Part shown: one piece after another, positions 1-64,000 of the stretch
Position numbering within the stretch: position 1 is the stretch's first letter
How the letters are laid out: each line of letters opens with the position of its first letter
Source: Roseimaritima multifibrata
GTDB lineage: Bacteria > Planctomycetota > Planctomycetia > Pirellulales > Pirellulaceae
Direction: 5' to 3'
Assembly: GCF_007741495.1 (NCBI RefSeq)
Contig: NZ_CP036262.1
Coordinates: 5,952,001 to 6,016,000, forward strand
DNA length: 64,000 bases
Notes under the pieces: model-generated
The model's database searches: none
The model's input: only the letters and a program-made list of their open reading frames with translations
Told to the model about the DNA's origin: nothing
Position numbers and translations under genes: made by a program

Positions 1-404
1 TCATTACCCAATGTCTAACCGGCGACTCGGTTCGACTGGGCAGTTTGACACCGACGCGCGACCTAAATTACGTCGCCAACACGGTGCACGGTTTTATTTC
101 CGCTGCGGCAAGCCCAGCAGCTATCGGGCGAACCATGAATGTTGGTTCCGGACAGGAAATCAGCATCGGTGACCTTGCCCACCTGATTGCCGAGTTGGTT
201 GGCAAGCCGATCACCATCGAAAGTGATGAACAACGACACCGGCCGGAAAAAAGTGAAGTCCAGCGGCTACTCGCCGATAACCGTTTGGCGAAAGAACTAA
301 TTGACTGGGAACCGATTGTCGATTTCCGTACTGGGTTGTCCAATACGATCGATTGGTTCCGAGAAAACCTGGCAGGATACCGTCCCGATGTCTACAACGT
401 GTAA
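1..404 (+). CDS. legB: NDP-sugar 4,6-dehydratase LegB-like, C-terminal part (5' end outside window)
   Basis: The reading frame is open from base 3 to the stop at 402-404, so the gene starts to the left of the window. The visible ~133 residues are the substrate-binding C-terminal part of an extended short-chain dehydrogenase/epimerase. The stretch NVGSGQEISIGDL followed by DEQRHRPEKSEVQRL is characteristic of the LegB family (NAD-dependent 4,6-dehydratases acting on UDP- or GDP-GlcNAc in legionaminic-type sugar synthesis). The Rossmann fold and catalytic YxxxK are not visible. The following LegC-type aminotransferase gene overlaps the 3' end by 17 bp, which is the usual LegB-LegC pairing: the dehydratase makes the 4-keto-6-deoxy sugar that LegC aminates. 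The exact sugar nucleotide is not determined by this fragment. Confidence 0.85.
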   Translation, partial: ITQCLTGDSVRLGSLTPTRDLNYVANTVHGFISAAASPAAIGRTMNVGSGQEISIGDLAHLIAELVGKPITIESDEQRHRPEKSEVQRLLADNRLAKELIDWEPIVDFRTGLSNTIDWFRENLAGYRPDVYNV

Positions 405-1566
405 AGCGATTTCAGCGGAATCGATTGTCCAAACCCTTCGAGCCTGCTTCCCGGCCCATGAACGCTTGGCCCTCCACGAACCCTTCTTCGGAGGCTCCGA
501 AGATGCGTACGTAAGCGACTGCGTTACCACCGGTTGGGTCTCATCAGTCGGTGCCTACGTCGATCGTTTCGAACAGGACCTCGCTGCCTACACGGGGGCT
601 AAACACGCGATTGCGGTTGTAAACGGCACTGCAGCTTTGCATATTTCGTTGAAATTAGCAGGCGTCCAGCCTGACGACGAAGTCCTCTGCCCTGCTCTCA
701 CATTCGTCGCAACGGCAAATGCCATCTCCTACTGCGGAGCCATTCCCCACTTCATCGACTCAGAATCCAATACTCTTGGAGTCGATGCTGGCAAATTGAG
801 CGATTATTTAAAAGACATCGCGGTCGAAGACGGCGAATCCTATCGAAACAAACGGACCGGGCGAACCCTAAAAGCGATTGTCCCTGTCCATACCCTGGGC
901 CATCCGGTCGACCTAGATCCCATCATCGAGGTTTGCGAACGCTATCGTTTAGAACTGGTCGAGGACGCCGCTGAGTCCCTGGGCTCTACCTACAAAGGAC
1001 GACACACCGGAACCTTTGGGATCGCAAACGCGATTAGTTTCAACGGGAACAAAATCATTACGACTGGTGGCGGCGGAGCTATCCTAACCGACAATACTCC
1101 GTTGGCGACACGGGCAAAACACTTAGTAACGACAGCCAAACAGCCACACCCTTGGAAATATGAACACGATGCGTTGGGGTACAACTATCGTCTCCCCAAC
1201 ATCAACGCTGCACTTGGCTGCGCTCAACTGGAGAAACTTCCGCAGTTGTTAAAATGGAAGCGTTCGATTTATTCAACTTACCAAACGGCATTTTCTGAGA
1301 CTCCGCAAGTTAGAATTGTTGGTGAGCCAGATTCCTCACAAAGCAACTATTGGCTGAATGCTCTACAAATTCAGGGCGACCGTTCATTCCGCGACGCAAT
1401 TATCGAAAGTGCCCATCTTCAAGGGATTGCAGTAAGGCCAATGTGGTCTTTATTGAACACCATGCCGATGTACCTCGAAGCCCCTGCGATGGACTTGGAT
1501 ACGAGTGAACGACTTGAACAACAAATAATCAGCTTGCCGAGTAGTGCAATTCTGGGTGCCCCATAA
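388..1566 (+). CDS. legC: LegC-family PLP-dependent sugar-nucleotide aminotransferase
   Basis: This 392-residue protein is a DegT/DnrJ/EryC1-type aminotransferase that transfers an amino group to the 4-keto sugar made by LegB. The stretches TGWVSSVGAYVDRFE, PALTFVATANAISYCGAIPH, VEDAAESLGS and SFNGNKIITTGGGGAI fit the LegC subfamily. Lys222 in NGNK is the expected Schiff-base lysine. The ATG at 388 is chosen because the longer frame from 301 would run deep into legB; the chosen start still overlaps legB by 17 bp, suggesting translational coupling. The C-terminus (IISLPSSAILGAP) ends where the family usually ends, so the gene is complete. It probably supplies a 4-amino-4,6-dideoxy sugar for a nonulosonic acid or bacillosamine-like residue of the surface glycan. 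Steps after LegC are not seen in the window. Confidence 0.9.
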   Translation: MSTTCKAISAESIVQTLRACFPAHERLALHEPFFGGSEDAYVSDCVTTGWVSSVGAYVDRFEQDLAAYTGAKHAIAVVNGTAALHISLKLAGVQPDDEVLCPALTFVATANAISYCGAIPHFIDSESNTLGVDAGKLSDYLKDIAVEDGESYRNKRTGRTLKAIVPVHTLGHPVDLDPIIEVCERYRLELVEDAAESLGSTYKGRHTGTFGIANAISFNGNKIITTGGGGAILTDNTPLATRAKHLVTTAKQPHPWKYEHDALGYNYRLPNINAALGCAQLEKLPQLLKWKRSIYSTYQTAFSETPQVRIVGEPDSSQSNYWLNALQIQGDRSFRDAIIESAHLQGIAVRPMWSLLNTMPMYLEAPAMDLDTSERLEQQIISLPSSAILGAP

Positions 1567-1927
1567 AACATGCGACAGGGCTTGAGATCTCCTAACGCTT
1601 AGAAGATTCGCCCACGTCTCCAACCAAATTTGCTTAGCTCCACTGCACGAACCATAACGCTTTCCACGACAACGGCCCCGGTCCCGTCCATAATGCTTGG
1701 ACAGTCATCCAACCTTGACTTGACATGGCTTGTACCGTCAGCCATTTTTATCGTTCGGCGCGTGGCAAGGATTCACGTTGACGTAACTTACCTGACTACC
1801 TAAGTTCTCAATCAGAAAGCGGAATGACAGGCCTGCCTACCGACTGGCGACTCTCGCAACAAATCAAACCGGTAGCATTGCTAGTAATTCCCTGTAGCCG
1901 CAAGGACGCTGAAGGAGGACGAAGCAA
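1567..1927. other. Intergenic gap with strong Shine-Dalgarno at its end
   Basis: No convincing gene in these 361 bp. The right end carries a strong ribosome-binding site GAAGGAG at 1911-1917, ten bases before the ATG at 1928. A TTGACA at 1720-1725 followed by an AT-rich stretch around 1744-1750 could be a weak promoter for the polymerase gene, but the spacing is not ideal and this is only a guess. Confidence 0.4.
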
Positions 1928-3334
1928 ATGGATTTGGCCGCACATCAAGACTTCTCGCGTCGGAGACAAAAGCCACTGGCCGCAGGGTTGGGGCACGATG
2001 ACACAGCGACACAAAAATTGCTTTGGCAGTACTGTGCAATTGCATTAGTAACCTATTTGCTAGCGTTCGCTTTTCACTATACGCCCCCACTGCTCTACGT
2101 CGTCTGCATCACTGCCGTCTACTGCAGCGCAACACCAACCTTCCTTCTCTCCCCGCGGAACGTTCTGTACGCTTACCACCTCTTGTTCTACGGAATCGCC
2201 GTGATGGGTGCCGAGCGATACGCGGACTTCGATTATAGTGACCCGGCAGTCAACTTGAGCTACCTAATGTTGACCGTAAGCTATTTGGTCTCCTATCTAA
2301 CCCTCTTCCACGCTGAGAGAATTCAAACGAGTCGATATCGTTTTCTTCGCGTTCTTACCGAGCGGCCCGACGCATCTCACTTTCTTTCGCGTTACTCTTT
2401 TCTAACGGCAATCGGCAGTATTCTCTTCGCTATTTTACTAGTACTTAGCACAGGCGGTCTCGCGCATTGGATGGCCGATCCCGGCAGAGCTTTTCTAGGG
2501 CGTGAAGGTGGCGGCATCTATTATATTCTCCTGCTAATGTCCACCTCCGTAGCAGCCAGTTGCATTGGGACGAACTGCTATTTAGGAAAAAGCAAAATCA
2601 CATTGGTCGCTTACCTACTTATTCTGGTAATTTTGACTCCGGTGTTGGGTGGAAAGCAACGAGTTTTCATGACCTTGATATTCCTTTTTTTGCCGTGGGT
2701 ATTTTTTGCTCGAACAAAATCACGAAAAGCCTTTTACGTCTTCGTAGCTTTTCTGTCCTGCTTTGCGCTGGGAACATGGTTTCGGAACATGCACTGGATC
2801 CAGGCGGGAGACATGCTGGCATACTCGCTGAACTATTTCAGCACGCTGGACAATTTGGTGATGAGTGTACGCGATTTCGAACCGGGCTGGCTCCAAACGA
2901 CCTTCTTACCTTTCAACAAATTCCTAACTCCTTTTGGCACAGGGGGGGATGTTGTTTTCTATGACATGAGCGCGTGGCTAACATCGATCTACTTCCCACA
3001 TTTCTGGGACCTGCGATGCACCGAACAATGGCCCATCGAAACCGACTTATACCTTAGTTTTCACTATATTTTCGGTCTCCCATTGCTGATGGGCTACATG
3101 ACCATTGTCGGAGTTCTTTCGAGTGTTGCATATCGCTCCGGTTCACTCGGCTTTATGCTCGTATCCACCTACGTCACTCTCATGTTACCTACACACTTGC
3201 GAGGGGGACTAATCATCTGGACCGAATTCTATTTAGTTCCTTTTTGGCTGCTGTGCCTTTGGTTTTTAGGTTCAACTCTCATTAAGCACCGGACAGGTGA
3301 CCGCACCTCCACTCCCTCCACCGCAGTAATTTAG
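1928..3334 (+). CDS. Wzy-like oligosaccharide repeat-unit polymerase (multi-spanning membrane protein)
   Basis: The 468-residue product is strongly hydrophobic, with about ten or more predicted membrane segments beginning near residue 35, and a large polar loop (roughly residues 290-370, including FLTPFGTGGDVVFYD and the acidic/Trp-rich segment after it). This topology is that of O-antigen/exopolysaccharide polymerases, which join lipid-linked repeat units on the periplasmic side. Sequence conservation in this family is poor, so the assignment rests on topology and on position between sugar-nucleotide genes and the Wzx-like flippase at 6031. The start ATG at 1928 has a strong GAAGGAG ribosome-binding site. 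An EpsG-type or ligase function is possible, but two separate ligase-like genes lie elsewhere in the window. Confidence 0.7.
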   Translation: MDLAAHQDFSRRRQKPLAAGLGHDDTATQKLLWQYCAIALVTYLLAFAFHYTPPLLYVVCITAVYCSATPTFLLSPRNVLYAYHLLFYGIAVMGAERYADFDYSDPAVNLSYLMLTVSYLVSYLTLFHAERIQTSRYRFLRVLTERPDASHFLSRYSFLTAIGSILFAILLVLSTGGLAHWMADPGRAFLGREGGGIYYILLLMSTSVAASCIGTNCYLGKSKITLVAYLLILVILTPVLGGKQRVFMTLIFLFLPWVFFARTKSRKAFYVFVAFLSCFALGTWFRNMHWIQAGDMLAYSLNYFSTLDNLVMSVRDFEPGWLQTTFLPFNKFLTPFGTGGDVVFYDMSAWLTSIYFPHFWDLRCTEQWPIETDLYLSFHYIFGLPLLMGYMTIVGVLSSVAYRSGSLGFMLVSTYVTLMLPTHLRGGLIIWTEFYLVPFWLLCLWFLGSTLIKHRTGDRTSTPSTAVI

Positions 3335-3344
3335 CCCCCACAGC

Positions 3345-4328
3345 ATGGATTCAAAAATGCAAGAGTGTGCAATCGTTGGCGCCGGTCAAATCGGAAGTAG
3401 ACACCTCCAAGCCCTGTCTCGCCTTAAAAGTCCGTTGCGCATCTGCGTGGTCGATCCATCGCCACAAGCTTTACAACGATCACGACTTCAGTTCGAAGAG
3501 TTCCAAGGGAAATCCGACACACACCAAGTCTCGTTCGAAACCTCGGCAGAAAACCTTCCTCCCAAACTGGACTTAGCGATCATCGCAACCGTCGCATCTC
3601 ATCGACTCAGCGCCATGGATGCCCTGTTTAAGCGATCGGCGTTGAAATATCTAATCTTGGAGAAATTCCTTTTCCAATCTACGGACGATTACCATAAAGC
3701 AGACTCGCTGCTCGCCCAAACGTCGACACAGACCTGGGTAAATTGCCCGCGGCGACTCTGGTCTTTCTACCAACGTCTTCGCGAGCGACTGACTGGTAGC
3801 AAGGTTCACTATCACGTAACCGGTTCTCAATGGGGCCTGGGTTGCAACGCAATTCATTTCATCGACCACCTAGCATTTCTAACCGGGGACAACCACTACT
3901 CAATCCTGGATGCGTCACTGGAAGTAGACCCCTCCCCGAAACGACAGGGAACCATTGAATTCACAGGTTCTTTGCTGGGGAAACTTGAGCAAGGAAGCAC
4001 TTTCGAAATCACTTCACTCGCTAAACCTGGGCACCCTATCGAAGTATCAATCCTCGCTGATGAAGTGGAATTCCACATCAACGAGACAAAGGGAACTGGC
4101 TGGTCCCGCGACCTCGCCCCGACGCTGGAACGTGTTGACCTAGATTTCAAGATTCCTTACGTAAGTGAAACAGGCGCAATCGCCTGCCAAGACATTCTGT
4201 CCCACGGAAACTGCGACTTAACGACGTACGAAGATTCGGTGGCGCTGCATACGCCTCTGCTGCAAACCTTTCTAAAGTACTACCAAACCCAAATTGACGA
4301 GACCGCAACAGCATGTCCAATCACCTAA
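3345..4328 (+). CDS. Gfo/Idh/MocA-family NAD(P)-dependent oxidoreductase (first of a pair)
   Basis: The 327-residue protein begins with a Rossmann fingerprint, AIVGAGQIGSRHLQAL (about residues 9-24), followed by ILEKFLFQS in the position of the family's E-K-P motif; the proline is replaced here by phenylalanine. The segment VNCPRRLWSFYQRL fits the following conserved R/N-rich block. Such enzymes oxidise or reduce sugars or sugar nucleotides, often at C3. The start could be 3345 or the in-frame ATG at 3357, and no clear ribosome-binding site decides. The 3' end overlaps the next gene by 16 bp, and both products belong to the same family, so they probably act in sequence or as a heteromeric pair on the glycan precursor. 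The substrate is not known. Confidence 0.8.
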   Translation: MDSKMQECAIVGAGQIGSRHLQALSRLKSPLRICVVDPSPQALQRSRLQFEEFQGKSDTHQVSFETSAENLPPKLDLAIIATVASHRLSAMDALFKRSALKYLILEKFLFQSTDDYHKADSLLAQTSTQTWVNCPRRLWSFYQRLRERLTGSKVHYHVTGSQWGLGCNAIHFIDHLAFLTGDNHYSILDASLEVDPSPKRQGTIEFTGSLLGKLEQGSTFEITSLAKPGHPIEVSILADEVEFHINETKGTGWSRDLAPTLERVDLDFKIPYVSETGAIACQDILSHGNCDLTTYEDSVALHTPLLQTFLKYYQTQIDETATACPIT

Positions 4329-5326
4329 AACGCGCGCCTCTCTGGTTGATCGGTGCAGGACCGATGGCCGTCTCTTATGGGCACGTACTCCGACACTTGA
4401 AGATGCCGTTTGAAGTCATTGGACGAGGGGCTACTTCTGCGGCAAGCTTTCGTAAAGCGGTACAGGTGCCGGTCCACGAAGGCGGTATCGAAACTCAACT
4501 GGCACAATCCGCTGCCCCTGAAACGGCTATCGTTGCGGTCAGCCTGATGCAGCTTTCCCAAACAACAAAAACGTTGATCGAAGCGGGCACGTCGAAAATT
4601 CTGCTTGAAAAGCCTGCGGCGTTGACCTTGGCTGCAATCGCAGAATTGACGGAGTTCGCCGCGGCACGGGGAAGCGAAATTTACATCGCTTATAACCGCC
4701 GTTTCAACGCTTCGACGAGTGCCGCTCGTCAACTGATCGAGGAAGACGGAGGCGTGCGTTCGTTCCATTTTGAATTTACCGAATGGAGCCATAAAATCGA
4801 GACACTGCCTCATCCCCCAGAGGTCCTTGAGAATTGGTTATTCGCCAATTCCAGCCACGTAATTGACCTGGCTTTTCACCTTGGCGGTCAACCAGAAAAA
4901 CTAAGCTGCCATCAGGCTGGCGGACTCTCCTGGCACCCATCAGCATCCGCCTTTAGCGGATCAGGCGTAACGGAACAGGGGGCTTTATTTAGCTACCAAG
5001 CCGACTGGGAGGCTCCCGGCCGCTGGGGTGTCGAAATCCTCACCGCGAATCGCCGACTGATACTTCGGCCACTCGAACAACTGTGGATTCAAGAGAAGGG
5101 CTCCATCGCGATCCACCGCCAGGAAATCGACGATTCCCTCGATACCGATTTCAAGCCCGGCCTCTGTGCGGAGGTCCAAGACTTCCTGCGTCCTCAGCCC
5201 AACCGGCTTCCCAGCCTCCAAGAACACCATCAGTTCGCGGCCAACATCCTCCAGCCGATCGCCGGACTGGGCACGGTGGAGAGCCCCCAGCAGCAGGCCA
5301 GGAAGGAAAAAACAACGTGTTTTTGA
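4313..5326 (+). CDS. Gfo/Idh/MocA-family NAD(P)-dependent oxidoreductase (second of a pair)
   Basis: A 337-residue protein with an N-terminal Rossmann motif (LIGAGPMAVSYGHVL, about residues 12-26), the canonical ILLEKPAAL motif near residue 100 and IYIAYNRRFNAST, which corresponds to the family's conserved (V/A)xYNRRF block. This copy keeps the EKP lysine used in catalysis, unlike the partner upstream whose motif reads EKF. It overlaps the preceding gene by 16 bp and the start of the following SGNH gene by about 10 bp, indicating one transcript. It is likely to act on a sugar nucleotide of the surface polysaccharide; the substrate cannot be read from the sequence. Confidence 0.82.
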   Translation: MSNHLKRAPLWLIGAGPMAVSYGHVLRHLKMPFEVIGRGATSAASFRKAVQVPVHEGGIETQLAQSAAPETAIVAVSLMQLSQTTKTLIEAGTSKILLEKPAALTLAAIAELTEFAAARGSEIYIAYNRRFNASTSAARQLIEEDGGVRSFHFEFTEWSHKIETLPHPPEVLENWLFANSSHVIDLAFHLGGQPEKLSCHQAGGLSWHPSASAFSGSGVTEQGALFSYQADWEAPGRWGVEILTANRRLILRPLEQLWIQEKGSIAIHRQEIDDSLDTDFKPGLCAEVQDFLRPQPNRLPSLQEHHQFAANILQPIAGLGTVESPQQQARKEKTTCF

Positions 5327-6030
5327 ACAAAATCCTGATGATTGGCGATAGTTTCGGAACCGAACGCCGACACGGTGACGAAATCGAAGTCAGCGCTGCA
5401 AAAACCTGGCCGCGTCAGGTTCAGCGGATGCTTCCCAACCAACAGTTTGACATCGATTTCAAAGGCTTCCGCCGATTAGCCGATTGCCCTGCTTTACTGC
5501 CTGCAAAAGAGCCGTATGACGTACTGCTTTTCCAAGCCGGAATTGTCGATGTCTATCCACGACCATTTCCACTCGGCTTTAGCAAATCGATGCGACTGTT
5601 TTGCAGACTTGTTCGACGGGCGGTGCGACCGTGGCGACGCGAATGGACCAATTACGTCTATAGCACCACCTGGTCTTCTCAGGCAGAACTGCAAACAACC
5701 TTCGAATCAATCGATTCGCTCAGCCAAAATGCGATTGTCGTTTTTGTGACGCTGGCTCCGCTGCACAAGCCCCATGCTCTGGCCACCCCAGGTGCTCAAG
5801 AATCAATCATGGACTTCAATGACGAATTGCGTCACCAAGTTCGACAGCGCGATAACTGGTTCATCATCGACCTACATGCACAGGCGATTAAAGAAGGCTA
5901 CTCCCATTTCATCAGCCCAATTGATTCACACTTGAATCAAACCGGCAACGACTGGCTTGCCAAAATGGTCGCTACCAAAATCCAAGATTTAAAAGCGACC
6001 ATGGACACAAGCACTACAAAGGTCGCTTAG
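5317..6030 (+). CDS. SGNH/GDSL-family hydrolase or acyltransferase-like protein
   Basis: The product is about 237 residues from the GTG at 5317. The frame is open further upstream, but that part lies over the previous gene. An ATG at 5338 is an alternative start. The N-terminus ILMIGDSFG is the block I GDS motif with the nucleophilic serine. Near the C-terminus SPIDSHLNQTGNDWLA matches the block V Asp-x-His form seen in SGNH enzymes that act on polysaccharides. An AAGGAA stretch about a dozen bases before 5317 supports the GTG start. No signal peptide is evident. In this operon the likely job is adding or removing an acyl group on a glycan or sugar precursor; this is inferred from context. 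Confidence 0.72.
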   Translation: MFLNKILMIGDSFGTERRHGDEIEVSAAKTWPRQVQRMLPNQQFDIDFKGFRRLADCPALLPAKEPYDVLLFQAGIVDVYPRPFPLGFSKSMRLFCRLVRRAVRPWRREWTNYVYSTTWSSQAELQTTFESIDSLSQNAIVVFVTLAPLHKPHALATPGAQESIMDFNDELRHQVRQRDNWFIIDLHAQAIKEGYSHFISPIDSHLNQTGNDWLAKMVATKIQDLKATMDTSTTKVA

Positions 6031-7320
6031 TTGAGAATCGCCAATCAAGCTATTGTTTACGGTACAAGTGTCGCGCTGAATCGTGGTGGGATCCTCCTCA
6101 GCACTCCCCTTCTGGTTGCTTGGTTCGGGCTGGTCGATTTTGGAATCTATAGCCTAACGTTGGTGGCATCGCAGTTACTTGCAAACCTTCTCAGCCTGAA
6201 CGGCAGCATTGCCGTGATGCGAGAAGGCGCGGAGGACGTTCAGAAAGGATCGTACCTTTTCCGGCGTTTTTCGATCCTGACGATTCTGCTGGGTTCTGTC
6301 GTAACGGCTTTTGTCTGGCCCTTCGACAACTCAAGTTTCCATTGGCTCGGTTATGCATTCCTATTAGGTGCGACCGAGGGACTACAGCAACTGCTTCTAA
6401 ATTGGCTGCGATGCCGTAACAGACAGTTTTCTTACCTATTTTTCTCCGTCGTGCGAACGACCGGCATTCTGCTTTCAATTTTCCTGGTATCCAAATACCA
6501 CGGCAATTTGGAGACCTTATTCTTTGCTCAGCTTATGTGGTGTGCCGCACTCTTTGCGGGATTCACTTTGATCGATGGCTTGGTTAGCAAAAACATCGAT
6601 TCGAAATCAGTCGCGATTCGGGGAGTCTTGGCTTACGCACTGCCAATGATTCCACACGCGGCGGCGCAGTGGGTTATCAACGGATCCGACCGCCTGATCA
6701 TCAAATCGATGGTGGGTGAAGAAGCACTGGGGATTTATAGCTTGGCCTATTCTTTTGCGATGGTGGTCATGCTGGTCAACAGTGGATTAGCGTTAACCCT
6801 GCCGCAGCAGATCATCCAAAATTACGATCAATGGTCCCTGGGATCGATCCGCGGCAAAACAATGAAAGCCTACACGGCCGTCGTCGTCGTGCTGGTGCTG
6901 GGGGTTCTGATTGCACTGGAAATCGATCACCGCACGATTCAATGGCTGCCAGCAGGCACCGGTGATGTCCCTCTCATCGTCGGACTGGTTTCGGCGGGAC
7001 TGTACCTGCAAGGCATCTATTACCTGTACGGCAATTTCTATTTCTACCATCGCAAAACGTCGAAGCTTGCAGTCCAAACGGTGATTGCAGCAATCGCGAA
7101 CATCCTACTAACGATCGTTTTTGTGCAATGGTTAGGGATCGTCGGTGCTGCGATTGCTACTTTCCTGACGTACGCAGGCTATTTAGCAATGTTGATTAGC
7201 GGCCTAAAAAACATCGAACCACGTTTAAAACGGATGCTCAAAGCCGACCTAAAGCTCGTTCCGTTTTCAGTGGCGGGATTGTTCTTACTCGGTCTCTTTC
7301 ATGGACTGTTATGGCAATAA
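6031..7320 (+). CDS. Wzx-like oligosaccharide flippase (MATE/MOP superfamily)
   Basis: A 429-residue hydrophobic protein with about 12 predicted membrane segments. The N-terminal GTSVALNRGGILLSTPLLVAW and the charged segment YALPMIPHAAAQWVINGSDR are typical of the polysaccharide-biosynthesis (PST) branch of the MOP superfamily, which flips undecaprenyl-linked repeat units across the inner membrane. The start is a TTG placed directly after the stop of the SGNH gene, with AAAGG at about 6018-6022 as ribosome-binding site. The 3' end overlaps the next gene by 10 bp. With the Wzy-like gene at 1928 and the Wza/Wzc genes at 25080-28520 it completes a Wzx/Wzy-dependent export route. Confidence 0.85.
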   Translation: MRIANQAIVYGTSVALNRGGILLSTPLLVAWFGLVDFGIYSLTLVASQLLANLLSLNGSIAVMREGAEDVQKGSYLFRRFSILTILLGSVVTAFVWPFDNSSFHWLGYAFLLGATEGLQQLLLNWLRCRNRQFSYLFFSVVRTTGILLSIFLVSKYHGNLETLFFAQLMWCAALFAGFTLIDGLVSKNIDSKSVAIRGVLAYALPMIPHAAAQWVINGSDRLIIKSMVGEEALGIYSLAYSFAMVVMLVNSGLALTLPQQIIQNYDQWSLGSIRGKTMKAYTAVVVVLVLGVLIALEIDHRTIQWLPAGTGDVPLIVGLVSAGLYLQGIYYLYGNFYFYHRKTSKLAVQTVIAAIANILLTIVFVQWLGIVGAAIATFLTYAGYLAMLISGLKNIEPRLKRMLKADLKLVPFSVAGLFLLGLFHGLLWQ

Positions 7321-8549
7321 ACATGACCAATCCCCGCACCGAATCTATCGATGCCTACATTCAGGCAACCACCAATGAGTGTGTGACCGACAAAGTCCTT
7401 GCCACCGTAGACGACTCCGCTGCCTGGCTTCCCCATCGATTTCCTCGGCCGCTACAGTTTGCGGCAACATTGCCCCGCTGGCCGCTTGCGGTGCAAGTCG
7501 CTTTCCAAGCGGCCCTTTTGTTCTGGCTTCCGCTGCTTGCCATACTAAACATGCTTCATGCGGTGCGACTGACTTGGCACATGCTAAAGCAGCGTCACAA
7601 CAAAATGCCAATCAACGGTCAAATAGCCTTAGCGACGTCAGCAAGAATGGCAACGATTCTTGCTCGCGTACCTGCGGACCAACAGCCGGACACACTGGTA
7701 ACGCTACCGTGGTGCAAGCCGATCCCGATGGCAGAGAATCGTCAGACGATTGGTCTGCTTCAAGCCGCTCGAATCGGCGATATCTGGTGGTCCTACTGGA
7801 GTGCACTGATCGGCGCGTGGCAATTTGCACGGCAATCGGAATTGCGTGCGGATCGCTGGCAAACTTACACATCCTTTCGCTGGTTCTTCACGTGGCGTGT
7901 GCTCTCACGCCAATCCGAAATCGACACAATTTGGTTCTGCAATCACTACGATCGCTGGGCAGTACTAGTCGATAGACTCCCCCTTCAAGTGACCCGGATC
8001 CTTATTCAGCATGGTTTTGCCCGTAGTGAACTACAGTTGCCAGTGCGTCTGGAACAGATCGATGCGTTCTATTACTTCGACGAGCAAACCAAACAAACGC
8101 TTTTGGATATGACTCTTCCTGACAAATCCAAATTGCGCATGGAACGCCTGACAGCAACCATCAACCTTCGCTCGCTTCCGCGTGACTCAGACCAGCGACA
8201 CTTGCTATTTATCAGCCAACCTGTTGACCAGGTTAAAGAAGCCGTCCTTCTACGGGCAATCCTAAAGAAGTTTCCTGACCTGCAAGTCTGGTTAAAGCCG
8301 CACCCACTTTATTCGTCTCGAGCGACTCGAGAATTCAGCGAGACAACGATCAAGGTCATCGAAGAGGCGGACTTTTTTCCAGATGTCGAAGTCGCCATTT
8401 CAGGCCAGTCTTGGCTAGGAGTCGAATATGAAGGATCAGGGGTCCCCGTTGTATGGCACTGGGGAAAAAATGCGGGCGTCGTTCTCGCTGAAATCACGGC
8501 CATCCTTGAGAAGTCAGACGATTTGCAAGTCGTAGCACGTGCTTCTTAA
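7311..8549 (+). CDS. Putative GT-B-like glycosyltransferase of the surface-polysaccharide locus
   Basis: This 412-residue protein has a hydrophobic segment near residues 60-85 (ALLFWLPLLAILNML), which could anchor it to the membrane. The C-terminal half shows features of GT-B capsule-type transferases: RILIQHGFARSEL, FYYFDEQTKQTL, HLLFISQPVDQ, then VWLKPHPLYSS and an acidic/glycine pattern ISGQSWLGVEYEGSGVPVV, similar in layout to polysialyltransferase or CDP-glycerol-transferase-like proteins. The family cannot be named more precisely from sequence alone. The gene overlaps the flippase by 10 bp (ATG 7311; ATG 7323 is an alternative) and precedes the amidotransferase gene. It is the only plain glycosyltransferase seen in region 1, so other transferases for the repeat unit must lie to the left. 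Confidence 0.55.
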   Translation: MAINMTNPRTESIDAYIQATTNECVTDKVLATVDDSAAWLPHRFPRPLQFAATLPRWPLAVQVAFQAALLFWLPLLAILNMLHAVRLTWHMLKQRHNKMPINGQIALATSARMATILARVPADQQPDTLVTLPWCKPIPMAENRQTIGLLQAARIGDIWWSYWSALIGAWQFARQSELRADRWQTYTSFRWFFTWRVLSRQSEIDTIWFCNHYDRWAVLVDRLPLQVTRILIQHGFARSELQLPVRLEQIDAFYYFDEQTKQTLLDMTLPDKSKLRMERLTATINLRSLPRDSDQRHLLFISQPVDQVKEAVLLRAILKKFPDLQVWLKPHPLYSSRATREFSETTIKVIEEADFFPDVEVAISGQSWLGVEYEGSGVPVVWHWGKNAGVVLAEITAILEKSDDLQVVARAS

Positions 8550-8616
8550 GCAAAGCAGATAGACTGCAGGCAGGTTGGCGCAGAGTCCCTTAGTTATTTG
8601 TCCGGAACAAAGCAGC

Positions 8617-10536
8617 ATGTGTGGAATTGCAGGATTAAGTGGCGATTTTATTCCAGGGTTAATGGATCGTATGAATACGGCCCAGCGACACCGTGGCCCC
8701 GATGGACAAGGCGTCTTTGAAAATCCGGCCTCCGAGATCGCACTAGGGCATGTTCGATTAGCCGTATTGGATTTGTCAGAGTCCTCTTCACAACCAATGC
8801 ACTCAAGCGACGGTCGCTATGTGCTGGTATTCAACGGAGAAATCTATAATTTTCGCGAATTGCGTCAAACCCTTGAATCCCAGGGGGTCGCTTTTCGTTC
8901 GCGTGGTGATACCGAAGTTCTCCTTCGGGGACTGCAGGCAGAGGGGACCGCGTTTATCAAGAAGCTAGACGGAATGTTCGCGTTTGCACTTTGGGATCAG
9001 GAGCAACAAGAACTATTGATTGCCCGCGATCGCCTTGGTGTCAAGCCGCTTTACTACGCAGAGCCAGTTCCAGGGGCCTTTCTCTTTGCAAGTGAAATCA
9101 AAGCGATGTGCGCTCACCCGAAGCTCCGTCGCGAACCCGATTTCTTTGCAATTCAACAACACTTGGCCTATGGACATTCCTCGGGGACCCGAACGGCTCT
9201 GCGCGGAATCCAACGCGTCCCACCAGGCGGAATCATCCGTTGGCGGCCCAACCAGCCACTAAAGACCGAACAATACTGGACGCCTCCATTTTGTGACCAA
9301 CCTCAAAATTTCAAGGACGCCAAGGAGCAACTTAGAGAGTTGATCTCTGCGGCTGTTCATCGACAATTGGTTTCCGATGTCCCGGTAGGTGCTTTCCTTA
9401 GTGGCGGACTGGACAGCAGTCTCATCGCCCGGCTCGCCTCTGAGCAAGGCGTCCTCAATTGTTACACAACCACATACTCCTCGGCTGACAATCAACTTGA
9501 TCAATCGGCATCGGATCTGCCCTACGCCCGTTTCATGGCCAAAGAGCTTGGTGCCCGTCTAGAGGAAATAGCGATGACGTCGGACGTCGCCTCGATTTGG
9601 CAACGTTTGATCTACCACCTAGACGAACCGTTAGCTGATCCGGCGGCGATCGCCTGCTATCTGATCAGTCGGCTGGCGAAAGAAGACAACACGACCGTGA
9701 TGTTATCGGGGCAAGGTGCCGACGAGTTATTGGCTGGCTATCCTCGTTACTGGGCGATTCAATCCACACAGCAAATCGATTCACTGCCGATGGCGATGCG
9801 CAGTGCCATCACACGAATGGCGTCGGTTATTCCCGGGGCACTCCCTGGACGCATCGGCGGCACACTGCGACGCGTACGCCGAGTCCTCTCCGAAGCCCAG
9901 AGAACCCCAATTGAACGTTTCTTGGGGTACTGTTCGGCGACCCCCTCTGCCTCCATCCGAAGTATCCTCAGTCCTGATTTCTTAGCAGCGATTGGAGACG
10001 AAACCGCACTGGACGAGTGTGCTCGAGGAATCCGCAACGACCCAAGTGCTCAGAACATAAATCGTTTCCTGCGGCGAGACCTGGGCACATACCTCCCCAA
10101 TCATAATTTGCTTTACACCGACAAAATGGGGATGGCTACCGGGATCGAAACCCGCGTCCCCTTTATTGACAATGCCTTGGTCGACTTTATTGTCGGCCTT
10201 CCCCCCGAACTAAAGATCCAAAAGGGAACGACGAAGTTCCTGCTTAAAGAGGCTGCCAGGACGCTCGTCCCCGATCGAGTAATCGATCGCCGCAAGGCTG
10301 GTTTTGGAGCTCCCTACCGAAACTGGCTCCGCAACGATCTCTCCGAGATGTGGAACGACCTAACAGACTCCGAATCCGTTAACCGACGTGGCTGGTTCGA
10401 TCCTCAAGCCTTGGCAGAAATTCGGCATCAGAGCCAAACGGGAAAAACCGATCTGTATATGCTTCAGTGGGCCGTTCTAACCATGGAGCTGTGGGCTCGG
10501 CAATTCATCGACCAGAACCCTGCGGACCAAAATTAG
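8617..10536 (+). CDS. asnB: Asparagine synthase (glutamine-hydrolysing)-type amidotransferase
   Basis: The product is 639 residues from the ATG at 8617. The upstream in-frame TTG at 8575 is rejected because the N-terminal nucleophile must be Cys2 of MCGIAG after Met removal. The class II glutaminase domain covers about residues 2-200 (HRGPDGQG, FNGEIYNFRELR, RGDTEVLL, ARDRLGVKPLYY). The synthetase domain contains the pyrophosphate loop SGGLDSS at 262-268 and LSGQGADELLAGYPRY. Both active sites look intact. AsnB-like enzymes are common in polysaccharide loci, where they amidate uronic acid or nonulosonate carboxyls, so a glycan-modifying role is as likely as free asparagine synthesis. The gene converges on the next one with only 6 bp between stops. 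Confidence 0.9.
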   Translation: MCGIAGLSGDFIPGLMDRMNTAQRHRGPDGQGVFENPASEIALGHVRLAVLDLSESSSQPMHSSDGRYVLVFNGEIYNFRELRQTLESQGVAFRSRGDTEVLLRGLQAEGTAFIKKLDGMFAFALWDQEQQELLIARDRLGVKPLYYAEPVPGAFLFASEIKAMCAHPKLRREPDFFAIQQHLAYGHSSGTRTALRGIQRVPPGGIIRWRPNQPLKTEQYWTPPFCDQPQNFKDAKEQLRELISAAVHRQLVSDVPVGAFLSGGLDSSLIARLASEQGVLNCYTTTYSSADNQLDQSASDLPYARFMAKELGARLEEIAMTSDVASIWQRLIYHLDEPLADPAAIACYLISRLAKEDNTTVMLSGQGADELLAGYPRYWAIQSTQQIDSLPMAMRSAITRMASVIPGALPGRIGGTLRRVRRVLSEAQRTPIERFLGYCSATPSASIRSILSPDFLAAIGDETALDECARGIRNDPSAQNINRFLRRDLGTYLPNHNLLYTDKMGMATGIETRVPFIDNALVDFIVGLPPELKIQKGTTKFLLKEAARTLVPDRVIDRRKAGFGAPYRNWLRNDLSEMWNDLTDSESVNRRGWFDPQALAEIRHQSQTGKTDLYMLQWAVLTMELWARQFIDQNPADQN

Positions 10537-10542
10537 CTTTAT

Positions 10543-12468
10543 CTACGCCCCGGCTCCACGCTTCGCGAAGATAACGTCTACTGCACCGGCCCACGTCCCC
10601 CAAACCTCGTTGGTTAGTTGCTCGCTGCCATCGATCCCACTAAGCAGCAGACTGCCAGCCGCGGTCGTGCCGATCAATTCGGCCTTTCCATCACCGTTGG
10701 TATCCGCAACTCCTAAGAAGGTAATGGGCGTCGACGTGCTCCAGGCTCCCAGTGTCACGGTACGAAAAATGTCATCATCAAAAAAGGATGCGATCCAAAC
10801 GTTGGAGCTATTTCTGGCGATCAGTTCCGCATATCCATCCCCGTTCAAATCCAGCGTCTGAATATCCTGCCAGTTAATTGCCTCTGCCCACCCACCCACG
10901 GTGCGTGTTGTTATCGCGGTTCCGGTACTCTGGGAAACAATCCAGCGTCCGCCAGCGCCTCTCGCATAGATATCGTCCATACCATCGCCGTTAAAATCAT
11001 CGACCATGACATTGGTCCAAGTGATACTAGGCGACCAATACCCCAATGTACGATTGGTGAAGGAAGTCCCTTGGCTTTCTGCGACGATCCAACCTCCGGC
11101 ATTTTGATTGCGGCCAATAATATCGACCTGCCCGTCCCCATTGATGTCTGCAGGAAGGACATCCACCCATTGAATCGCATCGGTCCAGGCACCATAGACG
11201 GTGGTGGCGATCTGCGTACCATCACTTACTCCGACCACCCAAGTTCCATTGTTGCCCCGAGCGGCAACATCGACTTTGCCATCTCCATTGAAGTCGGAAA
11301 CCGTCATATTTTCCCAGGCAACTGCGGTGCTCCAAACTCCAACGGTTCGGAACAGCAGTCCGGTCGAGGATCGCTCGCCAACAACCCAAGCATTGGTGTT
11401 CATGTTTCGGGCAATCACATCATCAACGCCATCGCCATCAAAATCGCCCACAGTGACGTTTCCCCAAGTCACTCCCGGCGCCCAGGAACCGACTTGACGA
11501 ACAAAAGCCGCACCGCCCTCATCGCTGATCGCGTACCATTGTCCGGTTCCATTTAATGCGACCAAGTCCTGGGAAACGAACTCTGCAGAAACCTCCCAAC
11601 CAATATCATCCAGTGCAGCCCAATCGAGCGGGCTCATTGGTTTTCTAGTCCCGGTTGTCAGACTAGGCGTCAGCGCCGCCTCTTGCCCTCCGACCCCAAC
11701 ATCGTCGCCAAAATGTCCGCTACCAACCAAGATCGGGCTTCCGTACAACGCAACCGATTTTGGGCCCGTAAAGTAGTACCCTGGTTCGTTGTTTACTGCG
11801 GTCTGCTCCGCACCGGAAAGTTCGGCCAGAGGTTTAACGTAATTGGTCCAAGTATTTCCGACTTGGTTTGCAATCCCAAAAAGATGGCCCAGTTCATGCA
11901 ACGCAACGCTGTAGAGATCATTTTGCGAACCTGACGGCTCCGCTTCACCGAAGTGCCATGAGGTGGAAGAATCAAACGAGATACTCCCTCCCCAAGTACT
12001 CTGCTCGTTGTCGCCTATCTGCCCTCGCAGGACGACGGTATCTAGCCAATCAGTATTGTTGTAGCTCAACGAGTACCCTGTCGACGCAATTCCAAGTGTC
12101 GACCCGCCAATGGCTCGGGCCCCTAGATAAACCCGAACTTCACCCACGGCAAGTTCCAGCCCAGGGACGGAAACCGATCCCCCCGTTTCGGGATCATCGA
12201 ACACAGCCGACCAAGAATTTCCTGGAGGTGCCGAAGGGATGGCAGCGAGCGTATCTTGCAGACGAAGCTCATATGCCTCCGCCGCGCGTTCAATAGCCGC
12301 TTTCGCTTCGCTAGTGAAGAATCCCCCATCGTCATAGCTATAGTCGAACACAATATCGACTGCGAAAAGGTCCCGCGATTCCAACCGTTCCAACTGCGAT
12401 TTCCGAAGGCGATTTGCTGGCTTTCGAGTTCGTTTCGACGAGGTATATAAACGAGATTGAAGCGACAT
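10543..12468 (-). CDS. Secreted LEPR-XLL protein: metzincin-like peptidase domain plus FG-GAP/VCBS repeats
   Basis: The 641-residue protein has an N-terminal basic region with the anchor-like motif LERLESRDLFAVDI (LEPR-XLL type, about residues 27-40), seen on planctomycete surface proteins. Residues ~40-290 form a metalloprotease-like domain: ALHELGHLFGIAN has HExxH, but the third zinc ligand expected of metzincins is Asn rather than His. A Met-turn-like PMSPLDWAALDDIGWEV follows. Residues ~300-641 carry six repeats with Ca-binding signatures such as DFDGDGVDD, DFNGDGKVD, DINGDGQVD and DLNGDGYAE, consistent with a beta-propeller (FG-GAP/VCBS). The gene stands alone on the minus strand between the glycan genes. 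Its substrate and whether it is active are unknown. Confidence 0.75.
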   Translation of the reverse strand: MSLQSRLYTSSKRTRKPANRLRKSQLERLESRDLFAVDIVFDYSYDDGGFFTSEAKAAIERAAEAYELRLQDTLAAIPSAPPGNSWSAVFDDPETGGSVSVPGLELAVGEVRVYLGARAIGGSTLGIASTGYSLSYNNTDWLDTVVLRGQIGDNEQSTWGGSISFDSSTSWHFGEAEPSGSQNDLYSVALHELGHLFGIANQVGNTWTNYVKPLAELSGAEQTAVNNEPGYYFTGPKSVALYGSPILVGSGHFGDDVGVGGQEAALTPSLTTGTRKPMSPLDWAALDDIGWEVSAEFVSQDLVALNGTGQWYAISDEGGAAFVRQVGSWAPGVTWGNVTVGDFDGDGVDDVIARNMNTNAWVVGERSSTGLLFRTVGVWSTAVAWENMTVSDFNGDGKVDVAARGNNGTWVVGVSDGTQIATTVYGAWTDAIQWVDVLPADINGDGQVDIIGRNQNAGGWIVAESQGTSFTNRTLGYWSPSITWTNVMVDDFNGDGMDDIYARGAGGRWIVSQSTGTAITTRTVGGWAEAINWQDIQTLDLNGDGYAELIARNSSNVWIASFFDDDIFRTVTLGAWSTSTPITFLGVADTNGDGKAELIGTTAAGSLLLSGIDGSEQLTNEVWGTWAGAVDVIFAKRGAGA

Positions 12469-12590
12469 AGCGGCTCGATCGTCACTGGGATGGATACAAA
12501 CATCGATTTACGGACTCTCCCTTAGCAAATCTACCACTAGCATTGCTAGTGCGCTCGAATATTCCAGCAGGCTGCCGCGATTTCCCCGTA

Positions 12591-14951
12591 TCACTCGAGT
12601 GCTTTTGCCGCCCGACAAATCACCTCGCTGTCAGACTCTCCCAGCTTGCGGCGCACCAAGCGAACACTCGGGTACCAAATCGTTGCTTCAGTTTTGGTCC
12701 CCCATCGATAGGCAGCGGACGAAGCAACAGGCAATATCCCTACAGTCGGAATCCCTAGTGCGCCCGCCAGATGCAGGGTCGAATTATCAATCGAGACAAC
12801 TCGATCTAAGGCGCTGATCATGGCGGCAAACTCTTCCAAGTCAACGAGCGGTGCAATCTGGTCAGCGGTAATCATGTTCGCCAGGAAGGCTTGTCCAACC
12901 TGCTCTGGCTGTGAATCCTCCGACACTGTCCGGGATACACCGTATTGCAGATTGACAAACTGAGCATTCGGCGACGGTTCAAAAATCTCGCCCCAAGCAG
13001 GCAATGGAATACTCCGTACCGCATGCTCTTGCACGTTTTTCCCGCCAGCCCAAGAAACGCCCACAAACTCGTTTACTTCTTTTCCGGCTCGTCGCCTTAG
13101 TTCCTGGCGCCAATACTCGACTCGTAGTGGGTCAACAGAGAGCGTCCTTTCTTGCCTATCGTGATCAGAAACCTCATCAGGAAATCGCAGCATTCCAGGG
13201 AGCGAGCCACAGGGGATACGACAAGTGACAGATGCGGCCAGACGCCTGTACTCTAAAGCGGACAAATTTTGGCTAGAGATAACCGTCAGCGTTGGGTAAG
13301 AGCGACGCAACAACCCAACCAACCGTGGATCACAAGCAACCACCAACTGAACAGAAGGCATAGTAGCCTGCAACCGTTTCAGCAATGAGAAAAACATAAT
13401 CTCATCGCCGATGCCCTGCTCGCCATAGACCAACAAGGTCGATCCTTCAGCAATCGCATCGCTCGCGGGCACGCCCCATGATTCCAGCCCTTTCGGCAGT
13501 GCCCCTCCCTGCCCCGAACTCCAACGCGCTTCATAATGCCGCCAGCCATTCTGATAGTGGCCCAACTGTAATTCAGCCATTGAAAGATTGAACTGAACCG
13601 CTGGATTTTGCGGAGCCAAATCAAAGGCTGTCTGCAAAGGCTGATAAGCGTCTTGAACCCTCCCTGCAAGTTGCAGAGCAACACCGAGATTACAATGCAC
13701 CGCTGCAACCGTCGGATGCTCATGGGCACATCGCTGAAGTAGCGAAATTGCTTGCTCGTAATCCTGGGCCTCCGCAAGCGAAGTCGCCCGATTGAACTGC
13801 TGCAGCAATTCCGGCGTTATCCGATCATGGGTAATTTCCAGCTCTTGGACTGGCACCCCACCAATCGACACTACAGGCGATAGCATTTCCGCCGCTTGAC
13901 GGGGACTCGGAAAAGGTTTGGCTAACCAAGCCACCGGACCGTTATCGACATGAGGATGAGGGCCGCCGATGTATGGATTGAGCATTTTGGGCAAAACGCG
14001 GACATCAAACAATTCATCAACCCCAGCAAGAAACTCAAAATGAGCAACTCGTTTGCCGGTACGCAGATCGACGACCACGATCGCACACTTCAGAGAATCG
14101 CGATCGTCGGCGATCGGGATTCCGCCGAACGTACTTGTTTCACGAATTTTCGAGAGCCCGACAAAAGCATAATGCCCGTAGAAGTCCAAGCCACGCGTGA
14201 AGCCTGGTTGCTTACTCAACGTCTGAAACTGGCCTTTTTCATACCACCCAATAGCCCCCAGTCCGGAATTCAACGCGAACAATCGATTCTGAAAGACTCG
14301 CGGTGAATGGGGCATCGACAGACCACTAACCAAACAGCGACCGTCCGGCACCGACAGAATGCAGCCCGAGGTGGCTTTACTTGGTCTCCAGCCCTCTGCC
14401 GTATCGGTTTGTGACATCACGGTCACGTACCTAGGCTTTCCGTTTTGCATTGCCAACCCGTTTAAATGGCATCGATCCTCAGCCGCCAAATTCGAGATAA
14501 AAGGAGGCTTCCAGACAGGAGAGAAATGATGCTGGTCATCGCAAAGACAAAGGCAGGAAAAACGTGTGTTGACTGCCCAAAGTTGATCGTCGTTCCCCCA
14601 GGCCATGTCATGAATAGCAATATCCCCTGTCATGCTGGCTCGCTGAACAGAGTATCCCGCGTCAAAGCGTCCGGCAGGCTCTATTTGCCGCGCCATTTCG
14701 GGACAAGCATCTGCAAACCAGACTGCCTCCTGTGCTCCAATTGCCAAACAGCCAGCGGAAACCGCAAGCCCCATCGGACGTGCAACCGAGCACATCTGCA
14801 TCTCCAGCTGCCCGCGTTGCGTTCCGATCGCTACCAATTTCCCTGCTTGATAAGTCGTAGCGAGCAGTGAAATGCCTAAATCATTTAATAATCCCGGCAA
14901 TTCATTCGTAAATTCAAATCGTACTTCTCTAGTTGGCTTCAGTTCAGTCAT
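12591..14951 (-). CDS. TIGR03032-family domain fused to TPR repeats and a GT9-like glycosyltransferase domain
   Basis: A 786-residue fusion. Residues 1-~390 match the TIGR03032 family of unknown function (FEFTNELPGLLNDLGISLL at the start, then ARPMGLAV, ATSGCILSVPDG and LGAIGWYEKGQFQTLSKQPG), which looks like a beta-propeller. Residues ~400-490 are TPR-like (A..YEQAISLLQRCAHEHP, HCNLGVALQLAGRVQDAYQP). The C-terminal ~290 residues contain YGEQGIGDEIMFFSLLKRL, VGVSWAGGKN and VVSIDNSTLHLAGALGIPTV, typical of the TPR-linked GT9/heptosyltransferase-like domain. No signal peptide was seen. It probably acts in glycan synthesis or protein glycosylation in the cytoplasm. The gene is divergent from the first ELWxxDGT gene, with a 173-bp gap between their starts. 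Confidence 0.75.
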   Translation of the reverse strand: MTELKPTREVRFEFTNELPGLLNDLGISLLATTYQAGKLVAIGTQRGQLEMQMCSVARPMGLAVSAGCLAIGAQEAVWFADACPEMARQIEPAGRFDAGYSVQRASMTGDIAIHDMAWGNDDQLWAVNTRFSCLCLCDDQHHFSPVWKPPFISNLAAEDRCHLNGLAMQNGKPRYVTVMSQTDTAEGWRPSKATSGCILSVPDGRCLVSGLSMPHSPRVFQNRLFALNSGLGAIGWYEKGQFQTLSKQPGFTRGLDFYGHYAFVGLSKIRETSTFGGIPIADDRDSLKCAIVVVDLRTGKRVAHFEFLAGVDELFDVRVLPKMLNPYIGGPHPHVDNGPVAWLAKPFPSPRQAAEMLSPVVSIGGVPVQELEITHDRITPELLQQFNRATSLAEAQDYEQAISLLQRCAHEHPTVAAVHCNLGVALQLAGRVQDAYQPLQTAFDLAPQNPAVQFNLSMAELQLGHYQNGWRHYEARWSSGQGGALPKGLESWGVPASDAIAEGSTLLVYGEQGIGDEIMFFSLLKRLQATMPSVQLVVACDPRLVGLLRRSYPTLTVISSQNLSALEYRRLAASVTCRIPCGSLPGMLRFPDEVSDHDRQERTLSVDPLRVEYWRQELRRRAGKEVNEFVGVSWAGGKNVQEHAVRSIPLPAWGEIFEPSPNAQFVNLQYGVSRTVSEDSQPEQVGQAFLANMITADQIAPLVDLEEFAAMISALDRVVSIDNSTLHLAGALGIPTVGILPVASSAAYRWGTKTEATIWYPSVRLVRRKLGESDSEVICRAAKALE

Positions 14952-15124
14952 CGTTTTCAGTTAATCCTATTTTCATAAAAATACCGTTCGCAACGATTGC
15001 AAAAGACCCCCCGCCAGGTAAACTCCGTTAACTCTAGCGAGCCCCCTCGATACGAACAACACAACGGCGTTCGCGCCATCGGTTTTAACCGATCCAAAAG
15101 ACACCCTTTATCGTGGACTCTTTC

Positions 15125-17557
15125 ATGAAACGCTTAAAAAAAAAATCCCAACCTTTGACTCGCCGCAGATCCTTAAGCGTTCAAACGCTTGAAACTCGTC
15201 AGATGCTGGCGGCTAACCCAATTCTGCAATTGCCGGGTCTAGCTCACGGGGGAATGTTCACCGATCTGAACGACACGGTTTATTTTGCCGCAAACGATGG
15301 TGAACTTTGGAAGACGGATGGGTCTGTCGCAGGGTCGCAGCTGGTTCACGACCTGGGCTCCGCTGAAGAGTCTGTCAGGATCACCATCACCGAAATGTCG
15401 GTTTTCAATGATCAACTTGTGCTCACAGCCTCTGACGAAAGTGGCACAGTCGACCTATGGGTGAGTGACGGGACCAATGGAGGGACCCAGCAGGTCTATG
15501 AATTCGGCGGGGCAGCATTCTCATCCGACGGCGTTTACTTTACGGAAGCGGGGGGGCAGCTATTTTTTTCTGTAAAAGGTTTAGCACCTGATTCGGAATA
15601 TGAGATCTGGAAGACAGATCTTACGTCAGGGGGAACCACGATGGTTACTGACCTCAGCACGCCTGGTCCCTATTCCGAGTCGCCGCGAAATCTAACCAGT
15701 TTCAACGGCGAACTCTATTTCACGGCAATTGACCCGGGTGACAGCGAGACCGATGGACGGGAACTTTGGAAGTCCAACGGAACGGTCAATACGTTGGTGA
15801 CCGACGTGAATGGTCCTGACGGGCAACTTGTGGGCCCAGTGATTGCCAATGGCGAACTTTACTTTGGAACGCGTTCCACTGACGGGAGCGGCATTTCTTC
15901 CTCCCAGCTTTGGAAGACCGATGGAACCATCGGCGGTGAAATTTTGATCAAAGACTTTGGTAACGATGCACCGGGACTGGAACGCGCTGTTGAGTTTAAC
16001 GGGAAGCTGATCGGTGTTGTGACCGATGAGGCTTCAGGCACAGAATTGTGGGTATCCGATGGGACATCCGCGGGTACCGGCCTCCTCAAAGACATCGTTC
16101 CCGGCGATACAGGTTCCTACCCTACCAATCTAACTAAATTCAACAACGAACTTTATTTTTCGGCCAATGACGGTATCCACGGTGCGGAGCTTTGGAAAAC
16201 CGACGGTACGGAAGCGGGAACCGTTTTAGTCGCTGACATCAACCCTGGCCCTGACGGCAGCTACCCCTATGGCACCGGCTATCCAGGCGTGTTTGCTGAG
16301 GGAAACAACCGGCTCTATTTTAGCGCCACAACTGCAACCAACGGCAGCGAGCTTTGGTCGAGCGATGGGACAAGCCAAGGCACCGAACTCGTCGCCGATC
16401 TTGTCCCCGGCACGGATGGTTCTTACCCATACTCGATGACATTTTTACAGGACCACCTGTTCTTTGGCACCTACGGAATCAATGACGGGACCTTTGTCCT
16501 AAACCCATCGAACGTTGATTCAATTTTTGCTGTCAGCAGTGGTGACACCGTCATTAAAGCACAGCAAGGTGCTAGCCCCGGTTCGCTTTCTTCGACGGCG
16601 GCGATTGCACTGCCAGGGAACCTCGCGGGCCGGGATGTCTTAACGGCCGACACAAATGGCGACGGCATCTCCGACCTGTTGTCCCGCGCCGCCGATGGCT
16701 GGTGGTACGTTTCCGAATCCGCACCCAACGGCGACTGGACTCCGTTTGTCAAGCATGTTTACTGGAGCACTTCGTATGCCTGGGATGAAGTGCGAACCGG
16801 TGACTTCAACGGAGACGGCTTAGAGGATCTGGCTGGATTTGAAGCAACCGGCGGACGCTGGTTGGTTTCCAGTTCACAGGCTACCGGCCTAGCAAGTTCT
16901 TCGATCCAAACCATCTGGTCGCCAACGATTACCTGGTCCGACATCCAGGTTGGTGACTTTAATAACGATGGACGCGACGACCTCTTCGCTCGCGCAGGCG
17001 GAAACAAAATTGTCGTCGCTAAATCAACGGGCACCAATTTACCGACGACCACTTGGGTAACCCTAGCAGCTACTGAGGAATGGAAGGACGTTCTGGTTGG
17101 CGATTTTGATGGAGATGGCAACGACGACTTCACTGCTCGAGCCAACGCAGGTGGAAGCATCATTACCGGTCTAAGTACTGGAACGGCGTTTTCCGTATCG
17201 ACGTGGGCCCACTGGTCAGCGGCCGTCGACTGGTCCAATACGCGAGTCGGGGACTTTAACAACGACGGACGAGACGATCTGATCACCCTGGGCGCAGGTA
17301 ATCGATGGATGGTGGTTGGTTCTTCGGGAACAGCATTTGGCAGTCAAGTCACCGCTTCATGGGCCGCCTCACTGAGCTTCCACGAGGTGCTTGTGCTCGA
17401 CCTGGATGGGGACGGGAATGACGACCTAGCGACCCGAACAGCGAACAATCAGTGGTATGTCTGGACTGCACCACTGCAATCAATCAATCTCCGCAACTGG
17501 GGAACATGGTCGGCGAACGTCAGCTGGAGAAGCATTCAAACAGGCACTAGCACCTGA
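15125..17557 (+). CDS. LEPR-XLL surface protein with one octad of ELWxxDGT repeats and FG-GAP repeats
   Basis: The product is 810 residues from the ATG at 15125; an in-frame GTG lies 12 bp upstream. The N-terminus is basic and carries VQTLETRQMLAANP (LEPR-XLL type). Residues ~30-460 contain eight ELWxxDGT-type motifs (ELWKTDGS, DLWVSDGT, EIWKTDLT, ELWKSNGT, QLWKTDGT, ELWVSDGT, ELWKTDGT, ELWSSDGT) spaced 40-60 residues. Residues ~500-810 have six FG-GAP/VCBS repeats (DTNGDGISD, DFNGDGLED, DFNNDGRDD, DFDGDGNDD, DFNNDGRDD, DLDGDGNDD) and stop abruptly at IQTGTST, where another repeat would begin. Probably exported and surface attached. Its last ~870 bp are about 98% identical to the end of the paralogue at 18610-22389. 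Confidence 0.8.
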   Translation: MKRLKKKSQPLTRRRSLSVQTLETRQMLAANPILQLPGLAHGGMFTDLNDTVYFAANDGELWKTDGSVAGSQLVHDLGSAEESVRITITEMSVFNDQLVLTASDESGTVDLWVSDGTNGGTQQVYEFGGAAFSSDGVYFTEAGGQLFFSVKGLAPDSEYEIWKTDLTSGGTTMVTDLSTPGPYSESPRNLTSFNGELYFTAIDPGDSETDGRELWKSNGTVNTLVTDVNGPDGQLVGPVIANGELYFGTRSTDGSGISSSQLWKTDGTIGGEILIKDFGNDAPGLERAVEFNGKLIGVVTDEASGTELWVSDGTSAGTGLLKDIVPGDTGSYPTNLTKFNNELYFSANDGIHGAELWKTDGTEAGTVLVADINPGPDGSYPYGTGYPGVFAEGNNRLYFSATTATNGSELWSSDGTSQGTELVADLVPGTDGSYPYSMTFLQDHLFFGTYGINDGTFVLNPSNVDSIFAVSSGDTVIKAQQGASPGSLSSTAAIALPGNLAGRDVLTADTNGDGISDLLSRAADGWWYVSESAPNGDWTPFVKHVYWSTSYAWDEVRTGDFNGDGLEDLAGFEATGGRWLVSSSQATGLASSSIQTIWSPTITWSDIQVGDFNNDGRDDLFARAGGNKIVVAKSTGTNLPTTTWVTLAATEEWKDVLVGDFDGDGNDDFTARANAGGSIITGLSTGTAFSVSTWAHWSAAVDWSNTRVGDFNNDGRDDLITLGAGNRWMVVGSSGTAFGSQVTASWAASLSFHEVLVLDLDGDGNDDLATRTANNQWYVWTAPLQSINLRNWGTWSANVSWRSIQTGTST

Positions 17558-17750
17558 GACGTGGGCTAACGACGCAGGCCATCGACTTTGGCATCTTCGG
17601 ACGGATTTCCTTGCCGATCGGCGCAAGCCGACCGGCAAGTTCATTCTGTTTTCTATGCGATTGCCGGACGGCACGCGCCGTTCCGTTAAGAAAGTAGACG
17701 GTATTGGGCTAGCGATGCAGGGTCGCAGTCTGGCGGTCCCACCGCAAAGC
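16688..17750 (+). repeat. Long direct repeat, copy 1 (3' part of ELWxxDGT gene plus downstream flank)
   Basis: From 16688 this tract matches 21520 onward with a constant offset of 4832 bp and about 18 mismatches by eye over 870 bp. Homology continues past the stop codon, with a 12-bp length difference near 17575-17600, to roughly 17750. Upstream of 16688 the two genes are clearly more diverged, so the high-identity tract looks like a recent duplication or gene conversion. Confidence 0.85.
17610..17639 (+). terminator. Hairpin downstream of ELWxxDGT copy 1 (degenerate)
   Basis: Arms 17610-17620 and 17629-17639 are complementary over 11 bp with one A-C mismatch, loop of 8. It is followed by TTCATTCTGTTTTC, a partial T-rich tract. 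It corresponds to the perfect hairpin at 22430-22459. The arms match the dispersed GGTCGGCTTGCGCCG element in the reverse orientation. Confidence 0.45.
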
Positions 17751-18049
17751 GAAACGACAAGCAATCGAACGATGACTGGCTACGATCGGCGTGGAAACTC
17801 TCTACCTCAAGCCGGGCGAACCAGGGCAAAGCGGTGTTTGCAAAAGCTTTAATGGCTGGCTTCGAGACGAGTATCTGAGTCAAACGGACTTGATGAACGA
17901 AGACGACGCACCAAACAAAATCACGAACTTGGCATGCGGACTTCAACACTAGTCGTCCGCGCAATTCGCTTGCGTACCTAACCTAATCCGAGTTCGCGAT
18001 TCGCAGCGCTGCCGATCCCCCATCCCTGTTCCCTACCGCAATCTTTCAT
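17749..18049 (+). pseudogene. Decayed IS3-family transposase (OrfB) C-terminal remnant
   Basis: In frame 17785-17949 the translation contains IGVETLYLKPGEPGQSG then KSFNGWLRDEYL, matching the conserved end of IS3-type integrase cores (normally ..TLYIxPGSPWxNGYxESFNGxLRDE). The catalytic Glu of the ESF position is Lys here. A TGA stands just before LATIG where a Trp is normally found. After about 17910 the homology moves to another frame as ADFNTSRPRNSLAYLT, stop, then SEFAIRSAA, which resembles the RPHSSLGYLTPxEFA tail. So there is at least one frameshift and two stops. The N-terminal domain and the inverted repeats are not seen. The remnant begins where the long direct repeat ends. Confidence 0.75.
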
Positions 18050-18609
18050 AACACTTGATGCAGAACTTGGGGGTATTCCAAGCCGACTTCTTCGCCCCCG
18101 TACTCATGCACAACGGGGCGTGAACTTGAGCTCCATCAACAGACATCTGGGGTGATGGGGCATGCACGGTACCGCCCAGTTCGGTCACTTCAACGGACAT
18201 GACTTTGTATATCTTTTCACACACGTGAACTCTCACCATGCTGGGAAAGCGCTGCCCCGTTTCAAAAGCTGAAAACAGCCCAAGCAAATTCATAAGAATC
18301 ACGACATTCTTGATGACGTCACAGTCAGTTGCAGCTGTCGAAAATTGAAAGGTTGCGGAGACAATGAGCCTCTCCTGTCGGAGACCAACTTTCAGCAGTG
18401 ATCGAGACGCTTCCTCTTTCTGCCATCTCCGCCCGAGCGGGTTTCAAATTTCGTTGCACGACCCAATCACCGGATTCGGCATTTGCAAAGACACCCCCTT
18501 CCACGGTATCATCAAACGGCCCGGACGGGCCCTGTTGTTCTTAAACAATTGGCTCCCCCGCCTTCGAGTTTATCCGATCCAGAAAACGCTCTTCGATGTG
18601 GACTCTCTC
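18050..18609. other. Intergenic region upstream of the second ELWxxDGT gene
   Basis: No recognisable gene. A minus-strand frame at 18033-18302 (89 codons) has no family features and probably does not code. The plus frame of the next gene is open back to an ATG at 18364, but the extension has no signal features. The paralogue's homology begins only around GTGGACTCT(C/T)TCATGAAACG, so translation is taken from 18610. Confidence 0.4.
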
Positions 18610-21600
18610 ATGAAACGTTCAAAAAGACGTACTTTATCCCTGACTCGACGCAGAACCCTGGACGTTCAGCCGCTCGAATCCCGATGGATGCTAGCAGCCA
18701 ATCCGGTGATGCTTTCACTAGGTGCCGATGGAGGAAGCTTCTTCACGGAACTACATGACACCGTTTATTTCGCCGCCAACAATGATGAACTTTGGAAGAC
18801 CGATGGAACCCTTGCAGGAACGGAGATGGTATACGACCTCCGAGAATCGGATGATCCAGGACTGGGGACTTTCCTCATTTCTGAGATTAAAGTTTTTGAT
18901 GAACAACTTGCCATTGCAACCTATTCAATAAACGATTCGCTGGAGCTCTGGGTAAGCGACGGAAGTCACGAGGGGACTCGATTTGTCCATGAATTTGACA
19001 ATCCTCAAAATTCTTCAGAAGGGCTGACCTTCACCGAAGCGGGTGGGCAACTATTTTTCGCAGCAAGTGATCCTGTGAACGGACTGGGAATTGAACTCTG
19101 GAAGACAGACTTAACAACGGGCGGAACCACGATGGTAGCCGACCTGAATCAGTCGGAGCCGGGATCCTACACTCCTACCTATCTAACAAATTTTAACGAA
19201 GAACTATTTTTCGCTGCAGGAGATCCGGGGGAAGACGAGAGCGATGGCTGGGAACTTTGGAAATCAGACGGTACCGAAGCCGGAACCACTATGGTGACCG
19301 ACGTTAACGGCCCGGGCGGCTTCATCTGGAAGCCGACAGTTTCCAATGGTGAAATTTATTTTGGTGCGTGGGACGATGACGTAAACGGCGACTTTTCCAC
19401 TCAACTATGGAAATCGGATGGTACGGCAAGCGGAACCAGCTTGGTCACCGACTTCGGAATTAACGCGTTAGGATTCTTTGACGGGATCGAAGTAAACGGA
19501 AAACTGATTGGCATTGTTGTAGATCCAGTTTCAGGCCCAGAATTGTGGACAACCGATGGTACTTCAGCAGGTACGGGCATAGTCAAAGACATCTTCCCCG
19601 GTGAAACAGGCTCTTTTCCAGGTAGCCTTACCAAATTCAATAATGAACTCTATTTCACAGCCGATGACGGAACCCATGGCAAAGAGCTTTGGAAAACCGA
19701 TGGTACCGAAGCAGGAACGGTTTTAGTTGCTGATATCGAATCTGGCGAATCAGGTAGCTCCCCCTACGGATTTGGCTATCCGTCTCAATTCGGCCACGAC
19801 AACGACCGCCTCTACTTCAGTGCCTATTCGGCAACAAATGGCTACGAACTATGGTCAACCGACGGGACCAGCCTGGGCACCCAGATGGTCGCCGACCTTG
19901 CACCGGGCACCTCGGAATCGCCACCAGGAAATGTTATCCAGAACAGTTCGTACTTTTCAGGGCTTGCGTTTGTAAACGACCACATATTCTTTAGCACCTA
20001 TGAGACTGATACCTCGGAGAGCGGTACCTATGTGCTGAAGCCATCCAATTTGGTAACGCTATTGCCGGATGCTACGGCAAACTTACTGACCGAGATGAAC
20101 GGTATGGGTTATTTCGTCATCAATCAAAATGAACTTTGGAAGACCGACGGGACCGTCACCGGAACTCAACTAGTTCATGACCTCAGCAATTTAAGCAACT
20201 TTCAAATCACTGAAATCGAGGTCGTTAATAATCAGCTTGCCATGACTGCGGCGATATATACAGGGGGAAACTCGATCGAATTGTGGGCAAGTGATGGCAC
20301 CAGTGGGGGCACCAATCGCATCTTCGACTTTGGCGATTCTCCATCTAATTCGCGGGGACTCTCTCTAACGGAAGTAGGAGGGCAGCTATTTTTCACGCCA
20401 ATCGATCCAGTATCACAGACTGGAATCGAACTCTGGAAGTCCGACCTGACAACGGGCGGAACGATGATGGTTGCCGAATTCGATCAGGCTGAAACCGCAG
20501 GCTACTCGCCTGGATACATGACAAGTTTTAATGGAGAACTTTACTTCACTGCGGGAGACCCAGGTGCCCCTGGTGATGGTGAAAGCGATGGGTGGGAGCT
20601 CTGGAAGTCAGACGGTACGGAAGCCGGAACCACCATGATCACGGATGTAAATGGGCCTGATGAATTTATCAACAGACCAACCTTCTTCAACGGCGAGATC
20701 TATTTCGGAGCAGGAAAAAGTGACTTCAGCTACATTTATTTTTCCCGACTGTGGAAATCCGACGGCACCAAAACAGGAACAAGTTTAGTCAAAGACTTTG
20801 GCGAGAATTCGTCAGCATTTTTTAACGGGCCAGAATTAAACGGAAAATTGATAGGATTTGTTTCCAACGCAACTTCAGGTGCAGAACTTTGGGCGACGGA
20901 TGGCACCCCATCCGGTACGGGCATGATAAAAGATATCTTTCCCGGTGAGCTTGGCTCCCAACCGTACTATGTGACCAAATTCAATAACGACATCTACTTC
21001 TCGGCCGATGATGGCATTCACGGCAGGGAGCTATGGAAAAGCGATGGCACTGAATCAGGGACCGTACTAGTCGCTGATATTAACCCAAGCGATGAGGAAA
21101 GCAGTGCAGATGGCTTCCGCCCTTTAAATCAGTTCATCGAATGGAATAACCGCTTATATTTCAATGCCTACACAAGACCAAACGGCGAGGAACTGTGGTC
21201 CACTGACGGGACTAGCCAAGGCACCCAAATTGTCGCCGACGTAATTCCCGGTCCAGACGCTCCCTATCTACGCGAAACCGCGTTGGTTCGTGGACGTCTA
21301 GTTTTTGCCGGTTATTCTGGCACATACGTACTAAATCCATCGAACGTTGATTCGATATTCGCAGTCAGCAGCAATGATACGGTCATTCGAGCCCAACGAG
21401 CCGACAGCCCCGGTTCGCTTGTCACAACTTCTGTCCTCTCGCTGCCACCGAACCTTGAAGGTCGTGATGTCTTAACCGCCGATACGAATGGGGATGGCAA
21501 GTCTGACCTGCTGGTACGTGCCGCCGATGGCTGGTGGTACGTTTCCGAATCCGCCCCCAACGGCGGCTGGACTCCGTTTGTCAAGCATGTTTACTGGAGC

Positions 21601-22389
21601 ACTTCGTATGCCTGGGATGAAGTGCGAACCGGTGACTTCAACGGAGACGGCTTAGAGGATCTGGCTGGATTTGAAGCAACCGGCGGACGCTGGTTGGTTT
21701 CCAGTTCACAGGCTACCGGCCTAGCAAGTTCTTCGATCCAAACCATCTGGTCGCCAACGATTACCTGGTCCGACATCCAGGTTGGTGACTTTAATAACGA
21801 TGGACGCGACGACCTCTTCGCTCGCGCAGGCGGAAACAAAATTGTCGTCGCTAAATCAACGGGCACCAATTTACCGACGACCACTTGGGTAACCCTAGCA
21901 GCTACTGAGGAATGGAAGGACGTTCTGGTTGGCGATTTTGATGGCGATGGCAACGACGACTTCACTGCTCGAGCCAACGCAGGTGGAAGCATCATTACCG
22001 GTCTAAGTACTGGAACGGCGTTTTCCGTATCGGCGTGGGCCCATTGGTCAGCGGCCGTTGACTGGTCGAATACGCGAGTCGGGGACTTTAACAACGACGG
22101 ACGAGACGATCTGATCACCCTGGGCGCAGGTAATCGGTGGATGGTGGTTGGTTCTTCGGGAACAGCATTTGACAGCCAAGTCACCGCCTCCTGGGCCGCC
22201 TCACTAAGCTTCCACGAGGTGCTTGTGCTCGACCTGGATGGGGACGGGAATGACGACCTAGCGACCCGAACAGCGAACAATCAGTGGTATGTCTGGACTG
22301 CACCACTGCAATCAATCAATCTCCGCAACTGGGGAACATGGTCGGCGAACGTCGGTTGGAGAAGCATTCAAACAGGCACTAGCATCTAA
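18610..22389 (+). CDS. LEPR-XLL surface protein with two octads of ELWxxDGT repeats and FG-GAP repeats
   Basis: The product is 1259 residues from the ATG at 18610; the frame is open to 18364, giving 1341. The N-terminus carries basic residues and VQPLESRWMLAANP (LEPR-XLL type). Two consecutive blocks, each with eight ELWxxDGT motifs, follow: block 1 ends near KPSNLVTLLP and block 2 near NPSNVDSIFAV. Motifs appear in the same order in both blocks (fourth ELWKSDGTEAGT, eighth ELWSTDGTS.GT), so an internal duplication of the whole octad is evident. The C-terminal ~310 residues are six FG-GAP/VCBS repeats nearly identical to those of the paralogue at 15125-17557, again ending at IQTGTSI. Likely an exported cell-surface protein; ligand unknown. 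Confidence 0.8.
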   Translation: MKRSKRRTLSLTRRRTLDVQPLESRWMLAANPVMLSLGADGGSFFTELHDTVYFAANNDELWKTDGTLAGTEMVYDLRESDDPGLGTFLISEIKVFDEQLAIATYSINDSLELWVSDGSHEGTRFVHEFDNPQNSSEGLTFTEAGGQLFFAASDPVNGLGIELWKTDLTTGGTTMVADLNQSEPGSYTPTYLTNFNEELFFAAGDPGEDESDGWELWKSDGTEAGTTMVTDVNGPGGFIWKPTVSNGEIYFGAWDDDVNGDFSTQLWKSDGTASGTSLVTDFGINALGFFDGIEVNGKLIGIVVDPVSGPELWTTDGTSAGTGIVKDIFPGETGSFPGSLTKFNNELYFTADDGTHGKELWKTDGTEAGTVLVADIESGESGSSPYGFGYPSQFGHDNDRLYFSAYSATNGYELWSTDGTSLGTQMVADLAPGTSESPPGNVIQNSSYFSGLAFVNDHIFFSTYETDTSESGTYVLKPSNLVTLLPDATANLLTEMNGMGYFVINQNELWKTDGTVTGTQLVHDLSNLSNFQITEIEVVNNQLAMTAAIYTGGNSIELWASDGTSGGTNRIFDFGDSPSNSRGLSLTEVGGQLFFTPIDPVSQTGIELWKSDLTTGGTMMVAEFDQAETAGYSPGYMTSFNGELYFTAGDPGAPGDGESDGWELWKSDGTEAGTTMITDVNGPDEFINRPTFFNGEIYFGAGKSDFSYIYFSRLWKSDGTKTGTSLVKDFGENSSAFFNGPELNGKLIGFVSNATSGAELWATDGTPSGTGMIKDIFPGELGSQPYYVTKFNNDIYFSADDGIHGRELWKSDGTESGTVLVADINPSDEESSADGFRPLNQFIEWNNRLYFNAYTRPNGEELWSTDGTSQGTQIVADVIPGPDAPYLRETALVRGRLVFAGYSGTYVLNPSNVDSIFAVSSNDTVIRAQRADSPGSLVTTSVLSLPPNLEGRDVLTADTNGDGKSDLLVRAADGWWYVSESAPNGGWTPFVKHVYWSTSYAWDEVRTGDFNGDGLEDLAGFEATGGRWLVSSSQATGLASSSIQTIWSPTITWSDIQVGDFNNDGRDDLFARAGGNKIVVAKSTGTNLPTTTWVTLAATEEWKDVLVGDFDGDGNDDFTARANAGGSIITGLSTGTAFSVSAWAHWSAAVDWSNTRVGDFNNDGRDDLITLGAGNRWMVVGSSGTAFDSQVTASWAASLSFHEVLVLDLDGDGNDDLATRTANNQWYVWTAPLQSINLRNWGTWSANVGWRSIQTGTSI

Positions 22390-22570
22390 GACGTGGGCTA
22401 ACGATCAATCCCACCCACTGGCAGATTTCCTTGCCGGTCGAGGCAAGCCGACCGGCAAGTTCATTCTGTTTTCTATGCGATTGCCGGACGGCACGCGCCG
22501 TTCCGCTAAGAAAGTAGATGGCATTGGGCTAACGATGCAGGGTCGCAGACTGGCGATCCAACCGCAATGC
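21520..22570 (+). repeat. Long direct repeat, copy 2 (3' part of second ELWxxDGT gene plus flank)
   Basis: Partner of 16688-17750. This copy runs on past the stop codon into the 3' end of the ligase/TPR gene on the opposite strand (22529-25036), whereas copy 1 carries only a short tail of that gene. This suggests that copy 2 is the donor. Confidence 0.85.
22430..22459 (+). terminator. Rho-independent-type hairpin between convergent genes
   Basis: CTTGCCGGTCG at 22430-22440 and CGACCGGCAAG at 22449-22459 form a perfect 11-bp stem with an 8-base loop, followed by TTCATTCTGTTTTC. It lies 41 bp after the stop of the ELWxxDGT gene and before the end of the convergent ligase gene, so it may serve the plus-strand transcript. 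Confidence 0.55.
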
Positions 22571-25036
22571 AAAGCGACGCACATCCGGGTTCTGTGGTGC
22601 TTCTTTCTGGCATCTCCGCAAATCCGCCTGAGCGTCCTCATATTGCCCCATGTCCAGATAGATCTCTGCACGCGTGAGCAACAACGCTATATTGCGATCG
22701 TTGCTCCTCAACCGCTTGCCAGCGATCTCTAGCTGGAGTGCAGAGTCATTGATCTCTGTTGCGACTTTTGCTGCGGCAGCACGAAATTGCTCCGCGTCGG
22801 CTTCATTCTCACAAGCTGCCGCGGCGGTTTCCAAGCAAGCACAATAGTACCTTCCCAAAAACTGCTGCATTTCATCGGGTACAGGCTTACGCGTTCTTTG
22901 ATAAAGCATCGCGGTTGCTTCTTGCCCTGGCTGACATCGTTCGACAATTTCCTTAGGGGAAAGAAGCAGCGTCAAGGTCTCTACCGCCCGATCTCTCATA
23001 GACGGATCGTCGTTCAATGCAATTTTGAAGTGTACATCGGCACGCTCCATTTCTTGGACCATGACAGCATTTAATCCGCGTCGCAGGGCAACTGCACCAT
23101 CGACCGGACGTAATCGCTGTGACTGCGCGAGCAACCTCTCCTGCTGCTCGACGTTTGCTCCCAATGCACTCGCGGCGATCGCTGCACACAGGTAGCTTCT
23201 TGATTCCAGCGGACAAAACCCAACGACAAGCGAAGATTGATTTAGAACTTGCTTGGCCAAACGACTGATATCGGCATGCTCGAAACGGCTTTGTTCTAAT
23301 TCGGCCGACATGCGGAAGACCAACTTAGAACGAGCCGCGATGTGACTGGGATCGGCCTTCAGGGTTGCCAGCAGTAATCGCGTGGCTTGATTGTCGCCGG
23401 TAGCCTGATTGAGATCGGGTTGGTCTCGAACCAGACGACGATACGCGTCCCACTGCAAAGAGGCCCTCGCGTCTGGAATCGCCTTGGTTATCGCCCAGTA
23501 ATTTCCGACTAGCAATGCAACTGCAATTCCAATAGCCGCCACGCCTCCCACCCCCTTAGTCGGCATCGGGACAAGGACCTGTGATGGCTTTCCAAAACGG
23601 TCGACCAGAACAGCCGGAAGTCTGACAGCAGCCACGACCAAGACCATACAGCCAACAAAACAAGAAGGAATATGCCAAGGAAAATCCCCCGAGGCATGAA
23701 AGCAGCTAACCGCTAGTCCAGCAAGGATCGCAGATCCCAGAAGAAAAGGGACTCCGCGCGAATACGAGGCAACGATGCGGAGGGCAGCAACCAGAACCGC
23801 AATCACAATCAAAACAGCCAGCGTGACGCCCACCGCACCGGTTTCTACCAACAACTGCAACCAGCTACTCTCGGCGGTTGTAAACGTCTGATACCAATAC
23901 TCATCTAGGTACGCTCGATAGGCGTATCGATGATTCCCAACACCGATCCCTAAGAGAGGGAAATCTCTCCAAACGGCAATGTCGGCCGCCCAAATTTTAT
24001 AGCGCCAATATGAGAACCGTTCGATACCGTTGAACATCACAAAAACGCCTGTCACCGCCGCCGCCCAACCGGCGACAACTCCGGTTCGCATCCAACCGGC
24101 ATAGCCCATCCAAATTCCCGCCAGTCGTTTTGAAAGTAAGTTCCATCCCAACAAGGCTCCCCAAACCACGCCCCCAAAAACAATAATCGCGGCGCCACCA
24201 CGTGAAGGGGTTGCGAATACAGTGACCACGATGACCAAACATGTAACAGCCGCCAAACATTGTTCAAAAGAAATCCGAGCTCCTAATTTGCTGGACTTCG
24301 ACTTTATATTCCGAAACAGAAAATAGAGCGAACAAGGGACTGCAAGTGCAAGCAAACTAGCCAGATGGTTTTCATTTTGAAAAGGGCCACGCGGGATATC
24401 GCCGGGCTCACGACTGGGATGATCGTACCACCAGAGAAACCGCCCATTGCCAAACTGTGATTGCAGAATCGCCAAAACGGTCAGCAGCAAGACCGAACCA
24501 ATAAACCATCGGAGCAATCTTTCCACATCCGAAAAATCATCCAGTCGGCAGACGAGAAATGAAAAAAAACACAGATAGGCCAGCAGCGTCGGAATCGACT
24601 TTACCGTCGTGACCTGAGACATACTAAATGTCGTTGTGACCACGCCCTGCGAAACCAGCACGGGATCTTCACCGAACAGATGTTCAATACCAGGAGCAAA
24701 CCGGCCGATGAATTCGGGGGAAAAGACAGCAACTTGGCAGACAGGAACCAGCAAGCACCCAAGCAACAAGCTGATCTGCAGCCAGGTAAGTGGTATTTTT
24801 CGCCCGGCGATAACTTTGATCAACATTCCGACAGTACCAGGCACCACGGCTGCAATCAAAACCAGTCTTCCAAGCGGATGTCTTCCCCCCAGCACAAGTG
24901 GTGCCGCGAACAGGACAACCAACAGGGATGCATCCATTAACCAGTGAGCAACGCGGACCCATCGGCCTTGCGAACCAGCATTGAACAATACTGACGGCAG
25001 CTCTGATTCGATCTGCGGCTCGATAGACTGAGGCAC
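22529..25036 (-). CDS. O-antigen ligase/polymerase-like membrane protein with C-terminal TPR region
   Basis: An 835-residue protein. Residues ~30-490 hold about 12 membrane segments with a large periplasmic loop that includes FQNENHLASLLALAVP, LGIGVGNHRYAYRAYL and the His/Glu-rich AESSWLQLLVETGAVG, the pattern of the Wzy_C/WaaL superfamily. Residues ~500-835 are soluble, helical and TPR-like (ALLLTRAEIYLDMGQYEDAQ near the end). Such TPR-extended ligases are frequent in planctomycetes and can act as polymerases, O-antigen ligases or protein O-oligosaccharyltransferases. Start is GTG at 25036. It lies 43 bp downstream of the Wzc-like gene on the same strand, so it is part of the wza-wzc operon. 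The last ~17 codons lie within the long repeat. Confidence 0.8.
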   Translation of the reverse strand: MPQSIEPQIESELPSVLFNAGSQGRWVRVAHWLMDASLLVVLFAAPLVLGGRHPLGRLVLIAAVVPGTVGMLIKVIAGRKIPLTWLQISLLLGCLLVPVCQVAVFSPEFIGRFAPGIEHLFGEDPVLVSQGVVTTTFSMSQVTTVKSIPTLLAYLCFFSFLVCRLDDFSDVERLLRWFIGSVLLLTVLAILQSQFGNGRFLWWYDHPSREPGDIPRGPFQNENHLASLLALAVPCSLYFLFRNIKSKSSKLGARISFEQCLAAVTCLVIVVTVFATPSRGGAAIIVFGGVVWGALLGWNLLSKRLAGIWMGYAGWMRTGVVAGWAAAVTGVFVMFNGIERFSYWRYKIWAADIAVWRDFPLLGIGVGNHRYAYRAYLDEYWYQTFTTAESSWLQLLVETGAVGVTLAVLIVIAVLVAALRIVASYSRGVPFLLGSAILAGLAVSCFHASGDFPWHIPSCFVGCMVLVVAAVRLPAVLVDRFGKPSQVLVPMPTKGVGGVAAIGIAVALLVGNYWAITKAIPDARASLQWDAYRRLVRDQPDLNQATGDNQATRLLLATLKADPSHIAARSKLVFRMSAELEQSRFEHADISRLAKQVLNQSSLVVGFCPLESRSYLCAAIAASALGANVEQQERLLAQSQRLRPVDGAVALRRGLNAVMVQEMERADVHFKIALNDDPSMRDRAVETLTLLLSPKEIVERCQPGQEATAMLYQRTRKPVPDEMQQFLGRYYCACLETAAAACENEADAEQFRAAAAKVATEINDSALQLEIAGKRLRSNDRNIALLLTRAEIYLDMGQYEDAQADLRRCQKEAPQNPDVRRFALRLDRQSATLHR

Positions 25037-25079
25037 CGTTTTCCACTCGCTGTTAGTTGGTTATCAGAACAGGAGGACT

Positions 25080-27425
25080 CTAGGCAGCCCGGCGCCGAGG
25101 TGTCGAGCGTCGAACAGGAGCGGTCTTAGGTGCAGCCGAATCGGTATGCACGACTAATTCAGATTGCGAAACGGCGTTTTGGCTGGGCATCACCACGGCT
25201 TGTTTTTCATCGGTTAGCTCGTCGCCGTAACCGTATCCATAGCCGTAACCGTAGCCGTACGCTCCATCAGCGGTGCTCGCATCCATTGCATTAATGACCA
25301 TTCCCAGCACATTGGTTTGGAATCGCTCCAAGCGTTCGATCGCTCGTAGCACATGCCTTCGCGAATTCTTCTCCGGCCGTACGACCAACACCAATCCATC
25401 GGTCAATCGAGTTACCAAAGCAACATCGTTCGCGATTAAGACAGGTGGGCAATCGAGAACGACATGGTCGTAACGACTAGCAGCCCACTGAACAATATCG
25501 GACAACGCGTTACTCGCCAGCAATTCCGCGGGATCAAGTGGTCGTGCCCCACATGGGATCAATTCCAAATTATCAATTCCCGTGGACATGACATACTTAT
25601 CGACCACATCCACCGGAGACATTTCAACAAGCAGTTGGCTGAGGCCCTTAGCGTGCCGCACGTTGAACAAATTGGTCATTCCAGGTTTACGCAAGTCCGC
25701 ATCGATAACCAGAGTTCGTTTACCTGCTTGGGCGAGTCCAACGGCCAGGTTACTACTGATGGTTGTCTTGCCATCCCCAGGTTCCGAACTACTTACCGCA
25801 ATCAGGCGAGGCTTCGCTGGATTCAGCATCAAACCAGCACGCAGGGTGCGGAACGCCTCGCTTGAACGAGTCGAGGGAGCAACGTGCATCTGAATTGCCT
25901 CCGCTCCGTACTCTCCATAGGTTTCAAGTTTTTCGACCACCGCAAGAATCTCGGTACGCGTCTGACGTTCAGCCTCTTCAAGGCTTGCAAAGCGATCGTC
26001 TCGCAAGTCTGCGATATAGACCAACCCGACAGACAACAACGTCGAAAAGAAACCGGCTGCAAGGACAACAAGTCTCAAACGCGGCGAAACGGCTGCAATC
26101 AATGCCTTGGGCTTGCCAATCACCGCGACTCGCACAGCGGCCTGGTCCTGCCCCAAATCAACTCCATGAATTTTCTCCAGCAACGCATCATATGCGCGAC
26201 TAAGTCGATCGACCTCACGCTGCGAAAGCAGCATTTCGCTTAGACTTCCATTCATGGCGACCACCTCTTTTTCAAGGGTGTCGTATTCCTTTCTCAGAAG
26301 AGCTTCATGCTGAGTCGATTCATTCAATTTCTGCTGGACTAAATCACCCAACAAAGCCGCAAATTGGCCTCCACTTTGATTGCTTGATCGTCCGTTGACG
26401 CGAGCCTGAAAATCAGACAGATAGGTCTCCGCATTGGAGATTTCGCCCTGCAAGGCAACCATACTTGGGTGAGTTGGCCCCAGATGCTTTTCAAGCCGCA
26501 TTACCTCAGCTCGGTCGCTTAGCAATTTCTGCTCTAGCACATGGATCGATCGCATCTGCTCTGGCGCAACCCCGAGAACCGCAGCGGTCAACGAGCGAGC
26601 AGCATCAGGATCAACAGCATGCATGTGCGGTCGCGGATCACGACCTTCGCGAATAGCGTCGGACACCACTGCAGAAATAGCCTGGAGCTCGATCCGAGTT
26701 TTCTGAGCCTGTGTGAGGCTCTCGTTCAAACTATTGACTCGCTGAAGTGCTGGGTGAGACTTCAAAGAATCATTATCAAAACCAACAACATGTGCTTCGT
26801 CACGAAGCTTAATCAGCCTTTGCTGTTCTAGATGTAAGGTCTCTTCTATCTTCTCTCGCTCTCCCTTCAACAACTCAAGCACCGTCACGGATGTGTCCTG
26901 GTGATGCTGTTGCATAAAGTCCAGATAGGACTGCACTAAGACATCAAGAACAACTTCGGCTGCCTTTGGGCTGGCCGATCGATACGACAATTCGATGACA
27001 TTTGTATTGCGAACCAACTGAACCGTTAAGTTACCTTGCAGGGTGGTCAACGCCTGCTCATCGGAAAGCCCAACAAGATCAATTTGCAAGCTGGAATCCA
27101 TTTGGCGAAGTTGATCCAAAGCCTGCTTGAGCACGCGGTCACTTCGAATGATTTTTTCTTGAGTCGGCAGCTTGTTGGATTGAGCCGTCGGAGACGCTCC
27201 AGGGAAAACCCCAATGCTAGGTTCTTCCACCAGCAACTGAGCGCTCGCTTGATAGACACGATCCGCCGTGACATAGTAAATCCCAGCAAACAGCCCGACC
27301 AACAAAAACACGGATGCCACCATGCGCTGGCGTCGCATCATCCCGTTTCCGAAACGAAGCAACGCCTGTATGGCATCTGCCGCTGTTAGATGCTGAGGAC
27401 CGCTTAGATTTTCAATTTGATTCAT
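25080..27425 (-). CDS. Wzc-like polysaccharide co-polymerase / tyrosine autokinase (BY-kinase)
   Basis: 781 residues. The N-terminal Wzz domain has a first membrane segment near residues 37-56 (MVASVFLLVGLFAGIYYV), a long coiled-coil periplasmic part (~180-440) and a second membrane segment near 455-475 (LRLVVLAAGFFSTLLSVGLV). The C-terminal kinase has Walker A SSEPGDGKTTISSN (about 545-558), Walker A' LVIDADLRKPGM and Walker B-like HVVLDCPPVL. A tail near residue 722 holds six consecutive Tyr-Gly pairs, the expected autophosphorylation cluster. BY-kinases control chain length and export by cycling between phosphorylated and oligomeric states. The gene lies 21 bp after the wza-like gene and 43 bp before the ligase gene. 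Confidence 0.93.
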   Translation of the reverse strand: MNQIENLSGPQHLTAADAIQALLRFGNGMMRRQRMVASVFLLVGLFAGIYYVTADRVYQASAQLLVEEPSIGVFPGASPTAQSNKLPTQEKIIRSDRVLKQALDQLRQMDSSLQIDLVGLSDEQALTTLQGNLTVQLVRNTNVIELSYRSASPKAAEVVLDVLVQSYLDFMQQHHQDTSVTVLELLKGEREKIEETLHLEQQRLIKLRDEAHVVGFDNDSLKSHPALQRVNSLNESLTQAQKTRIELQAISAVVSDAIREGRDPRPHMHAVDPDAARSLTAAVLGVAPEQMRSIHVLEQKLLSDRAEVMRLEKHLGPTHPSMVALQGEISNAETYLSDFQARVNGRSSNQSGGQFAALLGDLVQQKLNESTQHEALLRKEYDTLEKEVVAMNGSLSEMLLSQREVDRLSRAYDALLEKIHGVDLGQDQAAVRVAVIGKPKALIAAVSPRLRLVVLAAGFFSTLLSVGLVYIADLRDDRFASLEEAERQTRTEILAVVEKLETYGEYGAEAIQMHVAPSTRSSEAFRTLRAGLMLNPAKPRLIAVSSSEPGDGKTTISSNLAVGLAQAGKRTLVIDADLRKPGMTNLFNVRHAKGLSQLLVEMSPVDVVDKYVMSTGIDNLELIPCGARPLDPAELLASNALSDIVQWAASRYDHVVLDCPPVLIANDVALVTRLTDGLVLVVRPEKNSRRHVLRAIERLERFQTNVLGMVINAMDASTADGAYGYGYGYGYGYGDELTDEKQAVVMPSQNAVSQSELVVHTDSAAPKTAPVRRSTPRRRAA

Positions 27426-27446
27426 ACTAAAACATCAAACAGTAAA

Positions 27447-28520
27447 TTAGATTCCGGGAACTGCGGCGCTGAAGCCTACTCGGAAGAAGGAGCGGATGGT
27501 TTGGAGGGCGATGGTTGATGGGGTCTCTTCGACGCGGATGATGTCGCCTTGCGCTAGTCGCATGTTGTCGGGGCCTCCTGACATCGCATCCGAGATCGAT
27601 GCTTCAATCACTGCGGGTGCCGCTTGCCCCGGTAGCGTTCGAATCACATGGACCTTGTCGGCGATCGACAAGGTCGTGCCGCCTGCCTGTGCAATGGCGT
27701 CCATTAACATCAAATCCTCTCCGTCTGGCATGTCGATCTGCCCCGGCTTGGTCACCAAGCCAATCACACTGACCATTCGCTTGGGCTCTCGCATCACGTT
27801 GACCACACTTCCGTCGTACAACTGCAGTGCGCCCGGTGGCTGAGATTCCAATTGACCCAAATCAAGATTGACCATCGCAGGTGGTGTGCCCGACTGGAAA
27901 GACGCCAACGCGACTCCGTCGGGTCCAGTTACCGGTGCGGTCTTAGCCAAATCACTTAATGTCGTTGGAGAATGTTTGATTTCGATGTAGCGACTCGCTT
28001 CATCCGAAACACCCTTTGCCATCGTGATTGCGGTCAAAAGATCGCAATTCGATGCTGGAATTTCATAGGTTGCAGGTTCGTTAACCGCTCCGACAACCGA
28101 AATCTGGAAAGTCCGTTTCTCTTCGATCGAAACCATGACTTTGGGATCGATGTAAATTCCCTTCTGAATCGAAGTATCTCGAATCCGATCCGCCGCCATC
28201 GTCGGCGTCAAGCCAGAGACTTTTGCGGGTCCTACCAAAGGAACGTCGATCGTCCCGTTGTTGTCGACCAATAAGTTCCACTTTGGCGTTGCCCCCTCTT
28301 CAACCCCCGTCACAATACTGACTTCAATCGTATCGCCCGGCTGCAACCACTCGGTAGGTACCGAATTTCGGGTCATCTTGCTTAGGTCCACGTGACGCGC
28401 ACTAATATGGTGCGGCGCATGAAACTCCGGTGGCAAATTCGCTACCGAATAACGCGCATGTGAACAGCCGAGGGCGGCAAATAGCAAAGCCACTAGACAG
28501 CAGCACTTGATTCGACGCAT
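27447..28520 (-). CDS. Wza-like outer-membrane polysaccharide export lipoprotein (SLBB domains)
   Basis: 357 residues with a lipoprotein signal: a basic start, a hydrophobic core and lipobox LGC at residues 17-19, so Cys19 is the likely lipidated residue. The Poly_export domain is at ~55-150 (WLQPGDTIEVSIVTG; PLVGPAKVSGLTPTMAADRI). SLBB-type repeats follow (FQISVVGAVNEPATYEIPA; RMVSVIGLVTKPGQIDMPDG). The C-terminal TIRSFFRVGFSAAVPGI may be the membrane-crossing amphipathic part. It is the first gene of the minus-strand wza-wzc-ligase operon, with the promoter presumably in 28521-28860. Confidence 0.92.
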   Translation of the reverse strand: MRRIKCCCLVALLFAALGCSHARYSVANLPPEFHAPHHISARHVDLSKMTRNSVPTEWLQPGDTIEVSIVTGVEEGATPKWNLLVDNNGTIDVPLVGPAKVSGLTPTMAADRIRDTSIQKGIYIDPKVMVSIEEKRTFQISVVGAVNEPATYEIPASNCDLLTAITMAKGVSDEASRYIEIKHSPTTLSDLAKTAPVTGPDGVALASFQSGTPPAMVNLDLGQLESQPPGALQLYDGSVVNVMREPKRMVSVIGLVTKPGQIDMPDGEDLMLMDAIAQAGGTTLSIADKVHVIRTLPGQAAPAVIEASISDAMSGGPDNMRLAQGDIIRVEETPSTIALQTIRSFFRVGFSAAVPGI

Positions 28521-28860
28521 CCTTGCATCCGTTTAGGGGAATTTCTGAACCGCGATCCTTCGCAGTTTCATGTGGGCTGGGAGTCTAGCGGGCTTCCCGC
28601 TTTGCTGAAAATAGCAATCTGCCCCCACCGACAGCAGGATGACCAAAAAAACCCCTTTCCCTGAGGGGACCATCGACACAGATTGGATCTGAGCCCCCCA
28701 AGACACAGGAATGGGCAAACAGGGTGACATAACAAAAATAGGTCGCCGAGAGAAATGAGCCGACATTGCTAGCTCGGGGGACGCGGAGGAGGACTCGGCA
28801 AGATGCCGAGAGAGCGGACAGCGGGTGCGAGTCGGGCTGGCAGAGGGAGCGGTGAGAGGA
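28521..28860. other. Intergenic region upstream of the wza-like gene
   Basis: No convincing gene; the 77-codon minus frame at 28533-28766 lacks recognisable features. The segment probably contains the promoter of the export operon, but no clear -35/-10 pair was identified. Purine-rich, low-complexity sequence from 28770 runs into the tandem array at 28861. Confidence 0.4.
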
Positions 28861-29133
28861 GGAGCGCGAGCGGCTTGCGCGGTGTTAAGAATGCTGGCAG
28901 TGCTGTAATAAAGTGAGGCCGGACGGCTCGCGCCGTGCCGCTAAGAGGGTTGGTGGAGCTGTGACTGCAAGAGGCCGGACGGCTTGCGCCGTGCCGCTAA
29001 GAGAGTTGGTGGAGCTGTGACTGCAAGAGGCCGGACGGCTTGCGCCGTACCGCTAAGAGGGTTGGTGGAGCTGTAACGAAGCGGGGCCGGACGGCTTGCG
29101 CCGTACCGCTAGGAAGATTGGTGGCTGGATACG
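28861..29133. repeat. 56-bp tandem repeat, about five units (element A)
   Basis: GGCCGGACGGCT begins at 28917, 28973, 29029 and 29085, an exact 56-bp period. A degenerate unit occupies 28861-28916. Each unit contains CGGCTTGCGCCGT(G/A)CCGCTAAGA followed by GTTGGTGGAGCTGT. The last unit abuts the stop codon of the POTRA-like gene. There are no unique spacers, so it is not a CRISPR array. Confidence 0.9.
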
Positions 29134-31491
29134 TTACGTTGGTTTCACCATGCCCTGTAATGCAGAGCGGAGATCGGGTTCGATAACTTGGTAGATCGCT
29201 TTGTCGATGTGTGAATCCTGCTTGATCAGCTGCTCCCGAATCCTTTGCAACAAGGCTTGCCCGCGAGGGAAATTTTTCAGAACTCCGCTCGAAAGCGCAT
29301 CCCACTCCTCTTCTTCCAACCCCTCTAACGCTGACAGCATTTCTTTAAACCAATTCCCTCCGGGACCAGCTAGCAAACCTGTCAAATCGCTCGCGAAATG
29401 CTCCTGGTCGACTCGCAGGAGAGCTTGCCGAGCCAGTTGTGATGCTAGATTTGAATCGATATGGGCAAGCAAGCCCGCTACCGATCCTAAACATAATGGT
29501 CCGATCTTCGGGTCCTCCAGCAATCCCTTTAGGACGGGCTTGAAATAGCGGGGCTTTCCCAACCCAACGAGTGCCGATTCTCGCAGAACTTTTAATGGCC
29601 ATTCCCCTTCGGGAAATATCTGCGGTCCATACTCGAGGCTCGCTCTGGCGACCAATTGGATCCCCATGCCGAAAGGACTTTTGGGGCCCAGGTCATTGGA
29701 TGGCACAAAAAATCGCTCCTCTCCCCTGCCCTGCTCCTGTTTTCCAATCCACAGGTCAAGCGGCTCCAAAAGCCCTGCAGCGAGCAGCTTTTGCACGGCT
29801 CTGCGCTGAGCATCCGATGCTTCTTCCACAACAGGTTCCCCGTCTCGGATCGCTTCATGGATATCATTCCAAATCGGAGCGGCGCACAAGAACTGAGCCA
29901 ACGAAGTGAGCGGATGCTTCGCCTGGTACGCGTTCTGCTTTTCGGCAACCGCATCCAACAGGACTGTCCGTTCCTTCTCATATAGCCCCTTCTGAAAATA
30001 AACGCCTCCTCGATCCGAATCCCACTGGAGAACCCGGCCCGTCGCAACATCGATACGGCACCTTTGTTTCGGGTGCTCCGCTATCAAAACGCCATCGACA
30101 ATCTTCTGCTCAAGCCCTGGCTTATAGGCGAACGCAAGCCAGTCCGCAGGAGATACCGCGAAGGCATGCTGAAAGAGCGACTGCCCTTCGTTCCGGCCGG
30201 TTTTCCAATTCCCAGTGAAATTAAGCCTGGCAAATCCATCTTCTGATTTCCCATCAGCCAGGATCCCGGTCTGCGCATGAACGTGAAAATCGGCCCCTGC
30301 AATTCCGGCGGACCAATGGAGAGGATTCGCTTGGTGATCGAGAACCAATTGCTCGTCATCAAACAGGATCGACCAGCGAGGGATGCTTTCGTTTGGCTCG
30401 GAACTGGAGAAGTACTGCAGCAACGACCCTTTCGATGACTGAATCCAACGCAAACGTCGATGATCATCGACGAACGTAAAAACCAAGTCGTCATGACGCT
30501 CCTGACTTCCTCCAATCCAATTCCCGGCCCGCCGAAAGACCTCGGCGGACTCACTAAGGCTCTGACCCAGCGAGGGCATTTTGGGGACTTCGGTCACCTT
30601 GACGACCAGATATCCGCTTCCCTCTTTGTTGCGAAGAAAACGAACGGACTGGTCGGAGAAACGTCCAGAGAGCCATAGTTGCTTCGTCCATTCTTCAATT
30701 TTCGACCGATCGATTTCATCGTTGGGGTGCCAACCGATCGCCTGTGCAATCTGCTCGGGCGTATTCACTTGATACCCGATGCACTCGATTGATTCTGCTT
30801 TGTCCTTGCTTCCCTCTTCTGCGATTTCAATCACCAGAGAGGCACTGTGAGTTTCCTCGTTGAGCTCGACCCGCGTAAAGACGATCGCACTGGAATACCC
30901 CAAATCGGCGATTCCCCGCACCACCGCAGCGTGAAGTTCCGTCTCAGTATCCAACGAGACTGGAGTCCCGGGTTCCCAAACGGGATCGACCAGCGGAACC
31001 GTTTTTCCCTTTTCATTGACCCATCGCTGCCGGATTTCCCCGCCCGCTTCGACAAAAGCAGGAAAGGTGTTGGGTTTTGGGAAACGCTTGGTCAGTCGTT
31101 CGATCAGCCGTTCAGGATCCAACGTCACCCCGCCTTGAATCCGGATTTTTCCGCAAAGCATGCGGGCCCCTTCATCGATACGAATGGTCGTAAGAGGCGG
31201 ATCTGCCTGGGAGGTGACCGAAATGATTGGTGAGGGAAACCCCTTACGCCGATAGCCGTAGACTAAGCCATTGCGAATGACGCCTTCCAGTTCATCGGAT
31301 GACCCAAGCGGGTGAGTCGCTAGCAGAAAAGTCGGATCTGCGATGAGAGCTTTTCTCAACGCCGCATCCGAAAACGCTTGGTTCCCTTCGAAATGAAAGC
31401 GAGCCCAAGGATCCTCGGGGATGGTTTTCTGAGCGTTGACCACCTGCGACGCGGCGCAGCAACAGAAAAATGCCAACAAGAACAGGGGCAC
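29134..31491 (-). CDS. Exported POTRA-like protein lacking an evident beta-barrel
   Basis: The frame is open from 31791, but its first 100 codons are made entirely of the 111-bp tandem repeat. The GTG at 31491 is preferred because it begins a good signal peptide (VPLFLLAFFCCCAASQVVNA followed by QKTIPED). This gives 785 residues. The mature N-terminal half resembles successive POTRA domains (FHFEGNQAFSDAALRKALI; LVYGYRRKGFPSPIISV; CGKIRIQGGVTLDPERLIER; AESIECIGYQVNTPEQIAQA). The middle is rich in beta-like segments, and the C-terminus is helical and acidic (GLEEEEWDALSSGVLKNF), without the aromatic C-terminal barrel signature of BamA/TamA. The role is unknown; it may be a periplasmic outer-membrane-assembly accessory. 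The gene sits alone between two repeat arrays. Confidence 0.65.
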   Translation of the reverse strand: MPLFLLAFFCCCAASQVVNAQKTIPEDPWARFHFEGNQAFSDAALRKALIADPTFLLATHPLGSSDELEGVIRNGLVYGYRRKGFPSPIISVTSQADPPLTTIRIDEGARMLCGKIRIQGGVTLDPERLIERLTKRFPKPNTFPAFVEAGGEIRQRWVNEKGKTVPLVDPVWEPGTPVSLDTETELHAAVVRGIADLGYSSAIVFTRVELNEETHSASLVIEIAEEGSKDKAESIECIGYQVNTPEQIAQAIGWHPNDEIDRSKIEEWTKQLWLSGRFSDQSVRFLRNKEGSGYLVVKVTEVPKMPSLGQSLSESAEVFRRAGNWIGGSQERHDDLVFTFVDDHRRLRWIQSSKGSLLQYFSSSEPNESIPRWSILFDDEQLVLDHQANPLHWSAGIAGADFHVHAQTGILADGKSEDGFARLNFTGNWKTGRNEGQSLFQHAFAVSPADWLAFAYKPGLEQKIVDGVLIAEHPKQRCRIDVATGRVLQWDSDRGGVYFQKGLYEKERTVLLDAVAEKQNAYQAKHPLTSLAQFLCAAPIWNDIHEAIRDGEPVVEEASDAQRRAVQKLLAAGLLEPLDLWIGKQEQGRGEERFFVPSNDLGPKSPFGMGIQLVARASLEYGPQIFPEGEWPLKVLRESALVGLGKPRYFKPVLKGLLEDPKIGPLCLGSVAGLLAHIDSNLASQLARQALLRVDQEHFASDLTGLLAGPGGNWFKEMLSALEGLEEEEWDALSSGVLKNFPRGQALLQRIREQLIKQDSHIDKAIYQVIEPDLRSALQGMVKPT

Positions 31492-31499
31492 ACGTTTTG

Positions 31500-31832
31500 G
31501 AGAACCAAGCTGCTGGCCGGTCGGCTTGCGCCGATCCGCTAAGAATCTCAACCGCAAATCGCCAACCACTTTCGTAACGGATCGGCGAAAGTCGAATCGT
31601 CGTAGCGTGGGAGAACCAAGCTGCTGGCCGGTCGGCTTGCGCCGATCCGCTAAGAATTCCAACCGCAAATCGCCACCCACTTTCGTAACGGATCGGCGAA
31701 AGTCGAATCGTCGTAGCGTTGGAGAACCCGGCTGCTGGGCGGTCGGCTTGCGCCGATCCGCTAAGAATCCAAACTGCAAAACGCCACCCACTTTCGTAAC
31801 GGAGCGGCGAAAACCGTCCGGTGGTTAGTGAT
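31500..31832. repeat. 111-bp tandem repeat, three units (element A core inside)
   Basis: GAGAACC starts at 31500, 31611 and 31722, an exact 111-bp period. Each unit contains GGTCGGCTTGCGCCGATCC followed by GCTAAGAAT and then CACTTTCGTAACGGATCGGCGAAAG. Because 111 is a multiple of 3 and stops are rare, long frames run through it on both strands. It lies immediately upstream of the POTRA-like gene and may contain its promoter. Confidence 0.9.
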
Positions 31833-31898
31833 TGTCGCCCTTCGCTAAGGACGCGAAGTCCATTCTAGCGTCCTTGAATCGCAACCGACAATCGTCCC

Positions 31899-32903
31899 TT
31901 AGGACTTCATCAGCAGTTCGGCAATTTGAATTGCATTGGTTGCGGCACCCTTGCGAAGGTTATCGCTGACGCACCAGAAGGCGATTCCATTTTCGCTGCT
32001 CAGGTCTTTGCGGATTCGGCCAATCAAGACGTCATCGCATCCATCGCAGTCACGCGGCATCGGATAAGACTTCTGGCTTAGATCATCGATCACACGAATG
32101 CCTGGGGCAGCGGCGAAAAGTTCACGAGCTTCGGCGGCCGAAAGTGGTTTTTCGGTTTCAATCAAAATCGATTCACTGTGACCGATCATCACGGGAACAC
32201 GCACGCAGGTTGGACAAACCTGAATCGAATCATCGCCAAAGATCTTACGGGTCTCGTAGACCATCTTCATCTCTTCGGACGTATAGCCTTCATGCTTCTC
32301 CGACCCGATTTGCGGGATCAGATTAAAAGCGATGTCGTGCTGGAACGTTTCGGCGGTGTGGTTGCCTTGCTTGCTGAGTGCCGCCTGGGTCGCTTTTTCC
32401 AGTTCAACATTTCCAGCTAAACCGGCACCACTGGTCGCTTGGTACGTACTGACAACGACTCGACGAATACCTGCGGCACGATAGATCGGGGCCATTGCGA
32501 CCACCATTTGAGTCGTACTGCAGTTTGGACTCGCGATGATTCCGTGGTGCCCCTTAATCGCTTCGGGATTTACTTCGGGCACGATCAATGGAACCTTAGG
32601 ATCCATCCGCCAGAAAGCGCTTTCGTCGACGACAACAGCGCCTCGTTCAACGGCCCATGAGCAAAACTCGGCGGAAACTTCATCCGGCGTGCTGGCGATG
32701 ACAAGATCGACTCCGTCAAAGGCGGACGGTTCCAGCAACTCAACCGTCTTCGTTTCGTCGCCAACCTTCACCTGAGTGCCAGCCGAACGACTGGACGCCA
32801 ATAGTTTGAGCGTTTTGTAAGGAAGTTGTCGTTGGACCAGTTGATCAAGAACGATTCGGCCAACCGCACCCGTTGCGCCGACCAATGCCAAGTTTTCGTA
32901 CAC
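31899..32903 (-). CDS. asd: Aspartate-semialdehyde dehydrogenase
   Basis: 334 residues, the normal family length. It reduces aspartyl-4-phosphate to aspartate semialdehyde with NADPH in the lysine/diaminopimelate, threonine and methionine pathways. The N-terminal NADP fold is LALVGATGAVGRIVLDQLV (residues 5-23). The active-site Cys lies in IIASPNCSTTQMV (near residue 127), and the C-terminal half has RVPVMIGHSESI, the conserved R/H substrate-binding block. ATG start at 32903; no neighbouring pathway genes, so it is probably a single transcription unit. Confidence 0.95.
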   Translation of the reverse strand: MYENLALVGATGAVGRIVLDQLVQRQLPYKTLKLLASSRSAGTQVKVGDETKTVELLEPSAFDGVDLVIASTPDEVSAEFCSWAVERGAVVVDESAFWRMDPKVPLIVPEVNPEAIKGHHGIIASPNCSTTQMVVAMAPIYRAAGIRRVVVSTYQATSGAGLAGNVELEKATQAALSKQGNHTAETFQHDIAFNLIPQIGSEKHEGYTSEEMKMVYETRKIFGDDSIQVCPTCVRVPVMIGHSESILIETEKPLSAAEARELFAAAPGIRVIDDLSQKSYPMPRDCDGCDDVLIGRIRKDLSSENGIAFWCVSDNLRKGAATNAIQIAELLMKS

Positions 32904-33090
32904 CAGTAATCTTCGCTAGTAAGGATTTTCGATAATCAGAGAGATGAACCGCTGCCAATCATAACCCACGTCGTGGAAAGCCGCTCCCGGGTGGGTGTCG
33001 ATAAGACCGGTCGGTCCTCAGCACAGGCAGAATACCCGCGCCACAAGGTTTCCAAAACGTTAGGCAGGGCTGCCCCTGGTAGGCAAATGC

Positions 33091-34281
33091 CTACTGACTT
33101 GCTTTCCAGTCTTCGATCGCTTTGGTAAGGCCTTTATCGACCTTTCCAAGACCACCGCGTCCTTCACGCAAACGACTTTCGATATCATCGATTTCGTCTT
33201 CGGTGACCGCTTCCCAAAACTTGGAAATCGTTTCAGGAGCCAACGGCTGGTAGGAGCGGACAATTCGGAATCCGACTCCACGAGCGGGATCGGATGTGAA
33301 CCACCAAGGGCTCTTTGGAAAGTTAGGATCTTCTTCTTTCCATTCAGGGTCTTGTGACCCCATCCGCGAAGTGCTGCGTAGGTCTTCGGGATCCGATTCC
33401 CAGCTTCCTCCGCGAACCACACGTGGATAGGCACTGGTAGGCCACTGAACCGCGTTGATACCGTTCAGTTCTTTGCCCGCTAAAGACTTGTAACCGTCTT
33501 CTGTGTATCCATCGACGACCCATTCGGCCGCGTTGCCATGCATGTCGTACAGACCGAATGCATTTGGCTTCTTCTGACCGACTTTGACGACTCCTTCTTC
33601 TGCATTATCAAAGAACCAAGCGTTGGCATCCAAATCGTCTGCGGAATCCCCAAAGTTGTAAGGGGTTTCGGTTCCTGCTCGGCATGCATATTCCCATTCG
33701 GCTTCGGAAGGCAAACGGAACTGCTGACCGGTGATTGCACTTAACCATTTGGTGTACTGCTTGGCCGCATACTGCGTCATCGTAATGGCAGGCTCATCAG
33801 GTTCCTTGCCGTATTCATAGGTATGGTCAGGCTGATACAGTTCGGTTGGCGACGTGATTACGTCGGCACGTTGTTCTGGATCGACGGGACGAATACCGCG
33901 AGCCTGAAACTCTTTGAAGGTGTAGTACAGGTTCATGTACTGATCGTACTCGTCCCAAGTGATCTCGTGCCGAGCGACCCAAATCGGATCAATCGTCACC
34001 TTTACCTGCGGGCCTTCGTCTTCTTTGTGAGCGGGATCGCTTTCAGGACTCCCCAACATGTAAGTCCCACCAGGAATCGGGACCATCTCAAAAGTGACGT
34101 CGCTTCCGGGGATGCGAGTCGTATAGGGGACCATGTAGCCTTCTTTGACTTCAACAAAGGGCCCTTCGGCAGGCTTCTCTTTGGAAATCCCGGGCGTCTC
34201 CTCCGCTGCAACCCAGCCTCCTAATCCGAGTGTCGCCACAGCGGTCAGCAAAATTGTCAGAAAGGATGTTCGATCTCGCAT
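33091..34281 (-). CDS. SUMF1/FGE-fold protein, exported, probably non-catalytic
   Basis: 396 residues from the ATG at 34281 (an in-frame TTG 18 bp upstream is less likely). A signal peptide (RTSFLTILLTAVATLGLGG) ends near AAEE. The FGE-sulfatase domain shows PIPGGTYMLGSPESD, EITWDEYDQYM, FRLPSEAEWEYACRAGT, YDMHGNAAEWVVDGY and VVRGGSWESD. The copper-binding/catalytic cysteines that follow RGGS in true formylglycine-generating enzymes are absent (ESDPEDLRSTSR), so it is unlikely to activate sulfatases. Such proteins are very numerous in planctomycetes, and the role is unknown. The C-terminal ~50 residues are helical and basic/acidic. Confidence 0.85.
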   Translation of the reverse strand: MRDRTSFLTILLTAVATLGLGGWVAAEETPGISKEKPAEGPFVEVKEGYMVPYTTRIPGSDVTFEMVPIPGGTYMLGSPESDPAHKEDEGPQVKVTIDPIWVARHEITWDEYDQYMNLYYTFKEFQARGIRPVDPEQRADVITSPTELYQPDHTYEYGKEPDEPAITMTQYAAKQYTKWLSAITGQQFRLPSEAEWEYACRAGTETPYNFGDSADDLDANAWFFDNAEEGVVKVGQKKPNAFGLYDMHGNAAEWVVDGYTEDGYKSLAGKELNGINAVQWPTSAYPRVVRGGSWESDPEDLRSTSRMGSQDPEWKEEDPNFPKSPWWFTSDPARGVGFRIVRSYQPLAPETISKFWEAVTEDEIDDIESRLREGRGGLGKVDKGLTKAIEDWKASQ

Positions 34282-34421
34282 GGCGGGCTCTACAGACAAA
34301 TCAAGGCAATAAAAACAGATTCAAAACCATCAACTAGGCGATGACCAATCCATCGTAACCGGAACTACAATCTAGGCAAGAAGAGAAAACAGCGAAGATT
34401 TGCTCGGATCCAGGGGGGGCA

Positions 34422-35846
34422 CTAGCCTCCCAGCGATCGAGTGGGCGTCGAAAGCGGATCCACTCCGCCTGATCCTTCTTCGTCCTTCAAAGATGCCGAA
34501 TACATCGACGGAGCAACCAGGGCGGCGATCCAGGCCAGGGAAAGCGCATTTGGAAACGAATCAAAAATCGTGTCCTCCACCAATCCCGAAACCAGCACGT
34601 AAATCAAGATTCCGCGTATCCACGGATAGGGCTGCACAAACGCAGACCTAAGCGACCACAGCAACAGCACCAACAGAATCCCCCCTGCGACCAGACCAGC
34701 TGAAAAACAAGTGTTCAGCATTAGGTTGTGAGTCCCAGCAGTCGGCCCCGTCATCACGCTCGCCGAACTATCCAGCCCCCAACCGGTCCAAGGACGTTGC
34801 TGGATCCAGTCGATCGCTTGTGCCCAAATGACCGTACGCCCGGTCATCGAAGTCAACTCTTCCAATTTGCCGCTCTTGGTGACCGCTACAACCGCCGAGG
34901 AAGAGAACGGATCCTTCCCTGTCGACATCGACGTCAGCAACGCGGTCCCGATCCCCAGCGTGATCAATAGCACAACACTCAGGACGATGGCACGACGCGA
35001 AAACCAATGAAAAAGCAAGAAACAGGTCGCGATTCCGCCCGCTAAGATCGCGGTCCGACTTAACGCTGCCAAGGCGGCAACAACGCCGATTAACACCGCA
35101 AAAACCAACCATCGATTCAGACGAAGCGACTGGCTGCCCACACTTATCTCCCAAGGCGTTGAAACAGCCCTTTCCGTTTCCGCATCCCTTTGCAGCGATC
35201 CCCTGCCCTCACCCCGAGGTCGTCCGAAGCGAATCCCCAAGGCGATCAGAACTGCCGTGACCGCCGTGATCGCCACTCCGTTTGGATGAGCTGTTCCACC
35301 CATCCGAGGAACCGTTTCCGTCGCCGAGATATACTCATGAAAAACGCCGTGGGAGGGAACAAACACATACAGCGCCAATGTCACCAGCAAATTGGCTACG
35401 ACTCCCAGCAACAGTGCCAGAAGAAAAGAGTGGGGCTGGAGCCGCTGGACCGCCCCTAACGTGAACAGAAGATAGGCGACAAAAATCATTGCCGCCGCCC
35501 GGCTAATCATTGGGTTCGCGGGACTCCCAACGCCAGCAAAGAGACTAGTCAGGCAGAACACAATCGCCAAAGCCACCAAACAGGCGCCAGGGATTGAAAA
35601 CATTGACCGGCGGACACTCGGCGAGGTGAACCAGATCCACACTCCCAGCAGGGCCGCGACCCCAGCGACACACAGTTTGGCCAGCAAGATTGGGCTATTG
35701 GACTGCGTTTGACGTTCGAATTCGATGCTGGTCATCAAATTGACCGGATTCACCGCGGCAGCAATCACCAGCGTCAAAAAACTAAGTTTTGCCACCCAAT
35801 CGAAGTGACGCGGGCGATCATCCAAAACGCTTGTACTTTCTTCCAA
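34422..35846 (-). CDS. O-antigen ligase/polymerase-family membrane protein
   Basis: 474 residues with about 12 membrane segments from residue 18 on. The large periplasmic loop before the C-terminal helices contains GRTVIWAQAIDWIQQRPWTG, then WGLDSSASVM and AGTHNLMLNTCFSAGLV, which follow the Wzy_C/WaaL pattern (R-x3-W and H-N-x2-L elements). It may attach or polymerise a surface glycan. It is smaller than, and distinct from, the TPR-extended homologue at 22529-25036 and is far from the polysaccharide locus. The ATG start at 35846 overlaps an open pentapeptide-repeat frame on the same strand. Confidence 0.8.
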   Translation of the reverse strand: MEESTSVLDDRPRHFDWVAKLSFLTLVIAAAVNPVNLMTSIEFERQTQSNSPILLAKLCVAGVAALLGVWIWFTSPSVRRSMFSIPGACLVALAIVFCLTSLFAGVGSPANPMISRAAAMIFVAYLLFTLGAVQRLQPHSFLLALLLGVVANLLVTLALYVFVPSHGVFHEYISATETVPRMGGTAHPNGVAITAVTAVLIALGIRFGRPRGEGRGSLQRDAETERAVSTPWEISVGSQSLRLNRWLVFAVLIGVVAALAALSRTAILAGGIATCFLLFHWFSRRAIVLSVVLLITLGIGTALLTSMSTGKDPFSSSAVVAVTKSGKLEELTSMTGRTVIWAQAIDWIQQRPWTGWGLDSSASVMTGPTAGTHNLMLNTCFSAGLVAGGILLVLLLWSLRSAFVQPYPWIRGILIYVLVSGLVEDTIFDSFPNALSLAWIAALVAPSMYSASLKDEEGSGGVDPLSTPTRSLGG

Positions 35847-35941
35847 GGAGGGTCGATCCTAAACGGGCTGTCGATGAAGCGATTGTCGCCCTCGGGCCGT
35901 TCAGACGGAACTGAGCCAAGGGGCGGGTTCGCTACGAGTGC

Positions 35942-36031
35942 CAAATTCGCACCGTTCAAATTCGCACCGTCCAAATTCGCACCGTCCAAATTCGCACCGT
36001 TCAAATTCGTACCGTCCAAATTCGTACCGTC
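35942..36031. repeat. 15-bp tandem repeat, six units, encoding pentapeptides on the minus strand
   Basis: Six units of CAAATTCG(C/T)ACCGT(T/C). Read on the minus strand they encode (D/N)G(T/A)NL six times, the usual pentapeptide-repeat pattern. The frame is open from a GTG at 36046 to 35774 (90 codons), but its end overlaps the ligase-like gene by 73 bp and no good ribosome-binding site was seen. It is either a very small pentapeptide-repeat gene or a fossil of a longer one. Confidence 0.85.
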
Positions 36032-36097
36032 CAGTAGCGGGCCCACTTACCGCCAGCCCGCGGCACCGCAAAAGCCGTCCATCAACAATAACGCGGT

Positions 36098-37519
36098 TTA
36101 CCGCAGGACCCGTTCGGCGGGTGGCGATCCGATCGTCACCCACAACGATTGTAGTCCGTCGTCACGGCGAACCAACAATTGAACGGACTCTCCGACCTTC
36201 AAATCGCCCACCAATCGCATGAGGTGTCCGATATCGGCCAGTTCGATCTCGTTTAACTGCAAGACAATGTCTCCGGCCAACACCCCAGCCCGAGCCGCTG
36301 GCGAATCCGGGTCCGCCAGCCCTGTGACGAGGGCTCCTCGCACCCGTGCATCGGCACCTTTATGTAGATCATCAGGGACTTCCGCCAACGCCACGCCCAA
36401 CCAGCCACGTTGAAAATGGCCATCGGCCCGAATCCGCTCGTAGACCGATTTGGCAACATTACTTGGGATCGAGAAACTGACCCCTCGATAGGTATCTCCA
36501 ACAATGGCCGTATTGATCCCGATCAACTGGCCTCGAGCATCCACCAGCGGGCCGCCACTGTTTCCGGGATTCACCGCCACATCGCTTTGCATGAAATCCT
36601 GATACCGGGTGCTTGCCTTCACGACCCGGTGTTTGCCACTAAGGATCCCGAACGTGACGGTGCGATCCAGACCAAAGGGACTGCCGACGGCCCAGACCGG
36701 CGAACCAACCTTGGCCGCATCGCTTTCGCCAAACTCAATGGGAATCAAGTTGGTAGCGTCAATTTTCAAAACCGCCAAATCGGTTAACGGGTCGACGCCA
36801 ACGACGACGGCCGGCACCCGTTGCCCGTCGCTTAAACCAACCTGGATACTTGCTCCTCCTGCGATGACATGCTCATTGGTCAGGATGTACCCCGACGCAT
36901 CGACAATCACGCCGCTCCCCTGGTCCGAGCTAAGCAGCGGTCCCATCGAAGGGGGCAAACCTTTTTGCTCCTGCAGAAAATTAGCCAAATCGACCTGCTG
37001 CGAGGTGCGTTGGCGTTGGACTTCGATATGCACAACGCTGGGACCGACGTGTTGAGTCACCATTTGCGAGGCCTGCGAGAGCGAATCGAGTGATGCGGTT
37101 CGCAAACCTTCGCCACTCACTTCGTACTCTGCCCGCAATTCACCGCGATGCCACGCGTACCGAGCCTCCTCAACCACCACAGGCAGCAAATACCGGAGGG
37201 CAGCAAATAATAGGGCCACCGTCATCAGGAAAAGGACACTTTGGCTAAGCGAGCCTTTCGAATCCCGATTTCGGTCGCGCTGCCTTGCGGGCAGCGGGTT
37301 TTCGTAACCGAATCCGACTCGTTCCCCCCGGATTGAAACCGAAACCTCGGAGGACTCCGACGGCGATTCACTCGGCGAAGAGCTTGCGGGCGTCACACCT
37401 TCCGCAGACGTTACGATATCCGCAGATAAAACGATATCAGACGCTGGTCCGGCGTCGGATGCGGGTCCTGTATCAGATGCTGGTACGATATTGGGAGTAT
37501 CGGGGCGGTACGGATGCAT
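36098..37519 (-). CDS. HtrA/DegP-type serine protease with one PDZ domain
   Basis: 473 residues from the ATG at 37519; a GTG at 37531 is an alternative, but AGGTG is spaced better for the ATG. The N-terminal ~90 residues are a low-complexity Ser/Ala/Asp-rich cytoplasmic part, then a membrane anchor (LFLMTVALLFAALRYLLPVV). The protease domain has the full triad: His217 in LTNEHVIAGG, Asp247 in LTDLAVLKID and Ser321 in NPGNSGGPL. A single PDZ domain follows at the C-terminus (RGALVTGLADPDSPAARAGV; GDIVLQLNEIELADIGHLM). It is a periplasmic quality-control or signalling protease anchored in the inner membrane, similar to DegS in domain layout. Confidence 0.93.
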   Translation of the reverse strand: MHPYRPDTPNIVPASDTGPASDAGPASDIVLSADIVTSAEGVTPASSSPSESPSESSEVSVSIRGERVGFGYENPLPARQRDRNRDSKGSLSQSVLFLMTVALLFAALRYLLPVVVEEARYAWHRGELRAEYEVSGEGLRTASLDSLSQASQMVTQHVGPSVVHIEVQRQRTSQQVDLANFLQEQKGLPPSMGPLLSSDQGSGVIVDASGYILTNEHVIAGGASIQVGLSDGQRVPAVVVGVDPLTDLAVLKIDATNLIPIEFGESDAAKVGSPVWAVGSPFGLDRTVTFGILSGKHRVVKASTRYQDFMQSDVAVNPGNSGGPLVDARGQLIGINTAIVGDTYRGVSFSIPSNVAKSVYERIRADGHFQRGWLGVALAEVPDDLHKGADARVRGALVTGLADPDSPAARAGVLAGDIVLQLNEIELADIGHLMRLVGDLKVGESVQLLVRRDDGLQSLWVTIGSPPAERVLR

Positions 37520-37531
37520 TAGCGTCGTCAC

Positions 37532-37939
37532 ACCTAAGTAAAAGTGCAGTCGCGGCTCAGGGCCTTCGGGAGAGCGTTCATTGTACGGTCCCCACCGCCA
37601 AATGGAAAAGAAATAGCCTTACTTTTCGCCACAACCTGCCTTCAACCCCCATACAATCCGGTTTCTAGCGAAGCCTTAGGCTCCCCAACACCACAATTCT
37701 GATTATCTTTTATAAAAGGCAGAACCTTGCCCTAATGCTTTAACCCAGATGTCAGACAAATCGTTGCAGGTCCAACCGATCGACCTCCTTTCGGCATTCA
37801 ACAATAAATAGAGGTCGACGGCCGCCGATCCCTCAGTCGTTCCCGTTCATTGCATTCCATCCTCCGCCTGTGACGAAGCCCTAGGTCGCTCCCTATCTCA
37901 ACACGTCCAGCTTTCCCACTCAGCCCGAATTCGAAACCC
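37532..37939. other. Divergent promoter region between htrA-like gene and uronate-isomerase-like gene
   Basis: About 400 bp without a gene, between divergent starts, so promoters for both genes are expected here. An AT-rich stretch around 37700-37720 (ATTATCTTTTATAAAAGG) is the most promoter-like part. No clear operator or terminator was seen. Confidence 0.4.
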
Positions 37940-40426
37940 ATGTCCGATTCGCTACGCCAGACCATCTATCAGGCTCTTGCTGACACCTGCTTGATCGACC
38001 CTCACACGCACATCAACCCTCACTCGCCCGCTTCTTCGACGTTGGCGGATGTGTTGGGCTATCACTATTACACCGAATTAGCCCACTCGGCAGGCATGCC
38101 TCGCGAGCACATCGAAGCGGCAAACCTGGGGCCCAAGGAAAAGGTGGAACGTTTGGTCCACGGACTGGCCCCGTTGGAGAATACGGCTCAGTACAGCTGG
38201 TTGATTGCAATCTGCCAACGCTTTTTCGGCTTCGAAGAAGACAAACTGACACCAGACAACTGGGAAGCGGTCTACGACGCAGCCGAAGAAAAGATGCGGA
38301 TCGCCGAGTGGCCCGATCTGGTCCTGGAAAAGAGCAATGTCGAAGCGGTCTTTTTGACCAACGATTTCGACGACGCATTGGAAGGATTTGATACCAACAA
38401 GTACATTCCCTGCCTGCGAACCGACGACCTTGTTTTTCACCTGGGCAAACCAGAGGTTCGCGAGCGACTGGCGGCCTGCAGCGGGATCGAAGTCAGCGAC
38501 TTGGGAACGCTCCGCGAAGCGCTGCAGCAACGCTTCGAGCACTTCACTCGCAATGGGGCCCGAGCCTGTGCGATTTCGCTTCCCCCTTCATTCTCTCCGA
38601 CGCAAGTCACCGACGGACGTGCGGCAACGGCTCTAGATGACGTCCTTCGCAGTGGCACCTCCGCCGCCCCGGCACATCAGGATGCCCTCGCCCGCCGAGT
38701 CTTCTGGACCCTGGCCGAATTGTGTGATGAATACAATCTGCCGTTCGACCTGATGATCGGTGTGAACCGCGGCGTTTATCCTGCCGGGGTCTATCAAGGA
38801 CAGGACCTGTACGACAGCCGAGTCTCGCTGATCCAGTACCGTGAACTGTTCAACGCGTTCCCCGAAGTCAAATTTCCGATTTCGGTATTGGCAAGCGTCA
38901 CCAACCAAGAACTGGTCAGCTACGCATGGATTTTCCCCAACGTCCTAACCAACGGGCATTGGTGGTACAGCAACACCCCTAGCTTCATCGAACGCGACGC
39001 GACGGCTCGTCTGGAAGCGGTCCCCCAGACCAAGCAAATCGGCTACTACAGCGACGCCTACAAACTGGAATTTGTCTGGCCCAAATTCGACATGTATCGT
39101 CAGATCCTAGCCAAAATCCTGACCGAATCCTTTGTGATTGCACGCGGCTGGTCCGAAGAACGAGCGATTGCACTCGGGAAACAGATTCTCCGTGGCAACG
39201 TCGAAACCATCTTTCCCGCTCGCGAACCATCGCCGCCAGCGGAAGAAGCCGTTCCTTCCGATTCGTCGACTGCCGATTCTTGGGATATCGCTGGAGCCAC
39301 CGGCGCCGCAGTGATCGCCCCAGCAGCAGGTGCGATCGCCGGAGTCTTCACCGAACCGTACCAAGCATCGGAAATCGAGAAAGAAGCCGAAATCGAAGCG
39401 GAAATCGAAGAAGCAGCCGAGGAAATCGAAGCGGCAGCCGAAGCGCAAATTGAACAAGCGGTCGAAGAGATCGAAGAAGCAGCCGAAGCGGAAATCGAAG
39501 AAGCGGCCGAAGAGATCGAAGAGGCTCTCTACGACGCCGATGGGGATGACGACGAACCGATGGAATTTGCGACCATCGATTCCTCGGAAGATATGACTCC
39601 CGAACCAGAAGTCGCGTTCGACACCGACCAGGAAGTGGCCGACGAAGAGGATGATGCGGAACTATGGACCGGGCCTGAAGAGACCCTCGAAGTAGCCACC
39701 GAAGAGAATTCCATTGAAATCAAGGACCCGCTGGCCGAACTAGAAACTGAATCGCCCGGACTAGAAACCGAATTGTCAGCGGCAGAAATCGAGCTTTCAG
39801 AACCAGAGGGCGACCGGTCAGAACCGGCGGTCGAATTGCCTGAACTTGAAACCGAATCGCTCGTTTTAGAAACCGAATCGCTGGATATTGACGTTTCCCT
39901 GCCAGAAACCGAAACGGATCCACTCGCCCTCGCACCCGAGGCGACCGAGACAACCGAGACAACCGAGGCCGCCTCGGAGATCGTTTTTGACCTGGACCAG
40001 GAAGCATCGGACGAAGAAGACGACGATGAACTGTGGACGGGTGCCGAGGAGTCTCTGGAAATCGAGTCTGCGGAGCCCGAATCACCGACCGCGGAAGCCA
40101 CTCCAGAAATCGTCTTTGATTCCGATCAAGAAGCTTCGGATGAGGAAGACGATGCCTTGCTCTGGGGAACCGATTCGGACGACGAGGAGGACGAAGACAG
40201 CGAGGGGGATCTGACAATCGAACCGCCCTTCAACGAACCGCCTCCAACCGAATTGCCAGGCCTTGAGGAATACACCGAACTGAACGATTCGGGAACCGTC
40301 ATGCCTCCCGACGATTCCGAAGAGGAAGGATTCGGTCTGCTCTCGGATGGCTCGTCCGTTTTCGAATCGGACGAAGAAAACACCGATAGCGAGGACGATG
40401 GGAAGGACACCCCATCGCCAAACTAG
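37940..40426 (+). CDS. Uronate isomerase-like amidohydrolase with a ~400-residue acidic tail
   Basis: 828 residues. Residues 1-~422 resemble glucuronate isomerase (UxaC-like, amidohydrolase superfamily): LIDPHTHINPHS has the HxH metal motif, followed by YTELAHSAGMPREH, FLTNDFDDALEGFD, PFDLMIGVNRGVYP, SVLASVTNQELVSYAWIFPN and NGHWWYSNTP. From ~423 to the end the protein is highly acidic and of low complexity. First there are E/I/A/Q heptad-like repeats (about 470-530, likely coiled coil), then three copies of a motif FD.DQE..DEEDD..LW starting near residues 558, 681 and 724. Family enzymes are normally about 470 residues, so the tail is extra. Its function is unknown; it could be for binding cations or partner proteins. 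The reaction is inferred from the family. Confidence 0.75.
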   Translation: MSDSLRQTIYQALADTCLIDPHTHINPHSPASSTLADVLGYHYYTELAHSAGMPREHIEAANLGPKEKVERLVHGLAPLENTAQYSWLIAICQRFFGFEEDKLTPDNWEAVYDAAEEKMRIAEWPDLVLEKSNVEAVFLTNDFDDALEGFDTNKYIPCLRTDDLVFHLGKPEVRERLAACSGIEVSDLGTLREALQQRFEHFTRNGARACAISLPPSFSPTQVTDGRAATALDDVLRSGTSAAPAHQDALARRVFWTLAELCDEYNLPFDLMIGVNRGVYPAGVYQGQDLYDSRVSLIQYRELFNAFPEVKFPISVLASVTNQELVSYAWIFPNVLTNGHWWYSNTPSFIERDATARLEAVPQTKQIGYYSDAYKLEFVWPKFDMYRQILAKILTESFVIARGWSEERAIALGKQILRGNVETIFPAREPSPPAEEAVPSDSSTADSWDIAGATGAAVIAPAAGAIAGVFTEPYQASEIEKEAEIEAEIEEAAEEIEAAAEAQIEQAVEEIEEAAEAEIEEAAEEIEEALYDADGDDDEPMEFATIDSSEDMTPEPEVAFDTDQEVADEEDDAELWTGPEETLEVATEENSIEIKDPLAELETESPGLETELSAAEIELSEPEGDRSEPAVELPELETESLVLETESLDIDVSLPETETDPLALAPEATETTETTEAASEIVFDLDQEASDEEDDDELWTGAEESLEIESAEPESPTAEATPEIVFDSDQEASDEEDDALLWGTDSDDEEDEDSEGDLTIEPPFNEPPPTELPGLEEYTELNDSGTVMPPDDSEEEGFGLLSDGSSVFESDEENTDSEDDGKDTPSPN

Positions 40427-40523
40427 GACAACACGCTTCTCAGGGCCGGTTTCCGTGTAAAAATGCGACGTCGCAGGGAACTGGCCACGTACAGGTTCTG
40501 GAAATATCGACTATGCTTTCACC

Positions 40524-42818
40524 ATGGAAGTATCTAAAGAACTAACCGACCGCGTCCTTCAACTAATTCACTCCCCTAATTATCAACCTGGCAAACCAAA
40601 GCAGCTTGCCTCCGCGTTGAAATTAGATGCCGAGGAGACGCGTGAGCTCAAACGGGTGATCAAATGGCTCGCCGCCCAAGGGCAGCTGGCCTACGGCTCG
40701 AACCATATGATCATCAGCCCTGCCCTGGCGCGCGGCAATATCGATATCGTCCGTGGCAGTTTTCGCCCCGCGGTCGGCGGCTTTGGTTTTGTCCGCCCCA
40801 ATTCGGGCGGGACGGAAACCGAAGCACCCGACGACATCTTTATCCCCCCGGGCGAAACCCTCGGAGCCCTTTACGGGGACGTTGTCGAAATCCGGGTCCG
40901 CGGCCGCAGTAACCGCCGTGGAAACGGCATGGAAGGAACCGTTCTAAAGATCATCGAACGGAGCCGTCGGCAGTTCACCGGATCGTACCGCCTGGAAAAT
41001 GGCGAATCGATGGTCTACCTGGACGGAGTCCCCTACGAAGCCCCGATCTCGGTCGGAGATGTCCGCGGCCTACCTGTCGAGAACGATGACAAAGTAGTCG
41101 TCGAAATGGTCGAATTCCCCGATGCTCAGGGGAAAGGTGGCGAAGCGGTCATCATGGAAGTTCTGGGTAGCAGCAAAAACCCAGCGATCGATACGATCAT
41201 GATCATGCGGCAGTACGGGCTTCCCGATGCCTTCCCCGAAGCGGTCATCGATGCCGCTCGAGCCGAATCCGATCGTTTCGATGATTCGAAGGTTCCCGCC
41301 GAACGCAAAGACCTGACCGACCTGCTGACGATCACCATCGACCCTTTCGATGCACGCGATTTTGACGACGCGATTTCGCTAAAGCATGCCGATGGACGCT
41401 GGACACTTTGGGTCCACATCGCGGACGTTTCTTCGTTTGTCCCGGCCGGCGGCCCGATCGACGCGGAAGCTTACAAACGTGGGACAAGCGTCTACCTACC
41501 AGGTCGCGTGATCCCGATGATCCCAGAGATCATCAGCAACCACATGGCCAGTTTGCAGCCCGAGCAGATTCGATTCACCAAAACGGTTGAAATCGAAATG
41601 CTGGACGATGGAACCGTCACCAGCACCGAAGTCTACAACGCCGCGATCCGCAGCGATAAGCGACTGAATTACGAACAGGTCGATCAATTCATCGCCAACC
41701 CCGACGACGCCCGGAAAGAATGGGGCGAACCGATCGTCGACCTGCTGGCACACATGTACAACCTGGCAATGACCTTGCGAAAACGTCGCCTCGATCGAGG
41801 CGCGTTAACCATGGACATGCCCGACATCAAACTAAACCTTGACAAACAGGGCAAAGTCAAAGGGGCATTCCTGGCGGTCAATACCGAAAGCCATCAGATC
41901 ATCGAAGAGTTCATGTTGGCCGGAAACCAAGCGGTTGCGACTTGGTTAGACGACCTGGAACTCAACTTCTTGCACCGCATCCACCCTGCACCGGAGCGGC
42001 GTAAATTAAGACAACTGCAGCAGTTCGTCAAAGACATTGGCATCCAGGTAGACACCCTGGAAAGCCGTTTTGAAATCCAGAAAGTGCTGAGCACCGTCGC
42101 GGGAGGACCGCTGGAACATGCGGTCAATTTCGCGGTCCTCAGAGCGATGAACAAAGCCATTTATGGGCCTCATCGTGATGGGCATTATGCGTTGGACATG
42201 CAGCATTACTGCCACTTCACTAGCCCCATCCGGCGTTATCCCGACCTGATGGTCCATCGACTGGTCCAAAAGATCATCGACAAGGTTCCGACGCCCGATG
42301 ATCCGTTCCCGGTATTGCTCCGCGACGGACATCACTGCAGCGACCAAGAGCGGAATGCAGAACGCGCCGAACGCGAACTGATCCAAGTCAAATTGCTTCA
42401 CCACCTGAAAAAACATGTGGGTGAAAAAATGGAAGCCGTGATCAGCCGAGTCTATCCCGATGGACTAAACGCACGCTGTTTGAAACTGCCGATCGAAGGT
42501 TTCATTCCGATTACCGCCCTGCCAAACGATAACTATCGGTACGAGCGACGCGGACAGGTGATTGAAGGACACAAAGAACTGAATCGTTTTCGACTGGGCG
42601 ATCAACTGACGATCCAGATCGCCAAGGTCGATGTGCGTGAACGACAGCTTTTCTTATCGGTGATCAAAAATCACACGGTCGCACGCGAGGGAAAGAAAAC
42701 GCCCGTCAAGAAACCAGGCAAAGCAAAAGCCTTTGGAGGAACCTCCAAGACGGGCACCAAGAAGAACCAGTCCAAACACGCACGGACTGGAAAGAAGAAT
42801 AAAACGCGGCGACGCTAA
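40524..42818 (+). CDS. rnr: Ribonuclease R
   Basis: 764 residues: N-terminal winged-helix-like part, OB-fold cold-shock domains (~75-230), RNB catalytic domain and C-terminal S1 domain (~640-720; GEKMEAVISRVYPDGLNARC), then a Lys/Arg-rich tail. The catalytic aspartates lie in IDPFDARDFDDAISL (D273, D279, D281, D282), matching the usual spacing. HYCHFTSPIRRYPDLMVHRL is the family signature near the end of RNB. It is a 3'-5' exoribonuclease degrading structured RNA in mRNA and rRNA turnover. ATG start at 40524; the gene is followed by a 10-bp hairpin at 42831. Confidence 0.96.
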   Translation: MEVSKELTDRVLQLIHSPNYQPGKPKQLASALKLDAEETRELKRVIKWLAAQGQLAYGSNHMIISPALARGNIDIVRGSFRPAVGGFGFVRPNSGGTETEAPDDIFIPPGETLGALYGDVVEIRVRGRSNRRGNGMEGTVLKIIERSRRQFTGSYRLENGESMVYLDGVPYEAPISVGDVRGLPVENDDKVVVEMVEFPDAQGKGGEAVIMEVLGSSKNPAIDTIMIMRQYGLPDAFPEAVIDAARAESDRFDDSKVPAERKDLTDLLTITIDPFDARDFDDAISLKHADGRWTLWVHIADVSSFVPAGGPIDAEAYKRGTSVYLPGRVIPMIPEIISNHMASLQPEQIRFTKTVEIEMLDDGTVTSTEVYNAAIRSDKRLNYEQVDQFIANPDDARKEWGEPIVDLLAHMYNLAMTLRKRRLDRGALTMDMPDIKLNLDKQGKVKGAFLAVNTESHQIIEEFMLAGNQAVATWLDDLELNFLHRIHPAPERRKLRQLQQFVKDIGIQVDTLESRFEIQKVLSTVAGGPLEHAVNFAVLRAMNKAIYGPHRDGHYALDMQHYCHFTSPIRRYPDLMVHRLVQKIIDKVPTPDDPFPVLLRDGHHCSDQERNAERAERELIQVKLLHHLKKHVGEKMEAVISRVYPDGLNARCLKLPIEGFIPITALPNDNYRYERRGQVIEGHKELNRFRLGDQLTIQIAKVDVRERQLFLSVIKNHTVAREGKKTPVKKPGKAKAFGGTSKTGTKKNQSKHARTGKKNKTRRR

Positions 42819-42830
42819 TTTCCCGATAGT

Positions 42831-42856
42831 GGTTTCGCCTTTCGACAGGCGAAACC
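42831..42856 (+). terminator. Hairpin just after rnr
   Basis: Arms GGTTTCGCCT (42831-42840) and AGGCGAAACC (42847-42856) form a perfect 10-bp stem with loop TTCGAC, 12 bp after the stop of rnr. It is followed by AACTTCTTC rather than a strong T-tract, so it is a terminator or mRNA 3' stabiliser candidate. Confidence 0.55.
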
Positions 42857-43378
42857 AACTTCTTCAAAACCGTGCGGCGCCGCAGATAACGGCCAACAAT
42901 CAAGCCGCATCCTGGGACGTGCGATAAACGAGATGCGAGTAAGATCGCAGGCTGCCCAAATCCCACACCGCTGCATAAGCGAGGGATTGCGGATCGCGTT
43001 CCCGGTCGCTCGCGCACGCAGCAGGTTGGGATTTTCGGATGCATTGCCACACCGCGGCAATCGGCTAGGAAACCGCCAACTTATAAATCGCAGGTCCCTC
43101 GATGCGGCTGTAAAATCCCGCGCCAAAAACCGGTTCCAACTGTCCGGAAAAACCTACGCACCCCACCCAACGGCACCAGGCAGCTCCCTAAAGTGAAATA
43201 ACGGGCTTTAAATTCACTTGCAATGGGTTCTCACATCCGTCATAACGATGATTCACCGTTGTGATGCGGAAAGAAATCGAGCCTGGGCAGGCTTATCATT
43301 CGATTTCTTGTACCGGGGTCTTTTCCATCCACATCGAACAGAGATGCTCTCTTTTCTCTTATCATTGAGGTTGCTGTT
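42857..43378. other. Intergenic region between rnr and DUF1559 gene, containing element B
   Basis: No gene seen. It contains one copy of a 77-bp dispersed repeat (42972-43048). The promoter of the DUF1559 gene should lie in 43200-43360. A TGAGG about ten bases before the ATG at 43379 is the likely ribosome-binding site. Confidence 0.4.
42972..43048 (+). repeat. 77-bp dispersed repeat, element B copy 1
   Basis: Matches 45149-45225 in the same orientation over 77 bp with few mismatches: both start TGCATAAGCGA, contain CGCGTTCCCGGTC and GGTTGGGATTTTCGGATGC, and end at ATTGCC. Confidence 0.85.
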
Positions 43379-44323
43379 ATGAACAGGCACTCTTCACGCG
43401 CAGGTTTTACTCTTGTTGAATTATTGGTGGTGATCGCCATCATCGGCGTACTGGTTGGGCTGCTGCTGCCAGCCGTTCAGGCCGCTCGAGAAGCCGCTCG
43501 CCGCATGCAATGTGGCAACAATCTTAAGCAAATGACTCTTGCTTGTCACAATTACCACGACACGTTTGGAAAACTGCCGGCTGGAAAAATCACCACGGTA
43601 ACCGGTTTCGGAGGCCCCTATCGGTCGAACTGGGCGATTGCGATCCTCCCCTACATCGAGCAAAACAACCTGTACGAACTCTATCGCCAAGAAGAAAACA
43701 ACAATTCGACTTGGAACATGGCCAACGTCAACAGCCAATTCGTTGAAACGTATGCCTGCCCATCGGATTTAAATGTCAAGCAGACGGGCAGACCTGAATC
43801 CGGCCGCGGAAGTGGGCAGGACTGGGCTAGAGGGTCTTATCGTTGCATGACCGGTGCAAGCGCTGGGCACAAAGATGTAACCAACGGCGGCTGGTGGGAT
43901 GGCGACGAATACAGTGGCATCCCTTCGTCCTGGATCGGTGCCATGCACTTTGTTGACGAACAACTGCAACAGGAATCGATGGGGATCACCGATGGTACTT
44001 CGAACACCCTTTTGATCGGTGAACTTCACCGTCCCAAAGACAAAGACCGCCGCGGAACCTTCTGGGCCTATAGCTACACCTCCTACAATGCCAGCGGAGC
44101 CGTTCCTTACGGGGCATCGATCGCCGCCCACCGCTGGGCAGAATGCCTAGCCAATGTTCCCAGCAGCAACATCTGTAAACGAGGATTTGGCAGTTACCAC
44201 CCCGCGGGGAACAACTGGGCCGTCTGCGATGGTTCGGTTCGCTTCATCAGCGATACGGTCAACATGGATGTCTACGTCGGCCTAGCAAGTGCCTACGGTG
44301 GCGAAGTCGTTCAGTTCCCATAG
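43379..44323 (+). CDS. DUF1559 pseudopilin-like protein (H-x9-DG domain)
   Basis: 314 residues with a class III prepilin leader: [20 protein letters not shown], with cleavage expected between Gly9 and Phe10 and Glu at mature position 5. Then [19 protein letters not shown], the DUF1559 signature. The C-terminal H-x9-DG motif is [12 protein letters not shown] followed by SVRFI. This is one of the most expanded families in planctomycetes. The proteins resemble type II secretion/type IV pilus minor pilins, but their function is not known. The gene is followed by a strong hairpin and a small lipoprotein gene, a common pairing. Confidence 0.92.
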
Positions 44324-44371
44324 TCGACACTCTCGAACGAGCGGCATGCTCACCTCGACCTCCATGGATCA

Positions 44372-44409
44372 CCCCTTGCTTCGCACCCATTTAGCGTGCG
44401 AAGCAGGGG
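44372..44409 (+). promoter_or_regulatory. Strong intercistronic hairpin between DUF1559 gene and lipoprotein gene
   Basis: CCCCTTGCTTCGCAC (44372-44386) pairs with GTGCGAAGCAGGGG (44396-44409): 14 bp with one bulged T and a 9-base loop. There is no T-tract after it. It could be a processing or stabilising element that gives different levels of the two cistrons, or a terminator that is partly read through. Confidence 0.6.
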
Positions 44410-44508
44410 GCAGGGTCGCTTCTAAAATGTCGGGCTTTTCAAATGCTCGCAGTTTGGTGGCGTTCCCCCTTTTTCAAATTTCTCATCCGACCCAGGAAAG
44501 CGACCCTC

Positions 44509-44949
44509 ATGACAACACGGACGAATTCACCTTTGCAAATGACAAAATTATTAATGGCATCATGCCTTTGCACTCTCGCCGTCGGCTGCGGCCCCTCCTA
44601 CACGACCGTTCCGGTGTCGGGGACCGTGACCGTAAACGGAAAACCCGCAGCAAATGTCTGGCTTCAGTTCGAACTAATCGAAAACGGGGTCAATGCCCCG
44701 CGATCAACAGCGACCACCGATGACAGCGGAAAATTCACGCTCAGTTTAGCGACGGAGGATGGAGGAGTCGGTGCGGTACCAGGCGAACATGTTGTGCGAC
44801 TAGCGCCTAAAGGAGAAGACAACGAGGCGATGGAGGGCCCCGAAGCAGACGCCCCTCGCAAAATGCGGTTGCCAGAAGAAGCAACCGGTGGAAAAATCAA
44901 ATTCACCATACCGGAGGAAGGAACCGATTCAGCAAACTTCGACTTTTAG
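44509..44949 (+). CDS. Small lipoprotein with transthyretin-like/carboxypeptidase-regulatory fold
   Basis: 146 residues from the ATG at 44509, which is preceded by AGGAAAG; ATG 44539 is an alternative. The signal sequence ends in lipobox LAVGC, so the protein should be lipidated at that Cys. The mature part contains PVSGTVTVNGKPAANVWLQF and ATTDDSGKFTLSLATEDGG, the pattern of the beta-sandwich domains found next to DUF1559 genes in planctomycetes. A role in the envelope together with the pseudopilin is plausible but not shown. A hairpin at 45013-45047 lies after the gene. Confidence 0.75.
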   Translation: MTTRTNSPLQMTKLLMASCLCTLAVGCGPSYTTVPVSGTVTVNGKPAANVWLQFELIENGVNAPRSTATTDDSGKFTLSLATEDGGVGAVPGEHVVRLAPKGEDNEAMEGPEADAPRKMRLPEEATGGKIKFTIPEEGTDSANFDF

Positions 44950-45012
44950 CATCGAACGCGGCGCCGGAAAATTGCACGCCTAGCCTGAATTTAACCCGGA
45001 GGATTTCAAAAA

Positions 45013-45047
45013 AGTTCCGTTTCCTAGCTTGTCCCGGAAACGGAACT
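45013..45047 (-). terminator. Perfect 12-bp hairpin with U-tract on the minus strand (bidirectional)
   Basis: AGTTCCGTTTCC (45013-45024) and GGAAACGGAACT (45036-45047) form a 12-bp stem with an 11-base loop. On the minus strand it is followed by six Ts, a canonical intrinsic terminator for transcripts coming from the DUF1553 gene. On the plus strand it lies 64 bp after the lipoprotein gene and could end that message as well. Confidence 0.8.
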
Positions 45048-45148
45048 CTCGATCCTTGGAGCTAAAATGGTGCTGAAATAGCCGATGATTTGAGGCATCC
45101 GCAAGAATACGGAAATCAGGACGATTGACCACAGCAGTCACTTCAAAA

Positions 45149-45225
45149 TGCATAAGCGAAGGATTGCAGACCGCGTTCCCGGTCCCTCGCTCACGCAGCG
45201 GGTTGGGATTTTCGGATGCATTGCC
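45149..45225 (+). repeat. 77-bp dispersed repeat, element B copy 2
   Basis: Partner of 42972-43048, same orientation. The two copies flank the DUF1559/lipoprotein gene pair. Confidence 0.85.
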
Positions 45226-45245
45226 GCGCACCAACACCTTCACTC

Positions 45246-45344
45246 GGAAGCCGTCACTTATTGCTTTCACGCCCCCGCGAAAACAGCTTTAAGGGATCGT
45301 TCTTTCGCCGAGCGAAAGGGGACAATCACCAGATCAACAAGCTG
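45246..45344 (-). repeat. ~100-bp dispersed repeat, element D copy 1
   Basis: On the minus strand it matches 60672-60772: GGTGATTGTC(C/G)CCTTTCGCTC, then GAACG, CTTAAAGC, and CAATAAGTGACGG near the other end. A short, related GTGATTGTCGCCCTTCGCT is also present near 31830. Confidence 0.75.
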
Positions 45345-45437
45345 TTAAACGCGGGACAACAAAAGCAGTCCGCTACCTTCATCCTGCGGCACAACTTGCG
45401 CCACGCCTTAAACCACACCCCCGATGAACGGCGACGA

Positions 45438-48400
45438 TTACGGAATCATCACCATTTCGGGAGCGTTCAACAGCGACCAAACGGCATCTTCAAATTTGGT
45501 TCGCCATTCAGCCCGAATGAAGGGAGTCGCTGGTGGACCTTGTCGAACACGCTCTTCCATTTCGACTTTGATCTTGTTCGCTTCGGAATTCAAATGGTTG
45601 GACCACGAAACAAACCGAAAGCGTTCCTGTTCGGGCAACGGATCGACTTCCGCTAAGGGAACCATTCGATCGGCGTAGCCCTCTTCAAGCAGAGCCACAA
45701 AACGAGCCTGTTCGGCATCCGTTGGGTAACGTGTCAGCATCGTCAAAAACAGGCGATCGACCAACGTTTCCAGCGGCTGATCCCGTAGGACTTCGGTGGT
45801 CAGACCACTCTCTTCGGACAGCCTGGTCAACCAGGTTCCCAAAGTTCCGTTAGCGAGCACTGCTGGCTGAATCAGGTTGGCCGCAAGCTCTCGCTCGGCA
45901 ATCGGCTCCGGACGGGAATTTCGCCATCCAAAGGCTTTTAGCACATCGGCGACCGCTTGGGTTTTCGGCAACGCAAGGCTTGGTCGATCTCGTTCGTTTG
46001 CGAGGGTCGTAAATTCCCAGGCTCTTTCGGGATAACCAAAATTCAAGAAAGTACTCGGCGGCAACGTTCCCTCAACGTCCATCGTCAGCTCTTCGGTGCC
46101 AAGCGGCATCCCGACCGCATGGAAAGCGGTATCGACCACTTGCTCTGCGGTCATTCGCCGACGATAGGGGCCTGCATAAAAACGTGATTCAGGCTCGATC
46201 CCTTCTTCACGATCAATCGCGGTCCGCTGATAGGCTTCGCTATTCATAATCGTTCGGCACAGATGCCTAAAATCATATCCTGACTGAATAAGCTCGTCGG
46301 CCAGGTACTCAAGCAATGCTGGATCGCTTGGCGGGTTCCCTTCCCAGTCATCGACAGGTTCGACAAGGGCCAATCCCATCAAACGTCCCCAAACTCGGTT
46401 GACCATGATCTGAGCAAAACGCCTAGACAGCGTCAATTGAGCCGCCAAACGTTCGCGACTATCGTCAGGATTTTCAAGCAGTTCGCCAGGCACGTCAGGG
46501 ATGATATCAGCGAACGGCCATTCGGGCTGAACGGCTTCGCCCGGTTGAAGCGTCGCCTTGATTAAGGATTCTCGTTCCTGAGCGGCAAAAAACGCTGGAG
46601 GGACCGTGCTGCTGGCAGGCAGCTTGATCGGCTTCCGCTCCAACATCGCAGCCATCTGAAATAGGTCGCCCTGCTTCCACTGGTGATAGGGAGCATCATG
46701 ACAGCGAGCACATTTCATCTGCACTCCCATGAACGCGGTCCCCAGCACATAGGCTTTGGCTGCCATCGGAGCATCATTTTGTGAAGCGACCGCAAACCCG
46801 GCCGTCCCGCCATCCCAAGTACTTCCCCGCATCATGATCAGCTCGGTCGCAAAACGATCGAGTGGTTTATTATCCGTTAACGCTTCATGAATCCACCAGC
46901 GAAACGGGCCCGTGTTATTCAACGTCGGTTTCAATAAATTCGGATTTTCGGCAAGTGCGTCCTGCCAATAGCCAACCCAGTTGTCTGCGACGCGAGGGTC
47001 TTTCAACAACTGATCAATCAGCTTCCGCCGACGATCAGGATCGGTGCTGGACAGAAATTCGGTCGCTTCGGAGATGCTAGGTGCAACGCCAACGGTATCC
47101 AGATAAACCCGGCGCAGAAAAACCTCGTCGCTGGAAACCGGAGTGACTTCGGCAGTCGCCGTGATCGGTTTGGCGGGCACAACCGCACCTTGTTCGATCC
47201 AGGTTCGGACCGCAGCGACTTGCTTTTCGGTCAGCCCGTCGCCTTGTGGAGGCATGCGATAATCATCCGCCGCAGCCGACACCAGTTCGAACAACTGACT
47301 TTCTTCAGGTTTTCCGGGGACCACAGCGGGGATTTCGGATTCTCCCCCAGCCAACATTTTTTCTCTCGATCGCAGGCTCAGTCCCCCCTGCTCTTTTTCA
47401 CCGTGGCAGCGGTAGCAATGCTGTGCGAGGATCGGTTCGATCTGCTCGGCGAAAAGGTTCTGATCGTCCGAGGCGGCTTCCGATCCAGCGGCCCGTTGGA
47501 GTTCGGACGACAAACGAGCCGCCAAAAGACCGTCGATCCCCTGCTCCGCTGGCGTATCGCTCATTCGATTCTGGACCGCAAACCGGTGCCGTTTGTCCCA
47601 GTAAGCCTTGGACGCTTCGGATGCCTTCCTGCGATTCTGAAGGTCCTGTTGACTGATTTGTTGAGCGGTTTTTTCGACCACCGCTTCCCAGCCTTCGTCC
47701 GTCAACGGATGGACCGGCTGAGGCGCGAGGATGGTGAACATCGACGTCCCTTCCAATTCGATTGCGACGCAGTTCTCCCCAAATTCGGGGCGATAACGTG
47801 GGCCGCCAACAATCGATTCGAGAACAAACCGACTGGGCTGTCCTTCAAACGTGTGTTCGATCACTTTCTCTTGCTCGCTCATCGCATGCGGGCGCATCCC
47901 CGGAAAAAGCACTTCCGGCAACGGGTCGACCACGTGATGAGCCCCAGCGCGATTGGGTTGTGCACGCGTTGTTAGAACCAATTCATCATCGATCCACAGG
48001 CGTGACAGCCCACGAGCTCGAACCAGGATTCGGTGTTTCCCGGCCGGAACCGCAACATCGGTGGTTGCTTGCACCAACAAGGGGCGTCCCCAGTCTTGCC
48101 GGATCCCCCACTCGTCATATCGGTGAGGCAACTGCACGAAAGCAAGGTCGTCCTGAATCCAGGTGGTTAACAGTTTGCCGACACGCGTCGGAATGGTTCC
48201 GGTCGAGGCGATAGGGCCATACATTTGGACGGCGACTTTTCCCTCTGGGACCTCAGTAACCACGCGCGGCTGCGGATTGTATCGGTAGCGTGCCTTAAAA
48301 GTTTCAGGCGGCAGCACCTTCCGATAAACCGCGATGCCATCGATATCGCCGTGAAGCGAATTACTTTTATCCCCCTTCATGGTCGATCCAATCCAGACTT

Positions 48401-49112
48401 CATCGTCATCGTTTACTGGAGGTCGACTGGTGGCGCCATCCATATCCCAGCGGCCCGCGACCTGCTTACCATCTAAATAGCCGCGGATGTTATTGGGGTC
48501 GGAATCTCCAAACCGGTAGGTGACGGCCACATGATGCCACCCCGAACCAGGCGTGAATCCTTGGTTAGACGTCCAGCGATGCCATTGCCCTTCCGAATCA
48601 GGGGCATCGGCCGATGGCCGGCTGCGGAAAAGGAAATTAACGCAAGCCGAACCACCTTTGGATCGCAAACGCAGCGCCCAGCTTTGGTTGTTAGCCGTCG
48701 TGCCTGGATTCCCTGTGCGTCCTTTTCCAATCAGATAAGCATTCTGACCAAAACCGTCCAAACGTACCCAAGCCTCCAACGTGATTTCATCCCCGGAAGC
48801 AAAGTCAAAACGACCATCCGGATGATCTGCGATTCGCAAATACGACCCCAGCCCCAGATGCAGCGACTGATGCTGTTCTTGGAAATCTGGGAATTCCGGA
48901 GCGATCAAGCTTGATTCTTGAATCTGGCCTCCGCCAACAAGCTTCACCGAAAGAGGGGTTTCGAAATCCCATTTGGCGACCGGCTGAGGAGTATCGGTCT
49001 CCGCCGGTTCAGCAGCAGCAACGTCCAAACAAAGAGCCCCCTCGAAAGCGGGCAAAACGCATAGCAGAAAGGCCGACAACGTTCGGAGAACGCCGGTGCA
49101 GTATCGATTCAT
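45438..49112 (-). CDS. Planctomycete LamG-PSCyt1-DUF1549-DUF1553 protein
   Basis: 1224 residues from the ATG at 49112, which begins a signal peptide ([20 protein letters not shown]). The frame is open to 49265, but that would overlap fliO. Residues ~45-240 form a LamG/concanavalin-like domain ([32 protein letters not shown]). A PSCyt1 cytochrome-like domain follows, with [17 protein letters not shown] and the distal [17 protein letters not shown]1549 (PSCyt2) contains a second [19 protein letters not shown], and DUF1553 (PSD1) contains [20 protein letters not shown]. Both CxxCH motifs could bind haem. These proteins are periplasmic, expanded in planctomycetes and linked to polysaccharide use, but the biochemical role is not established. 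A terminator lies at 45013-45047. Confidence 0.9.
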
Positions 49113-49212
49113 GGCGGGCGGGAGGTACATCGAATGAAGGCGGGAAACGGAGTTTCCAACCATTCTAACAAAACCACTGATTCGATGCGCGTCTAAAAGG
49201 ACTCTGAAAGCC

Positions 49213-49974
49213 TCAAACGCTGGCAAACAGGTGCCGCGGTCGATCTTCCTCATCCGTGTCCACAAAACGTTTTTGCTGCGGACGCTCTTTTCCTAGTTCC
49301 GCCAACGTTTGCTGAAACTGGTGGTGCCCTACCCCGCCTCCTGTCAGAGCCAACAGTTCAGCCACTTCGTCCGGGTCGGTGATCTCCGCCAACGTCGAGG
49401 TGGATGTCCCACTAACGGCAAGGACAAGAACGCGACGCCCACAACGGACCAAAACCATATTCTGCCGCGGTGCCAACGGGCTGCGGCCAATGACCTGAAA
49501 CGCTTCTTTCGACAATCCTCCGAGCGTCGATCCACCTCCGCGGCGCCAAACCCAGACCAGGGCGGCAAACAACCCGAGGACGATGGCAAGCGAACTGATA
49601 ACGGTGGCCAGAGGAAGCGTTTGCCGCGCCTGCTTTTCCTCATCCGGGTTCGTTTCTACCGAGCGAAATGGAGAAACGTCGCGGGAGGCTGGAGCAGCTT
49701 CACCGCGAAAAGGACTTGCAGCAGCCTGATCGTGGCCGGCATCCTGAGCATTCACCAAGGTCACTCGATCGCCAGGTCGCGCCAAGACGACTTCATCAGC
49801 GGGACGATATCTCGTCGCTTCCTGCGTCTCGGATTGGGCAAAACCTTGCCCTTGGATCGATTGTGCAAAACCAGCCGAGGTGAGGCTGATTCCGGCAAGA
49901 ATACAAGCAGCGAACCCGCTTAGAAATCCTTTGCAGGGGAATCTAGATAGCCGATCGAATCTGGAATACATCAC
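49213..49974 (-). CDS. fliO: Flagellar export protein FliO
   Basis: 253 residues. A signal-like N-terminus ([21 protein letters not shown]), a polar Pro/Ala-rich stretch and a membrane segment near 130-150 ([20 protein letters not shown]) are followed by the FliO domain ([37 protein letters not shown]). FliO helps assemble the FliP/Q/R export gate. The start overlaps fliN by 4 bp (ATGA), so the genes are coupled. FliPQR genes do not follow here; the next gene is a DUF1553 protein. Confidence 0.88.
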
Positions 49975-50444
49975 GCGGTGGCTCCTAGCAATTCGGTTAC
50001 ACGAACGCAGAAATTATCGTTCATCACCAGGACTTCGCCACGTGCAATCAAGCGTCCGTTGACGTAAACGTCCACGGGGTCTCCGGCCAATTTATCGAGA
50101 GCGACGACGGCTCCGCCCCGCAACTTTAGGACTTCTTCCAGCCGCATTTGGGTGCGGCCTAGTTCAATCCTCAGATCTAATTCAACATCGCCCAGCAACT
50201 GCATCGGATGGGTTTCGCCACCCTGGGCGACCGATTCCAGATTATTCAGATGGAATGGTTGGGCGTCACTATCGGGATCATTCCCGACCGCTTGATCGAC
50301 GCCAGCCTGAGCATCCGCGATCAATTTTTCGATATCGTGCGGAGAGACTTCTTGTTTTTTGTCGGTCGCCAAACCGCCGTCCTCCCCCACAGGAGAAGCA
50401 TCTTCGGTAGTTTCAGCGTTTTTTGCTGAGGGCGACTCGCTCAC
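49971..50444 (-). CDS. fliN: Flagellar motor switch protein FliN
   Basis: 157 residues. The first ~80 are acidic and variable (including [20 protein letters not shown]). The C-terminal SpoA domain is canonical: [38 protein letters not shown], then [20 protein letters not shown] and FCVRVTEL. FliN forms the bottom of the C-ring with FliM and binds export components. No FliM gene was seen in this operon. Confidence 0.93.
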
Positions 50445-50456
50445 GAATTCAGCCTT

Positions 50457-51005
50457 TTATTCTTTGTACAACTGATAATCGCGGAATCCGACAGAAAGTA
50501 ACAGGTCGTCTTCCAACAGATGATTACATGTCGTCAAAATTCGTCTTTGCAGCAACCCCAATTGGTTCTCATCCAGTTCAGAAAGGTCCGACATCCGGAT
50601 TTTCATCCGCACCGCATGCCGAATACGCCCTTCTTTGGAGGTTTTCTCCGCATTCATTTTCTCCAGATCTTTTTTTCGCACCAAACCAAAAAGGTTCAGT
50701 TCAACACGATAATGATCCTGCGTATCGAGAGGGCTGAACGTTTCGCCAAATTGCCCGATCAGGACTTCTTCGACGCTGTTCTCCTCGTCGGTCAGTTCCT
50801 CCACTTTCTGCTGGCCTTCTTGAACGGATTGAATCAAACGCGCCTCAGCGAGGGCACTGACTTCTTCCGCAGAAGGAACCAAGAAGAAAAAGAGGGCTGT
50901 TTCGACAAGCACAACGACCGAGATGAACCCAATCATCAAACCTTTGCCAAGCCCCGATTTTTTCGGAGCCGCAACTTCTTCATTTTCAGGGGCGTCATCA
51001 GCCAT
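50457..51005 (-). CDS. fliL: Flagellar basal-body protein FliL
   Basis: 182 residues with a membrane anchor near residues 20-40 (LMIGFISVVVLVETALFFFL), a coiled-coil linker and a FliL domain (HYRVELNLFGLVRKKDLEKM; HAVRMKIRMSDLSELDENQL). It lies 1 bp from motB and 12 bp from fliN. FliL associates with the stator and increases torque or stator stability. Confidence 0.85.
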   Translation of the reverse strand: MADDAPENEEVAAPKKSGLGKGLMIGFISVVVLVETALFFFLVPSAEEVSALAEARLIQSVQEGQQKVEELTDEENSVEEVLIGQFGETFSPLDTQDHYRVELNLFGLVRKKDLEKMNAEKTSKEGRIRHAVRMKIRMSDLSELDENQLGLLQRRILTTCNHLLEDDLLLSVGFRDYQLYKE

Positions 51006-51784
51006 TAGGGGGCCTCGTCATTGGTTGGGGTCTGGAGAACACGCTGAGCCCGTTCGGCGGAGGTTCCACGTAAGTCCTCTGCATTTTCATCTAACAGAAA
51101 TACTTCCACTCGAGCGTTCGCATGTCCGTTCGCGGAATCGCCCCCTGAGTGCATCGGTTCGGTAGCACCTGCTGAATTCAAGCGAAAACGTTTGGCGTCC
51201 AGTTCGGTAACGTTCACCAAATAGTCCAGCACATGGCGAGCTCGCAGGTAGCCCAAATCCATCGCCTCGTTAACGTCTCCTGTACGAGCGGCTAATTCTG
51301 GCGAAGCATGTCCACGAATTTCGATTTTCTGGGGCTTGCCGCGCAGTTGCACGGAAACCTGATCCAGAACTCGTTTCCCTTCGGCGTCCAGATCGGCATC
51401 CCCCACTTCAAAAAACACCACCGCACCGACAGCCGTTCGCTTGCCAGGCCTGATGATTCGCACCATCGGTTCTTCGCCATGAGGCGCTGGTTCAGGAACA
51501 CCACCCTTCGCAGTATCTTTCCGCTTGGCTCGACCGGTCGTCGCCAGCACGGACATCGCCGAGGCGCGAGGTTTCGCGTCCCCTGGGGCAAGACTGTCGA
51601 GCGACTTTGAATACCCAAACTGACGGTGCATGGAATCGACTAACGCCTGATATTTTTCGTCCTCTTTAATTTCGCTTAGCGAAACCAACATGATGAAAAA
51701 GGTTAGCAGCAGCGACATCATGTCCCCGAAGGTCACAACCCATTCAGGAATTTCAGGCCCGGATTCTTCTGGTTCTTCTTCCAT
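51005..51784 (-). CDS. motB: Flagellar motor stator protein MotB
   Basis: 259 residues with one N-terminal membrane helix, VVTFGDMMSLLLTFFIMLVS, which contains the ion-binding Asp of the stator. The C-terminal OmpA-like peptidoglycan-binding domain starts near residue 125 (FFEVGDADLDAEGKRVLDQV; KIEIRGHASPELAART). It pairs with MotA, whose gene lies 6 bp upstream. Confidence 0.93.
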   Translation of the reverse strand: MEEEPEESGPEIPEWVVTFGDMMSLLLTFFIMLVSLSEIKEDEKYQALVDSMHRQFGYSKSLDSLAPGDAKPRASAMSVLATTGRAKRKDTAKGGVPEPAPHGEEPMVRIIRPGKRTAVGAVVFFEVGDADLDAEGKRVLDQVSVQLRGKPQKIEIRGHASPELAARTGDVNEAMDLGYLRARHVLDYLVNVTELDAKRFRLNSAGATEPMHSGGDSANGHANARVEVFLLDENAEDLRGTSAERAQRVLQTPTNDEAP

Positions 51785-51790
51785 CGTTGG

Positions 51791-52552
51791 TTATTCCTTT
51801 GAACGCAATTTAGGCGGCAAGAAGGTTTGCAATTTTTGATCGATCGCACGGGGGCTTTCTCCCGACTGGATGGCCATCACACCACGAATGGCGATCTCCA
51901 TCCCAATCATTTCCTTGCGACTAAGCAGCCCTAACTTTTCAGCGAATGGCGAAAAGACCACATTGGCTACGATCGCTCCGTAGAGCGTCGTGATCAAAGC
52001 CACGGCCATCCCGGCTCCAATCCCCGACGGGTCACTCATGTCGCTCAGCATCATGATCAATCCCATCAACGTTCCGATCATTCCATAAGCCGGAGCAAAC
52101 CGCCCCAACTGATCCATCACGCTCTTCCCTTCGCGATGGCGAGTACTGATCGCGTTGACTTCGGTTCGCAAAACCTCTTCCACCGTTTCCGGTGTGCTAC
52201 CGTCGACCGCCATCTGTAAACCGGTTTTGACAAGCGGGTTTTCGATATCAGAAATCTGAGCTTCCAACGCCAGCAGTCCATCGCGTCGAGCGGTTTCTGC
52301 CAGAGCAACGATCTGCTGAATCAACTTGGATACGTCTTCGTTTTTGTTAAGGAAGACCTTCATCATCACCTTGGGAACCCCCAACATGCTCTTCAGCGGA
52401 AAACAAATCATTGCCGCCGCGACCGCTCCCCCAACCACCACCAAGAACGATGGAATATCGACAAACGCAGTCATGGGAGCCGACCCCATCAACATCGAAC
52501 CAACGATCAAACCGACCGCCAGAATCAAACCAATTAGCGAAGCAATATCCAT
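51791..52552 (-). CDS. motA: Flagellar motor stator protein MotA
   Basis: 253 residues with four membrane helices (two near the N-terminus: SLIGLILAVGLIVGSML and IPSFLVVVGGAVAAAMI; two after residue 145: FAPAYGMIGTLMGLIMML and GMAVALITTLYGAIVANVVF). The cytoplasmic loop between them contains the charged stretch AETARRDGLLALE used to contact FliG. It forms the stator channel with MotB and converts ion flow into torque. Confidence 0.95.
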   Translation of the reverse strand: MDIASLIGLILAVGLIVGSMLMGSAPMTAFVDIPSFLVVVGGAVAAAMICFPLKSMLGVPKVMMKVFLNKNEDVSKLIQQIVALAETARRDGLLALEAQISDIENPLVKTGLQMAVDGSTPETVEEVLRTEVNAISTRHREGKSVMDQLGRFAPAYGMIGTLMGLIMMLSDMSDPSGIGAGMAVALITTLYGAIVANVVFSPFAEKLGLLSRKEMIGMEIAIRGVMAIQSGESPRAIDQKLQTFLPPKLRSKE

Positions 52553-52610
52553 CGAGCTGTTATCAATCTTTAATGCAATGAAAGAAAAAAGAACGTCTTA
52601 ACGCTGCCTG

Positions 52611-52805
52611 TTAACGTCCTGGTATCCACTGTTTCTGTTGCTGATAGCGAACCGACCGATCGACGACTTCGTCCATCGATTCAGCGACGACCAGCCGCTC
52701 TCCGGTGGTCAACGTAATGAACGTGTCAGGTCGACTTTCCACATAGCGGATGAGGTCGGCGTTTAAGATGAACGGCTCACCGTCGAGTCTTGAAAGTTTG
52801 ATCAT
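52611..52805 (-). CDS. flbD: FlbD-family flagellar protein
   Basis: 64 residues from the ATG at 52805 (the open frame to 52850 is an extension without support). The start MIKLSRLDGEPFILNADLIR and the later TFITLTTGERLVVAES match the small FlbD family, usually located just before motA. It is the first gene of the flagellar operon here; the promoter should lie in 52806-52950. Its function in motility is not well defined. Confidence 0.88.
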   Translation of the reverse strand: MIKLSRLDGEPFILNADLIRYVESRPDTFITLTTGERLVVAESMDEVVDRSVRYQQQKQWIPGR

Positions 52806-53222
52806 CGAAAAATCCGCTCTGTAACGTCCCCAAACGTGCGATTCAGCCACTTCTGGAGAACTCTAGGTCACGTTGCCGGACTGCGATGGATGTTGCAAAA
52901 AGAAGACACCGAAAAAGAAGGGGCGTCTTGGGCAGCCCAAACCGTGCCAGCGGTGCAAACGTTACGACGTGCACAAACGGGCCATCGCACATGCACGACC
53001 CTACGATGAGAGCTCTCGCCGAGAAGCACCGACGGGTCCGCTTCAGCGACGGTTCTCCGCCATGACCGCAGCGAGCGGATCCTGACGGAGGACGAAGACG
53101 CCAAGAATGCGGCGCGGAGGAGGCGGCTTTAGGCAGCTGCCAGTTGCTCCACCGACCAGAGCGGGTTCGGTGGCAGCAAACAGAGTTACGCAGAAATCAA
53201 AACCGTCCGGAGATCGACCGGC
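52806..53222. other. Intergenic region upstream of the flagellar operon
   Basis: About 420 bp with no convincing gene. A plus frame from a TTG at 52873 (70 codons) encodes CDGCCKKK and PCQRCKRY, which look slightly like a zinc ribbon, but the rest is not recognisable. It is probably a non-coding promoter region. No clear promoter was seen. Confidence 0.35.
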
Positions 53223-53864
53223 CTAGGTTCTGGTCGGACGAAACAGATCCAGATCCGGACGATCCCCTAGCTGAGCAAACAGCTGGCAGATTTGGTCACG
53301 CCCTGTTGCGGTCTTTGTTTCAAAATCGTTATCGCTAGGCTGCGTCAAACGGTACCGATAAGGAACCAGAGCCTCTCCTTCGGCTGGGGAGAAGAGCCCC
53401 GTTGTATCGATGATCGCTTCCGCTTCCCACGATTCTTCCGCTCCGTCACAGCGAATCACAAAATCGGTTTCGTTCGGATCTTCTTCATTCGGGACGGCGG
53501 TCACCTCGGTCACCCGGTGGGATGCCAACACGCGTCCGCGGAGAAGATCGACTTCGGCAAGCTCCTGAACAATCTGAGATCCCCACTCGGCCATGGTCGT
53601 GGGCAACACGGGCAGCTCTTCCGGCTGATCACGCTGAGCCTGAATCGCTTGCCAAGCCAAACCGGAGATCGCGCGGCCCGGCAGAAAGCCAAGCTCGACA
53701 TCCCCCTGCTCTTCCCACCACTGTCCGATTCGTGCGGCCTCGAAAACCTGTACGTCGTACCCCAAAAAGCGTCCGTACAACGCAGCTTCCAACCCTAGAA
53801 TCCCGCCTCCGATAATCGCAATCGATCCCGGCGGCTCCAAAATCTCATCGTTCTCAGACATCAT
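53223..53864 (-). CDS. Short FAD/NAD(P)-binding oxidoreductase-like protein
   Basis: 213 residues with one dinucleotide-binding motif, IAIIGGGILGLEAALYGRFL (about 14-33), followed by VQVFEAARIGQWWEE. Later segments VTEVTAVPNEE and AEAIIDTTGLFSP fit the internal strands and ATG/DTG motif of FAD-dependent monooxygenase-like folds. It is about half the length of typical family members and lacks the distal FAD-binding half, so it is either a trimmed relative or a decayed gene. No frameshifted continuation was found downstream. Its substrate is unknown. Confidence 0.6.
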   Translation of the reverse strand: MMSENDEILEPPGSIAIIGGGILGLEAALYGRFLGYDVQVFEAARIGQWWEEQGDVELGFLPGRAISGLAWQAIQAQRDQPEELPVLPTTMAEWGSQIVQELAEVDLLRGRVLASHRVTEVTAVPNEEDPNETDFVIRCDGAEESWEAEAIIDTTGLFSPAEGEALVPYRYRLTQPSDNDFETKTATGRDQICQLFAQLGDRPDLDLFRPTRT

Positions 53865-54090
53865 CTTTTTTAATATTCCACAGGATTGTTTATCGAGCCC
53901 TAACCGGATGCTTCGTGCGAAACTTCGCGTTGGGGTTCATTTAAAAAGGGAGAAGATTTTGCGAGTCTTCAGGCCCCAGCGGTAGCATTCATCTGCCGTC
54001 CCCCAGACTAGCAGAGCTCGGTAAAATTGTCTGACCCCCTTTTGGCAACGCGTTCCCCGTTGCCATTCCATTCCCTGACAAGCAAAAACC

Positions 54091-55281
54091 ATGGCGTACG
54101 CCCCTCACCCTTCTCTGCCCACGGCCAGCTTGCTGTCAACCTATCGTGATGGGCTGCTTGAAAACACGCTTCCATTCTGGCTGAACCATGCGTGTGACCA
54201 GCAACATGGCGGTTTTTTTGGCTCGCTGGATGAACGGGGCCAGGTGATCGACACCGACAAAAGCATCTGGCAACAAGGCCGATTCACCTGGCTGCTGGCA
54301 GAACTGGCCAACAATCTATCGCCCGATCCAACCTGGGTTCAATGGGCCAAAAGCGGAGCCGATTTTCTGGACACCCACGGCTTCGATCCAGAGGACGGAC
54401 GAATGTTTTTCCAGGTCACCCGCGACGGCATTCCGCTCCGCAAGCGACGCTACTCTTTTAGCGAAGCGTTTGCAGCAATCGCATACGGCGAACTTGCCCA
54501 GCTGTTCAATGACACGAATTATCGCGACAAAGCACTAGCCTGTTTTCAAACGTTCCAAAACCATTTAGCCAATCCTCCCGGACCTGCCAAATTTACGAAC
54601 GCCCGCCCCACACGAGGTATCGGGGGCGCGATGATCACCATCAACATCGCCCAGCAGTTAAGGGAATCGATCAAGCTGGAATCGGCGAACGCGATCATCG
54701 ACCAAGCGATTGCGGAAATTGAAACATTCCATGTTCACAACGATATCGAATGTGTCGTCGAAACCGTTTCTCCAGAGGGAAAACGTATCGATCATTTTGA
54801 TGGAAGAACGCTGAATCCAGGGCATGCCATCGAAGCGGCCTGGTTCATCATGTGGGAGGGAAAGGTCCGTCAAGATTCACGCCTGATCGAACTGGGCTGC
54901 CGGATGCTGGACTGGATGTGGGAGCGAGGCTGGGACCAGGAATTCGGAGGCATCCTCTACTTCACAAGCTTGGACGAAGCGCCGATCCAGGAGTACTGGC
55001 AAGACATGAAATTCTGGTGGCCTCACAATGAAACCATCATTGCGACCCTCTTGGCTGCAATCCTAACGGGAGACCCAAAATACGTCCGCTGGCACCAACA
55101 GGTACACGACTGGTCCTACCAGCACTTCGCCGACCCAACCAATGGCGAATGGTTCGGCTACCTGCGTCGTGACGGTGCAATCAGCAATCGCCTAAAGGGG
55201 AACCTCTGGAAAGGGCCATTCCATTTACCAAGAATGGAATGGATTTGTTGGCAGATGCTGGCAGAACTTCCCGCATCCTAA
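54091..55281 (+). CDS. AGE-family N-acylglucosamine 2-epimerase / cellobiose epimerase-like enzyme
   Basis: 396 residues, the normal length for this (alpha/alpha)6-barrel family. Supporting segments are NTLPFWLNHACDQQHGGFFG, KSIWQQGRFTWLLAEL, RYSFSEAFAAIAYGEL, NPGHAIEAAWFIMWEG and FWWPHNETIIATLLAA. The last two hold the two conserved histidines used as acid/base. The substrate could be N-acylglucosamine, a free aldose or a disaccharide; motifs alone do not decide. ATG start at 54091. No obvious operon partner is present; two short direct repeats follow immediately. Confidence 0.85.
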   Translation: MAYAPHPSLPTASLLSTYRDGLLENTLPFWLNHACDQQHGGFFGSLDERGQVIDTDKSIWQQGRFTWLLAELANNLSPDPTWVQWAKSGADFLDTHGFDPEDGRMFFQVTRDGIPLRKRRYSFSEAFAAIAYGELAQLFNDTNYRDKALACFQTFQNHLANPPGPAKFTNARPTRGIGGAMITINIAQQLRESIKLESANAIIDQAIAEIETFHVHNDIECVVETVSPEGKRIDHFDGRTLNPGHAIEAAWFIMWEGKVRQDSRLIELGCRMLDWMWERGWDQEFGGILYFTSLDEAPIQEYWQDMKFWWPHNETIIATLLAAILTGDPKYVRWHQQVHDWSYQHFADPTNGEWFGYLRRDGAISNRLKGNLWKGPFHLPRMEWICWQMLAELPAS

Positions 55282-55290
55282 ATGCACTGG

Positions 55291-55412
55291 CATCGAAACA
55301 TGCAAGGCGTTTTACTAGCCCAGCGGGCGGGTACTTGCAGGGATAAAGAACCTCTCTGAGCTATAGCACTCACACCGAAACATACGAGGCGTTTTATTAG
55401 CCCAGCGGGCAT
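55291..55412 (+). repeat. Two 40-bp direct repeats 82 bp apart (element C)
   Basis: Copy 1 55291-55330 and copy 2 55373-55412 share CA(T/C)CGAAACAT, then (C/G)AAGGCG or CGAGGCG, then GTTTTA(C/T)TAGCCCAGCGGGC. They lie just after the epimerase gene, before the element A copy at 55451. Confidence 0.8.
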
Positions 55413-55450
55413 AGTCAATGCATGATGTTCCCGGCGCCGCTGTTAAATAT

Positions 55451-55486
55451 CTGCCGGAAGGTTTGCGCCGTTCCGCTAAGAAAGTT
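55451..55486 (+). repeat. Single copy of the element A core
   Basis: CTGCCGGAAGGTTTGCGCCG followed by TTCCGCTAAGAAAGT; it corresponds to the cores at 17661-17697, 22481-22517 and in the arrays at 28861 and 31500. Confidence 0.7.
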
Positions 55487-55502
55487 GACTCTCTACTCCA
55501 GA

Positions 55503-56693
55503 TCATCCACGCCCAATTCGAAATGGATCTAGATCCATCTTGGGCGGTTCCCCCATCAATGCATCCACGATCAGGACGGCACTACCACAGGAGAGATGAA
55601 TGCCACTTCGGAAGTGTCCGGTCGCGACGAAGGTTCGCCGAGACTGTGGGACTTTGCCGATATAGGGAAATCCGTCGACGGTCGACGGTCGCAGTCCTGC
55701 CCAGGAACGCATAGGTGCATGCGATTTTAGCCCCGGCCAAACCTGCTCGCCCCAATGCTGAATTTCGGCTAACGCCGAAGGGGTGGTCTCGGTTGTCCAG
55801 CCAACCTCTTCCTCACACGAACCAATCAGCAGATGACCATCTTCACGTGGGACGAAATAGCGATTCCCTTCATTCACAACGTGCCGAAATGGGGGTTCGG
55901 ACAGGTGATACATCAGAACCTGACCACGCACAGGAATAATGTCGAACGGAAACCCGGACTCTTTTGCCAGCGCCGAGGACCAAGCCCCTGCCGTCACGAC
56001 CACCGCATCCGCTGTCCGCTTTCCCGCCGCGGTTTGTAGACCGATATGATCGGGTTGTTCATCAAGCCGATCGACGCAAATCGATTCGACAATTTCGACT
56101 CCCTCCAATTCACAGGCAGCTCGCAGCGCCGCCAAATGATCAGGACTTCGGATCTGGTATTCATCGGGCAACCGATACGCCGACTTCACGCGTCCCGCTT
56201 CGACGATGGACGTGAGGCTAGGTTCCAAAGCGACAAGTTCCGTCATCGATAAAGCTTCAACGGCGATGTCGTATTCTTGCCAATAAGCGCGAAGCCCAAC
56301 CAAAGCTGCAGCCTCCCCCACCGAGGTCGCCAAATAAATTCCACCGCAACGTCGTAAACCGTTATCAATTCCGGTCGCCTGCAGAAGCTCTGCCGCCCAT
56401 ACCGGATGCAGTGAATGACTCAGGCCGCGCAGTCGATCGACCGGATCGGTTGCCGTTTCCCAGTTCGCTGGCGGAAGGATCCCTGCTGCCGTCCAGGAAG
56501 TCCCCTCTCCGATCGTTTTCTTTTCCAGCACCGTGACTCGCAAACCGCGGCGAACGGCTTCCCAAGCGACACTTAACCCGACAACTCCTCCGCCGACAAT
56601 CGTAATTTCAGATCCCGATTGGATTGGCCCTCCCTCGGCGGACCGATCCGGCAACGGGACCGATACATCATCTTGAGAATGAACTGAAACCAC
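55503..56693 (-). CDS. thiO: Glycine oxidase ThiO / FAD-dependent D-amino-acid oxidase family
   Basis: 396 residues, GTG start at 56693. The FAD-binding motif EITIVGGGVVGLSVAWEAVR is at about residues 29-48, followed by VTVLEKKTIGEGTSWTAAGI. The C-terminal block MRSWAGLRPSTVDGFPYIG and HFRSGIHLSCGS are typical of ThiO. It oxidises glycine to iminoacetate for the thiazole ring of thiamine; a related amine oxidase role is possible. No other thiamine genes are next to it. The TIGR04282 gene lies downstream-independent on the same strand, 87 bp upstream. Confidence 0.82.
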   Translation of the reverse strand: MVSVHSQDDVSVPLPDRSAEGGPIQSGSEITIVGGGVVGLSVAWEAVRRGLRVTVLEKKTIGEGTSWTAAGILPPANWETATDPVDRLRGLSHSLHPVWAAELLQATGIDNGLRRCGGIYLATSVGEAAALVGLRAYWQEYDIAVEALSMTELVALEPSLTSIVEAGRVKSAYRLPDEYQIRSPDHLAALRAACELEGVEIVESICVDRLDEQPDHIGLQTAAGKRTADAVVVTAGAWSSALAKESGFPFDIIPVRGQVLMYHLSEPPFRHVVNEGNRYFVPREDGHLLIGSCEEEVGWTTETTPSALAEIQHWGEQVWPGLKSHAPMRSWAGLRPSTVDGFPYIGKVPQSRRTFVATGHFRSGIHLSCGSAVLIVDALMGEPPKMDLDPFRIGRG

Positions 56694-56780
56694 AGTAACT
56701 CCGATTCTTATTGACTACGCTTGCTAACTTCCCGGGACCTACTGAACGAGCAGGCTGTCGATTTCGTGATGATTACGAAT

Positions 56781-57629
56781 TCAGCAGCCAGCAAGTTTGT
56801 GCAGTGCCGGCAGACTTCTTAACGCGACGGGCAGGCAATCCCAAATCTCGTTTAACAGTTCCCTCTCGGACGACGGGTCGCCATCAGCAAGGCTCTCGAC
56901 TTCGTTCGCTTGCAGACGTTCCACCAACCGGCACAAGTCAGCCAGCGTGTCGACATCGTCGCGGCACGGCAGTTCATGCCAGCGCCGGCCTGCTGCCTTC
57001 AAACGATCTCGCGTCACTTCCGCCACTTCAGGCTGACTCCAGGGAACCTCCTGAAAGAGGCGCTTCATCCAGTCCTGCCACGGCCCCTTCAATCCCAATA
57101 GATAGTAGCCTCCGTCCGATGCTGGCCCAAGCACGGCATCGACGGTCCGCAGTTGATCAAGCGCTTCGGCAATGGTCGCCGCGGGCAAATCGGGACAATC
57201 GCCTCCGATTACCAGCATTCTGCTTTGCTCCACCGGATCCTGCGACCTGCAAGCCAAGTGATCCTGAAACAATCTCTGCAGGCGTTCGCCTAGGTCCCCA
57301 TCCCCCTGCGGACCGATCTCCCAACCCGGCACTTCCCCTTGGACTTTGGCAACGGCATCGGGGGGGGAAATCGCCCAAATCTGTTTAACGGCCGCAGATT
57401 CATTGTTTTGGCACGACGCCTGCTGTACCTGAGGGGGTGGCGTATCCGAGTGTCCGGGCAAACCAGCACCCAGTCGTTTTGTCAGGTGTTTGACGAAACG
57501 CTGATGCAAAGCGGCCGAAACGGGCATGCCAACGTCTGCCCCCAAGCGGGTTTTCACCGTCCCCGGCTCCCAGTACTTCGCAACAAGGCAAACAAGCGAG
57601 GGGAGGCGGTTCTGGTGTTTTGGCGTCAT
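56781..57629 (-). CDS. TIGR04282-family (DUF2064) glycosyltransferase-like protein
   Basis: 282 residues. The start LVCLVAKYWEPGTVKTRLGA is the family signature (AKxPxxGxVKTRL), followed by QGDGDLGERLQRLF, MLVIGGDCPDLPAATIAEAL and LGPASDGGYYLLGL, the nucleotidyltransferase-like DxD-type region. The family was named for arsenosugar biosynthesis, but most members have no proven role. An insertion around residues 58-95, including QVQQASCQNNESA, is not usual for the family. Confidence 0.82.
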   Translation of the reverse strand: MTPKHQNRLPSLVCLVAKYWEPGTVKTRLGADVGMPVSAALHQRFVKHLTKRLGAGLPGHSDTPPPQVQQASCQNNESAAVKQIWAISPPDAVAKVQGEVPGWEIGPQGDGDLGERLQRLFQDHLACRSQDPVEQSRMLVIGGDCPDLPAATIAEALDQLRTVDAVLGPASDGGYYLLGLKGPWQDWMKRLFQEVPWSQPEVAEVTRDRLKAAGRRWHELPCRDDVDTLADLCRLVERLQANEVESLADGDPSSERELLNEIWDCLPVALRSLPALHKLAGC

Positions 57630-57801
57630 ATTGGCTCCACAAGTCTCATAAGAGACGGAAATTGGGCAGATCGGATAGGTTTGGGTTACTTTGGGTGGGG
57701 TTGTTTGCTATTTTCCCTATCTTGATGATTATCTTATATTTTGGTCCTTTACACTCCGCCAGCTTTCAAGCCGTTCAACTCTGAAAGGACGGCTGCAACG
57801 C

Positions 57802-59400
57802 ATGACGAAACTTACCTCGGAACGATTTATCGAATTGGTCGCCAAAAGTAATTTGGTCGACCCCGATAAAAGCGACCAGTTGGTCGAGAAAGTTCGCGAG
57901 AAATTCGATGGCAACTTGCCCGACGACCCCGCGACGATGGCAGCCATTTTTCGGCGCAATAAATTGCTGACCGAATGGCATACCGACAAGTTGCTGACGG
58001 GCAAGTATAAAGGATTTTTTCTCGGGAAATATAAGCTGCTAGGGCATCTTGGTTCGGGGGGGATGAGCAGCGTCTATCTGGGTGAACATGTCCAGATGCG
58101 TGACCGCCGAGCGATTAAGGTTCTGCCGCGACGCCGAGTCAACGACGCTTCGTACTTGGCGCGCTTCAAGAATGAAGCCAAAGCCATTGCGGCCCTCAAT
58201 CACAAAAACATCGTTCGCGCCTACGACATCGATAATGAAGGGGACCTTCATTACATGGTCATGGAGCACGTCGACGGCGACGACCTTCAGGTTCGCGTCC
58301 GCAAAGAAGGCCCGTTCGATTTCCGAACCGCTGCGGAAGTGATCGTCCAGGCCGCCGAAGGACTTCAGCATGCCCATGACCGCGGCATGATCCATCGAGA
58401 CGTTAAACCGGCGAACCTGCTGATCGATAGCGAAGGAACGATCAAACTGCTTGATATGGGATTGGCGTTGTTCGCGCAGGATGACGAAGCCTCGTTAACG
58501 ATCGAACATAACGAAAACGTTTTAGGGACCGCCGACTACCTAGCGCCTGAGCAGGCGTTGAACAGCCATACCGTCGACCACCGAGCCGACATTTATGGAC
58601 TGGGCTGTACGCTCTACTTCATCTTGACCGGTCAACCTCCCTTCCCTGAGGGAAGCCTCGCACAACGGATCGCGAAACACCAAAAAGAGATGCCCGAATC
58701 GATTCGCAAGATTCGCACCGACTGTCCGGGAGAACTGGAAGGGATGGTCGTCAAAATGATCCAGAAGGACCCCAACTATCGATACCAAAAAGCGTCCGAC
58801 GTCGCCGAGGCGATGTCGCGTTGGCTGGAAAATTCCAAACTACCAGCGAAAAACGCGAAAACCCGTATCGCCGGTGGGTCGGACCCGTCCGCTGCAGCTC
58901 TGATGCTCGGTTCGGACAGCAGCACCGTTCATGTTGATTCCGATCTTCAACTGGGAAAACATGCCAGCGACCAAAACGACACGCTAAGTGGCCGCACGGG
59001 TGAAACGGTTGCCAAAAGCGGCAACCAATTGTCCGCTTCCGATAGTGGCCGATTGGTCAAAGTGAAATCGCAAAGCCGGGCCGCCTCCGATTCAAGCAGC
59101 AGTGCGATCGATCTGGAACGAGAATCTGGATACGCACCACGAATGGCAAAGAACACCGAAAAACGAGGCGTGACGCTGCCGCCTAAAGAACGTTTTTTGC
59201 CGAAGAAGGCTGCTGCAAAGGCGACCGCCAAAGGACAAATCAGCGCAAAGGGGAAATCCCCCGCCGCACGCTCGCCCGCCACCCAAAACCAATCAACCGA
59301 TCCGGAAAAACAGATACCGTGGCTGCTGGTCGCCGTGTTTGGAGTCATGCTAATCGTTGCATTGGCCGTAGGATTCGCTCTGGCTAAATTGACTTCCTGA
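57802..59400 (+). CDS. Transmembrane Ser/Thr protein kinase (PknB-like)
   Basis: 532 residues from the ATG at 57802; the frame is open to 57691, but the extension looks non-coding. Residues 1-~70 form a helical N-terminal region (LTSERFIELVAKSNLVDP) often seen in planctomycete kinases. The kinase domain (~76-340) has the Gly loop LGSGGMSSVYLG (83-94), Lys106, HRDVKPANLL (198-207), DMG (218-220, in place of DFG) and GTADYLAPEQ. A Ser/Ala-rich juxtamembrane linker follows, and a C-terminal membrane helix (LLVAVFGVMLIVALAVGFAL) ends the protein, leaving almost nothing outside. The stop codon overlaps the start of the acyltransferase gene, so they are coupled. Confidence 0.93.
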   Translation: MTKLTSERFIELVAKSNLVDPDKSDQLVEKVREKFDGNLPDDPATMAAIFRRNKLLTEWHTDKLLTGKYKGFFLGKYKLLGHLGSGGMSSVYLGEHVQMRDRRAIKVLPRRRVNDASYLARFKNEAKAIAALNHKNIVRAYDIDNEGDLHYMVMEHVDGDDLQVRVRKEGPFDFRTAAEVIVQAAEGLQHAHDRGMIHRDVKPANLLIDSEGTIKLLDMGLALFAQDDEASLTIEHNENVLGTADYLAPEQALNSHTVDHRADIYGLGCTLYFILTGQPPFPEGSLAQRIAKHQKEMPESIRKIRTDCPGELEGMVVKMIQKDPNYRYQKASDVAEAMSRWLENSKLPAKNAKTRIAGGSDPSAAALMLGSDSSTVHVDSDLQLGKHASDQNDTLSGRTGETVAKSGNQLSASDSGRLVKVKSQSRAASDSSSSAIDLERESGYAPRMAKNTEKRGVTLPPKERFLPKKAAAKATAKGQISAKGKSPAARSPATQNQSTDPEKQIPWLLVAVFGVMLIVALAVGFALAKLTS

Positions 59401-60620
59401 TGAGTGTGATCGTCGAAAAACCATACCAGTTCATTCCCCCATACCGAGGGAATGCCTGGCCAACCTGGATCCAGCGACTGCACATCGTTGATTTTTACCT
59501 GCGCCGCAAAGACGGCATCGTAGGTTATGAATGCAGGAATCTAGAGAGCGTCGCCGAATCGTTAAATAAACGCGATGGGATATTACTGGCTCCGAATCAC
59601 TGCCGGTACTCCGACCCCCTCGTACTCGGTTGGCCCGCACGCGAACTAAAACAGCACGTCTACGCAATTGCCAGCTGGCACCTTTTCAACAAGAACGCGT
59701 TCGAATCCTTTGCGATCCGGCGGATGGGAGCCTTTAGCCTGTTCCGGGAAGGGAACGATCGTCAGTCGTTGGAAACGGCGATCGAAATCCTAAACAACGC
59801 CGAGCGCCCTCTTATCATCTTCCCGGAAGGGACGACCAACCGCACCAATGACCATTTGCAGCCGCTTCTGGAAGGCGTTGCGTTCCTGGCCCGAACCGCT
59901 GCCAAACGCCGTGAAAAGCAGTCAGGTGGCTCGGTGGTCATCCATCCCACGTGGATCAAGTATGTCATCCAAGGCGATATCCATGCCTGGGCCAATCAGG
60001 CGCTAAGTCAACTTGAAAAACCGCTGGGATGGCAACGAACCAACGGTCGCACGGTGCTCCAGAGGATTGAACGACTAGCCACAGGGCTGCTCAGTTTGCA
60101 AGAAATCGAGTACACCGGAAGCGTTCATCCAGGCGATTTGGACGAACGACGGAAACGATTGATCGCAACCCTGTTACAGCGAACCGAAGCGGAGGCCGGA
60201 GTTACCCCCAGCGCAGAACCGATCCCGGTCCTCCATCGTGTCCGCAATTTACGGACAAAACTTTTGCCACGGTTATTGGCGACGGAATCAGAAACCGAAA
60301 AAGAGAAAATCCGGCACTCCCTTCGCGAAGTCGACATGGCCCAGCAACTGGAATCGTATGTGACGGGCTATTTGGTGCCGGAAGAATGCACCGACACCCG
60401 CATCCTGGAAACGATCCAGCGCATGCAAGAAGATTTCTTAGGCGATGTCGACACCTCGCTACCACTAAAAGCGATCATCGAATTCGATGATGCCATCCCC
60501 GTCCCGCCAAGCCGAGCCCCACGTGGGCAGGTCGATCCGATCCTCATCGAGCTTGAACAGCGACTAAGAGTTTTGAAGGACCGATTGCAGCATGAAGCGC
60601 GGCCGTTTGTCGACCGATAA
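59400..60620 (+). CDS. PlsC-like acyltransferase (LPLAT family) with C-terminal extension
   Basis: 406 residues. The acyltransferase motifs are present: block I LAPNHCRYSDPLVLG (NHx4D near residue 64), and block III LIIFPEGTTNRTND near 138-151. Length exceeds the usual 240 residues; from ~210 the protein has a helical extension (LREVDMAQQLESYVTGYLVP; LEQRLRVLKDRLQHE). It probably transfers acyl groups to glycerol phosphate or lysophospholipid, but the acceptor is not clear. The start ATG shares a base with the kinase stop (TGATG), so expression is translationally coupled to a kinase, which may regulate it. Confidence 0.8.
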   Translation: MSVIVEKPYQFIPPYRGNAWPTWIQRLHIVDFYLRRKDGIVGYECRNLESVAESLNKRDGILLAPNHCRYSDPLVLGWPARELKQHVYAIASWHLFNKNAFESFAIRRMGAFSLFREGNDRQSLETAIEILNNAERPLIIFPEGTTNRTNDHLQPLLEGVAFLARTAAKRREKQSGGSVVIHPTWIKYVIQGDIHAWANQALSQLEKPLGWQRTNGRTVLQRIERLATGLLSLQEIEYTGSVHPGDLDERRKRLIATLLQRTEAEAGVTPSAEPIPVLHRVRNLRTKLLPRLLATESETEKEKIRHSLREVDMAQQLESYVTGYLVPEECTDTRILETIQRMQEDFLGDVDTSLPLKAIIEFDDAIPVPPSRAPRGQVDPILIELEQRLRVLKDRLQHEARPFVDR

Positions 60621-60647
60621 GCGAACGCCAGAGATTCTACGTAGGTT

Positions 60648-60674
60648 TTGCCGGCAGAATCCCCGCGCCGGCAA
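60648..60674 (+). terminator. Short hairpin after the acyltransferase gene
   Basis: TTGCCGGC (60648-60655) and GCCGGCAA (60667-60674) form an 8-bp stem with an 11-base loop, 28 bp after the stop codon. There is no T-tract, so it is a weak candidate. Confidence 0.35.
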
Positions 60675-60772
60675 GCTGTCGACTTGGTGATTGTCGCCTT
60701 TCGCTCCGCGACAGAACGCCCACTTAAAGCGATTTCCGCCGGGGACGCGAAATCAATAAGTGACGGTTTCGG
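60672..60772 (+). repeat. ~100-bp dispersed repeat, element D copy 2
   Basis: Plus-strand partner of 45246-45344: TTGGTGATTGTCGCCTTTCG, then CCGCGACAGAACG, CACTTAAAGCGATTT and CAATAAGTGACGGTTTC. Confidence 0.75.
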
Positions 60773-60904
60773 AACAGGAACTGACGACGGCAGGCACGGC
60801 AGGCACGGCAACTACGGCAGACGCGGTTACTACGCTCGCCAAAGCGTGGACAAGAGAGCAAAAACATCCGCGGCCGCATAGGTTCCGCGAAGAATTCAGC
60901 TGCC

Positions 60905-61216
60905 CTAATCGTTGACGCGAACCTGCACATCTTCGCCGACGACACGGACTTCAAAAGAATCGACTTTGACACGGGGATTATCTTCCCAGGTTCCATCTTT
61001 GATGCAGAACCGCCAAGCGTGCCACGGGCAGGTCACCGTATCTTCCTCGACATGACCTTCCGCCAGGGAGGCTCCCATATGCGGACATAGATCATCGATT
61101 GCGGAAAATTCGCCGTTACGCATAAAAACCGCTACCATACGTCCATTGACGGGATGGGCTTGGCCAACATTTTCTTCAAAATCGCTAACTTTTCCGACTG
61201 TTTCAAATTCGCTCAT
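60905..61216 (-). CDS. Rieske 2Fe-2S ferredoxin
   Basis: 103 residues from the ATG at 61216; the frame is open to 61312, but that would lie over the divergent promoter. The Rieske ligands are CPH in DDLCPHMGASLAEG and, 16 residues on, CPWH in TVTCPWHAWRF. It resembles the small NirD/biphenyl-dioxygenase-type ferredoxins that pass electrons to an oxygenase or reductase. No partner gene is adjacent; it is divergent from the radical SAM gene. Confidence 0.9.
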   Translation of the reverse strand: MSEFETVGKVSDFEENVGQAHPVNGRMVAVFMRNGEFSAIDDLCPHMGASLAEGHVEEDTVTCPWHAWRFCIKDGTWEDNPRVKVDSFEVRVVGEDVQVRVND

Positions 61217-61328
61217 CTGGGTTTCCCTTGCTTCAAACCGTCTTGGTAGGTCAAACTTAAGGTTAACGCTCCTATCGAGCACGACTAGTGGGCCACACCA
61301 ACTGCTCTTCACAGCAAATCAAAGTTTC

Positions 61329-63164
61329 ATGATTCAAATCGAACGCAGACGTTTTCTAGAAACCCACGTTTGGCCGCACGTCCAAACTCCGGCTCAGTAT
61401 GTCGGAGGCGAACGCAACATTGTTGTTAAAGACCATCGCGAAGTGTCCGGCACACTGTGTCTCGGTTTCCCGGACGCCTACACGATCGGCATGAGCCATC
61501 ACGGGCTGCAAGTTCTGTACTCCCAAATGAATCGCCGAGACGACTGGGCGGCCGAACGGGTTTTCACTCCGTGGCCCGATATGGAAGCCCAGCTGCGAAA
61601 ACACCAGGTCCCCCTCTACAGCCTGGAAACCTTCACCGCACTCTCTGACTTCGACGTCGTGGGACTGTCCCTACAATACGAAATCAGCGCCCCGAACGTG
61701 CTGACCATGCTAGACCTAGGGGGCATCCCCCTGGAATCCGAAGCACGCACGATGGCAGACCCATTGGTGATCGCTGGCGGCCCCTGCTGCCAGAACCCCG
61801 AACCGATGGCGGACTACTTTGACGTCATGGTGACCGGCGATGGCGAACCGTCGCTGCCCGAAGTCTGCGACCTCTGGCTGGAACTGAAGCAGCAAGCCCG
61901 CGATCCATCGGGGAATTTTCTCACCGGCGAAGCTGGCATCCAACAACGTCGCGAAGCCCTCGCCGAGGTCGCCAAACGTTTGGACTATGCCTACGTTCCC
62001 CGCTTCTACGCTCCCGAATACCAGAATGACCGCCTGGTACGGCTTGAGCGGACACGCGATGACGTTCCCGAAACGATTGCGCCAAGTGTGATCCGCGACC
62101 TGGATGGGTTGCAGTTACCCACCAAGCCAATTGTCCCCTATATCGAATGCGTTCACGACCGAATCGCCATCGAGATCATGAGGGGCTGCCCCCACCAGTG
62201 TCGTTTTTGCCAAAGCACGGTGATCAAGCGTCCGCTCCGCATTCGCGAAGTCGAAACGATCGTTTCCGGAGCCCTGGAAAGCTACTACAACACCGGATTC
62301 AATGAAATCAGCGTGCTCTCGCTCTCCAGCAGTGATTACCCTCATTTCGAAGCGTTGATCCATCGGTTGCATGAGGTCTTTGAACCGCTGGGGGTGAACA
62401 TCGCGGTCCCCAGCTTGCGTGTCAACGAACAACTGCGTTCGCTACCTCAGCTGATCGGAACACGCCGTCGCAGCTCGCTGACATTGGCTCCGGAAGTCGC
62501 TCGCGATGACATGCGAGAACAGATTCGCAAGCGGATCAAGAACAGCGATTTGGTCGAAGGCTGCCGAGCCGCTTTCGAAAATGGTTTTGAATCGGTCAAA
62601 CTGTACTTTATGTGCGGCCTGCCTGGAGAACGCCCCGTCGACCTTGACGGGATCGTCGATTTGGCAGAACAGATCGCGACGGTCGGTAAAGAAGTCCGCG
62701 GGCGTTACGCGCGGGTCACGGCCAGTGTCAGCAATTTTGTCCCCAAAGCCCACACCCCCTATCAGTGGAACGGGATGCAGCGACGCGAATACTTCCACTG
62801 GGCTCACAAATACCTCTGGAGCCGCCGCAATATCCGTAGCGTCAACATCAAGTGCCACGACGTCGAAACCAGCCTGCTAGAAGGCGTCCTCAGCCGTGGC
62901 GATCGCCGAACCGGCAAAGCGATCCGCTTGGCCTGGGAACGAGGCGCCCGCATGGACGGCTGGACCGAGCACCTGGATCCGGAACGCTGGTGGCAGGCGA
63001 TCACCGATGCGGGCTTGGATGTGGAACAACAAGTCCACGAAGGCTACCAACTAACCGACAAACTTCCCTGGGATCACGTCAACGTTAAGTACGGGCGAGC
63101 CTTCCTTGAAAAGGAACAAAACCGAGCCACCATCCAACTGGCAGCAATGGCAAACGCCGAATAG
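61329..63164 (+). CDS. TIGR03960-family B12-binding-like radical SAM protein
   Basis: 611 residues from the ATG at 61329; upstream frame to 61146 is not used. The N-terminal cobalamin-binding-like domain (~30-200) includes FPDAYTIGMSHHGLQVLY and VVGLSLQYEISAPNVLTML. The radical SAM cluster motif is C287-x3-C291-x2-C294 in EIMRGCPHQCRFCQST. Further core segments are LRVNEQLRSLPQLIGTRRRS, VKLYFMCGLPGE and FVPKAHTPYQWNGM. Family members are often encoded near or fused to TIGR03936 (DUF2344), but none is seen here. The reaction is not known. Confidence 0.9.
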   Translation: MIQIERRRFLETHVWPHVQTPAQYVGGERNIVVKDHREVSGTLCLGFPDAYTIGMSHHGLQVLYSQMNRRDDWAAERVFTPWPDMEAQLRKHQVPLYSLETFTALSDFDVVGLSLQYEISAPNVLTMLDLGGIPLESEARTMADPLVIAGGPCCQNPEPMADYFDVMVTGDGEPSLPEVCDLWLELKQQARDPSGNFLTGEAGIQQRREALAEVAKRLDYAYVPRFYAPEYQNDRLVRLERTRDDVPETIAPSVIRDLDGLQLPTKPIVPYIECVHDRIAIEIMRGCPHQCRFCQSTVIKRPLRIREVETIVSGALESYYNTGFNEISVLSLSSSDYPHFEALIHRLHEVFEPLGVNIAVPSLRVNEQLRSLPQLIGTRRRSSLTLAPEVARDDMREQIRKRIKNSDLVEGCRAAFENGFESVKLYFMCGLPGERPVDLDGIVDLAEQIATVGKEVRGRYARVTASVSNFVPKAHTPYQWNGMQRREYFHWAHKYLWSRRNIRSVNIKCHDVETSLLEGVLSRGDRRTGKAIRLAWERGARMDGWTEHLDPERWWQAITDAGLDVEQQVHEGYQLTDKLPWDHVNVKYGRAFLEKEQNRATIQLAAMANAE

Positions 63165-63267
63165 AAATCGCGACGGGCCGTCGTTTTAAACGGAAGCTTA
63201 GAATGATTGTCGCCAGCCCGGTTCGAGCGACGTCCGCGGAACGAAAATCGTCCGTGCCGAATCCGAG

Positions 63268-64000
63268 CTAACGATTTCCTGAATGCCCGTGCTCTCGATC
63301 GCATACATGCGGTTCGATGTGGACATGGACGTCTCGGACTCGAGGATAGGAAGCCAGGATCGCGTCTTTGACCACATGCCCGATCCGGTGCCCCTCACCA
63401 ACCGACATTTGCCCATCCACACGAACGTGGATTTCGACGAAAAACTCCAGGCCGCTTTTGCGAACGCGTAGTTTTTCGATGTCGTTGACTCCGGTCACAT
63501 CTTCGGCCACCTGACGAACGTTGTTGGTTAGCCCTGGACCGGCCTGCTGGTCCATCAATTCACCGGCGGTTCGCGAAAACAGTCGAATCCCGACCACGAT
63601 TAGAAAACCACAAACCAAAATCGCGGTCACCTGATCGATTTGCGACGCAAAAGGTCCGGCGTAGGGTGCCACCAACAAAGCGATCGCAATGGCCCCGGAA
63701 GCGAGTGCATCGCTGCGATGATCCCAGGCGATCGCCCACAACGAGGTGGAATCGAGCCGTTTAGCGACCAATTTGGTGTATCGATACAAGCCTTCTTTGA
63801 TCACCGCACAGACGGCTGCAATGATCCCGGCAAGCACGGGGGGCGGATCCGCCGGAGCCCCCAGCTTGCGTATCGTCTCCAGCCCCAACACGGCCGCCGA
63901 AAAGGCAACCAACAGCGAAATACTCAGCCCTGCGATCGATTCCGCTTTGGTATGGCCGTAGGGATGCTCATCATCTTCATCCTGCTGAGCGACATGCAGG
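63268..64000 (-). CDS. Cation diffusion facilitator (CDF) transporter, 5' end outside window
   Basis: The gene continues past the right edge; translation of 63913-64000 gives DEHPYGHTKAESIAGLSISL, the conserved HPYGHxKxE of CDF proteins. Visible membrane segments include LLVAFSAAVLGLETI, VLAGIIAAVCAVIKEG, the DHRSDALASGAIAIALLV motif (HxxxD metal site) and AILVCGFLIVVGIRLF. The cytoplasmic C-terminal domain has VTGVNDIEKLRVRKSG and HVHIEPHVCDREHGH. It exports divalent cations such as Zn or Fe by antiport. The convergent gap of 103 bp to the radical SAM gene holds no clear terminator. Confidence 0.9.
   Translation of the reverse strand, partial: LHVAQQDEDDEHPYGHTKAESIAGLSISLLVAFSAAVLGLETIRKLGAPADPPPVLAGIIAAVCAVIKEGLYRYTKLVAKRLDSTSLWAIAWDHRSDALASGAIAIALLVAPYAGPFASQIDQVTAILVCGFLIVVGIRLFSRTAGELMDQQAGPGLTNNVRQVAEDVTGVNDIEKLRVRKSGLEFFVEIHVRVDGQMSVGEGHRIGHVVKDAILASYPRVRDVHVHIEPHVCDREHGHSGNR

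What the first reader, a model, noticed from the sequence alone, without database searches (positions are those of the whole stretch)
28861..31832. Two different tandem arrays sharing one core motif bracket a single POTRA-like gene
A 56-bp array (about five units, 28861-29133) abuts the gene's stop codon, and a 111-bp array (three units, 31500-31832) abuts its start. Both contain GG(A/T)CGGCTTGCGCCG..CCGCTAAGA. The same core occurs singly at 17661, 22481 and 55451, and in reverse near 17630 and 22450. Two independent expansions of one element on both sides of one gene suggest a replication- or transposition-related element, or a regulatory or nucleoid-binding site.
Basis: seen in the sequence. 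Interest (0 to 1): 0.72.

Follow-up and report, generated by a model that had tools for sequence, protein, structure and literature searches.

The report
REPIN hairpin arrays around one gene
The two arrays are local expansions of a short hairpin element found many hundreds of times, mostly between genes, in this planctomycete genome, and a gene resembling a single-strand-DNA transposase sits inside the largest cluster of the same hairpins that was examined, so this looks like a mobile repeat family of a known but little-studied kind.

Summary
The core CGGCTTGCGCCGNNCCGCTAAGA occurs 720 times (up to 3 mismatches) in the window's 7,216,590-bp genome, against 2 for the reversed pattern. By exact length the genome is Roseimaritima multifibrata FF011L. 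The core is an imperfect bulged hairpin. In a 1.2-Mb sample 217 of 221 copies lie outside predicted genes, and 75 of 79 adjacent -/+ copies sit 56-62 nt apart, tails outward. That is REP/BIME/REPIN architecture.

The likely mover is a 168-aa HUH/Y1 protein (G000:C1:6384305-6384805) inside the largest REP cluster I saw. It fits "class 3 TnpA_Y1", reported chiefly from Planctomycetes with high-copy atypical hairpins (PMC6006769). Homologues across the phylum are bracketed by shared repeats, and REP type follows the protein tree.

Orthologues of the POTRA-like gene in two same-genus genomes have no REP beside them, so these arrays look lineage-specific. Units are alike within an array and unlike between arrays, pointing to dispersal followed by local tandem growth. 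Catalysis, cleavage site and the amplification step are inferred. Known kind, new family; the pairing of TnpA clade with REP type is the most useful result.

The parts
28871..28893 (+). degenerate REP, first unit of the 56-bp array
   Evidence: GGCTTGCGCG at 28872; read
28924..28946 (+). REP core, 56-bp array
28980..29002 (+). REP core, 56-bp array
29036..29058 (+). REP core, 56-bp array
29092..29114 (+). REP core, 56-bp array
29134..31491 (-). POTRA-domain gene between the arrays (not itself part of the element)
   Evidence: Pfam PF07244; start codon GTG at 31491 inferred
31522..31544 (+). REP core, 111-bp array
31572..31594 (-). degraded inverted REP partner; forms a REPIN with 31633
   Evidence: 4 mismatches, offset 61
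31633..31655 (+). REP core, 111-bp array
31683..31705 (-). degraded inverted REP partner; forms a REPIN with 31744
   Evidence: 4 mismatches, offset 61
31744..31766 (+). REP core, 111-bp array
31794..31816 (-). degraded inverted REP at the array end
   Evidence: 4 mismatches
17608..17691 (.). single REPIN (- at 17608, + at 17669, offset 61), followed by the outer flank AAGTAGACGGTATTGGGC at 17692-17709
   Evidence: DNA fold of 17601-17691 z -3.9
22428..22511 (.). single REPIN (degraded - at 22428, + at 22489, offset 61), followed by the outer flank AAGTAGATGGCATTGGGC at 22512-22529
55459..55481 (+). lone REP
   Evidence: no upstream partner better than 9 mismatches

Best explanation
The arrays belong to a high-copy family of repetitive extragenic palindromes (REPs). 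Two sub-types pair tail-outward as REPINs of about 84-100 bp. On the tail strand each REP reads TC-TTAG followed by a bulged hairpin; on the finding's strand it reads GGCCGGA-CGGCTTGCGCCG-NNCC-GCTAAGA. Most likely a class 3 TnpA_Y1 (HUH motif plus one catalytic tyrosine), encoded inside a large REP cluster, recognises the hairpin and its foot as single-stranded DNA, cuts next to the foot and spreads REPINs to sites between genes. Once a REPIN has landed, its unit plus local spacer is copied in tandem, by further TnpA strand transfer or by slippage or unequal recombination at the hairpins. That gives arrays with one spacer each, as on the two sides of the POTRA-like gene. Shown here: repeat family, geometry, intergenic bias, hairpin covariation at two pairs, tnpA inside the cluster, repeat-bracketed homologues, agreement of REP type with protein clade, and no REP at the orthologous gene in two congeners. 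Inferred: catalysis, cleavage site, and which process makes the tandem copies.
For: 720 copies against 2 control. 217 of 221 sampled copies outside predicted genes. 75 of 79 -/+ neighbours at 56-62 nt. Pair 8-19 is C-G in 126 and G-C in 47 of 181 distinct REPs, and pair 7-20 is A-T in 155 and T-A in 10; both pair more often than any of 200 shuffles. A 97-nt REPIN stretch folds with z -6.5 and the window's 17601-17691 with z -3.9. The tnpA gene lies between a run of 13 and a run of 19 REPs. In 19 homologues H89, W133, Y154 and Q159 are invariant, N86 and H87 nearly so. The AF2 model (pLDDT 88.5) matches IS200-family, IS608 and ISDra2 TnpA at E down to 8e-5, and TnpAREP 4er8 at rank 30, E 0.016. 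57 of 60 homologue loci share a repeat between left and right flank (55 of 58, 2 of 2), against 1 of 51 far-flank pairs. REP type needs 10 changes on the protein tree, shuffled mean 34, 0 of 200 as low. Spacer identity within arrays is 87% and 93%, between arrays 45% and 57%. The POTRA gene's orthologues in G001 and G002, both next to the same upstream gene, have no REP (up to 4 mismatches) in about 1.5 kb on each side.
Against: No activity shown. G001 (80 copies) and G016 (67 copies) hold the repeat, but their only class 3 gene is flanked by a different repeat, so copies persist, or are moved, without a visible cognate gene; both are drafts. G013 and G027 have 10 copies each and no class 3 hit. 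Single hairpins fold only weakly better than shuffles (z -2.0 and -1.4). The 2018 paper gives the class 3 foot as CnGA; the foot read here is TTAG/GTAG or TGAG. The search consensus allowed both states of pair 8-19, so its covariation is partly built in. Genome-level cut-off of 10 copies was chosen after seeing the counts.
Confidence: 0.87

Rival explanations
1. The spreading unit is a larger MITE with terminal inverted repeats (GCCCAATGCCATCTACTT ... AAGTAGATGGCATTGGGC) moved by an ordinary transposase; the REP hairpins are only its inner part. (Could also be an older form of the same element, so not strictly exclusive of the best explanation.)
For: Matches to AAGTAGATGGCATTGGGC (up to 4 mismatches) are 46 in the 1.2-Mb sample against 5 for the reversed control, and 30 of the 46 lie within 200 nt of a REP. 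Spacing is regular, mostly 0 nt on one side and 19 nt on the other. 13 of 29 clusters of one or two REPs carry it.
Against: Only 5 of 21 clusters with three or more REPs carry it; the outer ends of the cluster that holds tnpA lack it. Homologous tnpA genes are bracketed by shared repeats, often the hairpins. No transposase for such ends was looked for.
Confidence: 0.12
2. The hairpins are kept mainly as transcription terminators, mRNA stabilisers or gyrase/nucleoid sites; spread is old and function explains their place. (A role of this kind could coexist with mobility.)
For: Of 43 clusters with both neighbours visible, 18 are convergent, 21 tandem and 4 divergent, while intergenic bases are 20%, 51% and 29%; they are scarce in shared promoter regions.
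Against: Selection against hairpins in promoters gives the same bias. Within-array homogeneity and REP-free orthologous sites suggest recent gain. No expression data were available.
Confidence: 0.1
3. The arrays grew and spread by slippage and recombination only, and the class 3 protein beside the large array is a bystander.
For: Tandem growth needs no transposase; G001 and G016 carry 80 and 67 copies without a cognate gene in sight.
Against: Slippage does not explain many separate clusters (50 in the 1.2-Mb sample) in both orientations, nor tnpA genes across the phylum bracketed by clade-specific repeats.
Confidence: 0.06
4. The canonical GTAG RAYT of this genome (two copies at 6488761-6489964) moves the family.
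For: It is a bona fide RAYT, 178 bits against a cut-off of 80.
Against: It has its own GTAG REP, and all 6 genome copies of that REP found at up to 3 mismatches lie at the gene; none of the studied REPs is in the 5.4-kb stretch around it at up to 6 mismatches.
Confidence: 0.03

Closest known systems
Class 3 TnpA_Y1 with atypical high-copy hairpins (PMC6006769; I saw find passages, including part of a table, and sections 12 and 27; no supplement)
   Same: Planctomycete distribution; motifs NHVH, W[TA] and Y----Q; hairpins flank the gene and can be present in hundreds of copies (about 600 in Solibacter)
   Different: Foot given there as CnGA; here TTAG/GTAG (type A) or TGAG (type B). REPIN pairing, tandem arrays and agreement of REP type with tnpA clade are not in the passages I saw
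Canonical GTAG REP/BIME/REPIN with RAYT/TnpAREP (PMC3733652 and PMC8266576, passages; PMC3116915, search listing only)
   Different: Foot TTAG not GTAG; the enzymes score 18.3 bits or less (cut-off 80), or not at all, with the RAYT model NF047646
IS200/IS605 family (IS608, ISDra2)
   Same: Y1/HUH fold, best solved-structure matches
   Different: No IS unit with left and right ends seen; hairpins in inverted pairs, in hundreds of copies away from the gene

Membership tests
REP/REPIN | short palindrome in high copy, mainly between genes | tested here: met
   720 copies; 217 of 221 outside predicted genes in the sample
REP/REPIN | imperfect hairpin with an unpaired conserved foot at one end | tested here: met
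   (single hairpins z -2.0 and -1.4); foot column 21 gives TTAG 127, CTAG 21 of 148 C-type copies, columns 18-20 conserved in 94% or more
REP/REPIN | foot is GT[AG]G | tested here: not met
   TTAG in this genome; GTAG occurs beside 7 of 13 type A homologues, GTAG or TTAG beside 10 of 13 (counted from the per-locus rows). So: works like a REP, but not filed in the GTAG super-family
REP/REPIN | inverted pairs at fixed distance, tails outward | tested here: met
   75 of 79 at 56-62 nt
Class 3 TnpA_Y1 REPtron | HUH plus single Tyr with Y----Q and W[TA] | tested here: met
   own protein: N86-H87-C88-H89, W133-T134, Y154, Q159
Class 3 TnpA_Y1 REPtron | gene bracketed by its own hairpin family | tested here: met
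Class 3 TnpA_Y1 REPtron | 5' foot CnGA | tested here: inconclusive
   outer foot is xTAG/TGAG; CGGA does precede the hairpin on the other strand, but the paper's supplementary table was not readable here
Class 3 TnpA_Y1 REPtron | cleavage and strand transfer on single-stranded REP | not testable with these tools
   bench work
RAYT (NF047646) | score above the curated cut-off of 80 bits | tested here: not met
   own class 3 protein has no NF047646 hit listed at E up to 1; G002 homologue 18.3 bits

The most novel reading that the evidence does not exclude
Class 3 TnpA_Y1 genes and their hairpins are a separate, phylum-wide REP amplification system of Planctomycetota. It uses an xxAG guide instead of GT[AG]G, each TnpA clade has its own REP type, and the TnpA also drives the tandem growth of REPINs into arrays, with array spacers recording local events.
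Probability: 0.4. Interest if true: 0.66.

Novelty: new member of a known kind. Interest (0 to 1): 0.5.

Why it matters
The experimental work on REP enzymes that I saw cited is on proteobacterial systems (PMC8266576, passages); class 3 was left as a possible intermediate between IS and REP systems (PMC6006769). Here a complete genome gives hundreds of copies, a gene inside a large cluster of them, a contrast family in the same genome (second class 3 gene; 10 of its 12 REP matches lie at the gene), and REP-free orthologous sites. That makes guide recognition, dispersal and tandem growth directly testable, and may explain intergenic arrays in other planctomycete genomes.

Tried and rejected
Rfam (gathering thresholds) and tRNA scans of the window: nothing. 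PF01797 as the route to the transposase: it listed 8 Y1 genes in the own genome, none with the repeat in the fetched stretch at up to 6 mismatches, and it missed the right gene, which scores 18.7 bits against a cut-off of 23. The gene was found through a relative's REP-flanked copy. The canonical GTAG RAYT pair was considered and rejected as the mover. Ten further RAYT-like places from NF047646, fetched, had no repeat at up to 5 mismatches. An extra hairpin beyond the outer flank was tested and not supported (1 of 32, shuffles 1.3). Strand: 388 forward against 332 reverse, a slight excess with copies that are not independent; not taken as a replication bias. Paper searches listed only PMC3733652 and PMC6006769 as papers dealing with REPs in Planctomycetes; some searches listed 15 of 144, 15 of 114 and 10 of 5,420 papers, so this is a weak negative.

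Rows dropped: of 80 loci, 60 were entered by hand, of which 58 had 400 nt or more on both sides. Of the 20 left out, 18 have under 400 nt on one side by the coordinates; the other two (L238, L262) I had overlooked and tested. Some shared-flank matches are not hairpins (L255 is a coding duplication), and one far-flank control matched (L218, 52.6 bits). In one search, 65 rows were offered (L215 left out by hand), 4 dropped for a stop in my translation, 61 in the tree; 14 of the 61 had no type A, B or C core. Of the six folds the first was cut off-register and says nothing.
Full report
What is there. The window is G000:C1:5952001-6016000 of a 7,216,590-bp, one-contig genome. A 2026 paper lists exactly that length for Roseimaritima multifibrata FF011L, and 8,212,515 bp for R. 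ulvae UC8, which matches the same-genus genome G002 (passages of PMC13190842; contig length). The identification rests on length only. TRF confirms both arrays. The core is found 11 times in the window, 0 in 100 shuffles, and 720 times in the genome against 2 for the reversed pattern.

Distribution. I took an even sample of 60 stretches of 20 kb (1.2 Mb), called genes with a codon-usage script, and searched two consensus sub-types at up to 4 mismatches. There are 221 copies, 217 outside predicted genes, 4 inside; predicted coding is 77.7%. Scaling gives about 1,300 copies in the genome; without the one stretch that holds the tnpA cluster (36 copies) about 1,100 (my arithmetic). The sample has 50 clusters; 43 have both neighbouring genes in view: 18 convergent, 21 tandem, 4 divergent, against 46.9, 118.1 and 67.2 kb of intergenic DNA of those kinds.

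Structure. Read as GGCCGGA-CGGC-TTGC-GCCG-TNCC-GCTAAGA, the element pairs C4-G24, G5-C23, G6-C22, leaves base 21 bulged, then pairs 7-20 to 11-16. In 181 distinct copies pair 8-19 is C-G in 126 and G-C in 47, and 7-20 is A-T in 155 and T-A in 10; both exceed all 200 shuffles, the other six pairs hardly vary and do not exceed them. The 8-19 result is partly built into the search, which allowed both states. The window's 111-bp array carries the T-A state. Copies alternate: of 79 neighbouring -/+ pairs 75 are 56-62 nt apart, 53 of the 79 being a G sub-type followed by a C sub-type near that spacing; of 58 +/- pairs 57 are 34-44 nt apart. With tails outward and about 84 bp between the outer edges of the cores this is a REPIN. 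A 97-nt stretch with one folds at -31.7 kcal/mol, z -6.5; single hairpins of the window only reach z -2.0 and -1.4. In the window 17608/17669 and 22428/22489 are single REPINs, and the 111-bp unit is a REPIN with a degraded partner.

Arrays are local. Spacers inside REPINs are on average 87% identical within a cluster (174 pairs) and 45% between clusters (2,601 pairs); spacers between REPINs 93% (153) and 57% (1,443). So the hairpin is shared genome-wide and the rest is copied locally.

The gene that goes with it. The eight PF01797 genes of the genome have no copy in the fetched stretches at up to 6 mismatches. In G002 and G012, weak PF01797 genes do: both are bracketed by the repeat. The G002 protein (167 aa) finds a 63%-identical gene in the window's genome at 6384305-6384805, and a second at 3434455-3434916 (44%). 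The first lies between a run of 13 and a run of 19 copies whose facing copies start 735 nt apart, the largest cluster I saw; the gene ends on a further truncated copy. The second is bracketed by another hairpin family, CCGGGGCTATCGCCCNNNCGGCTCA, whose 12 genome matches include 10 at the gene. A separate canonical RAYT pair has 6 GTAG REPs, all at the gene. So there are three hairpin-plus-gene systems in one genome, one of them widely dispersed.

The protein. Nineteen homologues keep W12, Y15, G16, G21, D22, R24, W26, L55, R74, W76, R84, H89, K107, W133, Y154 and Q159, with N86 and H87 nearly invariant. AF2 gives pLDDT 88.5; Foldseek's best solved matches are IS200-family, IS608 and ISDra2 TnpA (E 8e-5 to 1e-3), TnpAREP 4er8 at rank 30 (E 0.016). 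For the own protein the listed curated models fall below their cut-offs; the G002 and G012 homologues do pass Pfam's PF01797 cut-off (28.4 and 27.2 against 23). The motifs fit class 3 of PMC6006769 (sections 12 and 27 and passages), found mainly in Planctomycetes, Acidobacteria and Proteobacteria, with high-copy atypical hairpins.

Across the phylum. From 80 loci of named genomes, 60 had 400 nt or more on both sides: 57 share a repeat of 30 bits or more between left and right flank (55 of 58, 2 of 2), against 1 of 51 far-flank pairs. On a 61-protein tree, REP type (A GGCTYGCGCC, B GGCTAGCGCC, C CGANGCG-type, other) needs 10 changes; shuffles need 34 on average and 0 of 200 were as low; 14 of 16 type A rows form one clade at 98% SH-aLRT, the other two have only 1-2 core matches. 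The foot is GTAG or TTAG beside 10 of 13 type A loci and TGAG beside 10 of 12 type B loci (counted from the per-locus rows), so A3G4 is kept in most; type C feet were not in clear register. The CnGA foot of the 2018 paper is not what I read at the outer end. By genome, 11 of the 60 searched (own included) have 10 or more exact core matches, 9 of them with a class 3 gene, against 15 of the other 49 (Fisher p 0.004; cut-off chosen after seeing the counts). The core pattern there covers types A and B, and a class 3 gene with matching REPs at its side was seen in own, G002, G012, G014 and G030, 5 of those 11. Against my reading: G001, G016 and G051 have copies but their class 3 genes that I looked at carry other repeats, and G013 and G027 have 10 copies and no class 3 hit. 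G031 has 5 core matches, all at its class 3 gene.

Recent gain at this gene. The POTRA-like gene has orthologues in G001 (40%), G002 (43%) and G016 (32%) among seven genomes searched. In G001 and G002 the same polysaccharide-export-like neighbour lies next to it, and none of the three loci has a copy within about 1.5 kb at up to 4 mismatches. Measured from the residue that aligns with the neighbour's first, the gap on that side is 105 nt in G002 and 152 nt in G001, against 613 nt in the window.

Mechanism. Shown: family, geometry, intergenic bias, covariation, gene in the cluster, clade agreement, absence at orthologous sites. Inferred: the TnpA binds the single-stranded hairpin, cuts at CT by the foot (PMC8266576 passages, for other TnpAREPs) and transfers REPINs; tandem units then arise locally. 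[quoted passage not shown] The kind is known. I saw no report of this family, or of the pairing of REP type with class 3 clade, in searches, three of which listed only part of their hits.

Noticed in passing
17692-17709 and 22512-22529; sample loci: AAGTAGATGGCATTGGGC follows the outer tail of many REPINs (mostly 0 nt on one side, 19 nt on the other), giving a longer form of about 140 bp with imperfect terminal inverted repeats; commoner at clusters of one or two REPs (13 of 29) than at larger ones (5 of 21).
   Followed up: partly
G000:C1:6488761-6489964 (L052): A tandem-duplicated canonical RAYT (182 aa) with 6 GTAG REPs that were found nowhere else in the genome at up to 3 mismatches: a REPtron that has not spread, or a recent arrival.
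   Followed up: partly
G000:C1:3434455-3434916 (L137): Second class 3 tnpA with its own REP family, 60-bp tandem units on one side.
   Followed up: partly
window 25080-28520: Predicted proteins next to the 56-bp array look like polysaccharide export and chain-length/kinase proteins (my reading of their first residues, no family search run).
   Followed up: no
window 31500-31832: The 111-bp unit is 37 codons, so the ORF stays open through the array (885 aa from GTG 31791); an N-terminal REP-derived extension cannot be excluded.
   Followed up: no
L047 and L048 (G000:C1:2096000-2100800, 7105000-7109800): IS200-like genes lie beside other repeated stretches, seen only as repeated peptides in overlapping ORFs.
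   Followed up: no
G000 places (67441, 1370790, 1176660, 2392976, 6060994, 7204324, 918072, 2806900): Eight open frames of 366-403 aa with a weak partial RAYT match, possibly a multi-copy family; their stretches hold none of the studied REPs at up to 5 mismatches.
   Followed up: partly
window 35941-36033, 39369-39525: In-window 15-bp and 45-bp tandem repeats whose consensus units do not contain the REP core.
   Followed up: no
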